Assembly: GCF_000150955.2 (NCBI RefSeq) | Contig: NC_011684.1 | Coordinates: 558,001-622,000, forward strand | Direction: 5' to 3' | DNA length: 64,000 bases | DNA from: Phaeodactylum tricornutum CCAP 1055/1 | Taxonomy: Eukaryota; Bacillariophyta; Bacillariophyceae; Surirellales; Neidiaceae | In this document: piece after piece, positions 1-64,000 of the stretch | Layout of the letters: every line of letters starts with the position of its first letter | How positions within the stretch are numbered: position 1 is the first letter of the stretch | The notes under the pieces: model-generated | Told to the model about the DNA's origin: nothing | What the model saw: only the letters and a program-made list of their open reading frames with translations | The model's database searches: none | Position numbers and translations under genes: made by a program

Positions 1-531
1 GATCGCTGTTAGGACAGTGAGTGGTAAACGAAGGTGGGCGTTGAGACGAACGACCTGCAATACACCTAAGAGACTTAGGGACTGTAAAACTCAACTCGTT
101 GACGACGCTCCCCACGGGTTAGACAGCGGATACGAGGACCTATGCGTAGAATGCAATTTGGATCAATGAACTTATAAAACAATGAGTGGGTGATTACCTT
201 CTACAAACTAGTCAATCTGTTGTTCAGTCCAGTGAACAATCCCACAAAATGCCATCGAATCTTTGATCTTCCACAGCTGCCATAATCTCAACAGGCAACC
301 TTTCTTTCACATGTATATATACTTTCGGAACTATAAGTTCCTTGCACGATACCTATGGTGAGTATAGGATCTTGTTCAATCCCACCATGTGGTTCGTGGT
401 ACCTCTTTTGTCCCCGCAATCGTATCTCCTATGTTTCGATCGTATTTCACTGTACCTTGGTCTTGTAAACTGACAAGTAAGGACTAAACACATGCGCCTC
501 CGGAAACATAGCAATTGTACAAATGCACCCT
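1..531. other. Left edge, no gene seen
   Basis: I see no convincing coding region on either strand. The stretch lies downstream (on the minus strand) of the copia RNase H region, so it may contain the 3' end and an LTR of that element. I could not define a TG...CA pair or a second copy to prove it. A TATATATAC stretch lies near 314-323 and a TATAAAAC near 173-180. Confidence 0.4.
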
Positions 532-2145
532 TTATTGTGAGTCCACGTGGCCACGAAATAAGGCTGACAATATTACTGTGCGCGCCTCCTTAACTCCATG
601 TGCATAGTTTTGATTCACACTTGCGACATCCATGTTAGGCGAATCATGTCCATGAGACATGTCGCAAGGAGGCATACCGTAACACTCCCCATCAGCCTGC
701 TTGGTGGTCTTGAAAGTCTTCACCTCACAATTTGATGTATCACCTTGCCAGAACAAGAGTGGCTTAAGGACTGGCCATGCCTGTTGAAAACCCCAGTGCT
801 TACTGAGCACATCTGCCACGTTTTCGGCTCCCAAGATTTTCTGGAAATCAACAACTCCTGCTGCAATTGCCTCACAAACGCGATGATAAGACAATGCATT
901 ATGACGCTTGTTTATGGGCGACTGAGGTTCTGTTGAGCTAGTAATCACTGACTGGTTGTCACCAAACAAGATTGTCTTTCCTGTCACTGGTACTCCAAGG
1001 TAACGGAGGGTAGTACGGATGTCCATGATTTGCTCAACTGCAATCCGAGCTGCAACAAACTCAGACCCATAGGTGGCAGTCTCAACAGTAGCCTGACGCT
1101 TTGAGAACCATTCAAAGGGAGTCTTGTTGATAAGATGGAGGACTCCTGTCACAGAACGACCTGTTACCATGTCGTGGTATAGGTTTGCATCAACGTAGCT
1201 TGTTAGAGTGACATGCTTTCCAAGTGCCGTTGGTGCATCATGAGGAAGAAGTTCTTTGACATCCCCGTATACAGAAGTTGCCCAGTTATGACGCTTGTCC
1301 GGTAGTTCTGAGTAGTTGGGCTCATCAGTACGAACCCGAATAGCACCATTCTTCATCTTCTTGACGTAACCGTACATCCGCTTGAGTCGATCAAGATGTC
1401 CTTCACGGGATGCCACTCGAAATCTTGACATACTCATAACAGCAGTGGCTATATCAAATCGACCTAGTGTGATGAGCCATTGCAAGCTCCCAATGAGTGA
1501 CTGGTACTGCTTTATCCCGTCTTCACTGAGTTCCGATGTAGCATCTAGTTCCGGATGGTCTCCTTTCTCTAGTGGGGACACATACATCTTGGGCTGTTCA
1601 CCATACATCCTCTCATACTGCTCCATCATACATGCAATATATTTTTCTTTGGGTGGTATGAAAGAGTGCCGTCCTTGTCTCGCTCAAAAGTACATCCCAA
1701 GTGGTATTCAAGAGGACCAACACTTTTGAGCTTGTACTTGTGTTGCTCCTTGAGTTGATCAATGATATCTCCAGGACTGTGGGCTGCAACGGCGATGTTG
1801 TCAACCCAGACCACAATGTACTTGTATACTCTACCATTGGCTCGTATCCAGACATCCGAGTCGGCCTTACTTGCTGTGAACCCAAGGTCCCGAAGGGTGT
1901 CCGCAAATCTCTCATGCCATCGGAGTCCACTGCTCCTGAGACCATACAGTGCCTTGTTGATAACAAGAATGTGTCCTTCTAGCTCGGCAAATTCCGGACC
2001 AGCTACAACAAAGACCTTTTCTTTGGTCTTGGCTTCCAGGTATGCATTCCCTATGTCTGCTCCCCATAGCTTTAGACTGTTGAGTTCAGCTAGGAATACA
2101 ACAATACGCAAGCTTCGTAGCGAGACAACTCCAGATCCAGTATTT
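532..2145 (-). mobile_element. Fossil Ty1/copia retrotransposon fragment (diatom CoDi-like)
   Basis: The minus-strand translation is the C-terminal half of a copia polyprotein. The reverse transcriptase comes first at the high-coordinate end, with the usual stretches around an ADIGNAYLEA-type segment and YGLRSSGLRWHER. It is followed by the connection region and an RNase H domain with FGDNQSV and KRHNALSYH. This order (RT then RNase H, integrase upstream) is copia rather than gypsy. The gag, protease and integrase parts are absent and at least one break interrupts what remains, so it is a fragment and not active. Both LTRs are unproven. Its 5' side (high coordinates) abuts the elongase gene. 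Age cannot be set without LTR pairs; the readable protein suggests it is not very old. Confidence 0.9.
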
Positions 2146-2214
2146 TTTTGCTTTACTGGTTGGATTCCTGTTTATTCCTGAATTCATCACCATTTATTTC
2201 CTTCCCATAATCAG

Positions 2215-3021
2215 GGATGGGAGTTCACTGATTTTGCTACTGCTTTTACCATCGCTATCGCTTACGTTTTCTTTGTCTTTGTTGGATTGCTCATTATGAG
2301 TATGGGTAGGTGGAAAAATTGCGATTGTCTATTTCTGTTGCGGTACAATATCTGACGAACTCGATTCTTTACTCTCGAAGGAATCCCCGCAATTGACCCG
2401 TACCCGCTCATGTTTGTCTACAACCTTTCCCAGATTATGCTGTGTGCTTACATGACCATTGAAGCCGGTCTTCTTGCTTATCGCAACGACTACACATTTT
2501 GGCCGTGCAATGATTGCGACTTTGAAAATCCGCCTCTCGCCAATCTCCAATGGCTCTTTTACGTTTCCAAAATTTGGGATTTTTGGGACACCATATTTAT
2601 TGTTCTCGGGAAGAAATGGCGTCAACTTTCCTTCCTGCACGTCTACCACCATACCACCGTCTTTCTTTTCTGCTGGTTGAATACACATTTAAACTTCGAC
2701 GGTGATATCTTTCTTACCATTTTCTTGAACACTTTCGTCCACACTGTGATGTACACGTACTACTTCATTTGCATGCACACCAAGATCCCCGAGACCGGCA
2801 AATCCTTGCCCATTTGGTGGAAGTCTAGTTTGACCAGCATGCAGTTGGTGCAATTCATCACGATGATGACGCATGCTATCATGGTCTTGCATAAAGGCTG
2901 TGCTGCTCCCCATAGCCGGGTGGGGATATCATACTTGGTTTACATTTTTTCGCTCTTTGTTTTGTTCGCCCAGTTCTTTGTCAGCTCGTACCTCAAGCCG
3001 AAGAAGAAAAAGACGGCATGA
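2215..3021 (+). CDS. ELO-family PUFA elongase (delta-6 type), 5' end missing
   Basis: This is a fatty-acid elongase condensing enzyme (3-ketoacyl-CoA synthase of the ELO family), an ER membrane protein that adds two carbons to C18 polyunsaturated acyl-CoA in the delta-6 subgroup. Exons are 2215-2305 and 2381-3021, with an intron at 2306-2380 (GT...AG, 75 nt, phase 1). The joined protein reads from GWEFTDFATAF through IMSMG|IPAIDPYPL. It carries the HVYHHTT histidine box, the WDFWDTIFIVLGK segment, several membrane helices and a lysine-rich KKKKTA tail typical of ER retention. From memory it is very close to the Phaeodactylum delta-6 elongase. That protein begins about 35 residues earlier, and I cannot find those residues here: an in-frame stop lies at 2179-2181 and copia sequence follows upstream. 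The exon may start at the acceptor-like AG at 2213-2214 and have lost its first exon to the insertion. Confidence 0.8.
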
Positions 3022-4270
3022 GCGAAACGTAGGCTTTAAAATAAGTACGCCAACGTTAAGATTGCGAGGACGTTTGGTTTGGCATTAGCGGATGTTGCCG
3101 AAGCCTTCAGCGTTTTCGTGAGGCGCGAGGAAAAAATCACAAACGTGAACTACTATTCTCACTTTTTGATAGATTCAATAGTTGCTTTCCACAACAAGAT
3201 TGGTTGTTGCATTGGTTGACGGGAAGCATTTTCTTACATTACTGCTAGGTGAATTCACTTACTGAAAGCTCGTTATGTCACTTCTCGTATCGTTGACTGT
3301 GAGTATAATTTTGATATGCCCAGGTTTGTCGTAGTAGACCGTCACTACAGAACCAAGCGATGTGCGGCACAACGTGTCCGCTGACCTGCAAAATTTTATT
3401 GACGCGAGAGTTCTTGATAGTTGTTCTTGATTTTGACTGTGAAATATAGGAAATTCACTATTCCAGTCAAAACCAAGATCTCTTACAAATTACCTCTTAC
3501 ATAAAAAAATCGAGAATCGTTTCCTATTTACAGTTAGGTGTTTGCATTTGTTGGTCGCATCTGAAATACTTGTCGACATTCCCCTCTCTTCCTATTGACA
3601 CGGAGCAGAATCAGCTCCAATAGATTGTATTACCTGTACACCAGAAAATTTGACCACTTTCTGTCCCGATCTTCGCCCCGAATGGGAAACAACGACCAAA
3701 ACCATTGGGGGCATTACATCTTGCTGAAAGGAAAAGCGGAAAAATTGTACCCACGTAGATTAGAGCGTATAGCGTGCAAAGGGAATCACTACGGTGTTTC
3801 AACACACCCAGAGCCAGGGTCTCGGTCGCTCTACGTTGTCGTAGTATGCTGACCGTTCCTTCCGTCGAAAAGAGACCTGGCATGGCGGTGTAAGAAATTG
3901 TGACTGATACTGCGAAAATCTTCACTCGCTGTCAGAGGGCAACGTGCGTGGCAAAGAGATGCCTGAGACTGTTTTCGAAGACGTTAAAATATGTCTGGTA
4001 TACGGACTTTTCTTTCTATTGAAACAAAGAAACCCTATTGGAAGCCATCCCCTTGAGAACAGCTACCGTTTAGATTAAATGCATAAACACGTCGGTAGGG
4101 CTACGAAACGATATTCGGTTCTCGATTTCACAATCTGCAAAGTGTTTCCTAAAAATACCAGTATTGTGATTAAAGTGTCTACTTGGACACATCACTCGTA
4201 ACTTATCCACATTGTAGAGGAGATGGTATCGTGGGGTGCATCTTGTAGCTTGTATGCCATTGATTGTACC
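3022..4270. other. Intergenic, no supported gene
   Basis: Overlapping ORFs of about 85-104 codons exist at 3595-3925 on both strands, but none shows a domain, signal or clear codon bias. Copies of the recurring motif occur at 3293-3303 (TTGACTGTGAG), 3433-3443 (TTGACTGTGAA) and 3527-3536 (TTTACAGTTA). The stretch holds the 3' sides of the elongase and of the minus-strand lumen protein gene. Confidence 0.4.
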
Positions 4271-4891
4271 CTATACCGGTTCCTCTCTCAGCGGAACCTT
4301 GATGGCTTCTTCCGCGAGGGCAACAAAGTCGGCGAGGGCTACTACGGCCGCGGAATACGCGGCCAAGAACTCTCCATCCGACAGCTTTCTTCCCCTTAAA
4401 GCCACACTAGCGGTACCGTCCATTTTCTCGATCGAGGTGATAAAGGCCTTATACTTGGTTTGGAGCCCTTCGGCGTCCGGTCCGTCTTCGCCGCCCCGAA
4501 CTAGCGTAGAAGCCGCCTTGCGAACGTCCGAAAACGGTGCGGCTCGCAGTGAATCCTTAATTGCCGCATAATCCGATAGCAGTACGTAGTCTTCCATGGC
4601 GACCAATTTCTTTTGGCAAATCTTGACCTTGCGCAAAGCGGCCGACGAAGCAACTTTGTTGGTAATGTCCGCAGAGGCGGCCGTGGGAATCAGCAAGGAT
4701 CCAGCGACAACAAATTGGGAGAGAAATTCTTTGCGGGATGTTGCATGAATTTCCGTGGAAGAGGTTGTGCAACGCTGCTTAGTTTCAATTGCCCCCAATG
4801 TAAACGTGCTCGTGAAGATTGTCCGAGCCGAGAGCACTAACAGCGCAAGGAGAATTCGACGCTGACCCATCCGTTTCGTTCTTTTCTGCAT
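4271..4891 (-). CDS. Probable thylakoid-lumen protein, PsbQ/Psb31-like
   Basis: 206 residues. The N-terminus is layered. A basic start and hydrophobic stretch (residues 11-33) act as an ER-type signal, followed by a transit region rich in Ser/Thr. A second signal with a Tat-like SRKEFL (52-57) precedes a hydrophobic segment ending in ASAD (72-75), a lumenal cleavage site. The mature part, about 130 residues, is all-alpha in composition and helix-rich (KVKICQKKL..., LVALAEEAI). It would fit a four-helix bundle such as the photosystem II extrinsic proteins PsbQ' or Psb31 of diatoms. The lumen location is well supported by the sequence; the family name is an inference from size and helix pattern. 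The start may be Met1 or Met8, and both keep the signal. Confidence 0.6.
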   Translation of the reverse strand: MQKRTKRMGQRRILLALLVLSARTIFTSTFTLGAIETKQRCTTSSTEIHATSRKEFLSQFVVAGSLLIPTAASADITNKVASSAALRKVKICQKKLVAMEDYVLLSDYAAIKDSLRAAPFSDVRKAASTLVRGGEDGPDAEGLQTKYKAFITSIEKMDGTASVALRGRKLSDGEFLAAYSAAVVALADFVALAEEAIKVPLREEPV

Positions 4892-5409
4892 AAAGAAAAG
4901 GAACGGTTGGCAGTTGCAATACGGGGCGAATTTTGATATACCTTCGAGGTCTGACTACCTGGAATACTATGGAACTGTGGCACTGTTTGCCATGACGCCT
5001 CCGCCCATGGTGAAATGATTTCATCGTGTCTGCGTTGTTCGACAAGGTGTGGTTGTTTTGCAATGGGGTCAAAACAGGGTCGACCTGAACACGTACGTGC
5101 CAGTCGTTAATCAAAATTGGGTCACGAAGTCGGAGTGTTTTCACTGTGACATCACAGCTTCCACAATCTGGCTATTGTACTCTTTGGCAGGAACGATGTT
5201 TCGGTCCATTGTCAACCTACCAAACGAATCCGCGAAGACGATCGAAACCATCACAACGATTGGGACCTTCCGAGATAGGTAGTGGAAAGCACGATGGCAC
5301 GGATGATTCATCGGTAGCATCAATACCACAATTTTTGCACATTTTCTTGTAAGAGTCGTGACGATCTCGATCTCGGCGATTCTTGTATTGCCAAGAAGCG
5401 CACCTTATA
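4892..5409. other. Divergent intergenic region
   Basis: This is the shared upstream region of the minus-strand lumen protein (starts at 4891) and the plus-strand TLC protein (starts at 5410). I see only short overlapping ORFs without features and no repeat or RNA gene. Confidence 0.5.
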
Positions 5410-6081
5410 ATGTCCAATCCACTATTCCTCGGGTTGTACAAATTCTGGAGCGTCTACAACGGTGACACAAGCTTTCTCCCGCTCTATTTACCTTTGCTCT
5501 TCTGGGTCGTCTCCTATACGTACTGCCGTTTCGTGCGAAGAGAGTTCCACAAATGGACTCTTCTGCACAGTTTTCACAATTTCGGGGCGATTGTGTTGGG
5601 TTTAATTTCTCTCTACTACGACAACGATGCCGTCTTCAGCGAACGCCTTTCGATCCTGTGGTCCATGGCTTACTTTTTGGTAGATATTGTGGACTGTATC
5701 GTCAGAGGCGACGTCGCGTACACCGTGCACGCCACCTTTTGTTTGCTATTGGGAGTGGCGAACTATACGACCCCCGTCTGTCGCGAGTTGCGCATGAATT
5801 CCAAAGCCGCCTTGCTCGAATGCAGTACGCCCTTTCTATACGTCGCCAAAACTACCCGGCATCCGGCTCACTTTATTCTCTTTGCCTTGGCCTTTACGCT
5901 CTGTCGAATTGTGTGGGTGCCCGTTCTTAGTTTGCAGCTCAAGCAAGCTGGGCGGGGTTATACCGATTACCTGCAACTCGCCTTGTGCGGCTTTTACTGT
6001 TTGAATCTGTTTTGGTACGCCAAGATCCTTCGCATTCTCTACGACGGTGCCACTGGCAAGATCGATAAGAAAGAGGTGTAA
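5410..6081 (+). CDS. TLC-domain (TRAM/LAG1/CLN8) multi-pass membrane protein
   Basis: 223 residues with about six to seven hydrophobic helices. The pattern KWTLLHSFHNFGAIVLGL, followed by a helix with YFLVDIVDCI and a conserved HATFCLLLG, resembles the TLC domain. Members of that family are ER or plasma-membrane proteins involved in lipid handling or ceramide synthesis. It lacks the HOX-like segment and the length of true ceramide synthases, so it fits the TMEM56/TLCD group better. The C-terminus is KKEV, a dilysine (KKxx) ER-retrieval signal, which supports residence in the ER. I chose the ATG at 5410; the open frame extends a few codons upstream without another ATG. Function is not known. 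Confidence 0.7.
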   Translation: MSNPLFLGLYKFWSVYNGDTSFLPLYLPLLFWVVSYTYCRFVRREFHKWTLLHSFHNFGAIVLGLISLYYDNDAVFSERLSILWSMAYFLVDIVDCIVRGDVAYTVHATFCLLLGVANYTTPVCRELRMNSKAALLECSTPFLYVAKTTRHPAHFILFALAFTLCRIVWVPVLSLQLKQAGRGYTDYLQLALCGFYCLNLFWYAKILRILYDGATGKIDKKEV

Positions 6082-6216
6082 ATATGGTCGGAAAAAGGGT
6101 CTTGCGCGCTGTACCGGACCTCTGGCGCTACCAAAACAATTCAGTGAAGCAAGTACTGTCGATGAAAATTCATTAGTAAACTACGTGTTAATATGTAAAC
6201 GGCATTGTCTAGCCCT

Positions 6217-7922
6217 CTAAACAATCTGGATAGGGATTGCTTCGTAAATGGCCTTCTGGGGCGTCGTATCTCCAGTACGTCCGCAGCCAGCAGCGCTGCA
6301 AACGCCGGAACCTTGGCAACATCCGCAGCAAGCCTGTTCAACCGTCAAGGTGCCGTTCTTGCGATCCTCAAGGGTTGCGTTACAGCAGCAACAACATTCA
6401 CAATCACCAGCCAACTTCCATTCCTTGCTTGCCGTTTTCTTGTCGTCGTCACAGCAGCAATCCTCATTGTCGCCGTCGCAGTTGCAGCCCGCGTCTCCAT
6501 TGGCCCCACAGCACGACGCACAGGACGGGGCACAAACTCCGGTTCCTTGGCAGCATCCACAGCAAGCCTGTTCGGCGGTGAGCGATCCGTTCTTGGCGTC
6601 ATCCGTGGTGGCGCTGCAGCAGCAACAGGCACAGACGTGGACGGGTTTGGGGGCAAAGGCGACGACCCCAAACAAGATCACGGAAAGGCAGACGCAGAGT
6701 GGCAGAACATACTGGGGTGCCGTCCAGAGTGCAGTCATGAGGAGCATCAATGTGGAGATACGCAGTAGGAACATCACGTGTAGGAGGCGACGAAAAGTTG
6801 CGGCGTGGCGGCCAAACTTCATGAGCGAAAACCAAGGCAAAGGCGGAACGCTGCCAATTTCTTCACCAATCCTTTCTTCCACCAAGTTTTTGAGAGCCGG
6901 GGTGCTGTAAATGGCTTTGAGGATATTAATCTTGAGGCGACGGTGTTCCTTGCGTTCTTTACGCTTGCGCAGGAAGGCTACAATCACGGTGAAAATAACA
7001 AAGGCGTACATGACCGAAAAATTGGTCACGAGACTCATATCGTACTGGCTGCGTTGCACACGAGCCGTGTACTGAGCGACCCGCGCCGACTGCAAGTTTT
7101 CCAGAGCCACACCGCAATTGTGCGTAACCGCGGCATGTTCAAAGGCCGTTTGCAGGCATCGGTTGCGTTGCGGGGATCCAAAGGGGAGTAGAGCCAAACG
7201 GTGTTGGTGGAGATGTTCGGGAGCTACTTCGGTCAAACGACGTGCCATGCGACGTTTTTCCGCCGTCGCGGTCTGGTCTTCCATGACGGCTTGTCCGTGC
7301 TGGACCATTTGCTGTGTGACAGCCTCGACATCGTCGGGGTGAGTGGAAGCGGCGAGTTGCGAAATCACCGTTTGCGCGGCGTTGTCTTCGGGCTCCACTT
7401 CGTGCATCACCACGACCCAAGAACCCGAGGGCTGAGGAGGCATGACGAGTACCGAGTCCATCAAACTATCCATGAAAAGCCCAAAATCCTTCAAGGGATC
7501 CGCGGGCAGGAGCATATCGGCTAACGAAGGCACCGACTGACGAGCATCGCAGAGCTCGTGCACGTCCGAGTCGCACCAAAGAGCCACATCCTGAAAGGCC
7601 TCCATCTCGACACGAGACATGGATGTGTACTGGGAACCAACTACACAGAATGAAGAGAGTAGGAAAGGTTAGGTGACGACAACACTCTAGACGAAGAAAG
7701 ACCATCGAATTCGGTAACACAGACTTCCGCAGCGATCCCGAATCCACCAAATCAGCGAAGCGTAGAAAGACGATTTCGCCTTTCCCATTGAAATCCTTTT
7801 TCTCTACCGTGTGCCGTATCGTAGCGTTTTCGAAGCACCACCGTGTTTGACTTACTTTGAAAGTTTGCGGAGGAAGAAGCCGTCATGATCCAAAGGCAAT
7901 AAGAAGCAAACGTGATCTTCAT
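6217..7922 (-). CDS. Secretory membrane protein with GLG1-like cysteines and two Cys-rich modules
   Basis: Two exons. Exon 1 (7856-7922) encodes a 22-residue signal peptide beginning MKITFASYCLWIM. The intron is 7641-7855 (GTAAGT...TAG, phase 1). Exon 2 (6217-7640) brings the total to about 496 residues. The lumenal part has DVALWCDSDVHELC and later RNRCLQTAFEHAAVTHNCGVAL. This is spaced like the Cys-rich GLG1 repeat (CxxD...C...CL......C..AL), here with a long insertion. Hydrophobic helices follow (MYAFVIFTVIVAFL, then a pair around LHVMFLLRISTLMLLM and VLPLCVCLSVILFGVVAF). The tail carries two similar cysteine modules, each ending EQACCGCCQGxGVC, separated by an Asp/Asn/Cys-rich linker. Metal binding is plausible from the clustered cysteines but is inference. 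I know no named family for the whole. An unspliced start at Met 7620 would lose the signal peptide. Confidence 0.7.
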
Positions 7923-8484
7923 CGATGATTCGAAATTTGTTGTTTCTGTTGTTCTCCGCCGCTGGGTGTGGTCAATCTTCCGCGCTGGGCTAGATGGAAT
8001 TGGACCTCGTTACCCAGGGCTGCGTGATCAAATTCCCTGTACAACCTAGTACCATTCCTACACAGGATTGGCATCCTGCCGTGACACCTCGCTTGTCGTA
8101 TCGTGAACACTGGAACTGTAGAATTCACAGTCACAGCCCAACATTCGTAAGCTAAAAATTCCGACGGGGACCAAAACACTCTGTATTTGTTGGAAGCAGC
8201 CACGCAAACAAATAAGCATGGGAAAACCGCAACCCTTCGGTCGTGATAGTGGTGTGGGTACGTCTTCGCATTTCCCGGATTTCGTGTTCGAAACGGCAGA
8301 GAATTCTCGGTGATAGAGGGAATGCGATCGATTGCCTCGCGTCGCGGCACCAGAATGCGTTTTCCGACGAAAGTATGCCTATAAAAACGCGGTATGGAAG
8401 TCGAACGAGATCTTTCCACGAACACTAACGGATCACAACTCGGTTCAACCCACTTTGTTCATTGGATCAATTCTGCCCTCCACG
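7923..8484. other. Divergent promoter region
   Basis: It lies between the Cys-module gene (minus) and the phosphate carrier gene (plus). Tandem motif copies TTCACAGTCACAG occur at 8125-8137, and a TATAAAAAC sits at 8380-8388, about 100 bp before the carrier ATG. The ORFs here overlap and look non-coding. Confidence 0.45.
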
Positions 8485-9649
8485 ATGACGACTACGACGA
8501 AACCCGAAACAATCAAAACATGGAACGCCCGCTGGTCCCATCCCATTCCGCACGACAATCTTTACTACGGAAAATGCATCGTGGGCGGAATCCTGTCCTG
8601 TGGTATTACACATACCGCAATTGTACCCCTTGATGGTACGTGTACTTCGAGACTTACCGTCACTGTCAGACCGTGCATGCTGACAAATCCGAAATCCTCA
8701 CGTAATTATTCAACACTATTGTTGTTGGTAACTTTTGTTGACCGAAAGTGGTCAAGTGCAACATGCAAGTCAACCCACAAAAGTATCCTCAGTTAATTTT
8801 TGGGATTCGTACCGTTCTAGCGGAGGAAGGCGCCGTTGGATTGCTCAAGGGTTGGGCGCCAACCGCGATTGGGTATTCCTTACAAGGAGCTGGTACGTGG
8901 TCGTCGTCAAAGCTTCTTTCCGCAGACATTTTCTATAGTCGGCTCATGCCCATGGTCTGCTTTCTGAGATAGGTAAATTCGGGCTTTACGAAGTTTTCAA
9001 GGACGTGTATAGTACAGCGCTAGGAGAAGAGAAGTCGTTCCAGTGGCGTGGGCTCGTGTACGCGGCTGCTTCGGGTAGCGCCGAGTTCTTCGCCGATCTC
9101 ATGTTGTGTCCTTGGGAAATGGTCAAGGTGAAGGTCCAAACTAGCCCTCCGGGGACGTTTCCAACTGCGTTTGGCCCGGCACTCGCCAAGATGCGTCTGG
9201 ATGCGGCCGAAACACGCTTCCCTTACGGATCACTCGTTCCTTTATGGGGTCGTCAAATCCCCTATACAGTTGCCAAGTTTTTCTTTTTTGAAAAAGTTGT
9301 GGAAGGCTTCTACACCCACGTCTTTACCAAACCAAAGGACACGTACGATAAGCCGACGCAGCTGGGCATCACGTTTGCGAGTGGCTACATTGCCGGTATT
9401 ATTTGTGCAATTGTGTCCCATCCAGCCGACAATCTTGTCAGTCTCATGGGAAAATCCGACAACAAAGGCAAGAGTGTGGGTAAAATTGCGTCCGAGGTTG
9501 GTCTACGGGATTTGGCCATGAAAGGGCTGGCACCGCGAATTCTCATGATTGGCACACTAACAGGCTTGCAATGGTGGATATACGACAGCTTCAAGACAGT
9601 CATGGGAATGGGCACTACGGGTGGTGCGGCAGCGCAACCCCCCAAATAG
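8485..9649 (+). CDS. Mitochondrial phosphate carrier (SLC25A3/MIR1 type)
   Basis: An inner mitochondrial membrane carrier that imports inorganic phosphate with protons for ATP synthesis. Exons are 8485-8635, 8749-8892 and 8973-9649, with introns of 113 and 80 nt (GT-AG); the product is 323 residues. All three mitochondrial-carrier repeats are visible. The first has PLDVVKCNMQ across the first splice junction, the second PWEMVKVKVQ, and the third the degenerate PADNLVSLM. Phosphate-carrier hallmarks include the start YYGKCIVGGILSCGITH, KGWAPTAIGYSLQGAGKFGLYE across the second junction, and GRQIPYTVAKF. Length and spacing fit the family, and there is no long cleavable presequence, as in yeast MIR1-like carriers. 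Splice sites were chosen because they restore these motifs exactly. Confidence 0.95.
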
Positions 9650-10019
9650 AGTGATTTGGGACCCTGTGGGTTACGTTACTCATTGTTTCTTGGATGCGCA
9701 ATGACATGCTTGATTGTTTTTAGTATACGGTTGATCCAAATCTTGTGGTGGTGTACAGTCCTCAACCACCATTGGGTCTGTTGACTGAGTGTGCATCCAC
9801 AGTCAGGACGCTCCACGTTCTATCGAAATTGAAACTATCCTGATATTGGAAACCAGTGGCTTTTCGGAATTAGTCAAATAGGCAACAGCGGAGCCAAGTT
9901 TTTCTTGACACGGAGAGTTTGGAATTGCGAAAACCCGTCTGTCAGTCATACAGATATCGGACAGATAGGTAGTCATTGACGATCCATAATCTCCATTTCT
10001 CTGGATAAGGGCCTTTAAC
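9650..10019. other. Short intergenic region, nothing further seen
   Basis: Between the carrier stop and the lactonase start. It includes CAACCACCA direct repeats near 9745-9775; no gene or RNA is recognised. Confidence 0.4.
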
Positions 10020-10914
10020 ATGATAGCCTGTTCCACCAATATCAGGAACTTACAGTTACTTTTGTGCTTGACATGGACGACGCTCTGCCACGGATTCGTT
10101 CCGTCGCCGATCCCGCGAAGCGAGGCGTTTCTACAACTTTTGGCGCATAAAACACCGGTAGTCTTGAGCTCCAACGTAGAGATTCTGCCCGACGCGTCTG
10201 CCGTGGGGGCGCGTATCCGGGCAATCGTGGAGGACGCGGCGGAGCAAGCTCTCGCAGAAAAGGGATCGTTCGCTCTGGCGATCCCGGGAGGTAGCATTCT
10301 CCAAATGTTGGTTGGCAGCGGGGGGGGACTGGACGGAGAAAACCACGGTCGTGTACGTGAATCACAAGTGCGTACCCGTGACAGATAGCGCATTGGCGAC
10401 GCACGCTAAAGCGTGCAAGCTTTTTCTAGACGATTGGAAAGGCTGTGCTACGATTGTAATGGACGGAACGGAAGACGGTCCTGCCGAGGCCGTGTCCTAC
10501 GAATCCAAAATACGGGCTCTGTCGCCAGAAATTCTTCCGGTTGTGGACGGCTTGCCCGTGTTTGATTTAGCCTTGATTGGCGTCGGCGACGACGGCCACA
10601 TTGGATCGCTCTACCCGGGACGTGAGGAAGCCTTGGTTGGCTGCGACGGCTCGTGGGTGCTGTCCGTTGGCATGAAACAGCCTCCGAGCATAACGCTTTC
10701 GCTCCCCGTGATGAAGGCAGCCAAGCAAGTTGTGGTTGCCGCGTGCGGAGTTTCGGACAAGTATCCGCAAGGCAAGTCGGATGGCATGCGGCGAGCAATA
10801 GCGGACGAGAACGAGACTATCTCCACCTTCCCGGCGGTCGGTTTACGGGATGTGGCAACCTGGGTGCTCGACCAAGCCGCCGCGTCGAAACTCGGCGTGA
10901 GCTATGGATCTTAA
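10020..10914 (+). CDS. 6-phosphogluconolactonase, plastid-type, frame broken at a G8 run
   Basis: Hydrolyses 6-phosphogluconolactone in the oxidative pentose phosphate pathway. The N-terminus (MIACSTNIRNLQLLLCLTW..., then CHGFVPSPIPR) looks like a diatom signal peptide followed by a transit peptide led by Phe, implying the plastid. The nucleotide-sugar-isomerase fold motif ALAIPGGSILQML follows, and the active-site GDDGHIGSLYPG lies further on. The reading frame changes at eight G (10320-10327): the N-terminal part runs in one frame, and the part from GGDWTEKTTVVY to the stop at 10914 in another. Seven Gs would make one continuous protein of about 297 residues. A homopolymer sequencing or assembly error is the simplest explanation; a true mutation or allele is the alternative. 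The usual DERxVP segment reads NHKCVP here. Confidence 0.85.
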
Positions 10915-11219
10915 ATGTCACGGACCACAAGCATACTGTAAAGATAAGGAACGACTTGTTCCGTGCTTGGTCTTGCAATTAATTATACAGACACTTTTTG
11001 TGATTGAAATCATGCGTTGTATCTGGTAGCGTTTGTATTATAAATTACATTGGGGGGTTTGTTTGACAGGTCTTCTACGGTTTGACGAAATGTTTTCAAG
11101 AAACATCCTTGGCGAAAGTAAGACGATTGAGACGGGAAACAGAATGCTTTCCCGTGGTGAATCCGTTTTGGAATGATAGCGTAGCGGTGTGGATTGAGAA
11201 AAGGCGTGTTTCCAAATCC
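10915..11219. other. Convergent 3' intergenic region
   Basis: It lies between the 3' ends of the lactonase gene and the small minus-strand gene. No coding region, RNA or repeat was recognised. Confidence 0.4.
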
Positions 11220-11525
11220 CTATCGGGTTACTCCAAAGTCCACGAATTGACCCCATTCGTCTTCACCATTGGTTGCCAGTTCTTTGCCCCACAGAGACGC
11301 CGAGGGGGAAGATGTTTCCTGGAAATAGCCGGAAGAAGACCGGCTGGGACGAGGAGTTGCCGACCGACTGCTGTATTGGCTAGAAGAGGGCGTGGTGTGG
11401 GTAGACGATAATCTCAGCGAGAGGGCGTGAAAGTCGGCCAACAGTGTGGATGCGGCGGTAGTTTTTGTGGGTTGCGAAGGATGACACCGACGCATGGGTA
11501 AGGAGCGCATCAGAATAGCAGGCAT
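11220..11525 (-). CDS. Small Ser/Thr-rich protein with C-terminal WGxFVD motif
   Basis: About 101 residues from the ATG at 11525 (MPAILMRSLPMRR). The product is rich in Ser, Thr and Pro with no membrane segment, and ends with DEWGQFVDFGVTR. I recognise no family. The same WG-x-FVD core closes the neighbouring protein at 12296-12751, which argues that both are real and related in function. The open frame continues upstream to 11648 with Gln repeats, but that part reads like leader sequence. The coding status is inferred from the shared motif rather than from a domain. Confidence 0.5.
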   Translation of the reverse strand: MPAILMRSLPMRRCHPSQPTKTTAASTLLADFHALSLRLSSTHTTPSSSQYSSRSATPRPSRSSSGYFQETSSPSASLWGKELATNGEDEWGQFVDFGVTR

Positions 11526-12295
11526 ATTAGGTATTGGTATTGGTGGTTGTTGTTGTTGTTGAGTGTGTGTGGCTTGTCCTGGAAAGAAGCAATGCTTGCA
11601 GGTGAGGATTGTGAGATCGAGAAATACGGCGAAAAAGCGCGGTTGCAAAGGATGGCGTGGATACGGAACCGTTTCTCAAAATGTCTCTCGGGAGGGGGTG
11701 ATGTGGAATGGTGGGGAGATGCGTGAGTGGAACGAATCGGAAAAGAAACCAATGAAATCATTCTATCTAACGCACTTTCAGAAATCTCGCTGCAATTGCT
11801 CCTGCGATATCGCTGACATCAGATATCACTCCCTGGTATATTTATGGAGTTTGGTTTGAACTTTGCTCGACGCCAAGGATTTGGGCCAATCAAAAACTGC
11901 CAATCGATGATATCAGCCAAGAGAGACCTGCGTCATCAGGAGTGATCCGTTACCGACATTCGTCGCTGACAACCAATCCTGGAGATGTCAAAATCGTCGA
12001 CGTGGCCCTGTCAGGAGTACTCTAGCCTGTGAGTGTTACCGTAGCGAGGAGGCCCATCGAAACTTCTTCCGGTTTCGGATACTGACAGTTTGTACGACCC
12101 GACCCAACTCGACTGCCCCAAGTCATCACGGCAGAAAACACACTCGCGTGTCAAAGGTTCTTCAAGCTGCGGCACCCAAAGCATACTTCCACTCCTGACC
12201 GCATACGATCCGCACCCCCCATTCTGTCCCATATCCCAGCCTTTGTTGGATGCTTGTCTTTGTGTTATTCCCTCATCCTCGTCGATCCTTTTCCA
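11526..12295. other. Divergent intergenic region between the two WGxFVD genes
   Basis: It holds a simple GGTTGTTGTTGTTGTTG microsatellite at about 11543-11560 and a TGTGTGTGG tract next to it. Palindrome-like TGATATCAG elements occur near 11815-11825 and 11906-11915. The short ORFs are not supported. Confidence 0.4.
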
Positions 12296-12751
12296 ATGAT
12301 TATGGATGTTACACCGCACCAAACAAGTACAATGACGAGATCCGGCGTTTCTAGTCTCTGTTTGTCCGCGTTGTCCATTTCGTCTCCCGGTGAACCTTTT
12401 AACTGTAAAACGCTCCAAACCTCCAGTCAACTCGGATCTATGCCTTCGTTGGCGTGTTCCGAAGACGATGATTCCATGAGTACGGCCAACCCGAGTTCTT
12501 CCACCGAAAGTTTGGGTCGAGGTCTCGTGCGAGGTTGGGGAAGCGTCGAATCCCGACGCGGGTACGTGGATCTTTCTGCACTCACGTCCACGAACCGGAA
12601 CAGGGCATGCACCCCGTTGCGACGATTACCACAGCCCGACGCAGTATCCACTTTGACAACTCACGATTGTGGACAATCACAAGGACCCGCTTGGGGGTAC
12701 TTTGTCGATACGCCCATGGAAGACCAGGAAGAGGAAGCCATGACTTGGTAA
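12296..12751 (+). CDS. Small Ser-rich protein with C-terminal WGxFVD motif
   Basis: 151 residues from the ATG at 12296 (MIMDVTPHQTSTMTRSG). Low-complexity Ser/Thr segments surround an acidic patch (ACSEDDDSMST). The end is GPAWGYFVDTPMEDQEEEAMTW, where the WGYFVDT core matches WGQFVDF of the minus-strand neighbour and is followed by an acidic tail. No enzyme domain, membrane helix or targeting signal is seen. I have the impression that small diatom proteins with such a motif form a family, but I cannot name it. The frame opens earlier (12254) with no better ATG. Confidence 0.55.
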   Translation: MIMDVTPHQTSTMTRSGVSSLCLSALSISSPGEPFNCKTLQTSSQLGSMPSLACSEDDDSMSTANPSSSTESLGRGLVRGWGSVESRRGYVDLSALTSTNRNRACTPLRRLPQPDAVSTLTTHDCGQSQGPAWGYFVDTPMEDQEEEAMTW

Positions 12752-12972
12752 AGTCTGGCTCCATCTGACGATCGGCTGCAAGCGCCGTGCTCACTCTCCG
12801 AGCCTCTCCTTGGCCCCTCTGTTTTTATTTCTGTTCTACCTGTTTGTATTTTCTCCGTATCCCGACACCCCCCATAGACCTCTAGACAACGCTGGCTACT
12901 ATTTACGTATTTTACAGTTAACAACAATTTTGCAAAATTTTTTCAAAAAGTACAAGATCCTCGATTCATTTT

Positions 12973-13758
12973 CTACTCAAGACGATCAAAATGTTGGATA
13001 CATTGCACCGGTACGCGTTCATCACGAAACATGGCGGTAGAAGTCATGACAATATGCTGCGCATCGGTGGAAAGTTCGCGCTGGACCGTTACATCGTAAT
13101 TCTCGGTAACAGCCGTTTTCCGCACCACAATGCCCCGATCATTTTCCAAATACGTGACTTGATCGCGAAAAATGCGGCCGCGTACGTTGGTCTCTACGGG
13201 CGGTCCGTTGATGATGTACGTGGTTTGCGACTCGATGATGCCTTCGATTTTGATCGTCAAGTGACTGCCTCGATGGGTGATCCGGTGAACGGGCCGGGCG
13301 GCATTGGCGGCACGTCGGAGCGCCCATGGAATGCCCTGGACTTCCAAAAAGCCGTCGAAATTGTCGTTACTTATCAATTTATAAACACCGGTAAGATCTA
13401 CGGGCTGAGGATCGTCCAAATCGGCCTTTCTTAAGAAAGCCGGGTCGAGCTCGGAAGTGGAGGGTGCGGCCACTCTCGATGACATAGATTCTAAGCCTTG
13501 CGCCTTTTTTTCGAACAGTACCCGCAGAACCGGATCCAGATGTTCACGAAAGGCCACGTAGGTCAAATAAACGGTTACAATCGCGATGTAAAGAGGGACC
13601 AGCAGAGATTCGGCGTGATCCTTTAACCATTGCACGACTTGCTGGAAGGATTGGGACGTTGCCAGTGCAGCCCCCAGGAGTATCAGCCCCAGCGGAGATG
13701 TACTCCGTGGACGAGACGAGCCTAAAACAAGTAGGCGCCTGCGAGTCGTCATCGTCAT
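12973..13758 (-). CDS. Membrane-anchored FABP/calycin-like protein
   Basis: 261 residues. The N-terminal part has a basic start, a hydrophobic stretch (about 22-34) and a clear membrane helix (about 52-70, LLVPLYIAIVTVYLTYVAF). Residues 121-261 read like an intracellular lipid-binding protein. DLTGVYKLISNDNFDGFLEV matches the GxWKLxSSxNFDxYL opening of FABPs, then come WALRRAANAARPVHRIT, GSHLTIK and strand-like repeats ending in VPVQCIQHFDRL. This suggests a lipid-binding beta-barrel tethered to a membrane; the ligand cannot be told. FABPs are usually soluble proteins of about 130 residues, so the anchor is unusual. Met1 or Met3 could be the start. Confidence 0.65.
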   Translation of the reverse strand: MTMTTRRRLLVLGSSRPRSTSPLGLILLGAALATSQSFQQVVQWLKDHAESLLVPLYIAIVTVYLTYVAFREHLDPVLRVLFEKKAQGLESMSSRVAAPSTSELDPAFLRKADLDDPQPVDLTGVYKLISNDNFDGFLEVQGIPWALRRAANAARPVHRITHRGSHLTIKIEGIIESQTTYIINGPPVETNVRGRIFRDQVTYLENDRGIVVRKTAVTENYDVTVQRELSTDAQHIVMTSTAMFRDERVPVQCIQHFDRLE

Positions 13759-14197
13759 GTTTTGGCTGTCGCTCGGATCAAGCGATCGAATGCGCAGACT
13801 TGGAAACCACCATGGTCGGTGCGCTAAAAATTCTTTCCAAGGTCAAGGGGCCAACGGAATGAGTCTCGTAACATCCGGGTACTAATTTGAATATTCGGGT
13901 TATCTCGTGCTACGTAACTCTAACTGTATGTAGACTTGAATTGACGTGGATTCGGAATAGGTCGGTCGATCGGTCGAGTTGACGTGGTATCATATTTATT
14001 TTATAGTCGCTGAGCTGTGACGATCTCGGAACCAAAATGTCCACCAATCGGCGTTTGCCAATATTTGACGGCTCTCTAACTGTAACGTGGGTGTATTTTT
14101 GTTCTACAAAACGCATCGCATCCGGACTGCGACTGTGCATCCAATCATTTCTTCCAGTGAAATTCTCTGGACTCTTGTAATTTATAGTTACAGTACC
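13759..14197. other. Divergent intergenic region
   Basis: Upstream of both the FABP-like gene (minus) and the LRR gene (plus). It holds motif copies at 13921-13929 (TAACTGTAT) and 14077-14085 (TAACTGTAA), the latter 113 bp before the LRR ATG. A CGGTCGATCGGTCG near-repeat lies at about 13962-13976. Confidence 0.45.
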
Positions 14198-15304
14198 ATG
14201 ATCCGGTCACACCAATACGCTACTCAAAGCGAGCTTAGTGCGCAGCATCGTCATTCGTATCGTACGAACTGCGAAGAATGGATCGAGCAGCAAGTCAAAC
14301 TGAATCGTGTCGTGACGAAAATCCGTGCGGGTGATGAGTCCTTGGGGACGGTCAGAATCATGCAAACTTACCCGACAGAACTAAGTATTGGCGACTTTCT
14401 CAGGGCTTTGAACGGATGTCCTTTTGTCCAGAACCTCTCATTCCTTGGTGTTCGCATGCCCCGACGAGATGCGGAGTTGCTGGCGATGGCCTTGAATCAT
14501 CAGTCGACAGGCATTCAGACCTTGAGTATACGCCGATTGTTGCCGGAATGCTTGCTTCCTCTCTGCCAAAGTTTGGCACACAATACGACTTTACGAGAGT
14601 TGTGTCTAATCCTTGACTCTGACGTAACGGAAGACGCTTTGTGTTGTCTCGCGGATGCCATAAAAACAAATGATTCCTTGAAAAAATTGAAAATATACTC
14701 GGCGTGTTGGACTCCGCGAGCTATGGACCGATTATCGCAGGCTATACGAGCATCTCCCAAGCTGCGCGAGTTGTCTTTGATTCGTGGTGGTATCACCGAA
14801 ATCGCGAGTCTGGCCGCCGCGGTTCAATCACAAAATACGATGAGCATCCTGGATTTGTCCGGGAATCAACTGAGGGATCCTATTTCACTGGGTCTTTTGC
14901 TGCGCTGTAGCTCCTTGCGAGAATTGGACCTGTCATCAAACAACTTTGGAAACACCTTGGCGGGAACAAGTACAGTTTTCGATGCGTTGCATCAAAATAC
15001 TACTCTCCGTCAACTATCACTTGATATGAATCCAATTTGTGAATCATTCGCGGCTCGCCTTTTGACGTCTCTCCAGTACAACACGGCGCTTGTCCGCCTC
15101 GGTATCATTACTGCAACTTTGCCGTCCAAATGCACCAAAGCCTTAACTCATGTGGTTGCCTCGAACAAAGCAGGACGGGGCTTGATCCAAACTTCTTGCG
15201 CTGTTCACGAGCCACTGATTCCTTACGTACTAAGTCTGGCTCACAAAGATCTCGCCGTGCTGTACAGCCTAGTGCAAATTCGGCCCGATTTGTATTGCCA
15301 ATAG
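14198..15304 (+). CDS. Leucine-rich repeat protein, ribonuclease-inhibitor type
   Basis: 368 residues from the ATG at 14198 (MIRSHQYATQSE). At least seven repeats of 25-29 residues of the RI/NLRC3 type are visible. Examples are LRELCLILDSDVTEDALCCLADAIKTNDSL, KLRELSLIRG, MSILDLSGNQL, LRELDLSSNNF and LRQLSLDMNPI. No signal peptide, membrane helix, NACHT or kinase is attached. Proteins of this type are numerous in diatoms and act as binding scaffolds; the partner is unknown. Some codons upstream of 14198 are open but lack support. Confidence 0.8.
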   Translation: MIRSHQYATQSELSAQHRHSYRTNCEEWIEQQVKLNRVVTKIRAGDESLGTVRIMQTYPTELSIGDFLRALNGCPFVQNLSFLGVRMPRRDAELLAMALNHQSTGIQTLSIRRLLPECLLPLCQSLAHNTTLRELCLILDSDVTEDALCCLADAIKTNDSLKKLKIYSACWTPRAMDRLSQAIRASPKLRELSLIRGGITEIASLAAAVQSQNTMSILDLSGNQLRDPISLGLLLRCSSLRELDLSSNNFGNTLAGTSTVFDALHQNTTLRQLSLDMNPICESFAARLLTSLQYNTALVRLGIITATLPSKCTKALTHVVASNKAGRGLIQTSCAVHEPLIPYVLSLAHKDLAVLYSLVQIRPDLYCQ

Positions 15305-15392
15305 ACGCGTACAAACAACAAGAAGTAGTATTAAGTGGATACTAGCCGTATTTAAACCCAAGGCCCGTTTCATTTCAGTACTCCAAAGTATT

Positions 15393-17219
15393 CTACTTGT
15401 TGACTTCTGGAAATTTTCCATATCTTATACGCTTCGCTTCAGCGACAGCGTCGACAAAGCTTGCGGCAGCCTCGTTCATAAATTCCCACTTTTTTAAGAA
15501 CGGTAACCAGCCTATAGGCCAACCTACATGACCTCCTTTTTCCGTGAGCAGCAGGACAAGGTTTCCTTCGCCGGTTTGAACTAAATTGTTGGGTTCTAGG
15601 AATCCGTCGCTGGCCGCAACCGTTCGCCATGAACTGATAGGATCTTCAAATGCATGCATGACACAGAGAGGAATTGAAATGTTGAACACCTTTGCTGAAG
15701 CAATTTTGGACGGCGTCTTGTCCAAGTCGCTCCAAGCGATGTCACCCAAGGCACCCATCTGAGAGTAAAAGTCGTTCAAGTCTCGGAACCGATTATATGC
15801 TACCGCCGTATACTTGTCCAGCTCTACAATATTCGTGGCTCTCATCAGTGAACGGAAGGCATCTCGGCCGAGGCGAGCTCGAAGCCTCTGTCCCCACTTC
15901 CGCAAGTGCTGCGTGGAGCGAATATTTTCGGCAATCATAGGTTCCCAGGTACGCATGGCACGACGATAGTACTGTTCGTTCCGACACTCGAGGGCACCAG
16001 AAATAGAAAAGGCCACATCCAAGGCACAGTCGGGCCCCGCCGACGCGACATAGTTGTTCAGCACAATAGCACCCATGGAATATCCCACGCCAGCCAGAAT
16101 ATGATTTTCACCGCCATCCATAGCTTGCCGTAAACGGAGAGCTGTCGTGTGCGCATCTTGCCAACGTGCGCCGTGAAACAAATCCCACCCTCTCATGGGA
16201 ACGTCCATCAGCCCCCTCGAAATCATAATGATAACGGTGGAACCGTCCCTTGTTCTTCTCCACGTCAAATCTGTTGCATACGTTTCCTTGCTCCCTCCGT
16301 TGACGCCATGCAGAATCAGGTATAAAGGTTTAGATGCGTTGTGCCCGTTTTCGGGAAAGGCTATGTCAAGAGCCAAGACTTCGCCATCCGCGGTCGGTAG
16401 ATATACTCGTGTCCAAAATGGGTCGGGTATGTAGTTAAGATAAAAGGGCAATCCAGTGCGAACATCGCCGGTAAGCATCCATGGCGTCGCTCCAGTTGCT
16501 GCCGAATACAAGTACCGGTGTTCGGGCCAGAGCGAAACCGCGTCGTGAATGAGGCCATTCTGTGAACTGTAATAAAGACCACTTTCCACCGTGCGGTTTA
16601 CATCAAACGGGTCGCCAAACTGAAATTCGAATCGTCGCCAGTCAAAGGTCAAGTATAACGCCAAGAAAATGAGAAGGAATAGAACAATTTGACTTTTTAC
16701 CAACCGTCGTTGTACTGCAATCCGTAGGGACAGAACCGTGGCCAAAAGAAACAGTGTGGCCCCGTAGTAGCAGCCAAATTCATTTACATACATCGAATCG
16801 ACCATCACGATCATGGAACAAAAAGTGATAACAATAGAATTCCAGTGATGTGGCGTGTGCGTATGTAGGCTCCTTTTCCCAACGCTCGAGCCTTGATTTT
16901 CCAATATAAGCATCATCACACCTATTGGAGCCAGGAAACCAGAAACAAGACGAATCCAAAGATCAAGAAAGCCACAGAAGGGAACAAGCTTAGCATACGC
17001 AAATGTAACAAGGGCTTCGATTGTTGTGTCATCGACTGGTTCTCTCAGTGGTCCCATAGAAGGAATCGCTGGGTCCTCTAAAAAGGCGGAAGCGTTCTGA
17101 CAGTACGGATGTATGGTGGTCAGGTCTAACTTTTTCAAAAAGGCGACAGACGATGCTGGTAATTGCTCCCAGGTGCTTCCCCTGTGAGATGCGCAAAATT
17201 CATCCAAAGACCATGGCAT
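15393..17219 (-). CDS. Membrane alpha/beta-hydrolase, ABHD1/2/3-YheT-like
   Basis: 608 residues, intronless. The N-terminal third (about 70-195) holds several membrane helices. The catalytic domain follows, with an LILHGVNGG oxyanion region near 301-309, GVGYSMGA giving nucleophile Ser381, MHAFEDP giving a likely Asp526 and GGHVGW giving His564. The HGVNGGS and FHGAR segments are those of the ABHD1/2/3 (YheT, Pfam AB_hydrolase-related) esterases and lipases that act on membrane lipids. The long multi-helix N-terminus is not typical of that family and may be a diatom arrangement. A paralogue lies head-to-head at 17754. Substrate is unknown. Confidence 0.8.
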   Translation of the reverse strand: MPWSLDEFCASHRGSTWEQLPASSVAFLKKLDLTTIHPYCQNASAFLEDPAIPSMGPLREPVDDTTIEALVTFAYAKLVPFCGFLDLWIRLVSGFLAPIGVMMLILENQGSSVGKRSLHTHTPHHWNSIVITFCSMIVMVDSMYVNEFGCYYGATLFLLATVLSLRIAVQRRLVKSQIVLFLLIFLALYLTFDWRRFEFQFGDPFDVNRTVESGLYYSSQNGLIHDAVSLWPEHRYLYSAATGATPWMLTGDVRTGLPFYLNYIPDPFWTRVYLPTADGEVLALDIAFPENGHNASKPLYLILHGVNGGSKETYATDLTWRRTRDGSTVIIMISRGLMDVPMRGWDLFHGARWQDAHTTALRLRQAMDGGENHILAGVGYSMGAIVLNNYVASAGPDCALDVAFSISGALECRNEQYYRRAMRTWEPMIAENIRSTQHLRKWGQRLRARLGRDAFRSLMRATNIVELDKYTAVAYNRFRDLNDFYSQMGALGDIAWSDLDKTPSKIASAKVFNISIPLCVMHAFEDPISSWRTVAASDGFLEPNNLVQTGEGNLVLLLTEKGGHVGWPIGWLPFLKKWEFMNEAAASFVDAVAEAKRIRYGKFPEVNK

Positions 17220-17753
17220 CTTTCATTTGTTGAGCACCAACTTGCTGGGATGGAGGTGTTGAGAGGTATGTCAAAGTACGCCATTGATGACGGTTCTCAA
17301 AAGAGTCCATTTTTATCGCGAATTATCGGGGAAGTCTCTTGCTGTAACTTCCGTTGGACAAAGTACGAATTCCAATCTTCCTCGCGATGCAAGAAACGCT
17401 TACTTGCTCCACCAGTTGCAGAGTGCGTGATCTATTGACTGTGATTGCTTCGTTCTCGTTCTCTTGACCTTTCTAGCTAGGAACGTCAAAATTGGGTTCG
17501 CTTTTACATTTACTGTTAGATTGTGTATTGGATCAAAAAGCACACCTAACGAGTTTCGTAATATCGCCAAGACGTTTCCAGCCAACACCCGGATTTTTTG
17601 CGTTCGGATCGGTCGCGTTCGCTTGGCCTCGTCTATCTCGATCTTTTATTCTTTTCATCGGCTCATTTTTCTTCTGCCAGAGTCCCAAAGCAGTTGCTAA
17701 CTGTAAGTTCCAATAAACAAAATTTACTGTTGTTGCCATCACAAGTAAAGTTC
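17220..17753. other. Shared upstream region of the two hydrolase paralogues
   Basis: About 530 bp between the divergent starts. Motif copies occur at 17698-17706 (TAACTGTAA, 48 bp before the plus-strand ATG), TTTACTGTTAG at 17509-17519 and TTGACTGTGATTG near 17434-17446. No gene is seen. Confidence 0.5.
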
Positions 17754-19568
17754 ATGAAAGACTCCAAGTGGACAATCGAAGCTTACTGCGGTGAGCAGAG
17801 ACCGTCGGACTGGTCCACTCTTCCGACATCTTCCCTGAGCTTTTTGAATCAGTTGAATTTGTCTGCGACGCATCCATTTTGCGGCTCAGAAGCCCCACAA
17901 CCGTACGAGATTCCCGGTGTGCCATCCCAAGGCCCCTTGTTAACCAATGATCATTTAGAGTCCTTCTGGGATGTTGTTTTGACCATCACAGCCAAAGGAG
18001 TCCCGAGTCTAATTGCAATTGGAGAACTTTGGTTGCGTCTATGTAGCTCCATTTTGGCTCCCATCGGGTTGGCTCATTTGCTGTACACAAGTATCAAGGG
18101 GATATCGGATCAAGATTCCAAAACAGCTACACGTCCCCAGAAAGTCTTTCTTTCTGTTACGTGCCTCCTTTCGGTAGCTTCCTCGATCGTTCTCTTCACC
18201 GATACCTTGTATGTGCTCGAATACGGACCCGTCTACGGTGGGTCGATGCTGATCATGTTATTACTCCTGTCCGTGAATGTGTCCGTACGCTAACGACTAC
18301 GACAAACAATGATTGGCAAGTTTTGTTTGATACTCCTAGCGCTATTCCTTGTATACGATTATGAGACTGGTGCGTTTACCTTCGGGGATTCCGCGGAACG
18401 CTGTGAAATAGCGGAAGGTCTTTACTACAACCAAGAAAATGAATTCATCAACAAATTGGTTGAACACTGGCCTCTGTCGCAACGCACGTACAGTAAAGAA
18501 TATGGAGCGAGTCCTTGGATCCCTACAGGTGACGGCCGGACGGGCCTCCCTTTCCTTTTGAACTTGGTTCGTGACTTTTCGTATACACGTGTATGGCTTC
18601 CTCTGGATGATGGCGAGGTGACGGCCTTGGATATTGGGTTTCCAGAAGCAGGCCACGATGTCACAAAACCTCTCTATCTTATTCTACATGGGCTTAACGG
18701 TGGTTCTCAGGAAGGCTACGTCCAAGACTTCACGTGGCGGCGCACAGGAGAGGGATCGACGGTAGTGGTCATGATTGCACGCGGACTCGGCGATTTGCCT
18801 ATTCGGGGATGGGATGTCTTTCACGGCGCCCGCATTTCCGACGCTCATACTGCGGCACTAAGACTTCGACAAACGCTCATTGGAGACCAAATACTGGCGG
18901 GCGTTGGCTACTCTATGGGGGCCATTATCCTGAGCAACTATGTTGCACGTTCAGGAGAGAATTGCGCGCTCGATTCGGCAGTTGCGATTTCGGGAGGTCT
19001 CGATATGCGCTTCGAGGCTGATTTCTATCGAGCTCAGCGACTTTGGCAACCCATGCTTGCACAGACTCTACGAGACGATTTCGTGGTCGGTAAATGGGGA
19101 GAGCGAGTTCACGCAAGATTGACAAAAGACCAAATGAAAAATCTAATGAGGGCCGCACACGTTTCAGAGATTGACGAAACAGCTGTTGTAGCCTACAATG
19201 GCTTTCGGGACTTGGATCACTATTATTCCGAAATGTCTGCGTTGGGGGATATCCCTATTGAGGAGTACAATGGTCCATCGCTAGAGCCACAGAGAAGAAT
19301 CCAAAGCTTGTCGATTCCTCTTTTGGTCATTCACGCCCTGGACGATCCGCTTGTAACGTTTCGGACTGTAGGCGCCAATCATGGTCTCATGCATCCTACA
19401 AACCTTACCAAAACAGGAACTGGAAATTTGCTATTGTTATTGACCAAAGGTGGGGGGCACGTGGGATGGCCGCTCGGTTGGTTCTTTTTTCTTAATACTT
19501 GGAAGTGGATGAACGATGCCGCGATGAGCTTCACCAACGCAGTGGACCATTCCCGAAAGGAAGGTTGA
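17754..19568 (+). pseudogene. Membrane alpha/beta-hydrolase paralogue interrupted by one in-frame stop
   Basis: Colinear with the divergent neighbour at 15393-17219. Residues from MKDSKWTIEAYCG to a TAA at 18291-18293, and then the rest to 19568, are in the same frame. Around the stop the two proteins align without a gap (YGGSMLIMLLLLS... against YGATLFLLATVLS..., ending in FGD in both). The stop sits where the paralogue has Arg171, after the N-terminal membrane helices and before a further helix. The catalytic half is intact: LILHGLNGGS, GVGYSMGAI, HALDDP, GGHVGW. The downstream part has its own ATG at 18309. Possible readings are a recent pseudogene, a strain polymorphism, a sequencing error or a protein remade as the downstream half. 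A 48-nt intron over the stop (18274-18321, GT...AG, with a CTAAC inside) is formally possible but shorter than the other introns here and would remove aligned residues. Confidence 0.75.
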
Positions 19569-19670
19569 AATCAGATAGAGAAATATACATATAAGCTGAT
19601 TTAATGCAAGCTGATTTTGAATCACTTTTTGTCGTTTATGATTTACTATGTTACTTGCTCATGTCCATAT

Positions 19671-21863
19671 CTACATTCCAGCGCCTTCGTAATCACTTCC
19701 GGAACTATCGCTTGAGGCGTCATCCTCGTTCCATTCTTGATCTCCAACCAAGTAGCCGTGTAAGAGCTCTCCAACTGTCCGCAGTACAATGAGCGAGATT
19801 GCAACAGTCCGAAGGCGCCGCCTTGGATGGGCGCAGATACCCGCAGTGAACACTCCAAGTACAACTACCGGTTGAGGCAAAGCACCACGGACACTGGCCC
19901 ATCGACACAAGTAGCTCCCTACTAGCAGAAACGACTTTGCTCCCGCTCGAAAAACATTCAAGATAGAGCCTGATTTCGTGTCTAACAACTTTTCGTAGAG
20001 AAGACTGCCTCCGGCAGGGGTTCGACCAAACAGGAGAGAAATCAAGCTTCCCTCCTCTTCCCAAATTGGCTTCTCGTACTTTTGCCGTTTGCTCCGCCGG
20101 TTCCCTCTCAGCTGTTCCCCTCGTGCAAAAGAAAACACGTCACCGCCACTTTTCTGGCGATGATCATCTATCTCTCGATCAGTCCATTTCTTATAGTATT
20201 CACCCTTCTCATGAATTCCGAGCATTGTGTCGAAACGCTCTTCAAGCCGATCTTTCCAGTGGCGATACTCCGCTGGAGACTGTTTCTTGGAATGAGGCTT
20301 AGGAGTTTTGCTCTCTGGTTCTGCTGTTTGCCTATCCGCTCCTCGCTCAGAAGGCTGCTGAGACAAGTCGTATTTCCCCCACATGACCTTATCGGCTGTA
20401 TCGGCAAGAAAGTCGCCAAACCGATCGAAGGCATCCTTTTCGTCCCAGATATTATCCTTGGAGTACGGACTGTATACTTTTCGGTTCTTTCTTTGTCCAT
20501 GTTCTGATGAGTGACTTCCGGGATTGGACGACGGTGGTGGCTGGGAGAAAGAGCCTTCCTTATAAGCGGAGGATACTGGCAGCAATCGCGGTACGCCCCG
20601 GAACAGCGGAGACGACTGAGCAGTGGTTGCAGCAGTCGCCCCGCTCGTCGGTGTATGTGGGCGCCCGGAAGGAGAACTGGAAGGCGGCCGCGGTCTTGCA
20701 CGCGGTCGAAGAGTTGGACTTGCACGATAGAACATCATATCTGTATCTACGGGTCGAAAGCGAATGTTGATCGGTCGCGGGCGCTCCTCCTGGTACACGT
20801 ACTGGAACGGCACATCCCGCACGCCGTTTTCATCTACGGTAAAATAGTCTTTGGCTTGCCGTGACACTTGGCGAGCTCTACGAGCGGCGCGGTCTGCTGC
20901 TCGAGAGGCTTTGCTACTCACTCGTTTGGTGGCGCTGTCCACCTTGGCCGGAAGAGATTCGAGCAGTACGTTGGAAATTGTTCGTTGACTGTGTTGCAGA
21001 GCTCGCTGCCAGGAGGACATTTCCAATTCTTGCTGTCGGCTTCGACTCCCTCGTTTGCGCAGTTTTTCCGCGAGATCGGGGTCTTTGGGTTGTCGACCAT
21101 ATCGTGATGGCGACGGCGACGGTTGCGGTGTACTATTTAGTATATCTTCCAGATCGGCGCGGGTAGCTGTAGGAGGATAACGTAGGTTTTGACGATCCAG
21201 TTCTTTAATCAGGTCGTCTATAGGGGTAACGACGTCCCTGTTGGCCGACTTGGATGGGTCTCGAGGTATGGCATCCGACTGCCTATTGGTGAAGATAGGA
21301 TCGACTGAATCTACCGGACGTGCCCTCGTATTCCACAAAAACTCGAGATCCTCGCGTGTCGCCGTGGGCGAGTACCTTATATTCTGCTCATCCAATTTTT
21401 CCACCAACTCTCCGAGAGACCATCGTTGCGGGTATTCTTCCTTTAGTCCTTTGCGGGTAGACTTTCGTTTGGCTTGAGGCGCAACGATTGCAGTCGTGGA
21501 TTCCGAGTGTTCCGTCCAAATCTGTCTGGCTGTTTGTTGTTTCGTTTGCCGCACCCATTCGCGGCGCCAGAGTTGTTCCAGTTCGTATCTCGAAGCTTCC
21601 GGTGGATATCGAATTCCCAGGTCGTCGAGTACGATTAGTAATTCCCGCAGCGACCCGGGTGAGGATGGAGGCTGAGCAGCGGAAGCGTCGTTCTCGGACG
21701 ACGACGAGTGATGAACAGGACGTGCCAACAAGGGAGGTAGCCGCATTACCGAAGGAGTCGGTGGTATGAAGCCCAGCGTATGCGGTGCACCGAGGTTCCC
21801 CAGTGCAACCAGCCACATCGTACACCTCCGTCTTCTTTTACTACGTGTCTCTATCCGTGACAT
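19671..21863 (-). CDS. Plastid-type membrane protein with three SAP/HeH-like repeats
   Basis: About 730 residues from the ATG at 21863 (MSRIETRSKRRRR). A signal-like stretch (CTMWLVALGNLGAPHTLG) is followed by FIPPTP, the aromatic-led site of diatom plastid presequences. Three repeats of about 32 residues lie at 71-103, 149-181 and 214-245. They have the pattern L..L...LD...IRYPPTATR.DLE.LW, a helix-extended loop-helix shape like SAP or Rho-N/HeH nucleic-acid-binding modules. A basic middle (KRVSSKASRAADRAARRARQ) and Pro/Ser-rich linkers follow. Near the C-terminus lie two hydrophobic helices and an acidic tail. I infer a plastid-membrane protein that binds DNA or RNA; it matches no family I know by name. 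The frame is open for 36 codons upstream. Confidence 0.65.
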   Translation of the reverse strand: MSRIETRSKRRRRCTMWLVALGNLGAPHTLGFIPPTPSVMRLPPLLARPVHHSSSSENDASAAQPPSSPGSLRELLIVLDDLGIRYPPEASRYELEQLWRREWVRQTKQQTARQIWTEHSESTTAIVAPQAKRKSTRKGLKEEYPQRWSLGELVEKLDEQNIRYSPTATREDLEFLWNTRARPVDSVDPIFTNRQSDAIPRDPSKSANRDVVTPIDDLIKELDRQNLRYPPTATRADLEDILNSTPQPSPSPSRYGRQPKDPDLAEKLRKRGSRSRQQELEMSSWQRALQHSQRTISNVLLESLPAKVDSATKRVSSKASRAADRAARRARQVSRQAKDYFTVDENGVRDVPFQYVYQEERPRPINIRFRPVDTDMMFYRASPTLRPRARPRPPSSSPSGRPHTPTSGATAATTAQSSPLFRGVPRLLPVSSAYKEGSFSQPPPSSNPGSHSSEHGQRKNRKVYSPYSKDNIWDEKDAFDRFGDFLADTADKVMWGKYDLSQQPSERGADRQTAEPESKTPKPHSKKQSPAEYRHWKDRLEERFDTMLGIHEKGEYYKKWTDREIDDHRQKSGGDVFSFARGEQLRGNRRSKRQKYEKPIWEEEGSLISLLFGRTPAGGSLLYEKLLDTKSGSILNVFRAGAKSFLLVGSYLCRWASVRGALPQPVVVLGVFTAGICAHPRRRLRTVAISLIVLRTVGELLHGYLVGDQEWNEDDASSDSSGSDYEGAGM

Positions 21864-22158
21864 GATCGTAATCGACACGAAGCAATGGAACCACCAATCA
21901 CGAGGAGGAGAAGAATAAGCTCGGTTCGCTTCCACGTTTCCTTGTTTGGACTCTGCCGTTCCTTTCGGCACGTAATAAGCTTCCCTGTCAAGCGAAAATC
22001 TGTTTGTACTAACTGTAAATCGTCTACCTTATATATCCGGGTTTTTAGAAGGTCATTTTCGACGGCAGAAATTTCCGTTTTTCACTTTTCCCTTGGGCTT
22101 CACAAAAAAAGACCTTGTCCTTCCCTAAAACGAACCATCGTTGTATCCGTCGACCAGG

Positions 22159-23208
22159 ATGAACTTGTTCCAGCCCCGGAATAAGGAAAATTCCCCAGAC
22201 GATGATCAAGTTACATTAATTGGAAGTTTTGCGGATATCATTGCCCAGGGCGTGTCGTGGAAGGATTTCTTCCGAGCGTGTGTCCCGCCGAGGATCGTGT
22301 GGACGTCGGTAGACTGCTGCTGCCTCACGGACCAATCCCAAGCCCCCATCGACCACAATTATGCGGTTGATCTCGTTGTCCAAGTCCCGTCGATTGACAG
22401 CAAGCAGGTTCTCCATATATCGGCCCAGAATGCGCAAGCCGCCGTGGGTACCCTTGCCGGTTTGTTGTTGCTCTTGGCGAACGGCAAGGACGAACTCGAA
22501 CTCACGTTCCAAAGTTTCGCGACGCAACCGAGACATCCCTTTCCCCCTTTGGCCAGCGACACGGGGCTCGCAACGGTATTGTCCGCCAAGCACAAGATTG
22601 TCGCTGTGCGGTTGCAGTTTGTGGACGTGGATGATTCGACCTGCCAGCTGCTGGCCAAAACGATACCGCGGATGGAGTATCGACAGTGCACCGTAGAGGG
22701 ACTGCATCAGGCCGTCGCGTCCAACCAATGTCCCTCCAAACTTACCATAAGCTGCACTCTGCAAGAGTTCGCCAAGTTTGGTACGGGACTGGGTGGAAAT
22801 TCGGTCGTCCGAAGCATGGACTTGTTGCTGCACTTTTGGCTACAGGGAGAGCCATTGCACGATTTCTGTAGAGGTCTAGAACACAATCTTGGCTTGGAAA
22901 CACTCGTCATCCGCTATCTCGATATTAATGATGATGGCTGGACTATGCTGTTTCACGCACTACGGTTCCACCCTACCCTGCAGACGCTCTGTTTGCAATT
23001 TACCGACGACTTTGTGGACAACTTTCGTAGGTTGACACCGGAGCGTCGGACGCAACGGACGCAAGTAGTTCTGGACTTTTTGGAGGAAAACCGCGTTATT
23101 CAAAATGTTACGTGGCCTATCTTCCAGCAAGATCAAGAGCTTATGGACGACATTAAGAGTCGACTCGAACGCAATCGTGGAACTGGGGAAGAGCGGGAGC
23201 ACTCGTAA
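22159..23208 (+). CDS. LRR-like protein of unknown role
   Basis: 349 residues from the ATG at 22159 (MNLFQPRNKENSPDDDQ). Weak leucine-rich periodicity is visible: IVAVRLQFVDVDDSTCQLLAKTI, LETLVIRYLDINDDGWTMLFHAL, LQTLCLQFTDDFVD, resembling RI-type repeats. There is no signal peptide or membrane helix, and the C-terminus is charged (RLERNRGTGEEREHS). A motif copy (TAACTGTAAAT at 22010-22020) lies 139 bp upstream. Function unknown; the LRR assignment is by pattern only and is weaker than for the gene at 14198. Confidence 0.65.
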   Translation: MNLFQPRNKENSPDDDQVTLIGSFADIIAQGVSWKDFFRACVPPRIVWTSVDCCCLTDQSQAPIDHNYAVDLVVQVPSIDSKQVLHISAQNAQAAVGTLAGLLLLLANGKDELELTFQSFATQPRHPFPPLASDTGLATVLSAKHKIVAVRLQFVDVDDSTCQLLAKTIPRMEYRQCTVEGLHQAVASNQCPSKLTISCTLQEFAKFGTGLGGNSVVRSMDLLLHFWLQGEPLHDFCRGLEHNLGLETLVIRYLDINDDGWTMLFHALRFHPTLQTLCLQFTDDFVDNFRRLTPERRTQRTQVVLDFLEENRVIQNVTWPIFQQDQELMDDIKSRLERNRGTGEEREHS

Positions 23209-23842
23209 AAGAGGTTGTGACTACGTCGTTAAGAAAGACGCAATTTTGGATTGATGTTGACCCAGTACATCCAAAGCGGAGTAGACGTCAATTCTTGTTA
23301 CAGGTCGGTCTAACAGTAAATTAATTCGATGCAAGGACTCTAGGGCTAAAAATGGCTATTCTTTCCGTACCCTCTGAATCTTATACTAATGCATCGTACT
23401 CGCCCGTACGGCATTGCTGATGCTCATCCTTCAAAACAATATACTCTGAAAGGTTGGACATAGGATTGTCAGCGAACTTACATGAACAGTGAACCGGGAG
23501 GACATTTACAGTGCCATACTTCGCAAAGTACTGCGTTAGGCTTTTCCGTGTTCCGCAGCTTCCAGCTCTGTAGAGCACGTTAGATTCGACTTGTGTCGCG
23601 AGACGTTAATCAGCCTATTGAAAGATTTACTTGGATGATAGGACAGTCTTCGGGAATAATCGGTACCTATGTAAAGAGCCGGCAGCTAGATATACACCAT
23701 GGTGTACACTGTCAAGGACCTAGCGTAACAATACCTATTCCGTAGTTATCAAGTTGGCAACTCCCGAACAAAGGTCTCTACAGGACTTGCCTAACGTATC
23801 CACACACCCCACCTTAAATTACTAATCGATTCCGGATCAGGT
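23209..23842. other. Intergenic, no gene seen
   Basis: Tandem upstream region of the 23843 gene. Notable only are a CACCATGGTG palindrome at about 23696-23705 and scattered motif-like ACAGTGAAC and TTTACAGTG copies at 23480-23515. No RNA gene was recognised. Confidence 0.45.
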
Positions 23843-25192
23843 ATGGAAAGGGAAGAACCGGGGAGCCCGAACGAAGGATCAGAACAAGATGCCACGGAAG
23901 GCATCGACACCAACCACTCTGAGTCCTCTTCGCCGCTTCCGAGTGCAACTCAAAACCAAGACCAACATGAGAGCGCAAAGCCCGCTACTTCCGTTTGGAA
24001 AGGCCTTTCGGAAATAATGTCCATAGTATTGGGACGAATCGATGACGGAAGAGACACGAAATCAAAAGAGAGACCGGACACTGTTCTTCGTCCGAAAGGC
24101 GCAGAGGAAGTCGGCGACCCGTCTACCCTGGAAGCTAATGAAGAAAAAGTCGCAGCCAAGCCACAAGAAAGTGAGATGCCCAACGCTACCTTTCCGAATA
24201 GCGGAAAGCTCGTTCGAAAATTTGCAGTCAAGCGGAGTTTGGGTCGGGCTCTAAGCCAAATCGACAATCCGGAAAAGGAGCAGCAAAACAAGCGTTTGGG
24301 CGAGCAAACCACCCAACCAGATGACAGAATATCCGCAAACTTTGAGAAAGAGGAAAACCTTCTTGAAGAGAGGAATTCTACAGCGAGGGAGCTGTTGGAG
24401 CAAGAATGGAATGATGATCAGGACGAGGATGATGATAGGATTGCTCCAAGCAGCGTCGAGCGGACAATAGAAGAGGCCAACGATACTGCATCTGACGCGG
24501 AAATGACTACCGCAGATCCTCCACAATCTAATCAAGATCGCCAAATGAACCAAATTACAGCAGCAGTTGACTTGGTCATTGACTCGCTCACTACTGGTCC
24601 ATGGCCATCACCGCCGCGATGCGTGGATCCTGCCTCTGTTTCGCGCCGGGCTCTAGATATGAAACGAGCTGAGATGGAATTGGACTTGCATGAACAGCAT
24701 TTATCCATGGTGTCGGTCTCACTGCACCAGTTTGCCACGGACGTGATTGCGCCAGCTATGATAGCAGGTGGAGTGACGAAGGACGATGATTTGAGGGTAT
24801 TCCTCGGAACGTTGCTGATTTTGAGGGAAGTGCTCACGACTAACGCTCGAGCAATTTTCGGTGCTTCGGCTATAGTATCCGGATCTGAGCCTGACTTCTC
24901 TCACCGTTTTAAAAAGACGAATACGAATTTGGGTCGTCGCGAAGAATTTGCGTTGTTCGGAGCCCGAATTTTGGCTACCTCAGTAATTTTGGCCGGGCTC
25001 GATGGGCTAGACGATGAAGATTCTGAATCACTGGCAGCAGAGTTTCTTCGCCGAGCTAAAATGTACGACAATGGCGACGAAGAATTTTCAGACAATTTGA
25101 TCCGTATTGACGGTAGTAATAGAGCTTATCTTCCAAACGGCTCTCCGCTCCCTCCGGAGGAGAGGATTGCTTGGCAAGTCAGTTTCAAGTAA
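23843..25192 (+). CDS. Acidic protein of unknown function, possible C-terminal extension
   Basis: 449 residues. The first 220 are low-complexity, charged and rich in Glu, Asp, Ser and Gln. The C-terminal half (about 240-440) is more regular and helical, with segments such as AAVDLVIDSLTTGPWPSPPRCVDP, FLGTLLILREVLTTNARAIFG and REEFALFGARILATSVILAGLDGLDD. No family is recognised. The stop TAA at 25190-25192 lies inside AAGTAAGTGC, a perfect splice-donor match. The same frame stays open for 70 more codons to 25402 with a basic tail (KRKRENTADRTRRNRRK). A tiny 24-nt intron (25189-25212) or read-through would join them. A 52-nt intron ending at CACAG would give a short different tail. I cannot decide between these. 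Confidence 0.65.
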   Translation: MEREEPGSPNEGSEQDATEGIDTNHSESSSPLPSATQNQDQHESAKPATSVWKGLSEIMSIVLGRIDDGRDTKSKERPDTVLRPKGAEEVGDPSTLEANEEKVAAKPQESEMPNATFPNSGKLVRKFAVKRSLGRALSQIDNPEKEQQNKRLGEQTTQPDDRISANFEKEENLLEERNSTARELLEQEWNDDQDEDDDRIAPSSVERTIEEANDTASDAEMTTADPPQSNQDRQMNQITAAVDLVIDSLTTGPWPSPPRCVDPASVSRRALDMKRAEMELDLHEQHLSMVSVSLHQFATDVIAPAMIAGGVTKDDDLRVFLGTLLILREVLTTNARAIFGASAIVSGSEPDFSHRFKKTNTNLGRREEFALFGARILATSVILAGLDGLDDEDSESLAAEFLRRAKMYDNGDEEFSDNLIRIDGSNRAYLPNGSPLPPEERIAWQVSFK

Positions 25193-25402
25193 GTGCTGAC
25201 CGATCTTCGTAGGAGATCAGTACGCATTCCATACTCACAGTGCCGCTTTTGTGTCAGCTACCACTACGATATGCACCCTGTTGTAGTCAATAAGCGTAAA
25301 CGGGAAAATACCGCCGATCGGACAAGAAGAAATCGACGGAAGCCCCCTCAGTTACCTAAGCCAAATGCTCTGCACATTAGTATTTTGGAAGAGAGAGCGT
25401 AA

Positions 25403-25798
25403 GGAGACTACTTGACCACATTCACATTTCAAATTGGGTTTTTGCAATGTTTGGCTCTCATTGTGCGACCATGAGGAGTACGACGTGTACGATCAACAGT
25501 CAAGTAGGTTATACCACTTGAAGAGGGCAAGGGGGTTCAATATGTACTGACCTGCTTTGGATCTCCCATTCCCCAGGATTTGTATCAATCAAAAGCATGT
25601 AATGAGCTAATTGCCGCAATGCCGCTCAAACAGACATATTGTTGTATCGATGGTGCAGTCGGATTCGAACGCTTGCTGCTAATAGAAATACTGTACTTTC
25701 GCTTGAAGTCTTCAAGCATACTTTATTATTTACGTCCATATCTGATCGCCCTGCATCTAAGGCAATCTCTTTACAGTCTTCGCTACGCGAGTGCCCTC
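25403..25798. other. Convergent 3' intergenic region with a perfect palindrome
   Basis: It holds the 17-nt hairpin GCTTGAAGTCTTCAAGC (25701-25717, 8-bp arms, 1-nt centre). It lies between the 3' ends of two convergent genes, so a role in transcript ends is possible. A tRNA-like T-loop near 25660 was examined and rejected. Confidence 0.5.
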
Positions 25799-28531
25799 TT
25801 ATTTGTCACTGGCGCATTCGCGCTGAAGTTGGTCCCAGATCTCACGGATCTCAGGTGGCATGGCAGGCGCGATAGCTGGATACTCATATTTTGGTACCGA
25901 TTCCCCTTTTTCATTGACGGTTTGCGGAAGGAGTTGATCACCCCACCGTCGGTACTTCTGTTGACGTTTCTCTACCCCTAGCGGGGCGACGTTTTCTTTT
26001 GCCGAGCGGCCTTGACTCTGTTGACGAGGTTTACCTCCTTTTTTCCCGCTCCGACCAGTGGAATGGTCGTTTACAACAAAAAATCCTTTTGGCAAGCCGC
26101 TTCGTACATTCCTACCGCCCGAAAATAAGTCGCTTCTCGGCAAGTCTGCGGTAGTTTCACCGACCCGTGTATTGATAGGCCTTTGCAGCAGCGCCTTCCG
26201 CTGAGTCCACCATAATCGAATTTCCTCCAAACCAATGGTGAGCTCCTCCTTGCCCTTTATCTCGCAGAGATCTCCGCTTTTTGTCGTATTGCACATACCA
26301 GTATGTGCAGTGCGATGTATGTCATTGCTCAAAATAATGGCTTCTTCAAAAGATTTTACGACGAACCCGAAACTGTAATCATTCTTGTCAATCAAAGTCA
26401 CGCGTGTAGGGTGTATGGGAATACCTTCCAAGTCTGAGCAAGCTAGGTCAGCCAGAGTCATCCATGAGCTATAACATTCAGTATAAAGCTCAAATTCAGC
26501 CTTCGTAAGCTCCTCGTCGATTCTAAATGTCATCTTTCTTTCTGACCATTTTTGCCACATCGATCCCGCCTGTTGAAACACCCGAGCCGCTTCTGTCTGT
26601 CTTTCCTGATACCATAACGCGGATGCCATCCATCTGAGAGCAAGGGCGCGCAAATTCAAGCCTTGCAGGATATCTAGTAGAAGCTCTCTGCTGTGGCAAT
26701 CGTAATTTATTGCGTTGGAGCTAACGAGTGCATTTGTACTCTCCACAGCCAATTCTAAATCCTTAATCGCATTCCTAAGACATAGCTTGCGATCTGAATC
26801 ACTTTCACACTTGCTTTGTTCGATCAAAGCAATGCCAGCATTTGTCTGAGCTTTCCCTCTTAAAAGCCCGAGTGTCCGCCTGTATAGCTCGGTATCTACT
26901 TCAAAATCACGTTGGCGTTCTGCAATAATCGTTAAGAGGGGTTCTTGTTTGGCGACGCACGATAAAGCCTCAACGAAAAGAGCCCTAGCCTGTTCCAGTT
27001 CTTGGCACCTTTTCAGTTTATTGGCAGCCCCATCCGGAACAGGCCACAAGAGACGATTTCCAGCAAGCATCAAAGATTCCCGCAAACACTCACGCGCATC
27101 CCATATTGCGTCTTCATCATCTACGTCTCTACGTTTCAGCATTCTTCGTAGCACAATCCGTAATTGCCTGCAATTATTCACAGTTTGCAGCGTAACTTGT
27201 TGCTCTTCCTCCGCCCAAATATCATCTGTGGTGGCTTTGTCAACGATTGCGGCATCTCGAGTCGCATTGGATTCTTCTTGTTCCAGAGTATCCCGGGCGG
27301 CAGCTAGATTCTCCACATTTACGCCCATACTCTGTTTGATATCCCGCAACGAAACATTGGTGCTGTTTTGATCGGCAGCTTCAACAGCATTTTCTCTAGA
27401 TTGCTGTACCTTGACAACCAAGCCTGACGATCGCTGAATTGAATAGTCATGGGTCGTACTTTGATGGATCGAACCCTCATTGTCGCTTTCCTCAATGGCT
27501 CGTCTGCGTTTCTTGTCAACACGCTTTATCTTGTGACTATTGTACCCAGCGCAACTGTCTGTTCCTGCCTTTTGATTCACGGGATCTGCCTTAGAAGGCA
27601 ATTTCATAGTGTCTTTCCAGTCCTTACGTGCATACGAGCTAGGTAGCACCCCGTGGATGTCATGAATCTGAAAGTTATTGGCCCTTCGTTCGAATTTAAA
27701 GGTTGAGCCTCCTATACTCACTTCCAGCTTTTCCATCTTGTCGGCCATGGTGAGATGCGCGGAAGCACCTGGAAGTCGCGCGGCAATCCCGGAGGCGAGA
27801 CTCTTGTCCAAAGCAGATAGTCTTTGCTGTATTGATTGCATACGGATTTCCGTTTCGTCTAGCAAAATCTCGAGTGCCTGGCCTCTGGTTTCCATCAGAT
27901 CCTCCCATAGCGTTTCCCGTTTGGATGCTGGCACGAACGGCCGCAAGGCCTCGAGGAGACGCTTTTGCAAGCCGTTGCGACTGTCCATGAATTCGTCCCA
28001 CGATGCACCGGAGTATACGCAATCGGCGTGATACAATTGCGTGTAGCCATCGTCGCGGGTACTACCAGCTTGGGTGAGGTGCGATGCCCAGCGTTGATTT
28101 TTTTGGCTGGTGCGGGCTTTCCGGATATCCGCTTCGTGGCGACATTCGCCCGAAACACACAGGATAAGACCATCCCGTAGCCGAACAAGCTGCTGAAAAA
28201 TGTGTTGTAGTAACTGGACACGTTGCTTTCGTTGATGCTCTGGTGCTGGGCCACGAGCAGTGGCGGAGAGACGCCGTAAAATGAATGGTACAACGTCTTG
28301 TTCGGTGCAATCGATCGCAGCTTGAAGTGACTTTTGCTTTTGACCAAGGACGGTAAGACAGTGCGACATGTGCCGTAGTATTTCTTGAATGGATGATCGC
28401 TGGGATTTTGAGATCGGCGTCAAGGTAGGACGTTTGAGACATTGCTTTCCGTAGCGATTCAGAATGGCTTCTGTCCCTTTCGCGAGTCCATCGACGGCCC
28501 TTTGAACAGCTTTTGCATCGGTATCAGTCAT
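25799..28531 (-). CDS. Large unknown, mostly helical, probably nuclear protein
   Basis: 910 residues from the ATG at 28531 (MTDTDAKAVQRAVDG). Helix-rich segments run throughout, for example ALEILLDETEIRMQSIQQRL. A stretch at about 560-680 resembles TPR-like helical repeats (LRALALRWMASALWYQERQTEAARVFQQAGSMW), with more helices before and after. A bipartite basic cluster KIKRVDKKRRR (about 335) suggests nuclear entry. The C-terminal 110 residues are basic and disordered, then end with YPAIAPAMPPEIREIWDQLQREC. No catalytic motif or membrane helix is visible and I recognise no family. The long intact frame and the codon pattern make the gene itself secure. Confidence 0.7.
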   Translation of the reverse strand: MTDTDAKAVQRAVDGLAKGTEAILNRYGKQCLKRPTLTPISKSQRSSIQEILRHMSHCLTVLGQKQKSLQAAIDCTEQDVVPFILRRLSATARGPAPEHQRKQRVQLLQHIFQQLVRLRDGLILCVSGECRHEADIRKARTSQKNQRWASHLTQAGSTRDDGYTQLYHADCVYSGASWDEFMDSRNGLQKRLLEALRPFVPASKRETLWEDLMETRGQALEILLDETEIRMQSIQQRLSALDKSLASGIAARLPGASAHLTMADKMEKLEVSIGGSTFKFERRANNFQIHDIHGVLPSSYARKDWKDTMKLPSKADPVNQKAGTDSCAGYNSHKIKRVDKKRRRAIEESDNEGSIHQSTTHDYSIQRSSGLVVKVQQSRENAVEAADQNSTNVSLRDIKQSMGVNVENLAAARDTLEQEESNATRDAAIVDKATTDDIWAEEEQQVTLQTVNNCRQLRIVLRRMLKRRDVDDEDAIWDARECLRESLMLAGNRLLWPVPDGAANKLKRCQELEQARALFVEALSCVAKQEPLLTIIAERQRDFEVDTELYRRTLGLLRGKAQTNAGIALIEQSKCESDSDRKLCLRNAIKDLELAVESTNALVSSNAINYDCHSRELLLDILQGLNLRALALRWMASALWYQERQTEAARVFQQAGSMWQKWSERKMTFRIDEELTKAEFELYTECYSSWMTLADLACSDLEGIPIHPTRVTLIDKNDYSFGFVVKSFEEAIILSNDIHRTAHTGMCNTTKSGDLCEIKGKEELTIGLEEIRLWWTQRKALLQRPINTRVGETTADLPRSDLFSGGRNVRSGLPKGFFVVNDHSTGRSGKKGGKPRQQSQGRSAKENVAPLGVEKRQQKYRRWGDQLLPQTVNEKGESVPKYEYPAIAPAMPPEIREIWDQLQRECASDK

Positions 28532-29643
28532 CAAGTAAGAAAGACCTTCTTTGTCTTACAAGAGCGACGACAGATTCGACGATTTTAGGAATAGTTGGAT
28601 CGCGCTTAAGCAAGGACAAGCCTGTTCGTTGGATAACACCGATTGGAAATCGCCTCGTGCAATGAGAAAGACGGTATTTCTTTTCTTCGACTCAGTATTG
28701 GGCTCGGGTGTCAGAGTGCCGTATCGGCAATTAGGGGGACCAACGTACGTTTCGGGGAGGTTGTTTCTTCATAACACACACTGTTGTAAGCCCAGAGCGT
28801 TTCTCGCTCGAGTGATGGGCCATGGACGAGTGCAGACTCTTTTGTTCCCAAAGCTGAGAGGGTTTTGACGACATCTTTATTGTAGATTCGTGACTTACTA
28901 AGAGAAATAGGGAGAAGCTACGGTACTTCCCAACCACCCAGTCCCACGGCCTCAACGCCCAACCTACCTCACAATCAGTAGACGAATGGAAGTGGAGTTT
29001 TCCCGACAACCCACCAAGCTAACAAACTGTAAATTCCAACAACAAACATAGTTCTTGCACTGCTTACATAAGCTACTCGAGTATGGAGAGGCGTCTTCAA
29101 ATAACATCTCACAGCAATACATTACTACTGGCTGGCAAGTTCGCCATGGATCGCATTGCCTCTCATTCAAACGGTACATTTCCACCTAACACTTATTCTG
29201 CGCAAACCACGAATATCTGGTTGCTTACAATACGTTAGGCTTTTCCAGTCAATTAGCCCTTTCGGGCTAAAACGTGTGGAAAGTAGATCCGTATCGGCAT
29301 TCTCGATAGCTTATCTAGATCGACAAATTTATTGTTCATTCACTGTCAAAGAAAAGAAAATCTTCACGGGCAGGTATTCTCGGGTGGGTTAGACGTACCC
29401 AATAGTGGAATAAGAACGAAAGCGACGTCGAAGTCTCGGTGTGCGTGTTTCAAGTGGAAGACGTTTTTCCGCGATCAATTCTTATTTTCTTCATTTCCTC
29501 GATCTGGCCAAGCACGCACTAACAATTACGTTATTCCAACACACTACCCATACACACAAATCTCATTTACTGTTTCACTGCCTCTATACTCTTAGAGAAG
29601 AGAACGGCTAAATCGACGGAACGGCAGCAACAAAAGCATTACT
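28532..29643. other. Divergent promoter region
   Basis: 1.1 kb between the 910-residue gene (minus) and the ABC transporter gene (plus). Motif copies are AAACTGTAAAT at 29024-29034 and TTTACTGTTTCACTG near 29567-29581, about 60-75 bp before the transporter ATG. The ORFs of about 70-105 codons have no features. Confidence 0.45.
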
Positions 29644-31836
29644 ATGATAAAGCCTCTGCGAGGCGCAATCGGCGCAATTCGATCCAGCGCATCGAGGGTC
29701 CGTGATATGCGTACAATCGTTTGTTGGTGCAATGGTAAACACTTTAGCCACAGTTCCAAAGGTAGATCCTTTGCTACCGTCGTCCCTGGTAGTCCCCTCT
29801 ATGGGAAATATGTTTCTGCCCGAGCTCATCGTTCCCGAGATGCAACAGTGAGACCAGTGCGATGGTACGGCGGAGCTGTGTCGACCTCTGCTAACGAACA
29901 CAAACGTTCCTTAATGAACAAAAACGACACGAGTACAAAGCGCGATCCATCCGACGCGGAAACGAATTTACGCATTTTTCGTACCATGACGCAGCACGTA
30001 TGGCCTGCCAACGAACAAAATGATCCGGAACTGACAAGTCGCAAACGACGTGTTTTGGCTTCGCTCGGTCTCATGATGGGTGGCAAGGTCGTCACCATTC
30101 AAGTACCGTACCTGTTCAAACATTTGGTGGACGACTTGCCGTCTGGAGCTGCTATTACGAGTGAAGGTAGTGCTACTGCTACGGAAGCAGCCACCGCGAT
30201 GATGGCGGCGGACCCTTCCGCCTCCGTAGCTGCCGGAGTACCAGTATTCCTTCTACTCGGGTACGGGCTTTCACGCATCGCTTCATCGGGCTTGCAGGAA
30301 TGGCGGAATGCCGTATTTGCGCACGTTGCACAAGACGCCATTCGAAACGTTGGGCGGAGTGTCTTTGATCATGTCCATCGACTTGATATGCAGTTTCACC
30401 TTTCCAGGAACACGGGACAGCTCAGTCGGGTACTAGATCGAGGACAACGTTCGATTTCCTTTACTCTCAACGCCATGGTTTTTCATATTGCTCCCACTAT
30501 ACTTGAAGTCGGTATAGTCACATCCTTGATGGGATACCAGTTTGGCTACGCGCATAGCAGTGTCGTAATGGCGACCGTGGTAGCCTACACCGGATTTACC
30601 CTTGGAGTCACCTCCTGGCGAACGAAATTTCGTCGCGAAATGAATCGACTCGAAAACCAGGCCAGTGGACGCGTGGTTGATTCCTTGCTTAATTACGAAA
30701 CGGTCCAATACTTCAATAATGCACAATACGAGGGTGAGCGTTACGAAAGTAGTCTCAAGGGATACCAAAAGGCAGCACTAGAGTCGCAAACTTCCTTAAG
30801 CTTGTTGAACTTTGGGCAAGCGGCTATTTTTTCAGCGGGTTTGACGTCGGTCATGTGGTTGACTTCACAGCAAATTGTGGAAGGCGCAGCCACCGTGGGG
30901 GATTTGGTGCTCGTGAATGGATTGTTGTTTCAGCTTTCCGTCCCACTCTTCTTCATTGGGTCCGTCTATCGGGAGGTGCGACAGTCACTGGTGGACATGG
31001 AAGCCATGTTTCAATTGCGAGACACGATACCAGCCATTGTTGACAAGCCAAATGCGCTTTCTTATGATCCGAGTACCATGGGAACTTCGATTGCGCTCCA
31101 CAACGTACACTTTGCTTACCCAACTGCAGCGAATCAACGACCAATTTTGAACGGCACCACGCTGGACATTGCTCAAGGCAAAACAGTCGCCTTCGTTGGT
31201 TCTTCCGGTTGCGGCAAGAGCACAATTCTCCGATTACTCTATCGTTTTTACCATCCTGATCAAGGATTGATTTCCGTCGGTGGTCATGATATTCAGGACA
31301 TGACGAAATATTCTCTGCAACGTGCCATAGCTGTTGTTCCGCAGGATACCGTTCTGTTTCACGAGTCCATCGCGTACAACATTCAATACGGAGATTTGAG
31401 CGCGTCCTGGGATGAAGTGATTGAAGCTGCCAAAAAGGCCAAGATACACGATACGATTATGAGTTTTCCGGATGGCTACGAAACGGTAGTGGGAGAGCGT
31501 GGTCTCAAACTTTCGGGTGGTGAAAAGCAGCGCGTGGCCATTGCTCGGGCCATTTTAAAGAACGCCCCAATCTTATTGTGCGACGAGCCAACGTCGTCCC
31601 TCGATAGTGAAACGGAAACAGATATTATGAGTAACCTCAAAGATGTTGGCAAAGGGCGGACCACGTTGATCATTGCGCATCGACTGTCCACCATTCAAGA
31701 TTGCGATGAAATTATTGTCATGAATCGCGGGATGGTCGTGGAGCGCGGCACACATGATGAGCTGATCGCCATGGGTGGCCGATACACGGAATTAATCAAG
31801 ATGCAAGAGGCGGTAGTTGACGAAGACGAAAATTAA
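29644..31836 (+). CDS. ATM1: ATM1/ABCB7-type mitochondrial ABC half-transporter
   Basis: 730 residues, intronless. The first about 100 residues are Arg/Ser-rich with few acids, as in a mitochondrial presequence. The membrane domain opens with the family stretch [27 protein letters not shown] and [12 protein letters not shown]. The nucleotide-binding domain has Walker [10 protein letters not shown] (about 519-527), Q-loop [15 protein letters not shown] signature [15 protein letters not shown], Walker [13 protein letters not shown] and the H-loop IAHRLST. One membrane plus one ATPase domain means it works as a dimer. Family knowledge: inner-membrane exporter of a glutathione/sulfur compound needed for cytosolic iron-sulfur cluster assembly. 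The ATM1 branch is supported by the [14 protein letters not shown]-like stretch (here [18 protein letters not shown]). Confidence 0.95.
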
Positions 31837-31948
31837 ACCGGCAATTTAATTTTATACCTTTTTACAACTCTGTCATTTCATTTGCTGTTATTGTTCTTGA
31901 CGCGATTTCCAGGTTTGCATCTTAAAGCGTTACTACTAGGATTTTGCT

Positions 31949-34327
31949 TTAAAGGATGGTCTTGAAAATTTCCAAAGCTTTATTCATTTCCTCTAGCTCT
32001 CGAGACATGGCCTGGTACTTTTGCAGGAAACCGGGTGAATCCTGCGTACACTGCAGGAGCATATCATCCGTAGTACTCCAAAGTGCCTCTTGTATCACAT
32101 CGGCTAGCGAGCGAAAGATCTCCCAACAAATCATGGGTGTTCGGTCAACCACTCTCTTGGTTGCAACCTGTCCGTAGCTTTCCAATACAATCTCCATCTC
32201 TTCCGCCATATGATCTTCAACAGATTTTTGTTGGCACCGTTCAAAGACGCCATCCATGATTGTCTTGATCGCCTGTGTATCATAAACTCCCTCTTGATCC
32301 AAGCGCAGAGAAACCTCAAGCTCCCGCTTGAGGCTTCGGTGTCGAGCCTCAGCAATACTTTGAAAGAGGACATGATCCTGTGTGTAAGGATGTTTCTCTG
32401 TCTTCAAATGAGACTGGAGCTGGCTGTGTCCCTGTTCCAAAAGCTCGTCGGCAGCGTGTCGACTGAGACGCTCAATCAAAGAACGAAGAGAAGGGTAGCG
32501 GTTAGGAGTGACAGAACGTTGTATTGATTCAACAACCGTACTCATTAGTATTTCCCGTGTGCGCTCCAATAGTGATGTGCATCGAGGTTTCCAGTCCTCT
32601 TCTATAAAGTCTTCAACGATGTTTCTGAAAATGTCAACGTTCAGAAAGCAGGCGAGATCATCCGTTCGGTTTTCCGCAATTTTCTCTTTGAGCCATGAAG
32701 GGTCTGTACGCACACTGCTCAGCGGAATTTTACGCAAAGTATCAAAGAAATTATTGTTGCGAGCGATAAAGACTTTCGAGCCGTCAGACCAGACATCATC
32801 TTTTTCTACGACGTCTTGAGACAGTAATCCAACACATTCAAAGAGCGCTTCGGAGTGGATGTCCTCATCATCTACGTAGTCCACACACGCAAATGTTTCA
32901 TCGAGATGCACAACCTGGCCACGCACTGATCCGCGCGAGGACGTCACGAGAACATTTGCTCCTTCCACTACCGTCCTGATTGTGCCCAGTGACCCTTGTC
33001 GAATGTGGTTCATAAATTCCGAACAAGCTTCGTGCAACGCTGCCGCTCCAGACGGCTTCTTCACGCCCCGTCCTTTTCCACTCAGGGACGCTTTCAACTG
33101 CGCAACAAGAGTTTGGCAAATATCTTGGTAGTATCGACGTCGATCCACAATGGTATGATGTGGGTTGCCCATTTCCTCTATTACTGTCGCTGCCTTGTCC
33201 CGCTTTTGTCGGATCTCCCGAAGTATACTCGGCACAGACTGCCGGATCATGGCCATTTGCAAGTCCCCTAGTTTGGCCCGCAGTCGATGCGTCCCAAAGA
33301 CGCTCCGATCCGTCACACTTTTCCACGGATCATTCGTATCAAAGTAACATTGCTCTTCCGCCAGACCCTGTTCGAGTGTCTCGCTTCGATCGAGTGCAGC
33401 CTGTCCCCGCCCTTTCACCATATGAAACCCGAGGCTGAATGTCATTTTCTTCCCTAGCAAAAGGTCGACGACGTCACTCTCGGCACCTTCGTCGATCAAG
33501 TCAGGTTTGGTGATGACGGGGATGGTTCGAATGGTCTGTGGATCAACCTGCATGGCGTCGGCCATAATTTGGGAATTGTGAAAGTCTACGTTTGCTGGTA
33601 CCACGGCTAGAATCACGCAACGGCTGTTCCGCAAGTAATCGTCCATTAAAGCTTCGACGTCTTCCACCAATGTTTCACTTTCGTCCCGAGCTTTCGAACG
33701 AACCGTCCCCGGTAAATCGATGAGCGTCAGGTCTTGCATATTGGGTGCCTGAATTTGGAGAGAAACCACGTCGGGCGCCACCTCCTTGCCGGTGTGAGTC
33801 AAAACGAATTGCTGCGCTTCCAAGATGATACCAGGAATCTTCTCCCAGAGGCTTTCGGAAAGAATGCGTTCGCCAAAGTCCGGTCGTTCCGTCTCGTGGG
33901 AACGCCACTGGACCGTGACTCGAGCTAGCGTCGTCCCCGAACGTTTCATGTGGATCATGATTGGGCACCGTGTGGTCATCTTGTGCGAAGACGGCAGCTC
34001 CACCAGCGATAGGTTGCTTAACAGTGAGCTCTTACCGCTGGAGGTGTCGCCCATGACGCAAATAGTTGGCAAGTCCATCCATTTCGACACATTCGTCGAA
34101 TCCGTCAATCGATCCATGAATTCTCGCAGTGCCGTATTTCCAGGAAGGTCCACCATTTCGGCTTTGGTTTCGCTTTGTTCGATGCTACCATTTTCTGTGG
34201 AAGGCCAAGGCTCCATGGTAGACGGAGAGGTGCGTCTACAGAATGATGGTGGGTGGGTGCCGATAAAGCGGAGAGATGTGAGAAACCGGGCAGTCCGTTC
34301 GACCGAGCAACTGTTGTAGTGCAACAT
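31949..34327 (-). CDS. Dynamin-family large GTPase with an inserted segment
   Basis: 792 residues. The GTPase domain has P-loop GDTSSGKSS (93-101), switch-I TTRCP, DLPGTV (G3) and TKPDLID (G4). The middle domain follows, and the C-terminus resembles a GTPase effector domain (KRVVDRTPMICWEIFRSLADVIQEAL... to EEMNKALEIFKTIL). No PH or proline-rich domain is seen, so it resembles Mx- or DRP-like members that remodel membranes. The stalk carries an insertion at about 440-530. It includes a strand-rich stretch (NVLVTSSRGSVRGQVVHLDETFACVDYVDDEDI) that looks like a small SH3/Tudor-type barrel. The first 37 residues are basic with hydroxylated residues and could target mitochondria; the next ATG is at 34216. 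The exact membrane acted on is unknown. Confidence 0.85.
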   Translation of the reverse strand: MLHYNSCSVERTARFLTSLRFIGTHPPSFCRRTSPSTMEPWPSTENGSIEQSETKAEMVDLPGNTALREFMDRLTDSTNVSKWMDLPTICVMGDTSSGKSSLLSNLSLVELPSSHKMTTRCPIMIHMKRSGTTLARVTVQWRSHETERPDFGERILSESLWEKIPGIILEAQQFVLTHTGKEVAPDVVSLQIQAPNMQDLTLIDLPGTVRSKARDESETLVEDVEALMDDYLRNSRCVILAVVPANVDFHNSQIMADAMQVDPQTIRTIPVITKPDLIDEGAESDVVDLLLGKKMTFSLGFHMVKGRGQAALDRSETLEQGLAEEQCYFDTNDPWKSVTDRSVFGTHRLRAKLGDLQMAMIRQSVPSILREIRQKRDKAATVIEEMGNPHHTIVDRRRYYQDICQTLVAQLKASLSGKGRGVKKPSGAAALHEACSEFMNHIRQGSLGTIRTVVEGANVLVTSSRGSVRGQVVHLDETFACVDYVDDEDIHSEALFECVGLLSQDVVEKDDVWSDGSKVFIARNNNFFDTLRKIPLSSVRTDPSWLKEKIAENRTDDLACFLNVDIFRNIVEDFIEEDWKPRCTSLLERTREILMSTVVESIQRSVTPNRYPSLRSLIERLSRHAADELLEQGHSQLQSHLKTEKHPYTQDHVLFQSIAEARHRSLKRELEVSLRLDQEGVYDTQAIKTIMDGVFERCQQKSVEDHMAEEMEIVLESYGQVATKRVVDRTPMICWEIFRSLADVIQEALWSTTDDMLLQCTQDSPGFLQKYQAMSRELEEMNKALEIFKTIL

Positions 34328-35068
34328 AAGTTAGTCTTGTAGACGGATCTGGACGTATGGACGACAGACGGAATCAAAGTTTGGATGACCAAGTTGAGCT
34401 CGGCAGACGCAAACTATTCAATATTACAACTGATCTATTTAAGAAGTGCAAGCCGACCACGACACATGGAAACGCAGGCAGCACTGGGGATGGGAGCCCG
34501 AGATTCACAGTGTGGAGAGGCGCTCGCCGGCTTGGAGTCACTCGTCAACAGTCTGCCGAGGAATACAACAGATGCTGTCCGTCGCACCTCGTTGGCCACT
34601 CACTGTCGCGTGCCGTCTCAACGCGGGTGATTTGGGGACATTCAGGAGAATGAGATTGATCGCGAGGAACGTCGGGAACATAGAGCTTTACGCGAAAGAC
34701 AAGGGGCGGGGGAAAAAGGAAAGATTTATAATGGCGGCGACTGAAAAGTGCTAGTAGTCGGCGAGCTTTCCTTTCAATTTAGTATAATAAGCATTGAGCG
34801 TTTACGGAGTTGTGTAATTGATAGTCGTTGTTTGGGACGTCTTTTCTCGTACGGTTGATATTTGGTGTAGGCTCAACGATGCGTGTGTAGTGATAATGAG
34901 TGTATGGGTGCTGGGGTGGGTGGCCAAGTGGGGGTTCCGAATGTGGGTTGGGCAAACCCCGGTAGCAGTGGAATCGCCCACGTGAGTGGAATGCAGAGAG
35001 TTTTTAGGATCGCGTTTGGGGTATTGGAAATGGCGTTGCGATTGCTGGTTGCTCTCGGTGATTGCCTT
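34328..35068. other. Intergenic, no supported gene
   Basis: Upstream of the dynamin gene and downstream of the minus-strand ICMT-like gene. The open frames at 34357-34754 and 34883-35212 have no domain and overlap one another. GT-rich stretch at about 34900-34960. Confidence 0.4.
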
Positions 35069-35881
35069 TTACTTGATTTGTACGGTCCATGGGAGGGCGT
35101 TCAAGACGACCTGGGGCACAAACTTTTGCGGCACTTTGGTTTGGTAGTCATCGTAGTCGGGGAACTGTGCGGCGAGGGCGTCTTCTTCGAAATCGGATTT
35201 GAGGTCGAGTAGGTACCAGAGTGCGGCGGTGAGTAGGAGTCGGGTGGCGGATCCGGATACGATGGCGAATCCGGCGGCGGCGGCGAGCAGTCCGGCGTAG
35301 ACGGGGTGTCGTACTTGTCCGTAGATACCGTCGCGGACGAGACCCTGAGTGTTGGAAGAAGGGACGGGCCAGGGACTGAGGGAAGCGCCGAGTCCGTTCA
35401 ATCCTAGGAGCGTGGTCCCGATGCCGAGTAGGAGGAGTCCGGGTCCGAGTAGGAAGAATAAAAAGTCACCGACGACGGGAACGCCACCGAAGAAGATGGC
35501 GCCGAGTAGAACGAACTGGGCGACGACGTATACTTCCCCGCGTTTGCCGAATTCCCCGTCGCTGACGTTCTTGACGATTTGGTCCTTGTTGTCGAGCAAA
35601 GAAGAAAAGTCGACGTCGTTGACCATTTTGGTGAGGTCCGAGACGGGTGACGACGATGATGACGACGACGGGGTGGAACTCTTGTTGTCCGTGTTCATGG
35701 AGTAGAGAAGAGTAGGGGTGCGGGGGAAGGAGCAAGGTGTTTGCGCGTACGACGGCGACCCCTGGACGGCGCCATTGGAACCGCGGTGGGACAGAGTCGG
35801 CGAGAGCAACGCCATTGCCGGGAAAGCACCGAGGGCAAGGACGCAGAGGAGTGTCAGGGAACCGGAGTGTATCATGGTCAT
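35069..35881 (-). CDS. ICMT/phospholipid-methyltransferase-like membrane protein, plastid-type
   Basis: 270 residues. A signal peptide (MIHSGSLTLLCVLALGAFPAMA) and a Ser/Thr-rich transit-like region are followed by a Ser run (75-82). The catalytic part has three to four helices, then GLVRDGIYGQVRHPVYAGLL, the RHPxY motif that binds S-adenosylmethionine in the isoprenylcysteine carboxyl methyltransferase / PEMT superfamily. The closing LKSDFEEDALAAQFPDYDDYQTKVPQKFVP carries the E..L...F...Y..Y...V signature. Substrate is not determinable; plastid homologues of this type are not true ICMTs. Start may be at 35881 or two codons later (35875). Confidence 0.8.
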   Translation of the reverse strand: MTMIHSGSLTLLCVLALGAFPAMALLSPTLSHRGSNGAVQGSPSYAQTPCSFPRTPTLLYSMNTDNKSSTPSSSSSSSPVSDLTKMVNDVDFSSLLDNKDQIVKNVSDGEFGKRGEVYVVAQFVLLGAIFFGGVPVVGDFLFFLLGPGLLLLGIGTTLLGLNGLGASLSPWPVPSSNTQGLVRDGIYGQVRHPVYAGLLAAAAGFAIVSGSATRLLLTAALWYLLDLKSDFEEDALAAQFPDYDDYQTKVPQKFVPQVVLNALPWTVQIK

Positions 35882-36717
35882 GGAGTAACAGGATGGGTGG
35901 TAGGGGGGAGGAAGAGAGACGCAGTCGGGGGATGAGACGAGACGACCAAAGGCAACACGATCAACTGGGAAAAGGATGTATGAGAGACGACTCGGAAAGG
36001 GAAAGAAGATGGACTACGTGAGCACGGCAACAAATCTTCCAACGGGTTCGGTCCGTCGGTGGTCTTGGGCGGGGGCGGTGTCTCCGAATTCCGTGGATGG
36101 AATCGTACTGGTACCGTTACGCGTACAGCTAGCTTATTCTCAGCACGGTAGCTACGTAGCAATCAAACAACCGACAAGCAAAGACGGACATCCTCACACT
36201 GTGAAAGATCCGAACCCGGCAGATCCGAACCCAGATTCTGTAGGTCTACTATAAAGCGGTACCAGATTCCTACCTACCAACCTACCTACGGTATTGGAAA
36301 GATACCTCTGTTGACAGTTCTGTAAGTGGAGCTCTTTGAACCCGGAATGTGGAACCCGGAGCTAAAGGAAAAAGATTGTCCATAACGGTTGGTATCCCAC
36401 ACTAGTCTTAATTTTTAGTCACATACGCTATTTGTATCGAGGGACTGGACATACGAAATTGTCGTCTGTGACTCATCACTATGTACGTCGTTCTGCATGC
36501 GACGTACCAAGATGTGTCCGGAGCTTGGATCGCGCCATACTGACGGTGCGGAGGCGAGGGTGCGGGGGGGGGGGGAACGCCGTGCACGCGCGAGCGAGGG
36601 ACGATTTCGTACCACTCGTGGGCCAAGGTGCACCAACAGAGTCGGCGTGGGCGGACGCTGCAACGGTACATTATCGTCTCCGTTTTCCCCCCACCGGTTT
36701 GGGTGTGGTGTTGCACC
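35882..36717. other. Divergent promoter region with GAACCC repeats and a G12 run
   Basis: Four copies of a GAACCC core: the 11-mer GATCCGAACCC at 36207-36217 and 36222-36232, and GAACCCGGA at 36338-36346 and 36352-36360. A run of 12 G lies at 36564-36575. CCTACCAACCTACCTACGG lies at about 36271-36289. The open frames on both strands have no protein features. Confidence 0.5.
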
Positions 36718-39700
36718 ATGACGACGACGACGACCAACAAAGTACCGAGTCCAGAGTGTATCTACAAAGACAGCGACGGCGATGGCGACGACGACGATGC
36801 CGACTTTTGCTTTGCCGTTCCCCAAAGTGTACACGATCGAGTCGCATCGCAAGCCGACGAAAGCAACAGCGCCGTTGTTGTTCTGGGAGAGTCTCACGAA
36901 AATCACAGTCAGGTACGTGTACAAGTGTGTGTGTGTGTTTGTTTCAAGAATGGCAATTGTCTGTACTAGGGCAACGTACTACGTGTCACTGTCTGTCCAT
37001 TCGATTGACTGCTGTAAATCCCTCCATTTCTCGTCCCTCACGTTCGTTTTCGTTCGGTACATCTCGATATCAACATCGATACAGTCACAATCTTTGTGGC
37101 AGTCGCAATCCCAACCGACGCAAGAAATCCTCACGCAGAATGTCGACTTGACACAAATGGCCGACGACGACTTTGCGGCGACTTGCTGTTCTTCGCCGTT
37201 GCCTCCGTACAGTCCTCCGGATCCCCGACAGATTCCCTGGGCACGTCTCTTGCCTCCCACCAGTCACAGTGGGACCAGTGTCGAGCTTCTACCCCGTTCC
37301 CCACAAGACCGCTCCTCGGCGGAGCCGACCCATCGTGTCCGCAGCGGCGCCACCGAGAGCGGTACCGTCGCACTCATGGGGTTGTCCGGATTGCAGCCGT
37401 CCCACATCTTTAACGAATACGTCATTGGACGCAGTACCAGCAAATGCCACGTCCTCGCCACCAAACCATCACCCGAACTCGACACACGCGAACGCGCCCT
37501 CCACGATTGGGCCTACGGTATGATTTCCAACCAGCACTGCAAACTGTACTGCAGGCTAGACGATACTACATCCTTCACCACGCCGCAGCAGCATCCCGTA
37601 TCGTATCACGTATGGTTGGAAGATTCCAGTGGCAACGGAACCGTCATCAACACCAATACTCTACTAAGACGTGGGGAAAAACGACGATTGCACAGTGGCG
37701 ACCAAATTTGTTTGGTACAGGCCGCCACACTCCGCAAAAAAATTCGGTCCGCCAAAACGCTGGAAACCATCCTTCAAAAGTACACCTACGTCTTTGTCAA
37801 CGCCTGGAACGGGCCCGTCGCCGGTGACGCCCCGGGAGGTGACGGCTCCCACTCGTGGTCCTTCCACTCCGCTTCCAAAAACGCGGCTCGGCGTCGCTCG
37901 CTATCGTTGGGCAGTGCGTCCAAGCGATCCTCCGTCACACGCAAGGCTGCCGTCAACGCCAGGGCCACGGCCAATCATTCACCCCGAATCTCGCCCGTCC
38001 ACGATGACCGACACCGTCGACAAGCTGCTCCCTGGCGACGTCCGTCACCCACCAAAGTATTATCCTCCCTTTCGTACTCGCACACCCGTCGCGTCGAACA
38101 GGATTACGATATTCGCGATGTGCTCGGCAGCGGAACGGTCGGACAAGTCCTGCGGGCGATCCACCGACAGACCGGACACGAACGCGCCGTCAAAATCATC
38201 AAAATCAAATCCAACTATACCACCGCTTCGGAACCGGCGGCATCCTCCGCCACACTCCAAGCCGAAGCGGCTATTTTACAATCCCTCGCACACCCCTACA
38301 TTGTCCAACTCTACGACGTTTACGTCTCGACAACCGCGATTTATCTCGTCATGGAACTCCTACCCGGTGGGGATTTGTTCGATCGCATCGTGGATAAGGG
38401 AATATACACGGAAACGCAAGCGCGACAAGTCATGCGTCGCCTGCTGGCCGCCGTGCACTACTTGCACGAATCGTGCAACGTGGTACACCGTGACCTGAAA
38501 CCCGAAAATATTCTGTTGTGCACCTCCGACAATGACGTCCACATCAAGTTGACCGACTTTGGCCTCGCTAAAACGATCGACGAACAAGGGTTGCGGACCT
38601 TTTGCGGCACGCCACAGTACTTTGCCCCGGAAGTCTTGCATCGTCAACACACCGTCGCCGGGCGGGGCCGGTACGGCAAGGAAGCCGACCTCTGGAGCGC
38701 CGGAGTAATTTTGTACATTTTGTTGTCGGGGACGCCGCCTTTTGACGTGCAATCGGAAGGCATAGACGCGGTCGCAAACTCGACTCTGCAGTTTCCCACG
38801 GCCCAGTGGTGGGGCGTCTCGCCGGCCGCCCAGGACCTGATCCGCCGACTGCTCGTGGCCGATCCGGCAGCGCGATGGACCGTGGTCCAGGCTTGTCAGC
38901 ACGATTGGATCCTGCAACCCGACGGGGACACCCACACACATCCGTTGGACGATCCACAGCTGGCAGCCGTAGTGGGAGCACAAAAACGACTTTTCGCTGA
39001 TCCCGTGGGCAAGGAGGTGCAGGTGGCTGTGGAGCCCATGTTCAGCCAAGGGGAAAATACGGACGTGCCGCTTGGGACTTCAGGTATGCCCTTGTCCGAC
39101 GCCGTCACTCAGCCCGCAACGGCTGTCGTCGACGTTTTGAAAGACTCCGTCGCAGCCGAATCGACCGTGCCACGTTCTCCCGCATCGACGACCTCTCTAC
39201 TGCCACCAAACTGCCTTCCCGTCACCGGACCAACCACCCCTGTTTGTGCAGCCGTCAAGGATGCTCGCCGACGAGAGCATGAGGCTGCGACGGACTTGGT
39301 TCCCATTGTGGGATCGAGCGAATGCGGAGGGAATGAGGATCCGGGGCGGGTCTTCCTAACTGCAAACCTTGCTGTGACGAAAGAAGAACGGTTGAAAGAT
39401 ATGCTTGATCCCAGAGCGTCCACTACCAGCGAATCCTCGATAGTTAATGCATCATCCAAGGCCGAAGACGTAAAAGATGTGGAGCCCGGAAAATGCGTTT
39501 CGAAAGTAGGCAAGACACCTTCTACTGTGCCGTCTAGTCCAACTACTATGGACGCAACAGAAGCTGCTGATTGTGGTGGGGACGAATCGTTTGCGGTCAA
39601 CGCAAAGCGACAGCCTCTATCCCCTGTGCCACTCAACGGGATCGATACATATTTACCGACCAGCCGTGATCCGCAACCACGACCGTCTCCCTTAAACAGA

Positions 39701-40189
39701 GATAGTTTGGGAATTGAGGTGACTTTCAATTCAAGGCTGCTTGCTGGAGACATCCGAAAACGCTGTACAACAGATCCTGACGTGCCGAATGAGCTTAGCG
39801 ACGATGAGATCCGATCGCAGTTTAGCGAAAACACGGAGAGTATTTCTTCATTTTGTGATGCAGACGATAATTTTTCTCTTACGTTTCAAGAGCGCAATAG
39901 AACTGAGGAAGTCTCTGACGGACCAGCTACCGTGGGATTAGCGCTTTCTAGGACTCCGAGAAACTGCGCCAATCCAGCTGCCCAAGTGCGCAAGAGAAAA
40001 AGACGTGTAACGGCATCGATCGGGGACAGTCTGGCTCAACTGGAACCAGTCGAAACAGTTTCGGCGACCAAGGAAAACCCGTGTCCGTCTAGGGAAACAT
40101 CGAATATGGCAGGCGCAAACGCAAAACTCCCCAAGAAGCAACTAAAACTTACCAACTGGTTCAAAAAGCAGAAATCATCTAGCACTTAA
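36718..40189 (+). CDS. CHK2/Rad53-like checkpoint kinase with SQ/TQ cluster, FHA and terminal PIP box
   Basis: Exon 1 is 36718-36912 and exon 2 is 37085-40189, with a 172-nt GT-AG intron; the product is about 1099 residues. The junction joins ...HENHSQ to SQSLWQSQSQPTQ, so an SQ/TQ cluster (eight sites in about 45 residues, 50-90) precedes the FHA domain. The FHA domain (about 174-305) has EYVIGRSTSKC, SNQHCKL and SSGNGTVIN. The kinase domain (about 406-675) has GSGTVGQV, AVKIIK, HRDLKPEN, DFG, CGTPQYFAPE and DLWSAGVILY. The long C-tail is disordered and ends with QLKLTNWF flanked by lysines (1084-1091), a PCNA-binding PIP-box pattern. This order is that of CHK2/Rad53, the ATM/ATR-activated DNA-damage kinase acting in the nucleus. 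An unspliced frame starting at 36782 is open but reads like intron and lacks the cluster's first part. Confidence 0.85.
40139..40162 (+). other. C-terminal PIP-box coding segment
   Basis: Encodes Q-L-K-L-T-N-W-F: Gln at position 1, Leu at 4, aromatic pair at 7-8, with two Lys before and after, eight residues before the C-terminus. The pattern Qxx(L/I/M)xx(F/Y/W)(F/Y/W) at an exposed terminus is the usual PCNA ligand. Trp in place of the first Phe/Tyr is less common. Confidence 0.6.
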
Positions 40190-40520
40190 AAGTAACAATG
40201 GGCAAACTAGTACTTTGCCAGTAAATGGGTCGTAACAATTTTCTTTTGAAACATGTAAATTGGATGTCAATAGCAGCACTCTTCACATGTTATTTGGCCG
40301 AAATGAAAAGGTCTTGTTCTATTTCTCGACAATCTCGAAAGGACAATTTACTTGCGGTCACAAAAGAGGGAAAGAGACTTAGTTGCCTGCGGCTGTCGTT
40401 TACAGTTAGGCCCCAGGTTTTGTTTGTGTAAAGAATGAGCCTCCTTAGAATTTCTAAAGTATTAACTGTAGTAAGAGTTTGCTAGTTGGTTGTAGGATTG
40501 AAGGCGTTCCAAAAGTCAGA
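40190..40520. other. Short convergent 3' region
   Basis: It contains TTTACAGTTAG at 40399-40409, a motif copy. No gene or RNA was recognised. Confidence 0.4.
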
Positions 40521-40880
40521 TCAGATTTTCAGCATCCAATGAAAGTGTCTGTAGTTGATGAAGACATTTTGTCCTGACATAGCCAAATAAGGGTCCGAAA
40601 ATGCTGTTCGTTCACGGGACACTTCGATTAGCAATCGAGCGCCAGGCGAGTTTCTTCTCTTCAAAGAAACAGCTGTCGCGACACTATCATTGACACACGT
40701 CGACGGACACCAAATACTTACTTTTGGCGCGACGACTGCGATGGGCGGGCCACTTTGCATGGTCAAAAGAAGGTAACAAGGGCTGGATTTGTCAAAATAC
40801 TTGGTGAAGGACCCGCGACCTATGTCCACACGAGCATCAGCACCTTTCAATTTTAATGTGGTTTCGTCATCAGACTGCAT
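40521..40880 (-). CDS. Hypothetical 119-residue protein, divergent and overlapping
   Basis: Starts at an ATG (40880) that overlaps the first 25 bp of the divergent dioxygenase gene on the other strand. The protein (MQSDDETTLKLKGADARVD...) has mixed soluble composition with segments such as SSPCYLLLTMQSGPPIAVVAPK and NSPGARLLIEVSRERTAF. A good donor (AAAGTAAGTATT, near 40725) interrupts it after VAPK, so it may be a spliced gene; the unspliced frame also stays open to 40521. No family recognised. The coding status is uncertain. Confidence 0.35.
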   Translation of the reverse strand: MQSDDETTLKLKGADARVDIGRGSFTKYFDKSSPCYLLLTMQSGPPIAVVAPKVSIWCPSTCVNDSVATAVSLKRRNSPGARLLIEVSRERTAFSDPYLAMSGQNVFINYRHFHWMLKI

Positions 40881-41836
40881 GCATTTTTCGCAGTGTTAAA
40901 CCAGATGCCGTACTTGCTTTTGCGATACCCGCAGCATGTATGGCTGTTCTAGCCGAGGCTTTCTTTCGCACTGAATACGCCGACGCTGACGCTACCGCTG
41001 CCTGCGAGTTTGATGCCAGTAGCAATCTCATCAAGCCACACCATGTTCGGGAATTGGAAACGAAAGGCATCGTGGTGATTGAGAATGCAGTAACGGCCAC
41101 AACTCTGAGAGGCGCACGCAGTAACATTCGTGATTTTCAAAAAGAAGGTTCGATTTGGACAAATACACGCGTGGGCGGTTTTGCTCCTAGTGGAAACGAT
41201 CCTGACGTCCGACAGGATCTGATTGCTTGGGTGCGTAGTAGCAACGTGTCCGACGATGAAGCTTCCACGAGGTCGCACCACGTCGAAACTCAAGGTAGCT
41301 TACTGATAGTACAGGACAAGAACAATCGCCAAGAAAACAGTCCCCTTGGGAAAGATCTCCTGTACAGTATTCAGATACTTCGTGGGATTCCATTTGCTTT
41401 GGAACAATGTGGCTACTCGGCTTCCAAAAATCACCGTGTGCCAAGACAATGCCAATTAGCTATGTACCCGGGCAATGGTTCAGCTTCTTACGAACGCCAT
41501 TTAGATCAGTGCGATGCTAGTGTTTACGATCTTGGGATTCTGGAATGGTTGCGGCTAAGTGACTACCGTGAGAGAGCCATCACGACAATTTTGTATCTCA
41601 ATGAGCCGAATCGTCCTGAAAGCCATGGCGGAGCTCTCCGATGCTGGGTAGCTCGTGACATCGATACGAAAAGAGACAACAAAAACCGAAATGAAAAAGA
41701 TGATTTTCGCCCTCCATTTGATGTTAAGCCAACGGGAGGGACGATGGTCATTTTCCAAAGTGGAAAGGTCGATCACAAAGTACTGCCATCAACAGAGGAG
41801 AGATTTGCTTTAACTAATTGGGTAGCTAGTTCCTGA
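40856..41836 (+). CDS. 2-oxoglutarate/Fe(II) dioxygenase, prolyl 4-hydroxylase/EGLN-like
   Basis: 326 residues. A hydrophobic segment (17-37) could anchor it in the secretory membrane. The dioxygenase core is clear. AMYPGNGSASYERHLDQCD gives iron ligands His215 and Asp217. TTILYLNEPNRPESHGGALRCW is the central double-stranded helix segment. KPTGGTMVIFQSGKVDHKVLPSTEERFALTNW supplies distal His307 and the 2-oxoglutarate-binding Arg316. The YPGNG...H-x-D...YLN...GG order resembles the oxygen-sensing HIF prolyl hydroxylases (EGLN/PHD) more than collagen P4H. The target protein is unknown. The segment 267-287 is a charged insertion (RDIDTKRDNKNRNEKDD). Confidence 0.85.
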   Translation: MWFRHQTACIFRSVKPDAVLAFAIPAACMAVLAEAFFRTEYADADATAACEFDASSNLIKPHHVRELETKGIVVIENAVTATTLRGARSNIRDFQKEGSIWTNTRVGGFAPSGNDPDVRQDLIAWVRSSNVSDDEASTRSHHVETQGSLLIVQDKNNRQENSPLGKDLLYSIQILRGIPFALEQCGYSASKNHRVPRQCQLAMYPGNGSASYERHLDQCDASVYDLGILEWLRLSDYRERAITTILYLNEPNRPESHGGALRCWVARDIDTKRDNKNRNEKDDFRPPFDVKPTGGTMVIFQSGKVDHKVLPSTEERFALTNWVASS

Positions 41837-42386
41837 AGACGGCCCAAGGCCAAGCCAGACAAAAAGCACGCCATTGCAATGATTTGTGTCTTCAAATCAC
41901 TAATATCTAGTCCAATTAACATTAAAAGATGTATGATAGACGCTGTCTGCTATTTCTTTTCAGTGTTGGCATCACATTTGTATTTGCGTTCCGACAGAGA
42001 GACCGTCTTGTATTTTATAGATTTAGATTACATGTACCTGTACCGCCAATACGCTCGACTATCTAGCAGCCACTACTATAGATGGAACCACGGATACGCT
42101 CTGGTAAGGACTCTCGGTTGAAATCATTTCATTCATAAATAATCAAGGCAACATCACAATAATCAAAACAAACTTCATCCATGCGGAGGTTTTATACGCC
42201 GTTCTAGTCTTAAGACCAATCTTGAGCCTAACGTTGAAGAGAGCACAGCTAGAAAATTTCAGTAAACCATCCTAGTCTCTATTTTCGTAGCTAGCAAATG
42301 TTAAAAAAATGAGATTACAACTAGATATCCATTTACGTCGGTCCCCAAATTTCATTATCTGTAGTTTGCAACAACACTATGGGTCA
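41837..42386. other. AT-rich intergenic region upstream of 5S rRNA
   Basis: No supported coding region; the 80-codon ORF at 41879-42121 is featureless. It probably holds the dioxygenase 3' UTR and the 5' flank of the 5S gene. Confidence 0.45.
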
Positions 42387-42502
42387 GGAACGACCATACC
42401 ACGATGACAGCACCGCTTCCCGTCTGCTCAGCGAAGTTAAGCATCGTCGGGCTCGGTTAGTACTACGGTGGGGGACCACGTTGGAATCCCGAGTGTTGTT
42501 CT
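42387..42502 (+). rRNA. 5S ribosomal RNA
   Basis: About 116 nt reading GGAACGACCATACCACG... to GAGTGTTGTTC, followed by a T6 Pol III terminator at 42502-42507. Helix I pairs GAACGAC (from 42388) with GTTGTTC (to 42501) using one G-U pair. The internal control region is present: box A-like AGCGAAGTTAAGCATCG, then GGGCTCGGTTAGTACTACGG and box C-like GGGGACCACGTTGGAATCCC. It matches the eukaryotic 5S consensus throughout. It is a single copy in this window, between protein genes and not in a tandem array. Confidence 0.95.
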
Positions 42503-42924
42503 TTTTTCCTCATGAGAGGAGTACAAAATAAGTGTCCATTTCGAGGATCGAATTTTCTGAATTTTCTTTGACGTCTGATCGCTCAAGCAGTTGAAACCAT
42601 ACGATGTGCAAGCTAGGACATTTTAGTTCTATTCTACAAATTAATGGCTGCCAAGAATGCATGCGGTGGATCGATTACCGATGGTTGTCGATGGCTGGGC
42701 CTACAATTGGGATGATGTTCAAAGCTCAACCGCACATCCGACAGCGAGGGAAAAAGAAGGATATTGCACCATTTTTTTGGTGTGTGTAAGTCGCTGTCGT
42801 CGAAAAGTGATGGCTGCATGTTTTTTGATGTTTCTGTCACTCCTTCTCATACACTTCATGTCAACGGTTCTCACTTTCCACGCAGAATCATTCCAACAAT
42901 CCGATTTCCGATTTTCAATCGTAC
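42503..42924. other. Region between 5S rRNA and the MYND gene
   Basis: It may contain an upstream exon. A 61-codon ORF from 42604 ends just after a GTGTGTAAGTCG donor-like site at about 42781-42792, and an open frame resumes at 42829 leading into the MYND-gene N-terminus. No clear acceptor or homology lets me join them. Confidence 0.35.
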
Positions 42925-43928
42925 ATGCAAGCCTTGCATCAGAATGACAAGCTTCATGGTGCCAAGCTGGAAGTCTCAGTTTCCGATGCAATAACAGAAG
43001 CATACAAGCGTCTCCACGTCACTTCGGGTGGAGCGCCTATTTTAAAAGGTTCTATAACTTACGGACAAGATTCTAAGGGAATAGATCCGAACGTGGGAAA
43101 TTACGCAGTTTTAACGTCAGAATCATTTGAAGGCCTGAAAATTATTCGTTGTATGACAGCAAACGCGACGTTTGGCTATTGCGCAGTGATCGATCACGTG
43201 TCGGTTCTGTTTGAGCTGTCAGCACACTTTCAGCTTGCTAGCACAACAGGTTTCTCTCCAGAAAGTATGAGTGAAGATTGGGAATCACTCGCTACGCGGT
43301 TCACATTACGATACCAAAACCAAAACCAGGATGTAGCTCGTTGTCATTTGTCCTACCGGGATATCTCCTCTGATCCCTCGATTGGACCCACCATCGAAAA
43401 GATGGCGGTACATGAATCGCACCGTGGAAACAATTACTTGCCAATCCTGTGGTTTTGGGTGCGATGCTACATCGAAGAGAATTTCTTACTAGAATGCATG
43501 AATAGCAACGTAGGTACCGGGCATGTGATGATAAAAGCCTCCCACTTGAAAGATGTTGTTGTCGAAGTCAAACAGGATAACCATCGCAACGTGACCGATA
43601 TGGACTTTTTCTACAACTTCGCTGGCTTTTCCATTCGAGAACTCACGGACCCGTTTCTTCCGGAAAAGCATGTCGACTGAAGGATGGAGAGGTGGTTCTG
43701 TATATTCCGCTACTCTCTCGTAGGGATTTGCAGGAACGGAAGACCTATCCTGGACCGGAAGCCATTGTATGGCCTAATGTTAAGGGCCAACGCGGCTGCC
43801 GGTGGTGTGGCATTACAGGGATGGAACACTTGCGTTGCTCCCGATGCAAACGTGCTCACTACTGTTCGAAGCATTGTCAAAAGCAAGATTGGAATAGGTT
43901 TCACAAAATGCTCTGTCAAGCACCCTGA
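42925..43928 (+). pseudogene. MYND zinc-finger protein split by a frame change
   Basis: Two adjacent parts in different frames read as one protein. Part 1 (42925-43680) encodes 251 residues. Its second half (VHESHRGNNYLPILWFWVRCYIEENFLL, then DMDFFYNFAGFSIREL) resembles a GNAT-like fold, an inference. Part 2 continues in another frame as LKDGEVVLYIPLLSRRD and ends in a MYND zinc finger (about 43797-43916). That finger has CRWCG, CSRCKRAHYCSKHCQKQDW and FHKMLC, with all eight Cys/His ligands. One missing base near 43671-43683 would explain the change. Either a sequencing error or a true mutation is possible, and an intron is unlikely since the candidates are too short. MYND domains bind proline-rich peptides in other proteins. 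Confidence 0.65.
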
Positions 43929-44258
43929 ACCGACCGACCGACCCATACAATGGCGTTTGATGAGCACTGGAAACTCCATATCAGCGTGCAAGTGTGTTGG
44001 AAATTGCATATACCACTTTCCGTCCACATTTACTGCACTGGCAATATGATGCGTAGCCGAATCTTGTTTTGGATGTAGTCATGGGTCACAATATACGACT
44101 TCACTGAACGTGCGCCGGCCTCTCCTGTCGCCTTGCTCGAATTGCAGAGCAGCTTTCGGAAGAATAGAAATTCGAATTATTATTGTTTGCTTGCAAGCTT
44201 ATCTGCATCTACGATTTAAGGATTTTGCTTGGTATCTTAATCGGTCTCATTTAAGTTT
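43929..44258. other. Convergent 3' intergenic region
   Basis: Between the MYND gene end and the LEA-like gene end; no gene, RNA or repeat was recognised. Confidence 0.4.
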
Positions 44259-44882
44259 CTAAGAAGTTGCCTCATCAACCTTGTTGCCGATTTTGTTTCC
44301 AGCTTCCGAGGCTTTATTCTCTGCCTTGTTGGCACCTTCTTTTGCACTATCCTCAGCATCCGACGCAGCTCCCGTCACGGTCTCTTTGGCGGAAGAAGCC
44401 GCGCCCGTGACGGCATTCTTGACTGAAGAAGCAGCATTTCCAACAGCATCCTTGGTCTTCTCATAGGTGGACTTGCTCTTATCTTCAACGTTCGAAGCAC
44501 CGTCACTAGCTGCATCTTTGGCATCTTCGTAACCAGACTCGGCTTTATCTTGGGCAGACGAGGCAGCACCAGTCGCCTTGTCGTAGCCAGATTGCGCGGT
44601 TTGCTTGACGGAGGAAGACGCATCGCTGGCGACGTCTTTCGCCTTATCGTAGCCCGACTGGGCTTTATCCTGTACAGAGGAAGCAGCATCGCATGCAGCG
44701 TCCTTTGTATTCTCGTAGCCGGCCTTGGTCTTGTCGGAGACTGTTTCGGCCGCATTCTCTACCGAATCTTTCGCTGAATCCAGCATCGAAGAAGGATTAC
44801 TGCGTGCATTCGTATTGAACCCAAAGGTAAAGGAAGATGTCGCAGGCGCGAGGCAGACGAGGAGGAAGGCAGCGGTACGCAT
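44259..44882 (-). CDS. LEA-like repeat protein with signal peptide
   Basis: 207 residues. The signal peptide MRTAAFLLVCLAPATSS is followed by FTFGF, so it enters the secretory path and, with Phe after the cut, probably the plastid. The rest is almost only Ala, Ser, Lys, Asp, Glu, Gly and Thr, without Cys after the signal apart from residue 64. A 22-residue unit around QSGYDKAKDVASDASSSVKQ repeats. Its Tyr recurs at 56, 78, 100, 118 and 140 (spacings 22, 22, 18, 22), i.e. two 11-mers as in group 3 LEA proteins (LEA_4). Such proteins are disordered in solution and become amphipathic helices on drying or at membranes, protecting them. Apolipophorin-like or tail-fibre-like repeats are the alternative for such composition. 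A TTGACTGTGAG motif lies 12 bp upstream of the ATG. Confidence 0.7.
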   Translation of the reverse strand: MRTAAFLLVCLAPATSSFTFGFNTNARSNPSSMLDSAKDSVENAAETVSDKTKAGYENTKDAACDAASSVQDKAQSGYDKAKDVASDASSSVKQTAQSGYDKATGAASSAQDKAESGYEDAKDAASDGASNVEDKSKSTYEKTKDAVGNAASSVKNAVTGAASSAKETVTGAASDAEDSAKEGANKAENKASEAGNKIGNKVDEATS

Positions 44883-45338
44883 GGTGAATTTTGTTGACTG
44901 TGAGTTGCTAAAGAGAAATGCTTGTGAAAGTTCAGAATCTGAATTTATGAACTAGCAAAGCACGCTACGTTTACTGCATCTTGCCGTTCCTCTAGATCCA
45001 TCGAGAAACTTGCGGACTTCGGCAACTCTCACGTCAGCTAGCACTACATGAAATCTCTTCGACGTTCGACTATCAGAACGTGGAACTCGAATGCAAGAAT
45101 ACAATGTCTCCTTCAAGAGCCGAGTGCTCTAAAGAGATCCGCACCTAGAGAAAAAGGTTCAACGGGGGGAGCCAACAGAGATCGAAGAAGGACGAAACGA
45201 TCAAAAACACGACTGACTTTGAAGTGGGAATCTAGAATGATTGGGCATTCTTGGGGCCCCTTTGGCCAGATCCGGGTTTGTTCGCCTTTCGAAGAATTGC
45301 GTCTTTACGACTAGCACTTTAGACTGTACGACACTAAG
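44883..45338. other. Upstream of LEA-like gene and 3' of the unknown gene
   Basis: It carries TTGACTGTGAG at 44894-44904 next to the LEA-like start. The ORF at 45048-45314 is basic but has no support. Confidence 0.45.
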
Positions 45339-47537
45339 CTATGTTACCGCAGCTATGCATTCACCGAGCTTGCCGATATCATCCGTCGAAAATACTGTGG
45401 GTTCGCTTTGGCACCCAACAAGGTTCTGATGTTGGTCCACATGTACGACTTCCTTCACGACTCGAATCACAACCTCTTGGGCGTGAGATGTTGGCAAGGC
45501 CAAGTTTGGCTTATTTTCCGCTCGAGAAACTGTCCGGAAGGACGCTTTGTTTGGGAAAAAGAAAACAAAAAAACCGTAGCAGCTAAAGGCACAAAATGTC
45601 AGCACAATCAGTGCAATTAGAAAAGAAACTGTGAACAGTGACTGCCGATTTTTCTTCACAAACTCGTTCATCTGACTCAGATCTTTTTGGTGTTTGGGGT
45701 CCCTGGCTAGTTCGGATCGTATGGCTTCAAGTTGCTGTTTCAAGCTAAGTGTTCCTGACTCGTCGATCCCGGACTGATGTGGGCGCTTGACTCTTCCTTC
45801 GCGGATCAGACGGTCCTTCGTTTTTTCTTCATTGCCGAGAATTGCAATAACTGCCTCCTTTCGCTTGAAATCTAGGAACTCGTTCAGAATGCGGTGAAAA
45901 TACTGGAGAGACTCTTCACCTTCCAGAGGAGCGGCGTGCTCCGGATGTGCCCATTCGCTATCCACTTGGCCTGCATTAAGATCTGGATCTTCGTTTTTGT
46001 CGTTGTGGTCATTACCATCCAATAGCTGGATTTTTTTTCGCTGCGGATGGGCCATCGCAGCTTCTGCTCCTGGGCTCTCCTCATCGGTATCTGCAACAGT
46101 ACTCACCACACCAATGTCTTCCAAATCATCGTCCGAAAGAGCGCTATCGGTAGAGGACCCCACTCTAAGAGTGCGAGCCAGTCTGTTGGCGTCCAGCTTT
46201 GCAGCACGAGCGTTGATTTGCTCTTCCAAATAGGCAACGTCAACGTTCTCGTGAACTCGTCTCTCAGATGACTGGCCTTCCGTAGTGTTTGGTCTTGTTG
46301 AATCGTCGTGTGACATGTCACGAAGAGACCTTTGATCAGAAAAATCATGGCCGATTGCGCCGATTGACGGTGCTTGATCGCTGGAAACGTGGACATTACT
46401 GGGGACACTAGCATGATCGTGAGCCTGATGCGGGTCTCCAAGACCATTGTTGATAGATCCGGTTTCCTCCCCATGAGCAACACCTAGACTAGAGAGAATA
46501 ACTTGTTCGACGGTCGCGTTCGGATCGGACCAAACTGTCGGCTTTCCGTACGTTGAATTCTGTTGCTGGTTCCGAGCGTAGCGTTGTTGAGCAGCCTGCA
46601 TTTTGGATCGCAAGCTCTCAAAGTTGGCGTCTTCCATTTCGAGCGCGTGACACAAATACGCGGTTGTTTCGGCCAAAGCCAAAGTCGTACTTGGATCGGC
46701 GAGTAGTTCACATCCGGACCAGCACATGCGCGTAAAATCGTGAACGAGTTGTTTATTGCGTCCGGAAGAGGCGGCATCAATGGTCCGGCAGCCGAGGACA
46801 GCCAAATGATCAAGGAATGCTTGAAATTCCGGGGTATGTGTTGCCTCAGCGAGTTTGACAACGCACGCGACGCCATCTGTCAACATTTGGCGTGCCTCAT
46901 CGGAAGAGACGCACTTTACGAGATCGACACCGACATCCACTAGGTGCGAACGAAAGACTTTCCCGGACGCCGTATTCTTTAACCCGGTGACGATATGCAT
47001 GAGAGATGATCTGATGATCCGAAACCAGTCCTTGACTCGATCCGGGGTATTGTGGGCAATGTAATCCAATGACGCGGCCCACAAATTGGGAAGAATCAAG
47101 GTCCGCGTCACGTGCAAAGGGGGCGCCACCAAGGCTCCGGTAGTCGAAAGAGTCAGTCCGCCAGCCATGCGTAGAAACCCTACTGTCCCTGCCAAAGCAG
47201 AAGCAGCAATTTGGTCTGGGAATGAAGCTGGAGACGGCTGCTGATTTGGAGCCGCTGATGTCGCGTTCCCCGAAGATCTGCGTTTGTGTCCCGGTGTAGA
47301 ATGTGCATCTCGAATGGGCTCGAAATACTCCATTCCGGGACCGCTCGTTACCCAAGCCGACGCGGGTGCCGAAGAAACACTGTTACCTCCTCTTCCATCG
47401 ACATGATCTGGGTGTGTCGTCGACGTGCTCGTCTTTGCGAACGCAGTTCGATGCGGAACTCCATTTTTATCTTCGCGTACGACTGTCTGAAGAGGCGGTA
47501 AAGAGGCCGAGCTACCTACATAGTCGGGTTTCGACAT
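45339..47537 (-). CDS. Unknown protein with C-terminal membrane helix
   Basis: 732 residues from the ATG at 47537 (MSKPDYVGSSASLPP). Residues about 105-330 form a compact, partly hydrophobic region (IAASALAGTVGFLRMAGGLTL, HVTRTLILPNLWAASLDYIAHNTPDRVKDW) with helical repeats. A charged, disordered stretch (330-520) is followed by a helical part with LQYFHRILNEFLDFKRKEAVIAILGNEEK. A strong membrane helix (about 638-660, LFTVSFLIALIVLTFCAFSCYGFFVFFF) lies 70 residues from the end. I recognise no family. The topology suggests a single-pass protein with most of its mass on the N-terminal, probably cytosolic side. Confidence 0.7.
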   Translation of the reverse strand: MSKPDYVGSSASLPPLQTVVREDKNGVPHRTAFAKTSTSTTHPDHVDGRGGNSVSSAPASAWVTSGPGMEYFEPIRDAHSTPGHKRRSSGNATSAAPNQQPSPASFPDQIAASALAGTVGFLRMAGGLTLSTTGALVAPPLHVTRTLILPNLWAASLDYIAHNTPDRVKDWFRIIRSSLMHIVTGLKNTASGKVFRSHLVDVGVDLVKCVSSDEARQMLTDGVACVVKLAEATHTPEFQAFLDHLAVLGCRTIDAASSGRNKQLVHDFTRMCWSGCELLADPSTTLALAETTAYLCHALEMEDANFESLRSKMQAAQQRYARNQQQNSTYGKPTVWSDPNATVEQVILSSLGVAHGEETGSINNGLGDPHQAHDHASVPSNVHVSSDQAPSIGAIGHDFSDQRSLRDMSHDDSTRPNTTEGQSSERRVHENVDVAYLEEQINARAAKLDANRLARTLRVGSSTDSALSDDDLEDIGVVSTVADTDEESPGAEAAMAHPQRKKIQLLDGNDHNDKNEDPDLNAGQVDSEWAHPEHAAPLEGEESLQYFHRILNEFLDFKRKEAVIAILGNEEKTKDRLIREGRVKRPHQSGIDESGTLSLKQQLEAIRSELARDPKHQKDLSQMNEFVKKNRQSLFTVSFLIALIVLTFCAFSCYGFFVFFFPNKASFRTVSRAENKPNLALPTSHAQEVVIRVVKEVVHVDQHQNLVGCQSEPTVFSTDDIGKLGECIAAVT

Positions 47538-47958
47538 GGATGGTGTCACAAGGAGAAACGCTGAGATTTCGATACGTGGGGACTACGGCTGAAATAGCGT
47601 CTAACTATTAGGACCATGATTGTCTCGAGCAAGACTCTTTTTGTATTTCAAGGACCAGAGACAGTGAATGATGGCATGGTGATGCTTCGGAAAAGGCGAC
47701 GCGTCTCCAATGGAAACTCTGACAGTCAGTCAAGTTTACTCATTTTGGGTCACGCGATGTGACGCCGGTTTTGAAATTATTCGACGTTCCGATCGATATC
47801 GGTCATTTGCAGTTACTGTGAATGAAGGAATCTGGAATGTCCATTGACTATGCCACCCTACGTAGAACCCCGAACACGACCGATTGGATGAATTGACTGT
47901 GACTGCAACGAAAAGAGCTATTGACGCCTATGGCGTCTCCTTCGGCACAAACGCGACC
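47538..47958. other. Divergent promoter region
   Basis: Upstream of the unknown minus-strand gene and of SelK. Two motif copies, TTACTGTGAAT (47813-47823) and TTGACTGTGAC (47893-47903), lie 136 and 56 bp before the SelK ATG. No other gene is seen. Confidence 0.5.
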
Positions 47959-48567
47959 ATGGTGTACATTTCAGCCGACGGCAGCGTCGGTGGCAAGCCA
48001 TCACTGTGGAAGTCTTTCACAGATCTAGTAGCTGGTAAGTTTTGTTGGCCTTTTGCAACGGCACAAGAATGGCTGGAAAGGGGTGGAGCACCTTCGATCC
48101 GCTGTGCAACCCGAGTGGGAACTGTAATTATACTCCAGCAGCCAACTCACTGCGTCTCATTCTCGCTTGCCTGTAGGATTTTTTTCCATTGTTGGCCTCT
48201 TCTTCACCACAATTTCAAATCCAAAAGCTGTGGAGAATAGAGCGTCCACCTCCGTAAGTACCGCAAAGAAAAAGAAATTTGTGAACAAAGGCACTTTCTG
48301 AAGGCGCTGGCGATCTTTCTTTTACTTGTGATTACCCTTCAGACCTTCTTCTAGGACTTACCTTTGATTGTGTACGTTTTATGGTTCTCCCCGATTTTCA
48401 CAAAATTGCAGTCGCGCACCTACGCACAGCGCAACAATGGTCGCTCGTATCGGTCCAACGGTCCCGGTGGGAACGCTGCGGGCGGCGGTCGGCGACAAGG
48501 GGCCAACATTCGAGGAATTCAAAATTTAGGAACACCCGACTGTAAGGCCGGTGGGTGAGGACGGTAA
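47959..48567 (+). CDS. SELENOK: Selenoprotein K (UGA read as selenocysteine)
   Basis: Exons are 47959-48034, 48177-48253 and 48412-48567, with introns of 142 and 158 nt (GTAAGT...TAG and GTAAGT...CAG); the product is 102 residues. The protein opens MVYISADGSVGGKPSLWKS, as SelK does (MVYIS...). One membrane helix follows (FFSIVGLFFTTI), then a Gly/Arg/Asn-rich tail (YAQRNNGRSYRSNGPGGN). It ends DCKAGG-U-GR: an in-frame TGA at 48556-48558 at residue 100, then GGA CGG TAA. The end GGUGR is the same as in animal SelK, so this TGA is Sec and not the stop. Family knowledge: single-pass ER membrane protein, in animals linked with ERAD and protein acylation. A conventional ORF finder would end it two codons early and miss the first exons. 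Confidence 0.92.
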
Positions 48568-49152
48568 TGGAGTGATTGTCCGCAAATCCTGCTCGATCGC
48601 TCCGTCGTCGTGAAAGGAAAGATTTTGTCGCGTACGGACCAAGAATTCCTAGTTCGTAGTATGACGCTACGATTGCTCGGCCCAGTTTTGATATTGGTGC
48701 CGCCATTCGTAGTTGAAGAGACAGCTTTCGCTTTCAGACACCTACATTGTTTCCAACCCAAATACATAGATATCCATGCACACTAACGTAGTAACACTGT
48801 TAACGGAATTTTAGGTGATTCCCGGTGTATCGGCGTTACCGACATGAGGTATTTCAATGATGTGATTAGTCAACGACTAGGGATTTGATCGAGTACTGTA
48901 TTGAATATGATGTTGCAACTATAGGTACGTTTTAGCCTTCCAAGCCTCCGAACTATGGCTGCACAGACTATCGAGAGCCACATTTTGAGCCTCTAGCTTG
49001 GAGTTGGATTTCTGCCGATTTAGCTAGCTGACAGTGAGTGTGAATGCCCGCGGCTTCTAGTTTCCCCTGAATGTTGGCAAGGCCAGGGTTGTAAACAACA
49101 AAGACTCGGAAACCACCACAGGACAGGACAACCATGCATTCGCGCAGGAACA
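48568..49152. other. SelK 3' UTR and upstream region of next gene
   Basis: A SECIS element must lie in the SelK 3' UTR (see candidate at 48846-48897). Motif copy GACAGTGAGTGTGAATG near 49030-49046, about 110 bp before the ATG at 49153. Confidence 0.5.
48846..48897 (+). promoter_or_regulatory. Candidate SECIS element
   Basis: ATGA at 48857-48860 faces TGAT at 48886-48889, giving the A/G quartet. Between them 11 nt lead to an AA (48872-48873), then 12 nt to TGAT. The upper stem TTAGTC/GACTAG pairs well, with mismatches below it. Outside the quartet GTATTTC can pair with GAGTAC with one bulge. The loop beyond AA is shorter than in usual SECIS elements, so this is only a candidate. The distance from the UGA is about 300 nt. 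Confidence 0.3.
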
Positions 49153-50121
49153 ATGAGCAACACTAAGCCGTCGAATTGCTGTGAACTTTCGGTCTGGTCA
49201 AGTATGATAGCCGCAAAACGCAGCGACGAGACCGAAAGCGAACGGCTCGCAAAAGAATACCGACAGATTGCATGCCTCCTTGCTGCGAGCGCAACTCAAC
49301 GAGAACGAATCGACTCTATCCATCCTGTCAAGGATACGGGTGTCGCGTCTTTGCCTATCCTGTCCCAAGTGGTAGCACAGCATTTATTGCGAAATGACCA
49401 CCCAGGATTTGTGCCGCTGCTTATGTTGCAGCAAGATGGACTGCAGGGTAACGATGATTCTCACACGAGTCCAGACGGACAAAATGAAATGAATCCGGCC
49501 GAGCATCAGGATACGTCACGACATCTCGTCGCCGACCGCAGTAGTCATCTTTCAACAGACGTATACCTTCCTTGCTGTCACAATTGCGGCGGAGCTTTGC
49601 AGCCCGGGCTTTTACGGACAACAGTGCGGTTAGTAACGCACAAAACTTTAACCCGAGCTCAGCGTCGGAGATTGAAGCGTGCGCAAGCTCTCGCCAAACA
49701 GGCACCTACCCGACAACATCAGTATCATACGAACACCAGGCCCAGTGTATTGGCTGACTTTATTCAACGAGATTCATCACAAGTACCTTGGGACGTTCGC
49801 AACTACTTAAGCATTAAATGTGGAGGATGTCATTCCCTTTCATATGCTGTTGGAGTCCCCCGGAGAAGGAAGCGAGCCGCGCCGAAAGACACACCCAAGC
49901 GTGCTTTCTTGGTATCAGCAAACTACGACAAGAAATCGGCACCGAAGAAACGGCAAGAAACCGGGGACGATTTTATTGCCCTGGGCAGTCCAAGCTTGAC
50001 AAGCAACCCAATCGGTGATCCACGGATGGGAGGGAATCGACAAAGGTTGGACCGAGCTGGAGGAAAAAAGAAAAAGCCGACTAGGCTTATGAATTTTCTA
50101 TCTTCCCTTAACGACCATTGA
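49153..50121 (+). CDS. Rpr2/Rpp21/SNM1-like zinc protein
   Basis: 322 residues. The middle has a CHNCGGALQPGLLRTTVRL stretch and, about 75 residues on, IKCGGCHSLSYAVG. Two CxxC pairs flank a basic helix (RAQRRRLKRAQALAK). This spacing is like the Rpr2/Rpp21/SNM1 zinc ribbon of the RNase P and RNase MRP protein subunits, where the first pair is followed by PG and a run of Arg. The N-terminal helical part (RLAKEYRQIACLLAAS...HLLRND) fits the same family, whose members start with helices. The C-tail is basic (KKKKPTRLMNFL). An RNA-binding nuclear subunit is the best inference; the length is greater than in yeast or human proteins. Confidence 0.5.
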   Translation: MSNTKPSNCCELSVWSSMIAAKRSDETESERLAKEYRQIACLLAASATQRERIDSIHPVKDTGVASLPILSQVVAQHLLRNDHPGFVPLLMLQQDGLQGNDDSHTSPDGQNEMNPAEHQDTSRHLVADRSSHLSTDVYLPCCHNCGGALQPGLLRTTVRLVTHKTLTRAQRRRLKRAQALAKQAPTRQHQYHTNTRPSVLADFIQRDSSQVPWDVRNYLSIKCGGCHSLSYAVGVPRRRKRAAPKDTPKRAFLVSANYDKKSAPKKRQETGDDFIALGSPSLTSNPIGDPRMGGNRQRLDRAGGKKKKPTRLMNFLSSLNDH

Positions 50122-50977
50122 AGCCAGGCGTAGATGTCTGTGAACGAGAGCTTGCAATTCCTTGGCACGATCACGTTTCCTCACCTCGTAACGAAAAAGA
50201 AGTTTATTTCTGGTGTTGAATATAAATACTGGTACCACCGTTACTAACTAACTGTAAACGAGTCAAACTTGGTGTTATAACTGGACTTGAAAGCAGTGCA
50301 TTTGACAAGCGCTTCTTTTGATATGCTCTCAACCGTGACCTGCAAAAAAGTCGACGTCATCGATGTATGCTTGCCTCCTCTACAAAACGCAGCGTATCGT
50401 CGTGCAATCATGTACTACTGATGAGAACTGACACATAGCTGACGCTTGTCTACAAGTTTTAAACTTGTTGGAAATTAGAATGGGGTGCCTTTAATGTGTG
50501 CTCTATCGGAAAATGCGGTCTTCTCGGACGAATTTGGCATGCAACCGTAGACTAACTCACAGTCAGCCCAAAGTCACCTATTCGTCAGCTTTCTAGTAAA
50601 AATCAGTGCTATAGGAATTATTGTTTTTCTTCACAGTCCGCTGATAAGTCTGGTAACGAACGCAAGATATCTGGAATCACCTCGCGCGCAAAGCAATGTG
50701 ACGAAAATTGAAATTGTTTTGTTGATGACTTTTTGAATGATCTATTCATATATATATACTTTTCAATATCTAATCTGTTCGATCAAAATTTTTACTTAGA
50801 GATTCTTGTCGCACATCAATTGCGACCGTTCACCGCCGCTCACGATGCTCCAACCCACCTCCATTTCTAACTTTCTTCTATTGTGGGCGACTTTCTCTCT
50901 GTGATAGCTACAAATCTCCGGTGAAATCGAGACACGAGAAGCCCCTTGGCCTTGTTTGAAGATTGTTATCCTATTAG
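50122..50977. other. Intergenic region upstream of the kinesin gene
   Basis: Motif copies TAACTGTAAAC (50249-50259) and CTCACAGTCAG (50556-50566). An (AT)n tract ATATATATA lies at about 50748-50757. The ORFs here are unsupported. Confidence 0.45.
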
Positions 50978-53900
50978 ATGCCTTTGGCGAGTAGTCGTCA
51001 CGCCTCGCAGAAGCGAGCCGAAGCAGTCGCGGCCGAGAAGAAGGAACGTGAGCGTCGTCAACGCCTTTCGCTGCCGGCATCGATCAAAAGCACTACTCAC
51101 GTGAACGAAGCCAAAGCCAAACGCCGGCTGTCTCGTCGTTTGTCGGCACACTTAACTATTTCCTCCAAAGAAAATGGCGCGCCCAACAAAAAAAGTAACG
51201 CTGCTTCGCCGGAATCACCGCGCTTGGGGCCGACGCCATACTACAAAATCGTGGAAGAGCGTGGGGGTCAAAAGTCCCCTCCGTTGACGCGCTCTCACAA
51301 GAAAGAGTCACGAAAAGATCCGACGGAATTTCGTGGAGGCGGTATGGTTCTCAACTTCTCACCTCCAAATCAAGAGGAGAATGCTCGCCGCGAACTGGCG
51401 CGTATGGATGCTTCTGAACGGGAAAGGTATGTGTGCTTTCGTCGTCACCACTTTCTCTTGCTCCACGACTATGTTCTAACCGCAATACTGTCGCTACATT
51501 AGAGCTCGCCGTATACGTCAAGCTCGCAAAAACGGACAGCTTTTGGTCTTTTCACCAAGCAACCGACCAATTGACCTAGAGGATGACCGAACGACGTCAA
51601 AGTCATCCCTGGATCCGTCCCCTTCTGGCCAGGAACTCAACATGGATGACAATAATTCCACAGCTGCTTCAGCTATGACTGAATCACATAATATGGCATC
51701 AATCATCAACGAGCAAATGATGAATGAAATGAAAGGACTGAAGCAGGATATGCAGGTATTGCTCCAGTCCAAAAATTCTCAGTCAGAAGAACATTTGAAT
51801 AAGACCGCTCTCCAAAAAGAACAGCTTCGCACCGAAATGATGGCAGAAGCTAACAGAAAACTTGAGAAAGCTAACGAAAGTATCCAGCTTGAGGTCAAAG
51901 ATCTGACTATGCGATTGGAAACCGAGAAAAGTACATATTTGGTCGACACGACTCGGCTACAGTCTCAGTTGGACGCAGCATATTCCGACTCCACTAAAAG
52001 AGTAAAGTCGCTTGAGACCGAGAGAGATAAATTGGAAGCCATGCTTTTGACGCTTCAATCGGAGAAGCTTGAGCTGGTCAAATGTACCACAAAGCTCGAG
52101 AACGAAGCTGCGGCTTCGGTTAGCAAGCTCCATGAAGCCAAGGATATGCTGGATGCTTTGCGTCAACAAAATGCGTCGGAGAAAGAGTCACTCTTGGAAG
52201 ACACTAGACGTTTGGAGCAAGTCAATGCATGTTTGTCGCGTGAAATGGATTCAGTCAAAAAGGGCCGTGATAGGCTAGAGCACACAATTGCTGCCTACGA
52301 AAAAAAGATTTATGACCTAGAACACTGTCTTCTGCCCGAATCCGAGTCTCGACGAGAAGATGCGTTGCACCAACTCGCTGAACGCGAAGAGCAGATCCTG
52401 GCGTTGCAATTGGAATTGCAAAAATTTGAAGTTGAGGTTGCGAAACTCAAGAGTGACATTGGAAAGCTGCGTCTGGACAATGAGAAAGAGCGGAATAGCT
52501 TCCAGCTTCTAAATGAAGACAGCTGCAAGGCTTATGAGCGCATGCGCGAAGAAATAGGTCAAAAGGATAGTAAAATCGGGGAGCTATTTAAGCAGCTCGG
52601 AGACATGCAGCAACAGCTGGATAGAGAAATATGCAAGTCTGACGAACTGTCCGATGACCTTCAAAAGGCGAAAGAAACCATGGAAAAGAGCTCACACGAA
52701 CTCAACAGCGCATTAAAAGAAACCGTTAATCGACTAGAGGAATCGGAGCAAGAAAAAGTGTCGCTACGTATCAAACTGACTGATGCATTGGAGCATATTG
52801 AGTCTGCTGGGGCCGCCAAAATTGAGGCTGAGTCAAAAACATCCGAAACAGCAAGTGCGCTAGCCGAACTGGAGGAAGCTTTGAAGGAGGAACGAGAAAG
52901 TGCTATGCTTGCGCGGACGCGAGCGGAAGAAGCCACATCCCGTGCTGAGCAGATGGAGAAAGAGACTCGCGAGCGCCTATTGCATGTGCAGGAGCTGGAA
53001 AAAGAACTCAAGGTTACTGTCGAGGAACGTGATGACGCACGGTGCAATATGCTGGGATTTAGCGAACGTGAAAACGAGTTATACCACAAACTTCGAGAAA
53101 GCGATCGTATCCGTCGCGATTTGCATGGGCGAGTGATGCAGCTTATGGGCAATATTCGGGTCTTTGTACGAGTTCGACCCCCTTTACCCGAAGAGGTGGA
53201 AAACGAGGTGCGTCTGGTCGAAGAATCTGTTTCTAGCGCTAGTCTAACAGATAGGAAGAAAAGAAAGCGGGAAACGCTAAAATCTGAGGGAAGCTTGTTT
53301 CGCTTTCCTGGAATATATGAGCGTGAGGAAAAGAAAGTTTTGGCCACTAGCGCCAGTGATGATGTGACAAAGAATATTATCGAGGTCACGGAGCCTTTCA
53401 AAGAGCGCGGCGGTTTAAGTGACCGCCGCAAGAAATGGCGCTTTGCCTTTGATAGCGTTTTCTCGCCAAAACATGGTCAGGATGATGTTTGGGAGGCGAC
53501 CGAGCCACTTATTCAGAGTGCGGTGGATGGATACAACGTCACTATCTTCGCTTACGGTCAGACAGGATCTGGGAAAACTTATACTATGCTTGGTCATCCT
53601 GGTAGTGAAGGTATAATCAGCCGATCGGTGCGAAAGCTTTTTGATACAAAACGGGAAATGGAATCCTTATCTAGAAGCGCGACGACGGTGGAAATGTCAG
53701 TTGAGCTTCTTGAGGTTTACAATGAACAGGTTCGTGATCTACTTGCGCCGAACGCCGGTCTCAATGGTCGCGAGATTTCCTTGAAGGTAACGTCGCAGGA
53801 AGTGGTCGGCAACCTTTGTGTGTCAGCATCTACTGAAGACGAAGTAATGAAAGTCCTTGCATTAGCGCAAAGCCGTCGATGTGTCAAAGCTACCTCCTCC

Positions 53901-54326
53901 AATTCACAGAGTTCTCGAAGCCACATGCTATTTACAATTCATTTTGCTGTAACCACGAAGAATGGCATCCAACGGAAGGGTAAGCTCAACGTTTGCGACT
54001 TGGCAGGGAGTGAAAGGCTAGACAAGAGTGGTGCAAACACGGTTGGCGGGGCCTTGCTTCTTGAAACACAGAACATCAACAAATCTTTGAGTACACTGTC
54101 AAATGTCATTGAGCGCCTTCAATCTGGTAGCGGAAATGTCCCTTTTCGCGAATCAAAACTTACCTTTTTGCTTCAGAATAGTCTCGGGGGAAACTCGAAG
54201 ACATTGGCAATTGTTTGCTGCAATCCTTTGCCGTCTCATTTCCACGAAAGCGTATGCAGTTTGCGCTTTGCGGAAAAGGTCAACAAAGTTGATCTCAAAA
54301 AGGCAGTAGCGAACTTTAGTTGTTAG
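50978..54326 (+). CDS. Kinesin-14, C-terminal motor (KIFC1/HSET-like)
   Basis: Exons are 50978-51426 and 51503-54326, with a 76-nt intron joining ...SERER to ARRIRQARKNG; the product is about 1090 residues. A basic N-terminal part (SSRHASQKRAEAVAAEKKER, KAKRRLSRRLSAHL) could bind microtubules or act as a nuclear signal. A long coiled coil (about 210-690) follows. The motor is C-terminal and is preceded by the kinesin-14 neck RVMQLMGNIRVFVRVRP. Walker A is GQTGSGKT (about 834), with NSQSSRSHMLF (switch I) and DLAGSERLDKSGA (switch II) behind. An insertion with a KKRKRE stretch sits between the first strand and WRFAFDSVF, as in KIFC1-type motors. Family role: minus-end-directed motor crosslinking spindle microtubules. 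Confidence 0.95.
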
Positions 54327-54869
54327 ACGACGTGTGGTGGTAACAAAACATTACCCAATCTTGACGCAAATTTAAAACTTAAGACAGTTTCCAATAGGAT
54401 AATGAAAAAATTATTGCAGCGTCTAATGACGTGCGAGATGCAGGAACCTGCTCTCCTAGCGTAGATAGTCTGGCTATGTCTTGTTAGCGGTGGACCTTGC
54501 AACACCAAATGTCTGGGAAGAAAAATCAAAACTGAACGCTTGCAGTTAATGTGTTGTGTACCCTCTTGACTCAAGCTAGAACTACTTTATTGTAAACCTA
54601 GATAGTGTTCACTGCCAATAGTAGCATCCCACTAACTGTAAATGCAACTTTTTTTCATTCACAGTCAGGTTGTTTGATCGTTTGCATATTTAATGTAAAA
54701 TGTGACATTTGTCAAACTGTAAATTGTGAATCCATTTCAGTGTCACAGTCAGTGATCGTAGAAGTAGAAGCATATAAGTTTCGCCCCCTCACATGGATGG
54801 TCAACTTTGTCTCACAGTCAAGTGTACAGCGTATCAATCCTATCTGATAATGAAACCCTCGTGCATCCC
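54327..54869. other. Upstream region with a cluster of the recurring motif
   Basis: No gene is seen between the kinesin stop and the methyltransferase ATG. The last 240 bp hold five copies of the motif, described separately. Confidence 0.55.
54633..54822. promoter_or_regulatory. Cluster of five T(A/G)ACTGT(A/G)A motif copies
   Basis: Copies are TAACTGTAAAT at 54633, TTCACAGTCAG at 54658 (reverse orientation), AAACTGTAAAT at 54714, GTCACAGTCAG at 54742 (reverse) and CTCACAGTCAAG at 54811 (reverse). The last is 48 bp before the ATG at 54870. The density is well above chance for a 9-mer, but function is unknown. Confidence 0.45.
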
Positions 54870-55799
54870 ATGGCAGAAAGAAGCCTCACTACCAATCTGG
54901 AATTGGCCACTGCTCCAACTGACGATGTGAGCGTGGAAGACGATTGGGGACTTCCGTTGGATTTGAATCTCTTTGCTCACCAGGAACGCCACAGGATAGT
55001 GATCCACGAAGCGCAGGCTTCTCCGGTGTCGATTTTCATTGAATGTGTAGAAGCGCTCACGCCAGTCGACATGATGAGCTTGTCGTCCGGGACCAACGAC
55101 GCCACCGGCTTTCGCGTCTGGACGGGTGCCGTTTTGCTCATCGCCAGTTTAGACACGCTCGTTGAAGACTTCAAAGGAAAGCGGGTACTTGAATTGGGTT
55201 GTGGGACGGGAATCGGAGGGATTGCCTTGATGCTCTCTCAGCACGCCACGCCAGCCTTTCTTTGTTTCTCGGACGCTGATCAAAATGCACTTAAGCTTTG
55301 CCGTCGCAATTGTGAGCTGAATGGGCTAGAAGAAGTGGACGAAAGATTGCTCCAGAACCTTTGTTCATTCACGAAGAAGTCATTCTCAATTATGCAATTG
55401 ACTTGGGGAACGACCATACCAAGTACAATCCCCGCTCGCTCTATGGATACAGTTGTGGCCACAGACATTTTGTATGATATTGAAATGCTGTCGAGCATTC
55501 TACAAACCACAATGGCTTGTCTCAAGCCAGGCGGTTCTTTTGTTCTCTCGCATATTCCTCGTGCATCTTGCCCTGAGCATCATCAACCTGACGAAAACTT
55601 GGAAAGTTTCATTGTTCAGCAGGCGGAGCTTCATGGACTTGTCTTGCGACGCCATATCCGACCGAGAGATGTTAGCAGCTTTGAGGATAGCCAGGTCTTT
55701 TCGGACACCCTCGATACCACGTCGTTAAGAGACATGGAAGCCATTGGGGCTGCCATCTTGGTTTTTCATTTGGTCGTAGTCCAAAAAAACCATGTTTAG
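54870..55799 (+). CDS. Family-16 (METTL21/22-like) protein methyltransferase
   Basis: 309 residues from the ATG at 54870 (MAERSLTTNLEL). The Rossmann S-adenosylmethionine motif is VLELGCGTGIGGIAL (about 106-120). It is preceded by GFRVWTGAVLLIASLD, the W-x-(S/G)-(A/G) stretch typical of Methyltransf_16 lysine methyltransferases. Later come FSDADQNALKLCRRNCELNG (acidic loop binding ribose) and ATDILYD, corresponding to the (D/E)xxY catalytic motif. KPGGSFVLSH and the C-terminal strand FHLVVV complete the fold. Family knowledge: members methylate lysines of translation factors and chaperones; the substrate here is unknown. The open frame begins 21 codons earlier without an ATG. Confidence 0.85.
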   Translation: MAERSLTTNLELATAPTDDVSVEDDWGLPLDLNLFAHQERHRIVIHEAQASPVSIFIECVEALTPVDMMSLSSGTNDATGFRVWTGAVLLIASLDTLVEDFKGKRVLELGCGTGIGGIALMLSQHATPAFLCFSDADQNALKLCRRNCELNGLEEVDERLLQNLCSFTKKSFSIMQLTWGTTIPSTIPARSMDTVVATDILYDIEMLSSILQTTMACLKPGGSFVLSHIPRASCPEHHQPDENLESFIVQQAELHGLVLRRHIRPRDVSSFEDSQVFSDTLDTTSLRDMEAIGAAILVFHLVVVQKNHV

Positions 55800-56220
55800 G
55801 TGGATTGTGTTAGCACGGTTTCGATAGTAGAGCTAGGACTTTCTAATCTGATAAGTAACTCCAGATGATTGTTTCGGGCGCTGGAGGCTGACACCAGCAT
55901 CTGTAAGTGGCCAATTTTCTCGCTCCACCTCGGCGTGATTTCCACATTCTCTGGATTGTGCTGATGCGAGAACACTTTGGGGAATAGGATATCTCATGCT
56001 TGACAAATTGAGATCCGATGAATGCGTGATTGACCATGATGTCGAAACGGTACGCCAAAATCACAACAAGAAGCGTTGTTCTGCTTTTTCAAGCCTAACG
56101 ATGACGAAAACCTGAACTGGAATGAACGACGATCAAAGGAGTTTCGCCTCGCGTGGCATTCAAAGCTTGACGGTTGCACGGTGTAGTTCGCAACGAAAGA
56201 ACACAAGGAAGAAACTATTT
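55800..56220. other. Convergent 3' intergenic region
   Basis: Between the methyltransferase stop and the dsRBD-gene stop. Small featureless ORFs only. Confidence 0.4.
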
Positions 56221-59200
56221 TTAGTTTACTCTTGACTTCTTGTTCGGTTTTCTCATGCGCTTCGCCGCCCGTGTCTCTATTTTTACAGTGGATGATTCAG
56301 ATAGCTCACTTTCCTCAGCAACTGACTGAAGGTGCGACGATAGCTGCTGCAATGAGCTCGGGGGTCTACCTCTGTTGTCATCATCTTCGTGTTCGTCCCG
56401 TGAAGAGCCAAAATGAGAAGCCAACGAATGCAAAGCAGAAGCTTGAGTCGTGCTTTTTGATTTCAATGCATCTGTTTGAGATTTACAAAGAAACGGTTCA
56501 AGTACACAGTCCATATGTTTGGCAAAGGTTTCGATGCATTCAATAAAACGCTCTGGGGGCACATGAGGTTCGTTGGCGATCGCTGTCACTCTCCAATTGC
56601 AGCCTTCTTGCGTTGAAAACCCCCTTGTAAGAATGGCGCAACCCAAAGGTGGGTCGTTGAATGGCGTTATTGCCCTGCAAAGCAGCAGAACAATTGATGT
56701 TGTCGATTTTAGCGGAGCGGCAAGTGGATCATGGCTAGCGAGCTTTTCGCACGCAACTGGTTCGTCGGGAGCTGACGCTGTCTCCGAATTGTGCACCTGT
56801 TGGATATTTCCGAACGCCTCAGCATTCAATTCGAATAGTCTTACAATATTAGGCAGGTCCACGTCTGTCGCTTTACGAAGTATAGTCCTTCCAACATCGT
56901 CTGCTGTCAGTTCGTCGGGAAGGCACCGCCCTTCCTCGTCGTGGTCGTTGTAGTTCTGGAGAGCGATTTCTACCAATCGATCGACATGGTCTCGACAATA
57001 TGCAAGTTCATCAGGATTACGTAGATTCACATGCTCGCAATCATCGTCTTCTGCTGCCACTTTCACCTTCCTATCCAAGAGCCTAGAGTCAAATCGGTCA
57101 GCAGCGCCGATGAGAAGGAGCTCAAGGTTTGCACGAAGTTGTTCTGGCAAAGGAGGATTGCCTGCTATTTTTACCATGCATCGATGCACAGATTTAACTT
57201 CTTCGTCCTTCACAATTGGCCGTGGGTGAGCTTTGCTTCCTTTGGATGCGACGTGGGCATCTCGTATTGCTTCCGCCGCGGCTTTCACCTCCACCATAGA
57301 TTCACATTCCGGAAACAATAGCGCCAGTAATTTCGAAGAAGCTATATGTCTAGCTTCTCTTTTTGTTCCACCAATACCAGACGCCTCCAGATGCTCCTCA
57401 AGAGGCAGCGTGTCCGATGACGTCTCACGATCTTTCACATGTGTCAAAAATGCCTTTTCATCCTCCTCGCTGTCATAGGGGGTATTGGTGCCCGTCTCTG
57501 GTATAATGCGACTTAACGCCGCCGTACACTTATACGATGGACGGTGAACGCGGAAACCATTCTTCCGCCCCTTCAAGGAGGCCACTAACGTAGGCAATAT
57601 ACTTTCCTCCTGGCCATAAGTAAATGATGGCGGTTCTGGCAAACATGGGTCAATTTGAACAAGTGCATGCAACAGAGCGGAGCAAACACTTGCACCACGC
57701 GAGGTATAGTATTCGTTCTCGTCTTCGTCTTCTGAAGCTGTCGAAGTCCCAGGGTAAATATCAAGGGTACGCTTTGCCTGTTTCGCAGGCTTGGACAATT
57801 TTGATCTATCCCCGTCAAAAGACTCCGTATCGCAGTCCTCGTCATTGTGACCAATTGCCAATCGCTTAGCCAAGTTTGGTGCTAGATCGTCCGCTTCCAA
57901 TGAAGCGCTGTCCTTGCGCTTCGGCGTACAGCGTAAACCCACCACCACTCCTGTGGATTCGTCGAACACAACTCCCGGGACCAATGCTTGCAAAGATCGT
58001 TTGGCTGCCAGTTGCTTGGCAGCGATCTTGGTGCATCCATCACCCACCCCATATTCTTCGCCGTCCTCCAAAACTACCTTAAAAGCAAAGTTTCCAGAAT
58101 ATCCTGCTTTTTGAAGAAGAAAAGAAGGCGTGCGCTGTCGCTTGCTGCACCATTCATACAAGGCGGAAATGGCGGTCTTGCCCAAAAGCGATTCATCCGA
58201 GCGAGCCTTCTTTTTGTTGTGCGTGCGTGGTTGTGGGAAAACGTTGCTCCCACTGCTACTACTATCCCCATCGGATCGTAGTAGACGGCGGCGGACTTTA
58301 CCACGACCAGTATATCGGCAACGCCCCCGACTGCTGCTCTGGTTATTGTTTGCGCTGGAAGGTTCGTATCCTTCACCGACGGTGCCTTGAGACGCGGTTG
58401 ACTGACGGGACGAAATCACTTTTGGAATCGATGTTTCCTCAAGAGGAAGTCTTTGTTGTCGTTTTCTGCGCTGGTGATGCTGTTTCGGACAATCCAGATG
58501 GTCGATTGACTCCTTGGTCTTACCATCGTCCACTTGACCCGGACCATTCCGATCTTGCTTTTGTGTACCACCGTAATTCTGTCTTTCATTCGACACCGGA
58601 GGCTGGTAGTATTGGTGCGTGAGCTGCTCCGGAAAATAATACGAGTTTGCATACATGGCGAAATGAGGATGCATTGGAGACGATGGAGTGCCGAAGGAAG
58701 GTAGGAATTGATTGGCGTTAGAATAGGCGTAGGTGGAGTTGTTCCATGTCGGTAGACCTCCAAAAGTTGGCAGAGGCGGGCCGGTCCCGACGGCATAGTC
58801 AGCGGCTGCCTGAGCTACTTGGGCAGCAGCCCATGCCGCACCAGCTGCTGCCGATGCGTAGGCAACGGCGTGATCCCGCATGCGGGCTTCGTAGAACTGC
58901 ATCGCCAGTGCCGGGTGCGGATTCAGCACACCAGAAGCGTGTACCTGTTCGTAGGGATTGCAGGCGTACGGTGTTGCGTTTTCGAGAGGCGGAGGAACGT
59001 CGTTAGAATCTCCATCGGGGCTTCTGTCTGTACTGGGGCCCTTTTGTTCCAACAGAGGATCATTGGAAGAGCCACTGTCGATGTCGTGGCGAGGAGTGTT
59101 CTCGCGAGTCGCTGGCTCGACGCTTGCTGTTGGTTTCAATGTTTCCTCGTTTTCGGTAGCAACTGTGGAGTCTGCATCCGTTACAACGCCTTGTTCTTCA

Positions 59201-59241
59201 CTCGGTGGGTTGAGCAAGGGATTCTCAGGGGGTTCGTTCAT
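56221..59241 (-). CDS. Double-stranded RNA-binding protein with GNAT-like C-terminal part
   Basis: About 1006 residues from the ATG at 59241 (MNEPPENPLLNPPSEE). The N-terminal 370 residues are disordered, with an Ala-rich helix (VAYASAAAGAAWAAAQVAQAAA) and basic patches (HHQRRKRQQR). A dsRBD follows: TAISALYEWCSKRQRTPSF, YSGNFAFKVVLEDGEEYGVGDG, TKIAAKQLAAKRSLQAL. A second, degenerate dsRBD is seen as ICSALLHAL-like VCSALLHALVQIDP ... GIGGTKREARHIASSKLLALLFPE. The C-terminal part, TILRKATDVDLPNIVRLF followed by GCAILTRGF and WRVTAIANEPHVPPERFIECIETFAKHM, looks like a GNAT acetyltransferase fold. A basic tail (RAAKRMRKPNKKSRVN) ends it. RNA binding is well supported; acetyltransferase activity is inference. 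Upstream codons to 59328 are open but lack an ATG. Confidence 0.7.
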   Translation of the reverse strand: MNEPPENPLLNPPSEEQGVVTDADSTVATENEETLKPTASVEPATRENTPRHDIDSGSSNDPLLEQKGPSTDRSPDGDSNDVPPPLENATPYACNPYEQVHASGVLNPHPALAMQFYEARMRDHAVAYASAAAGAAWAAAQVAQAAADYAVGTGPPLPTFGGLPTWNNSTYAYSNANQFLPSFGTPSSPMHPHFAMYANSYYFPEQLTHQYYQPPVSNERQNYGGTQKQDRNGPGQVDDGKTKESIDHLDCPKQHHQRRKRQQRLPLEETSIPKVISSRQSTASQGTVGEGYEPSSANNNQSSSRGRCRYTGRGKVRRRLLRSDGDSSSSGSNVFPQPRTHNKKKARSDESLLGKTAISALYEWCSKRQRTPSFLLQKAGYSGNFAFKVVLEDGEEYGVGDGCTKIAAKQLAAKRSLQALVPGVVFDESTGVVVGLRCTPKRKDSASLEADDLAPNLAKRLAIGHNDEDCDTESFDGDRSKLSKPAKQAKRTLDIYPGTSTASEDEDENEYYTSRGASVCSALLHALVQIDPCLPEPPSFTYGQEESILPTLVASLKGRKNGFRVHRPSYKCTAALSRIIPETGTNTPYDSEEDEKAFLTHVKDRETSSDTLPLEEHLEASGIGGTKREARHIASSKLLALLFPECESMVEVKAAAEAIRDAHVASKGSKAHPRPIVKDEEVKSVHRCMVKIAGNPPLPEQLRANLELLLIGAADRFDSRLLDRKVKVAAEDDDCEHVNLRNPDELAYCRDHVDRLVEIALQNYNDHDEEGRCLPDELTADDVGRTILRKATDVDLPNIVRLFELNAEAFGNIQQVHNSETASAPDEPVACEKLASHDPLAAPLKSTTSIVLLLCRAITPFNDPPLGCAILTRGFSTQEGCNWRVTAIANEPHVPPERFIECIETFAKHMDCVLEPFLCKSQTDALKSKSTTQASALHSLASHFGSSRDEHEDDDNRGRPPSSLQQLSSHLQSVAEESELSESSTVKIETRAAKRMRKPNKKSRVN

Positions 59242-59711
59242 TTGCTTGATTGTCTTCGGGTCCGTCTGTGCTCGAGAAAGAGTACAACATAGAAAGTGGG
59301 TAAATTCCCACTGTCGCCATTGTCGCAAGCAAGCATGCTAGGCTGACTGTGAATGTACCAAACCTGTGTCACGCTTTGAAAGTGAACGCTAGTAATGTAA
59401 CGTAACGTAGGGCTCTACTACTTACTGCGGGCAGGGTTAGGGTCATCTGCAAGACCTACAGAATTTAACAGTAAATGTATACAGCACACGCGGTTTACCC
59501 CTACCTGTACAGCTTGTCTTTGATATTTGAATTAGAGTGTTTGAATAAGAGCAAAAGGTGTAGGTACTGTCGACCAGTTTTTGAAATATTGCTAACTGTA
59601 ACCTTCGAACCAGAAGTAGCAGTAAATTGCCCTGTCCCACCATCAAACCCTCGACCTTTTTCACAATCCGAGACTCCTTGGCACTGTCTCAAGGCATGCA
59701 AACCTTGACGC
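59242..59711. other. Divergent promoter region
   Basis: Upstream of the dsRBD gene (minus) and the TrmH gene (plus). Motif copies are TGACTGTGAAT (59344-59354), TTTAACAGTAAAT near 59464-59476 and TAACTGTAACC (59593-59603, 109 bp before the TrmH ATG). Confidence 0.5.
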
Positions 59712-60965
59712 ATGTTGTGGAGTACGATGATAACCCAACCGACTCGTATGGTACACTCTTCACTCGCACTCGGTATGAGTCTTGTGGTTATATCATCGTT
59801 GTCGGTCCGGATTCAAGCTTTTACTTCTACGAAAGCCGCATTCCGTTTGTCCCGAAGAAGCGTCCGTTGCTTTGGAGGTAGCGCTCTTCGCAGTCGGCGC
59901 CGGAGCAGCGAAGGAGAGCAGAAAAGTGTGTTGGAATGGGAAAGCTTCGAATTTGGGGAAAGCCCGAAATGGGATGCTCGCTTCGATAGTTCTCGGACAA
60001 TCGTTGCCGGGAACGAAGATGAGCTCAATCTCGTTCGGCAGGCCGAAGCCATCAAGGATCAAGAAACTGCCGCAACGCTCAATCAGCAACGGTCCGCCTG
60101 GGAGAGGCTTTCTCCCGGAATAGTTGAATCTGCCACACAACTACTGTTACCCTTTATACAGGAAGAAAGAGTACAGCGTATTAAATCGGTGTTGAACCAA
60201 AGAACCGGACACACGCGGCTTTTGTTTGAGAATCCGGCCAATCCGTCCAACATTTGGGTAAGTGTGGTTGTCTTGCTGAACGTTGCGCCCATCCACGACC
60301 CGCTATTCGGTGATTGTTGATACTACTCGTAAGACCGTGTAATCTTCTGACCGTACACCTTCATCTCACAGGCGTGCTTGCGGACGGTTGATAGCTTTGG
60401 AATTCAACACGTGGACGTGGTCATTCAGAGTGGTGAGTACAAGGGCAAGGCGGCTCTTTCCCAGAAGCGGGGTATGCGAACTGCCATGGGTTCTGCCCAA
60501 TGGATGACCTTACGGAATCATTTGTCCACGGCCGACGCCGTCCGAACGCTCAAAACCCAAAACAATTGTCGGATCTTTGCGTCCGATCTGAATCCGAACT
60601 CGAGAGATATTCGAACCATTGACTGGAGTTCCTACGGTGATCAACCCATCTGTATCGTCATGGGGAATGAAGAACGGGGTATCTCATCAGAAATGCGTGA
60701 GCTCGCGGATGAAACCTTTACATTGCCCATGTACGGATTTGCCGAGTCCTTCAATCTGTCGGTGGCGACCGCCATTACGCTGGCGCATCTGAGCGCCGCC
60801 AGTCAGGGAGACCAAGGACCGCTCCGGCCCGGCGACTTGCCGGAACAGGAAAAAAAGTGTCTACTTTTAAAAGGAATATTGAACAGCTATCCGAAGCGAA
60901 AAACTGCAGAAGCCGTTCTGAAGCAGAATGGTATCAAGCTACCACCCGAAATCCAACTGTTGTAG
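59712..60965 (+). CDS. TrmH/SpoU-type RNA 2'-O-methyltransferase, plastid-targeted
   Basis: Exons are 59712-60257 and 60372-60965, with a 114-nt intron at 60258-60371 (GTAAGT...CAG); the product is 379 residues. The N-terminus has a signal peptide (ALGMSLVVISSLSVRIQA) with FTSTKAAFRLSRR after the cut, a standard diatom plastid presequence. An N-terminal helical part (LSPGIVESATQLLLPFI, HTRLLFENPANPSNIW) precedes the SPOUT domain. ACLRTVDSFGIQHVDVV runs from the splice junction, then ICIVMGNEERGISSEM (motif 2), and LPMYGFAESFNLSVATAI (motif 3), which forms the knot and binds S-adenosylmethionine. The family methylates the 2'-hydroxyl of a tRNA or rRNA nucleotide; the order resembles TrmH (tRNA Gm18). 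It overlaps the convergent asparaginase gene by 32 bp. Confidence 0.9.
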
Positions 60966-62208
60966 CCCTTTTGCCAATGTTCGACGTATGTTGCGGATGA
61001 CGAGTTGGCCGAAACTTGGATCGATCGTGGAAAAATACAAAGACAAGGAAAGGCGAGCAAATGCCAAAGTTACATGGTTCATTCTTTCTATGTTTGTACA
61101 GTCTCCCCTCCTTATTGAGTTCACCGGTATAGTTGGTGTGCATAATGCCGCGGATTTGCTCGTAGCTATCGGCGTGTTTCAGTGCCCACATGAGTTTGGT
61201 AATGATACATTCGGTGCTCATGTCGTAGGCTTGAATGACACCGTGATCGAGCGCTTGCTTTCCGACATCATACATATGCATCAAGGTCGCTCCCTCGAGG
61301 CATTGCGTATTAACGACAATGGGAATCTTTTTCGTCTGTGCAAGCTTGACGGCATCCATGTACATGTAGCTAATATTCCCGGACCCGTAGCCCCGCAAGA
61401 TGATTCCCTTGGTACCCCACTTGATGGCGTTTTCGATGTCTCGGGGAGGAAAGCCTGGGAACAAGGTAAATACGGCGATATCGGTTTCAAAGCCGGGGCG
61501 AAACCGCAATGGCCGGTCGTGTCGTTCTTTGGCATCCTGGCTGAAATGAACGTCGATACGGATTTCACCCAAAAGTGTCCAATTGATGGGACCAAAGGCG
61601 TCTAGCTTGGATTCCGATAGTTTGTGCGACCGCGCACCCAGAATGACGTCGCCATCAAAGATCAACATGACTCCGGCTTTGCTCAGCGTCGCGACTTTAA
61701 CGGCGTTGACGAAATTGCGTCGGGCGTCGGTCTCGATGCGGCCCCCGGGAATATGCGCACCGGTAATGGTAACGGGTTTGCCCAAATCGCCCAGCACAAA
61801 AGATAGCGCACTAGCGGTGAACGCCATGGTATCGGTACCGTGCGTTATCACAAAGCCGACGTAGTCATCGTAGTGATCGTAAATGACGCGGCCAATTTCG
61901 TCCCAACGTTCCGGGGACATGTTGCTACTGTCGATATTGTCAATGTAGTGTACATCGAGTTGAGCAATTTCCGACATGCGGGGCTCCATATTAAGTAACA
62001 ATTCAATAGCCTTGTCTTTATCGTTGACGACCAGCGAACCGTCCTGGTTTTCGCGCATGATTAAGGTTCCCCCGCAAAAGAGAACTAGCACCTTGGGTGG
62101 CACCGTTTCGTAGACCTTGTAGGATTCCGTCAAACGCAAGGCACTGGGATTAATCGAAGCCGCTCGCGAAGGGCAGAGATAAGCCGGGCTTGGTCCAATC
62201 GGTGCCAT
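60934..62208 (-). CDS. L-asparaginase, type I (AnsA-like)
   Basis: 424 residues. LVLFCGGTLIM carries the N-terminal catalytic Thr, and VITHGTDTMAFTASAL holds the second catalytic Thr-Asp. Other family stretches are VTITGAHIPGG, DARRNFVNAVKVA, ISYMYMDAVKLA and NTQCLEGATLMHMYDVG. The C-terminal helix region (ALKHADSYEQIRGIMHTNYTGEL) ends the domain. The last about 50 residues (from YKHRKNEPCNF) are not family-like and run into the antisense 3' end of the TrmH gene. The true end might be reached by an unseen intron or the frame may simply be extended. Family role: hydrolysis of asparagine to aspartate and ammonia in the cytosol. No signal peptide is visible. Confidence 0.9.
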   Translation of the reverse strand: MAPIGPSPAYLCPSRAASINPSALRLTESYKVYETVPPKVLVLFCGGTLIMRENQDGSLVVNDKDKAIELLLNMEPRMSEIAQLDVHYIDNIDSSNMSPERWDEIGRVIYDHYDDYVGFVITHGTDTMAFTASALSFVLGDLGKPVTITGAHIPGGRIETDARRNFVNAVKVATLSKAGVMLIFDGDVILGARSHKLSESKLDAFGPINWTLLGEIRIDVHFSQDAKERHDRPLRFRPGFETDIAVFTLFPGFPPRDIENAIKWGTKGIILRGYGSGNISYMYMDAVKLAQTKKIPIVVNTQCLEGATLMHMYDVGKQALDHGVIQAYDMSTECIITKLMWALKHADSYEQIRGIMHTNYTGELNKEGRLYKHRKNEPCNFGICSPFLVFVFFHDRSKFRPTRHPQHTSNIGKRATTVGFRVVA

Positions 62209-62898
62209 GACAACTCTCGTATGTTCTTGTAGAAGGATGGTGGATACTATTTGCAGCGTTTATCGAGGATGTTGCGGTGTTATTGACTTTCCAATCAAGG
62301 TCAGCTTCTGTGACCCGGTTGATGTAATGGGCCTCTCAGCAATGTTGCAGGTTACCTATAACAACGTCACTGAGGAAGAAGACGGTATGAGAGGAACGAG
62401 TCTTCCTTGGGCGCAGCGATTAGAGGGACGAACGAAACCAAAAACCGATCTGCGAATGTTCGATCGACCAAAAAATGAGGTTGTTAGCACCAGCACGCTT
62501 GAAATAGTAACTTGTATAGATTCCTGTATAGAACACCTCTGCATTCCCAAGCGGTCTGCGCTTGAACAGTGACGAAGCTGATACCCTCAAAACAATAAAC
62601 TACGTACGTTCAGGAAGCCAAATCGATGCAATAGGAGGGCTCAAACGAGTATACTGGTTTGGATCTCGAACGAAGCACTTTCGTCGACTGGAAACTATTT
62701 ACTGTTCCGCTACAGCACATGTAACTTTCTAGAATTGTAAACTGCCGTTGTGGATTTACTGGACTCTCTACCAAAGGACACACGTTTGGTCAAGTTCACG
62801 GCATGATTGCAATCGTGATTTGTGTCGTCGCTGAACACGTGTTTACTATAGATTCCTAACAAAAAAGCTCTGACATGTATCTGCTCATCCTTTTTGTC
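62209..62898. other. Intergenic region between asparaginase start and PGK end
   Basis: An open frame of 121 codons (62207-62572, plus) overlaps the asparaginase ATG in antisense and has no domain. TTTACTGTTCC lies at 62699-62709. No RNA gene was recognised. Confidence 0.4.
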
Positions 62899-64000
62899 TT
62901 AATCGTAATCGGCAATGGCAGCCACTCCAGGCAGAATGTCTCCGGCCAAGAGTTCCAGGGTGGCACCACCTCCGGTACTGACATACGATACAGCTTCCGT
63001 CTTACCGAAGGCTTCCAAAGCGGCCACGGAGTCACCGCCTCCCACAACAGAAACGGTACCGTTCTTGGTGAGGGATTCAATGGCGTCCACGAGGCCACGG
63101 GTTCCTTCGTCAAAAGGCGGGACTTCGAAAACACCGGCTGGTCCGTTGACGACTATCTTGGTCGCCTTGGCGAGACCGTCGGCAATTATCTTCACCGACT
63201 TGGGACCGATGTCGAGACCCATCCAACCATCGTCAATACCAGCATCCGTATTGAGCTCAAAGGTCTTGGTGTCGGCCTTGTCCATGGGCCCCTTGGGGAA
63301 GGACTGCGAGCACACGGCATCGACCGGTAGAATAATAGTCTTTCCCATGCTGTCAGCCTGTTTCAGTAAATCTTTGGCAGTGTCAATCATGCTATCTTCG
63401 ACGAGACTATCACCAATTTTGATGCCTTGCGCCTTTAGGAAGGTAAAGGCGAGTCCACCTTGAAGGACGAGGGTCTGGACATTCTTCAGAAGTCCCTCAA
63501 TGACAGGAAGCTTGGTGGACACCTTGGATCCGCCAATAATGGCGGCAATCTGTTCATCGGACGAGGCGTTCTTAAAGTCAAGGTAGGCGAGTTCGGACGC
63601 CACCAAACATCCAATTCCGCAAACTTCTTTGGGTAGCAAGGCGGGCACTCCGGCGACACTAGCGTGCGCCCGGTGCGATGTACCAAAGGCGTCATTGACG
63701 TATCCATCAGCGTAGGATGCGAGGCTTTTACGAAAGTCTTCACCGTTCTTTTCTTCTTCCTTATAGAAGCGTAGATTCTCCAGCAAGCAGACTCCGCCGC
63801 CTTCGGCAGGGAGTTCGCGAATGGTGCTTTGTGCGTGGAGACAGTCGTCGCCAAAGAGCACTTCTTGATCAAGGAGTTTGGCGAGATGATCCGCAACGGG
63901 CTTGAGGCTGAGCTCGTGTCGCTGCTGTCGCGTTTCTTCGTCGTCAGCGGCTTTTTGCACCAACTTGGGGCGACCCATGTGCGAGACGAGCACGGCGTTG
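62899..64000 (-). CDS. PGK: Phosphoglycerate kinase, C-terminal part (runs off the right edge)
   Basis: About 367 codons lie in the window, ending at TAA 62899-62901; the first about 30-40 residues of the core and any presequence lie beyond 64000. The readable part begins NAVLVSHMGRPK. It continues with CLLENLRFYKEEEKN, DGYVNDAFGTSHRAHAS (substrate side), AAIIGGSKVSTKLPVIEGLL, VNGPAGVFEVPPF and VSVVGGGDSVAALEAFG (nucleotide side), then the terminal STGGGATLELLAGDILPGVAAIADYD. All PGK hallmarks are present. It transfers phosphate between 1,3-bisphosphoglycerate and ADP in glycolysis or the Calvin cycle. The plastid or cytosolic form cannot be told without the N-terminus. Confidence 0.95.
   Translation of the reverse strand, partial: NAVLVSHMGRPKLVQKAADDEETRQQRHELSLKPVADHLAKLLDQEVLFGDDCLHAQSTIRELPAEGGGVCLLENLRFYKEEEKNGEDFRKSLASYADGYVNDAFGTSHRAHASVAGVPALLPKEVCGIGCLVASELAYLDFKNASSDEQIAAIIGGSKVSTKLPVIEGLLKNVQTLVLQGGLAFTFLKAQGIKIGDSLVEDSMIDTAKDLLKQADSMGKTIILPVDAVCSQSFPKGPMDKADTKTFELNTDAGIDDGWMGLDIGPKSVKIIADGLAKATKIVVNGPAGVFEVPPFDEGTRGLVDAIESLTKNGTVSVVGGGDSVAALEAFGKTEAVSYVSTGGGATLELLAGDILPGVAAIADYD

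Follow-up and report, generated by a model that had tools for sequence, protein, structure and literature searches.

The locus lies on the forward strand of a 64,000-nucleotide (64-kb) stretch of Phaeodactylum tricornutum DNA, referred to here as the window, in which GC content is near 0.49 and spliceosomal introns are present. It comprises three exons of a selenoprotein K (SelK) gene, with an in-frame TGA close to the terminal TAA, and its parts are as follows.

47959..48034, forward strand: SelK exon 1, 76 nt, encoding MVYISADGSVGGKPSLWKSFTDLVA-G, with its ATG in an ACCATGG context
48035..48176, forward strand: intron 1, 142 nt, GTAAGT...GTAG, which shifts the frame if retained
48177..48253, forward strand: SelK exon 2, 77 nt, which encodes the greater part of the hydrophobic segment (mean hydropathy 1.77 over residues 20-38)
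48254..48411, forward strand: intron 2, 158 nt, GTAAGT...TTGCAG, in which read-through meets a stop
48412..48567, forward strand: SelK exon 3, 156 nt including the TAA, encoding a Gly/Arg/Asn-rich tail that ends in DCKAGG-U-GR
48556..48558, forward strand: predicted selenocysteine TGA, in-frame codon 100, three codons upstream of the TAA, at the position of the Sec of human SelK

The spliced frame runs to 309 nt (103 codons) and yields a product of 102 residues, MVYISADGSVGGKPSLWKSFTDLVAGFFSIVGLFFTTISNPKAVENRASTSSRTYAQRNNGRSYRSNGPGGNAAGGGRRQGANIRGIQNLGTPDCKAGG-U-GR-stop, which closes with the codons TGA GGA CGG TAA (48556-48567, the TAA occupying 48565-48567) and contains no other in-frame TGA. 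The initial annotation had proposed a three-exon join giving MVYIS at the start and GG-U-GR at the end, and splicing at the consensus GT-AG introns reproduced this join exactly at the base level. It had also placed selenocysteine (Sec) at residue 100 of 102, as in animal SelK, which agrees both with the codon number of the TGA and with the alignment to the human protein.

Selenoprotein K is a widespread membrane protein that carries selenocysteine as its third-last residue. With Cys substituted for Sec in the query, the product from this locus matched the Pfam family SelK_SelG (PF10961) at 36.9 bits (E 5.9e-9), above the curated cut-off of 23.3 bits, and because residues 2-87 are covered, the match spans all three exons. 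BLASTP against human SelK aligned the two proteins end to end, from MVYIS to the last residue and with GG-U-GR included, at an identity of 36/107 aligned positions (34%). The hydropathy peak falls at residues 20-38, in keeping with the short N-terminus and one membrane segment of the SelK_SelG architecture, and the 60-residue tail (residues 43-102) contains 13 Gly and 9 Arg, making it basic and Gly-rich, which fits the family. The Sec codon likewise stands third from the C-terminus within GG-U-GR, the place expected for the Sec (or Cys) of the family. An in-frame TGA followed by codons for exactly G and R and then a stop would be expected by chance about 3 times in 10,000 (estimated as 4/64 x 6/64 x 3/64). 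Since the Pfam cut-off was passed and the human alignment extends through an identical GG-U-GR end, the earlier assignment of the locus to selenoprotein K, its Sec being the third-last residue as it is in the animal proteins, is well supported on sequence grounds. Relatives whose 3' UTR might be compared were sought in phages, viral contigs and prokaryote genomes and none was found, as expected for a eukaryotic gene; a PDB search returned no relative.

The splicing pattern is not the only one that keeps the frame open, as 299 of 3703 GT/AG combinations at the locus remain open with the same C-terminal end, and it is therefore homology, not uniqueness, that decides the splice choice. So many open combinations would be compatible with a pseudogene or with three open segments joined by chance, but the family homology continues across all three exons, the splice sites follow the consensus, the frame is free of frameshifts and the C-terminus is exact, so that we consider such an origin extremely improbable. 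The gene is a real and ordinary member of a known family, and it is the SECIS that lacks the textbook form.

The published SECIS rule consists of NTGA, 10-13 nt, AA or CC, 15-39 nt, GA, and a stable fold (PMC2375036). Downstream of SelK there is no well-folded SECIS of this strict pattern, the GGGA core variant gave nothing, and Rfam reported no SECIS at its gathering threshold, nor at relaxed thresholds over the downstream region. Weak Rfam matches to mir-2574, sR17 and RMST_5 were dismissed as chance. The region 48568-49320 contains no classical poly(A) motif of the AATAAA type by which the 3' end of the SelK transcript could be placed. We also applied a relaxed rule in which the distance from the core to AA or CC was 9-16 nt, a range that was picked after looking and was applied unchanged to the controls. 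The features that bear on the SECIS are the following.

49181..49242, forward strand: best SECIS-like hairpin, with a GUGA/GA core, overlapping the start of the ORF at 49153-50121
48661..48717, forward strand: alternative and weaker SECIS-like hairpin, located within the 3' UTR, with an AUGA/GA core, 7+2 pairs, and CU in place of the expected AA or CC
49153..50121, forward strand: downstream ORF with two C-x2-C motifs, resembling a four-cysteine zinc ribbon, starting at 49153 or 49204

The hairpin at 49181-49242, which begins 623 nt past the Sec codon, is the sole outstanding one under the 9-16 nt rule. It consists of GUGA followed by an A opposite a C, then a run of ten perfect pairs (CUUUCGGUCU/AGACCGAAAG), a G-G mismatch and three further pairs; AAG stands where the 5' strand enters the loop, and the GA core partner is on the 3' side. 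A larger fold around it adds a five-pair helix I below the core (z -2.65). By the relaxed rule it scored highest among 174 window tiles on both strands, and when the region was shuffled 400 times with dinucleotide content preserved, no shuffle equalled it. Two features count against it: the spacing between core and AA is 15 nt, compared with 10-13 nt in the published rule, and the hairpin extends over the initial codons of the neighbouring ORF, whether these begin at 49153 or, if the second ATG is used, at 49204. The SECIS in the 3' UTR on which the initial annotation made its reading depend is only partly supported: no well-folded element fits the strict published pattern, but a strong, near-canonical hairpin is present. 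We put the odds that this hairpin is the SelK SECIS slightly above even.

The ORF that it overlaps gave a sub-threshold match of 13 bits to the Rpr2/Rpp21/SNM1 profile (cut-off 29.3), and by its sequence it may possibly encode an RNase P/MRP subunit. Elsewhere in the window, inspection by eye indicated that the ORF at 532-1629 (reverse strand) looks like the reverse-transcriptase/RNase H end of a copia-type retrotransposon, and that the ORF at 6217-7620 (reverse strand) carries the Cys-rich stretch EQACCGCCQGxGVC twice, after a possible membrane segment.

The weaker hairpin, at 48661-48717, might instead serve as the SelK SECIS, with CU standing in for the usual AA. Its AUGA/UGAA core lies about 100 nt past the Sec codon, its helix II has the usual 10-11 layers followed by an internal loop, and with CU as the unpaired dinucleotide it folds at -23.1 kcal/mol. 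Against this, neither AA nor CC is found at the required distance; the CC form reaches only -14.3 kcal/mol at a distance of 16, a value attained by 4 of 400 shuffles; and in a longer fold the lower helix does not form a simple stem. We regard this assignment as tentative and clearly less probable than that of the hairpin at 49181-49242, and what probability remains beyond these two falls to something not recognised here.

The lack of a strict-pattern SECIS downstream, together with the lack of an Rfam SECIS match, would also fit a SelK-family protein in which the TGA is a real stop, the SECIS having decayed to leave a 99-residue form without Sec. However, the codons past the TGA read G-R-stop exactly as in animal SelK, and this disfavours a true stop because codons long left untranslated would not be expected to stay. 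The near-canonical hairpin at 49181-49242 argues in the same direction, as does the observation that SELENOK of algae is almost always the Sec-containing form (PMC7539508). We consider termination at codon 100 quite unlikely, if less so than a pseudogene.

The reading that we favour, with a probability of roughly 0.93, is that this is the nuclear SELENOK gene of a Sec-using photosynthetic eukaryote, and that UGA100 is decoded as Sec via a downstream SECIS, most probably the hairpin at 49181-49242. Translation of the spliced mRNA would yield a small protein that crosses the membrane once, near its N-terminus, and has a basic tail rich in Gly and Arg. At codon 100, tRNA-Sec, EFsec and SBP2 would insert Sec with the aid of a SECIS hairpin 3' of the TAA, probably in an ordinary case of recoding. 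The product is predicted to reside in the ER membrane and to carry a selenol at its C-terminus, and by analogy with animal SelK it may act as a redox-active partner of other ER-membrane proteins. Mammalian SelK is described as acting with DHHC6 in protein palmitoylation (PMC5789314). Cys95 of the present protein lies five residues ahead of Sec (C-K-A-G-G-U; 48541-48558, forward strand), and a selenylsulfide bond between Cys95 and Sec within the tail is possible.

The initial annotation took the locus to show that UGA is decoded as Sec in its host, which is stronger than the evidence; such decoding is probable, and the use of Sec by diatoms is taken from published work. Diatoms are known Sec users with 20-44 selenoprotein genes (PMC7539508), and several tRNA-Sec predictions and 36 selenoproteins have been reported for Fragilariopsis cylindrus (PMC5330540). 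SelK is present in nearly all Sec-using eukaryotes, and the Sec tRNA of the diatom Thalassiosira pseudonana has been sequenced; the same 2007 survey did not list SelK for that species (PMC2375036). In P. tricornutum itself, SELO was judged to have a C-terminal Sec that had been misannotated (PMC3281104). Our literature search found no publication in which selenoprotein K, Phaeodactylum and SECIS are all mentioned. No tRNA genes occur within the 64-kb window; a 5S rRNA gene, the only one in the window, lies at 42386-42504 on the forward strand (Rfam RF00001, 101.3 bits).

The outcome is a correct model of a gene for a small Sec protein, the sort of gene that standard annotation cuts short or leaves out. 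If a diatom SelK has a SECIS that falls slightly beyond the usual search rules, this would point to where others may be hidden; otherwise, the locus is one further member of a widespread family. It is conceivable, though we hold it doubtful, that the SECIS of SelK is located over 600 nt downstream, where it also forms the start of the neighbouring protein-coding gene, and has its AA about 2 nt beyond the accepted distance from the core. If so, such genes would escape searches that discard SECIS candidates in coding regions, or those with AA farther than 13 nt from the core.

The protein shares with human SelK the MVYIS start, a W ahead of the hydrophobic segment, a single membrane segment, a Gly/Arg-rich tail and the C-terminal GG-U-GR, in which Sec is the third-last residue (92 of 94 in human). 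The two differ in length (94 residues in human compared with 102 here), their identity is 34%, and human SelK has no counterpart of Cys95, whereas the present protein has the arrangement C-x4-U. Compared with type I and type II eukaryotic SECIS elements, the candidate at 49181-49242 differs in having its AA at 15 nt, in the pairing of the G before the core in the predicted fold, and in its overlap with a neighbouring ORF. Like them, it has a UGA/GA core with a lower helix, a stable helix II and an AA in the 5' part of the loop, and the G that precedes its core is likewise found in the SECIS elements of Ostreococcus (PMC2375036).
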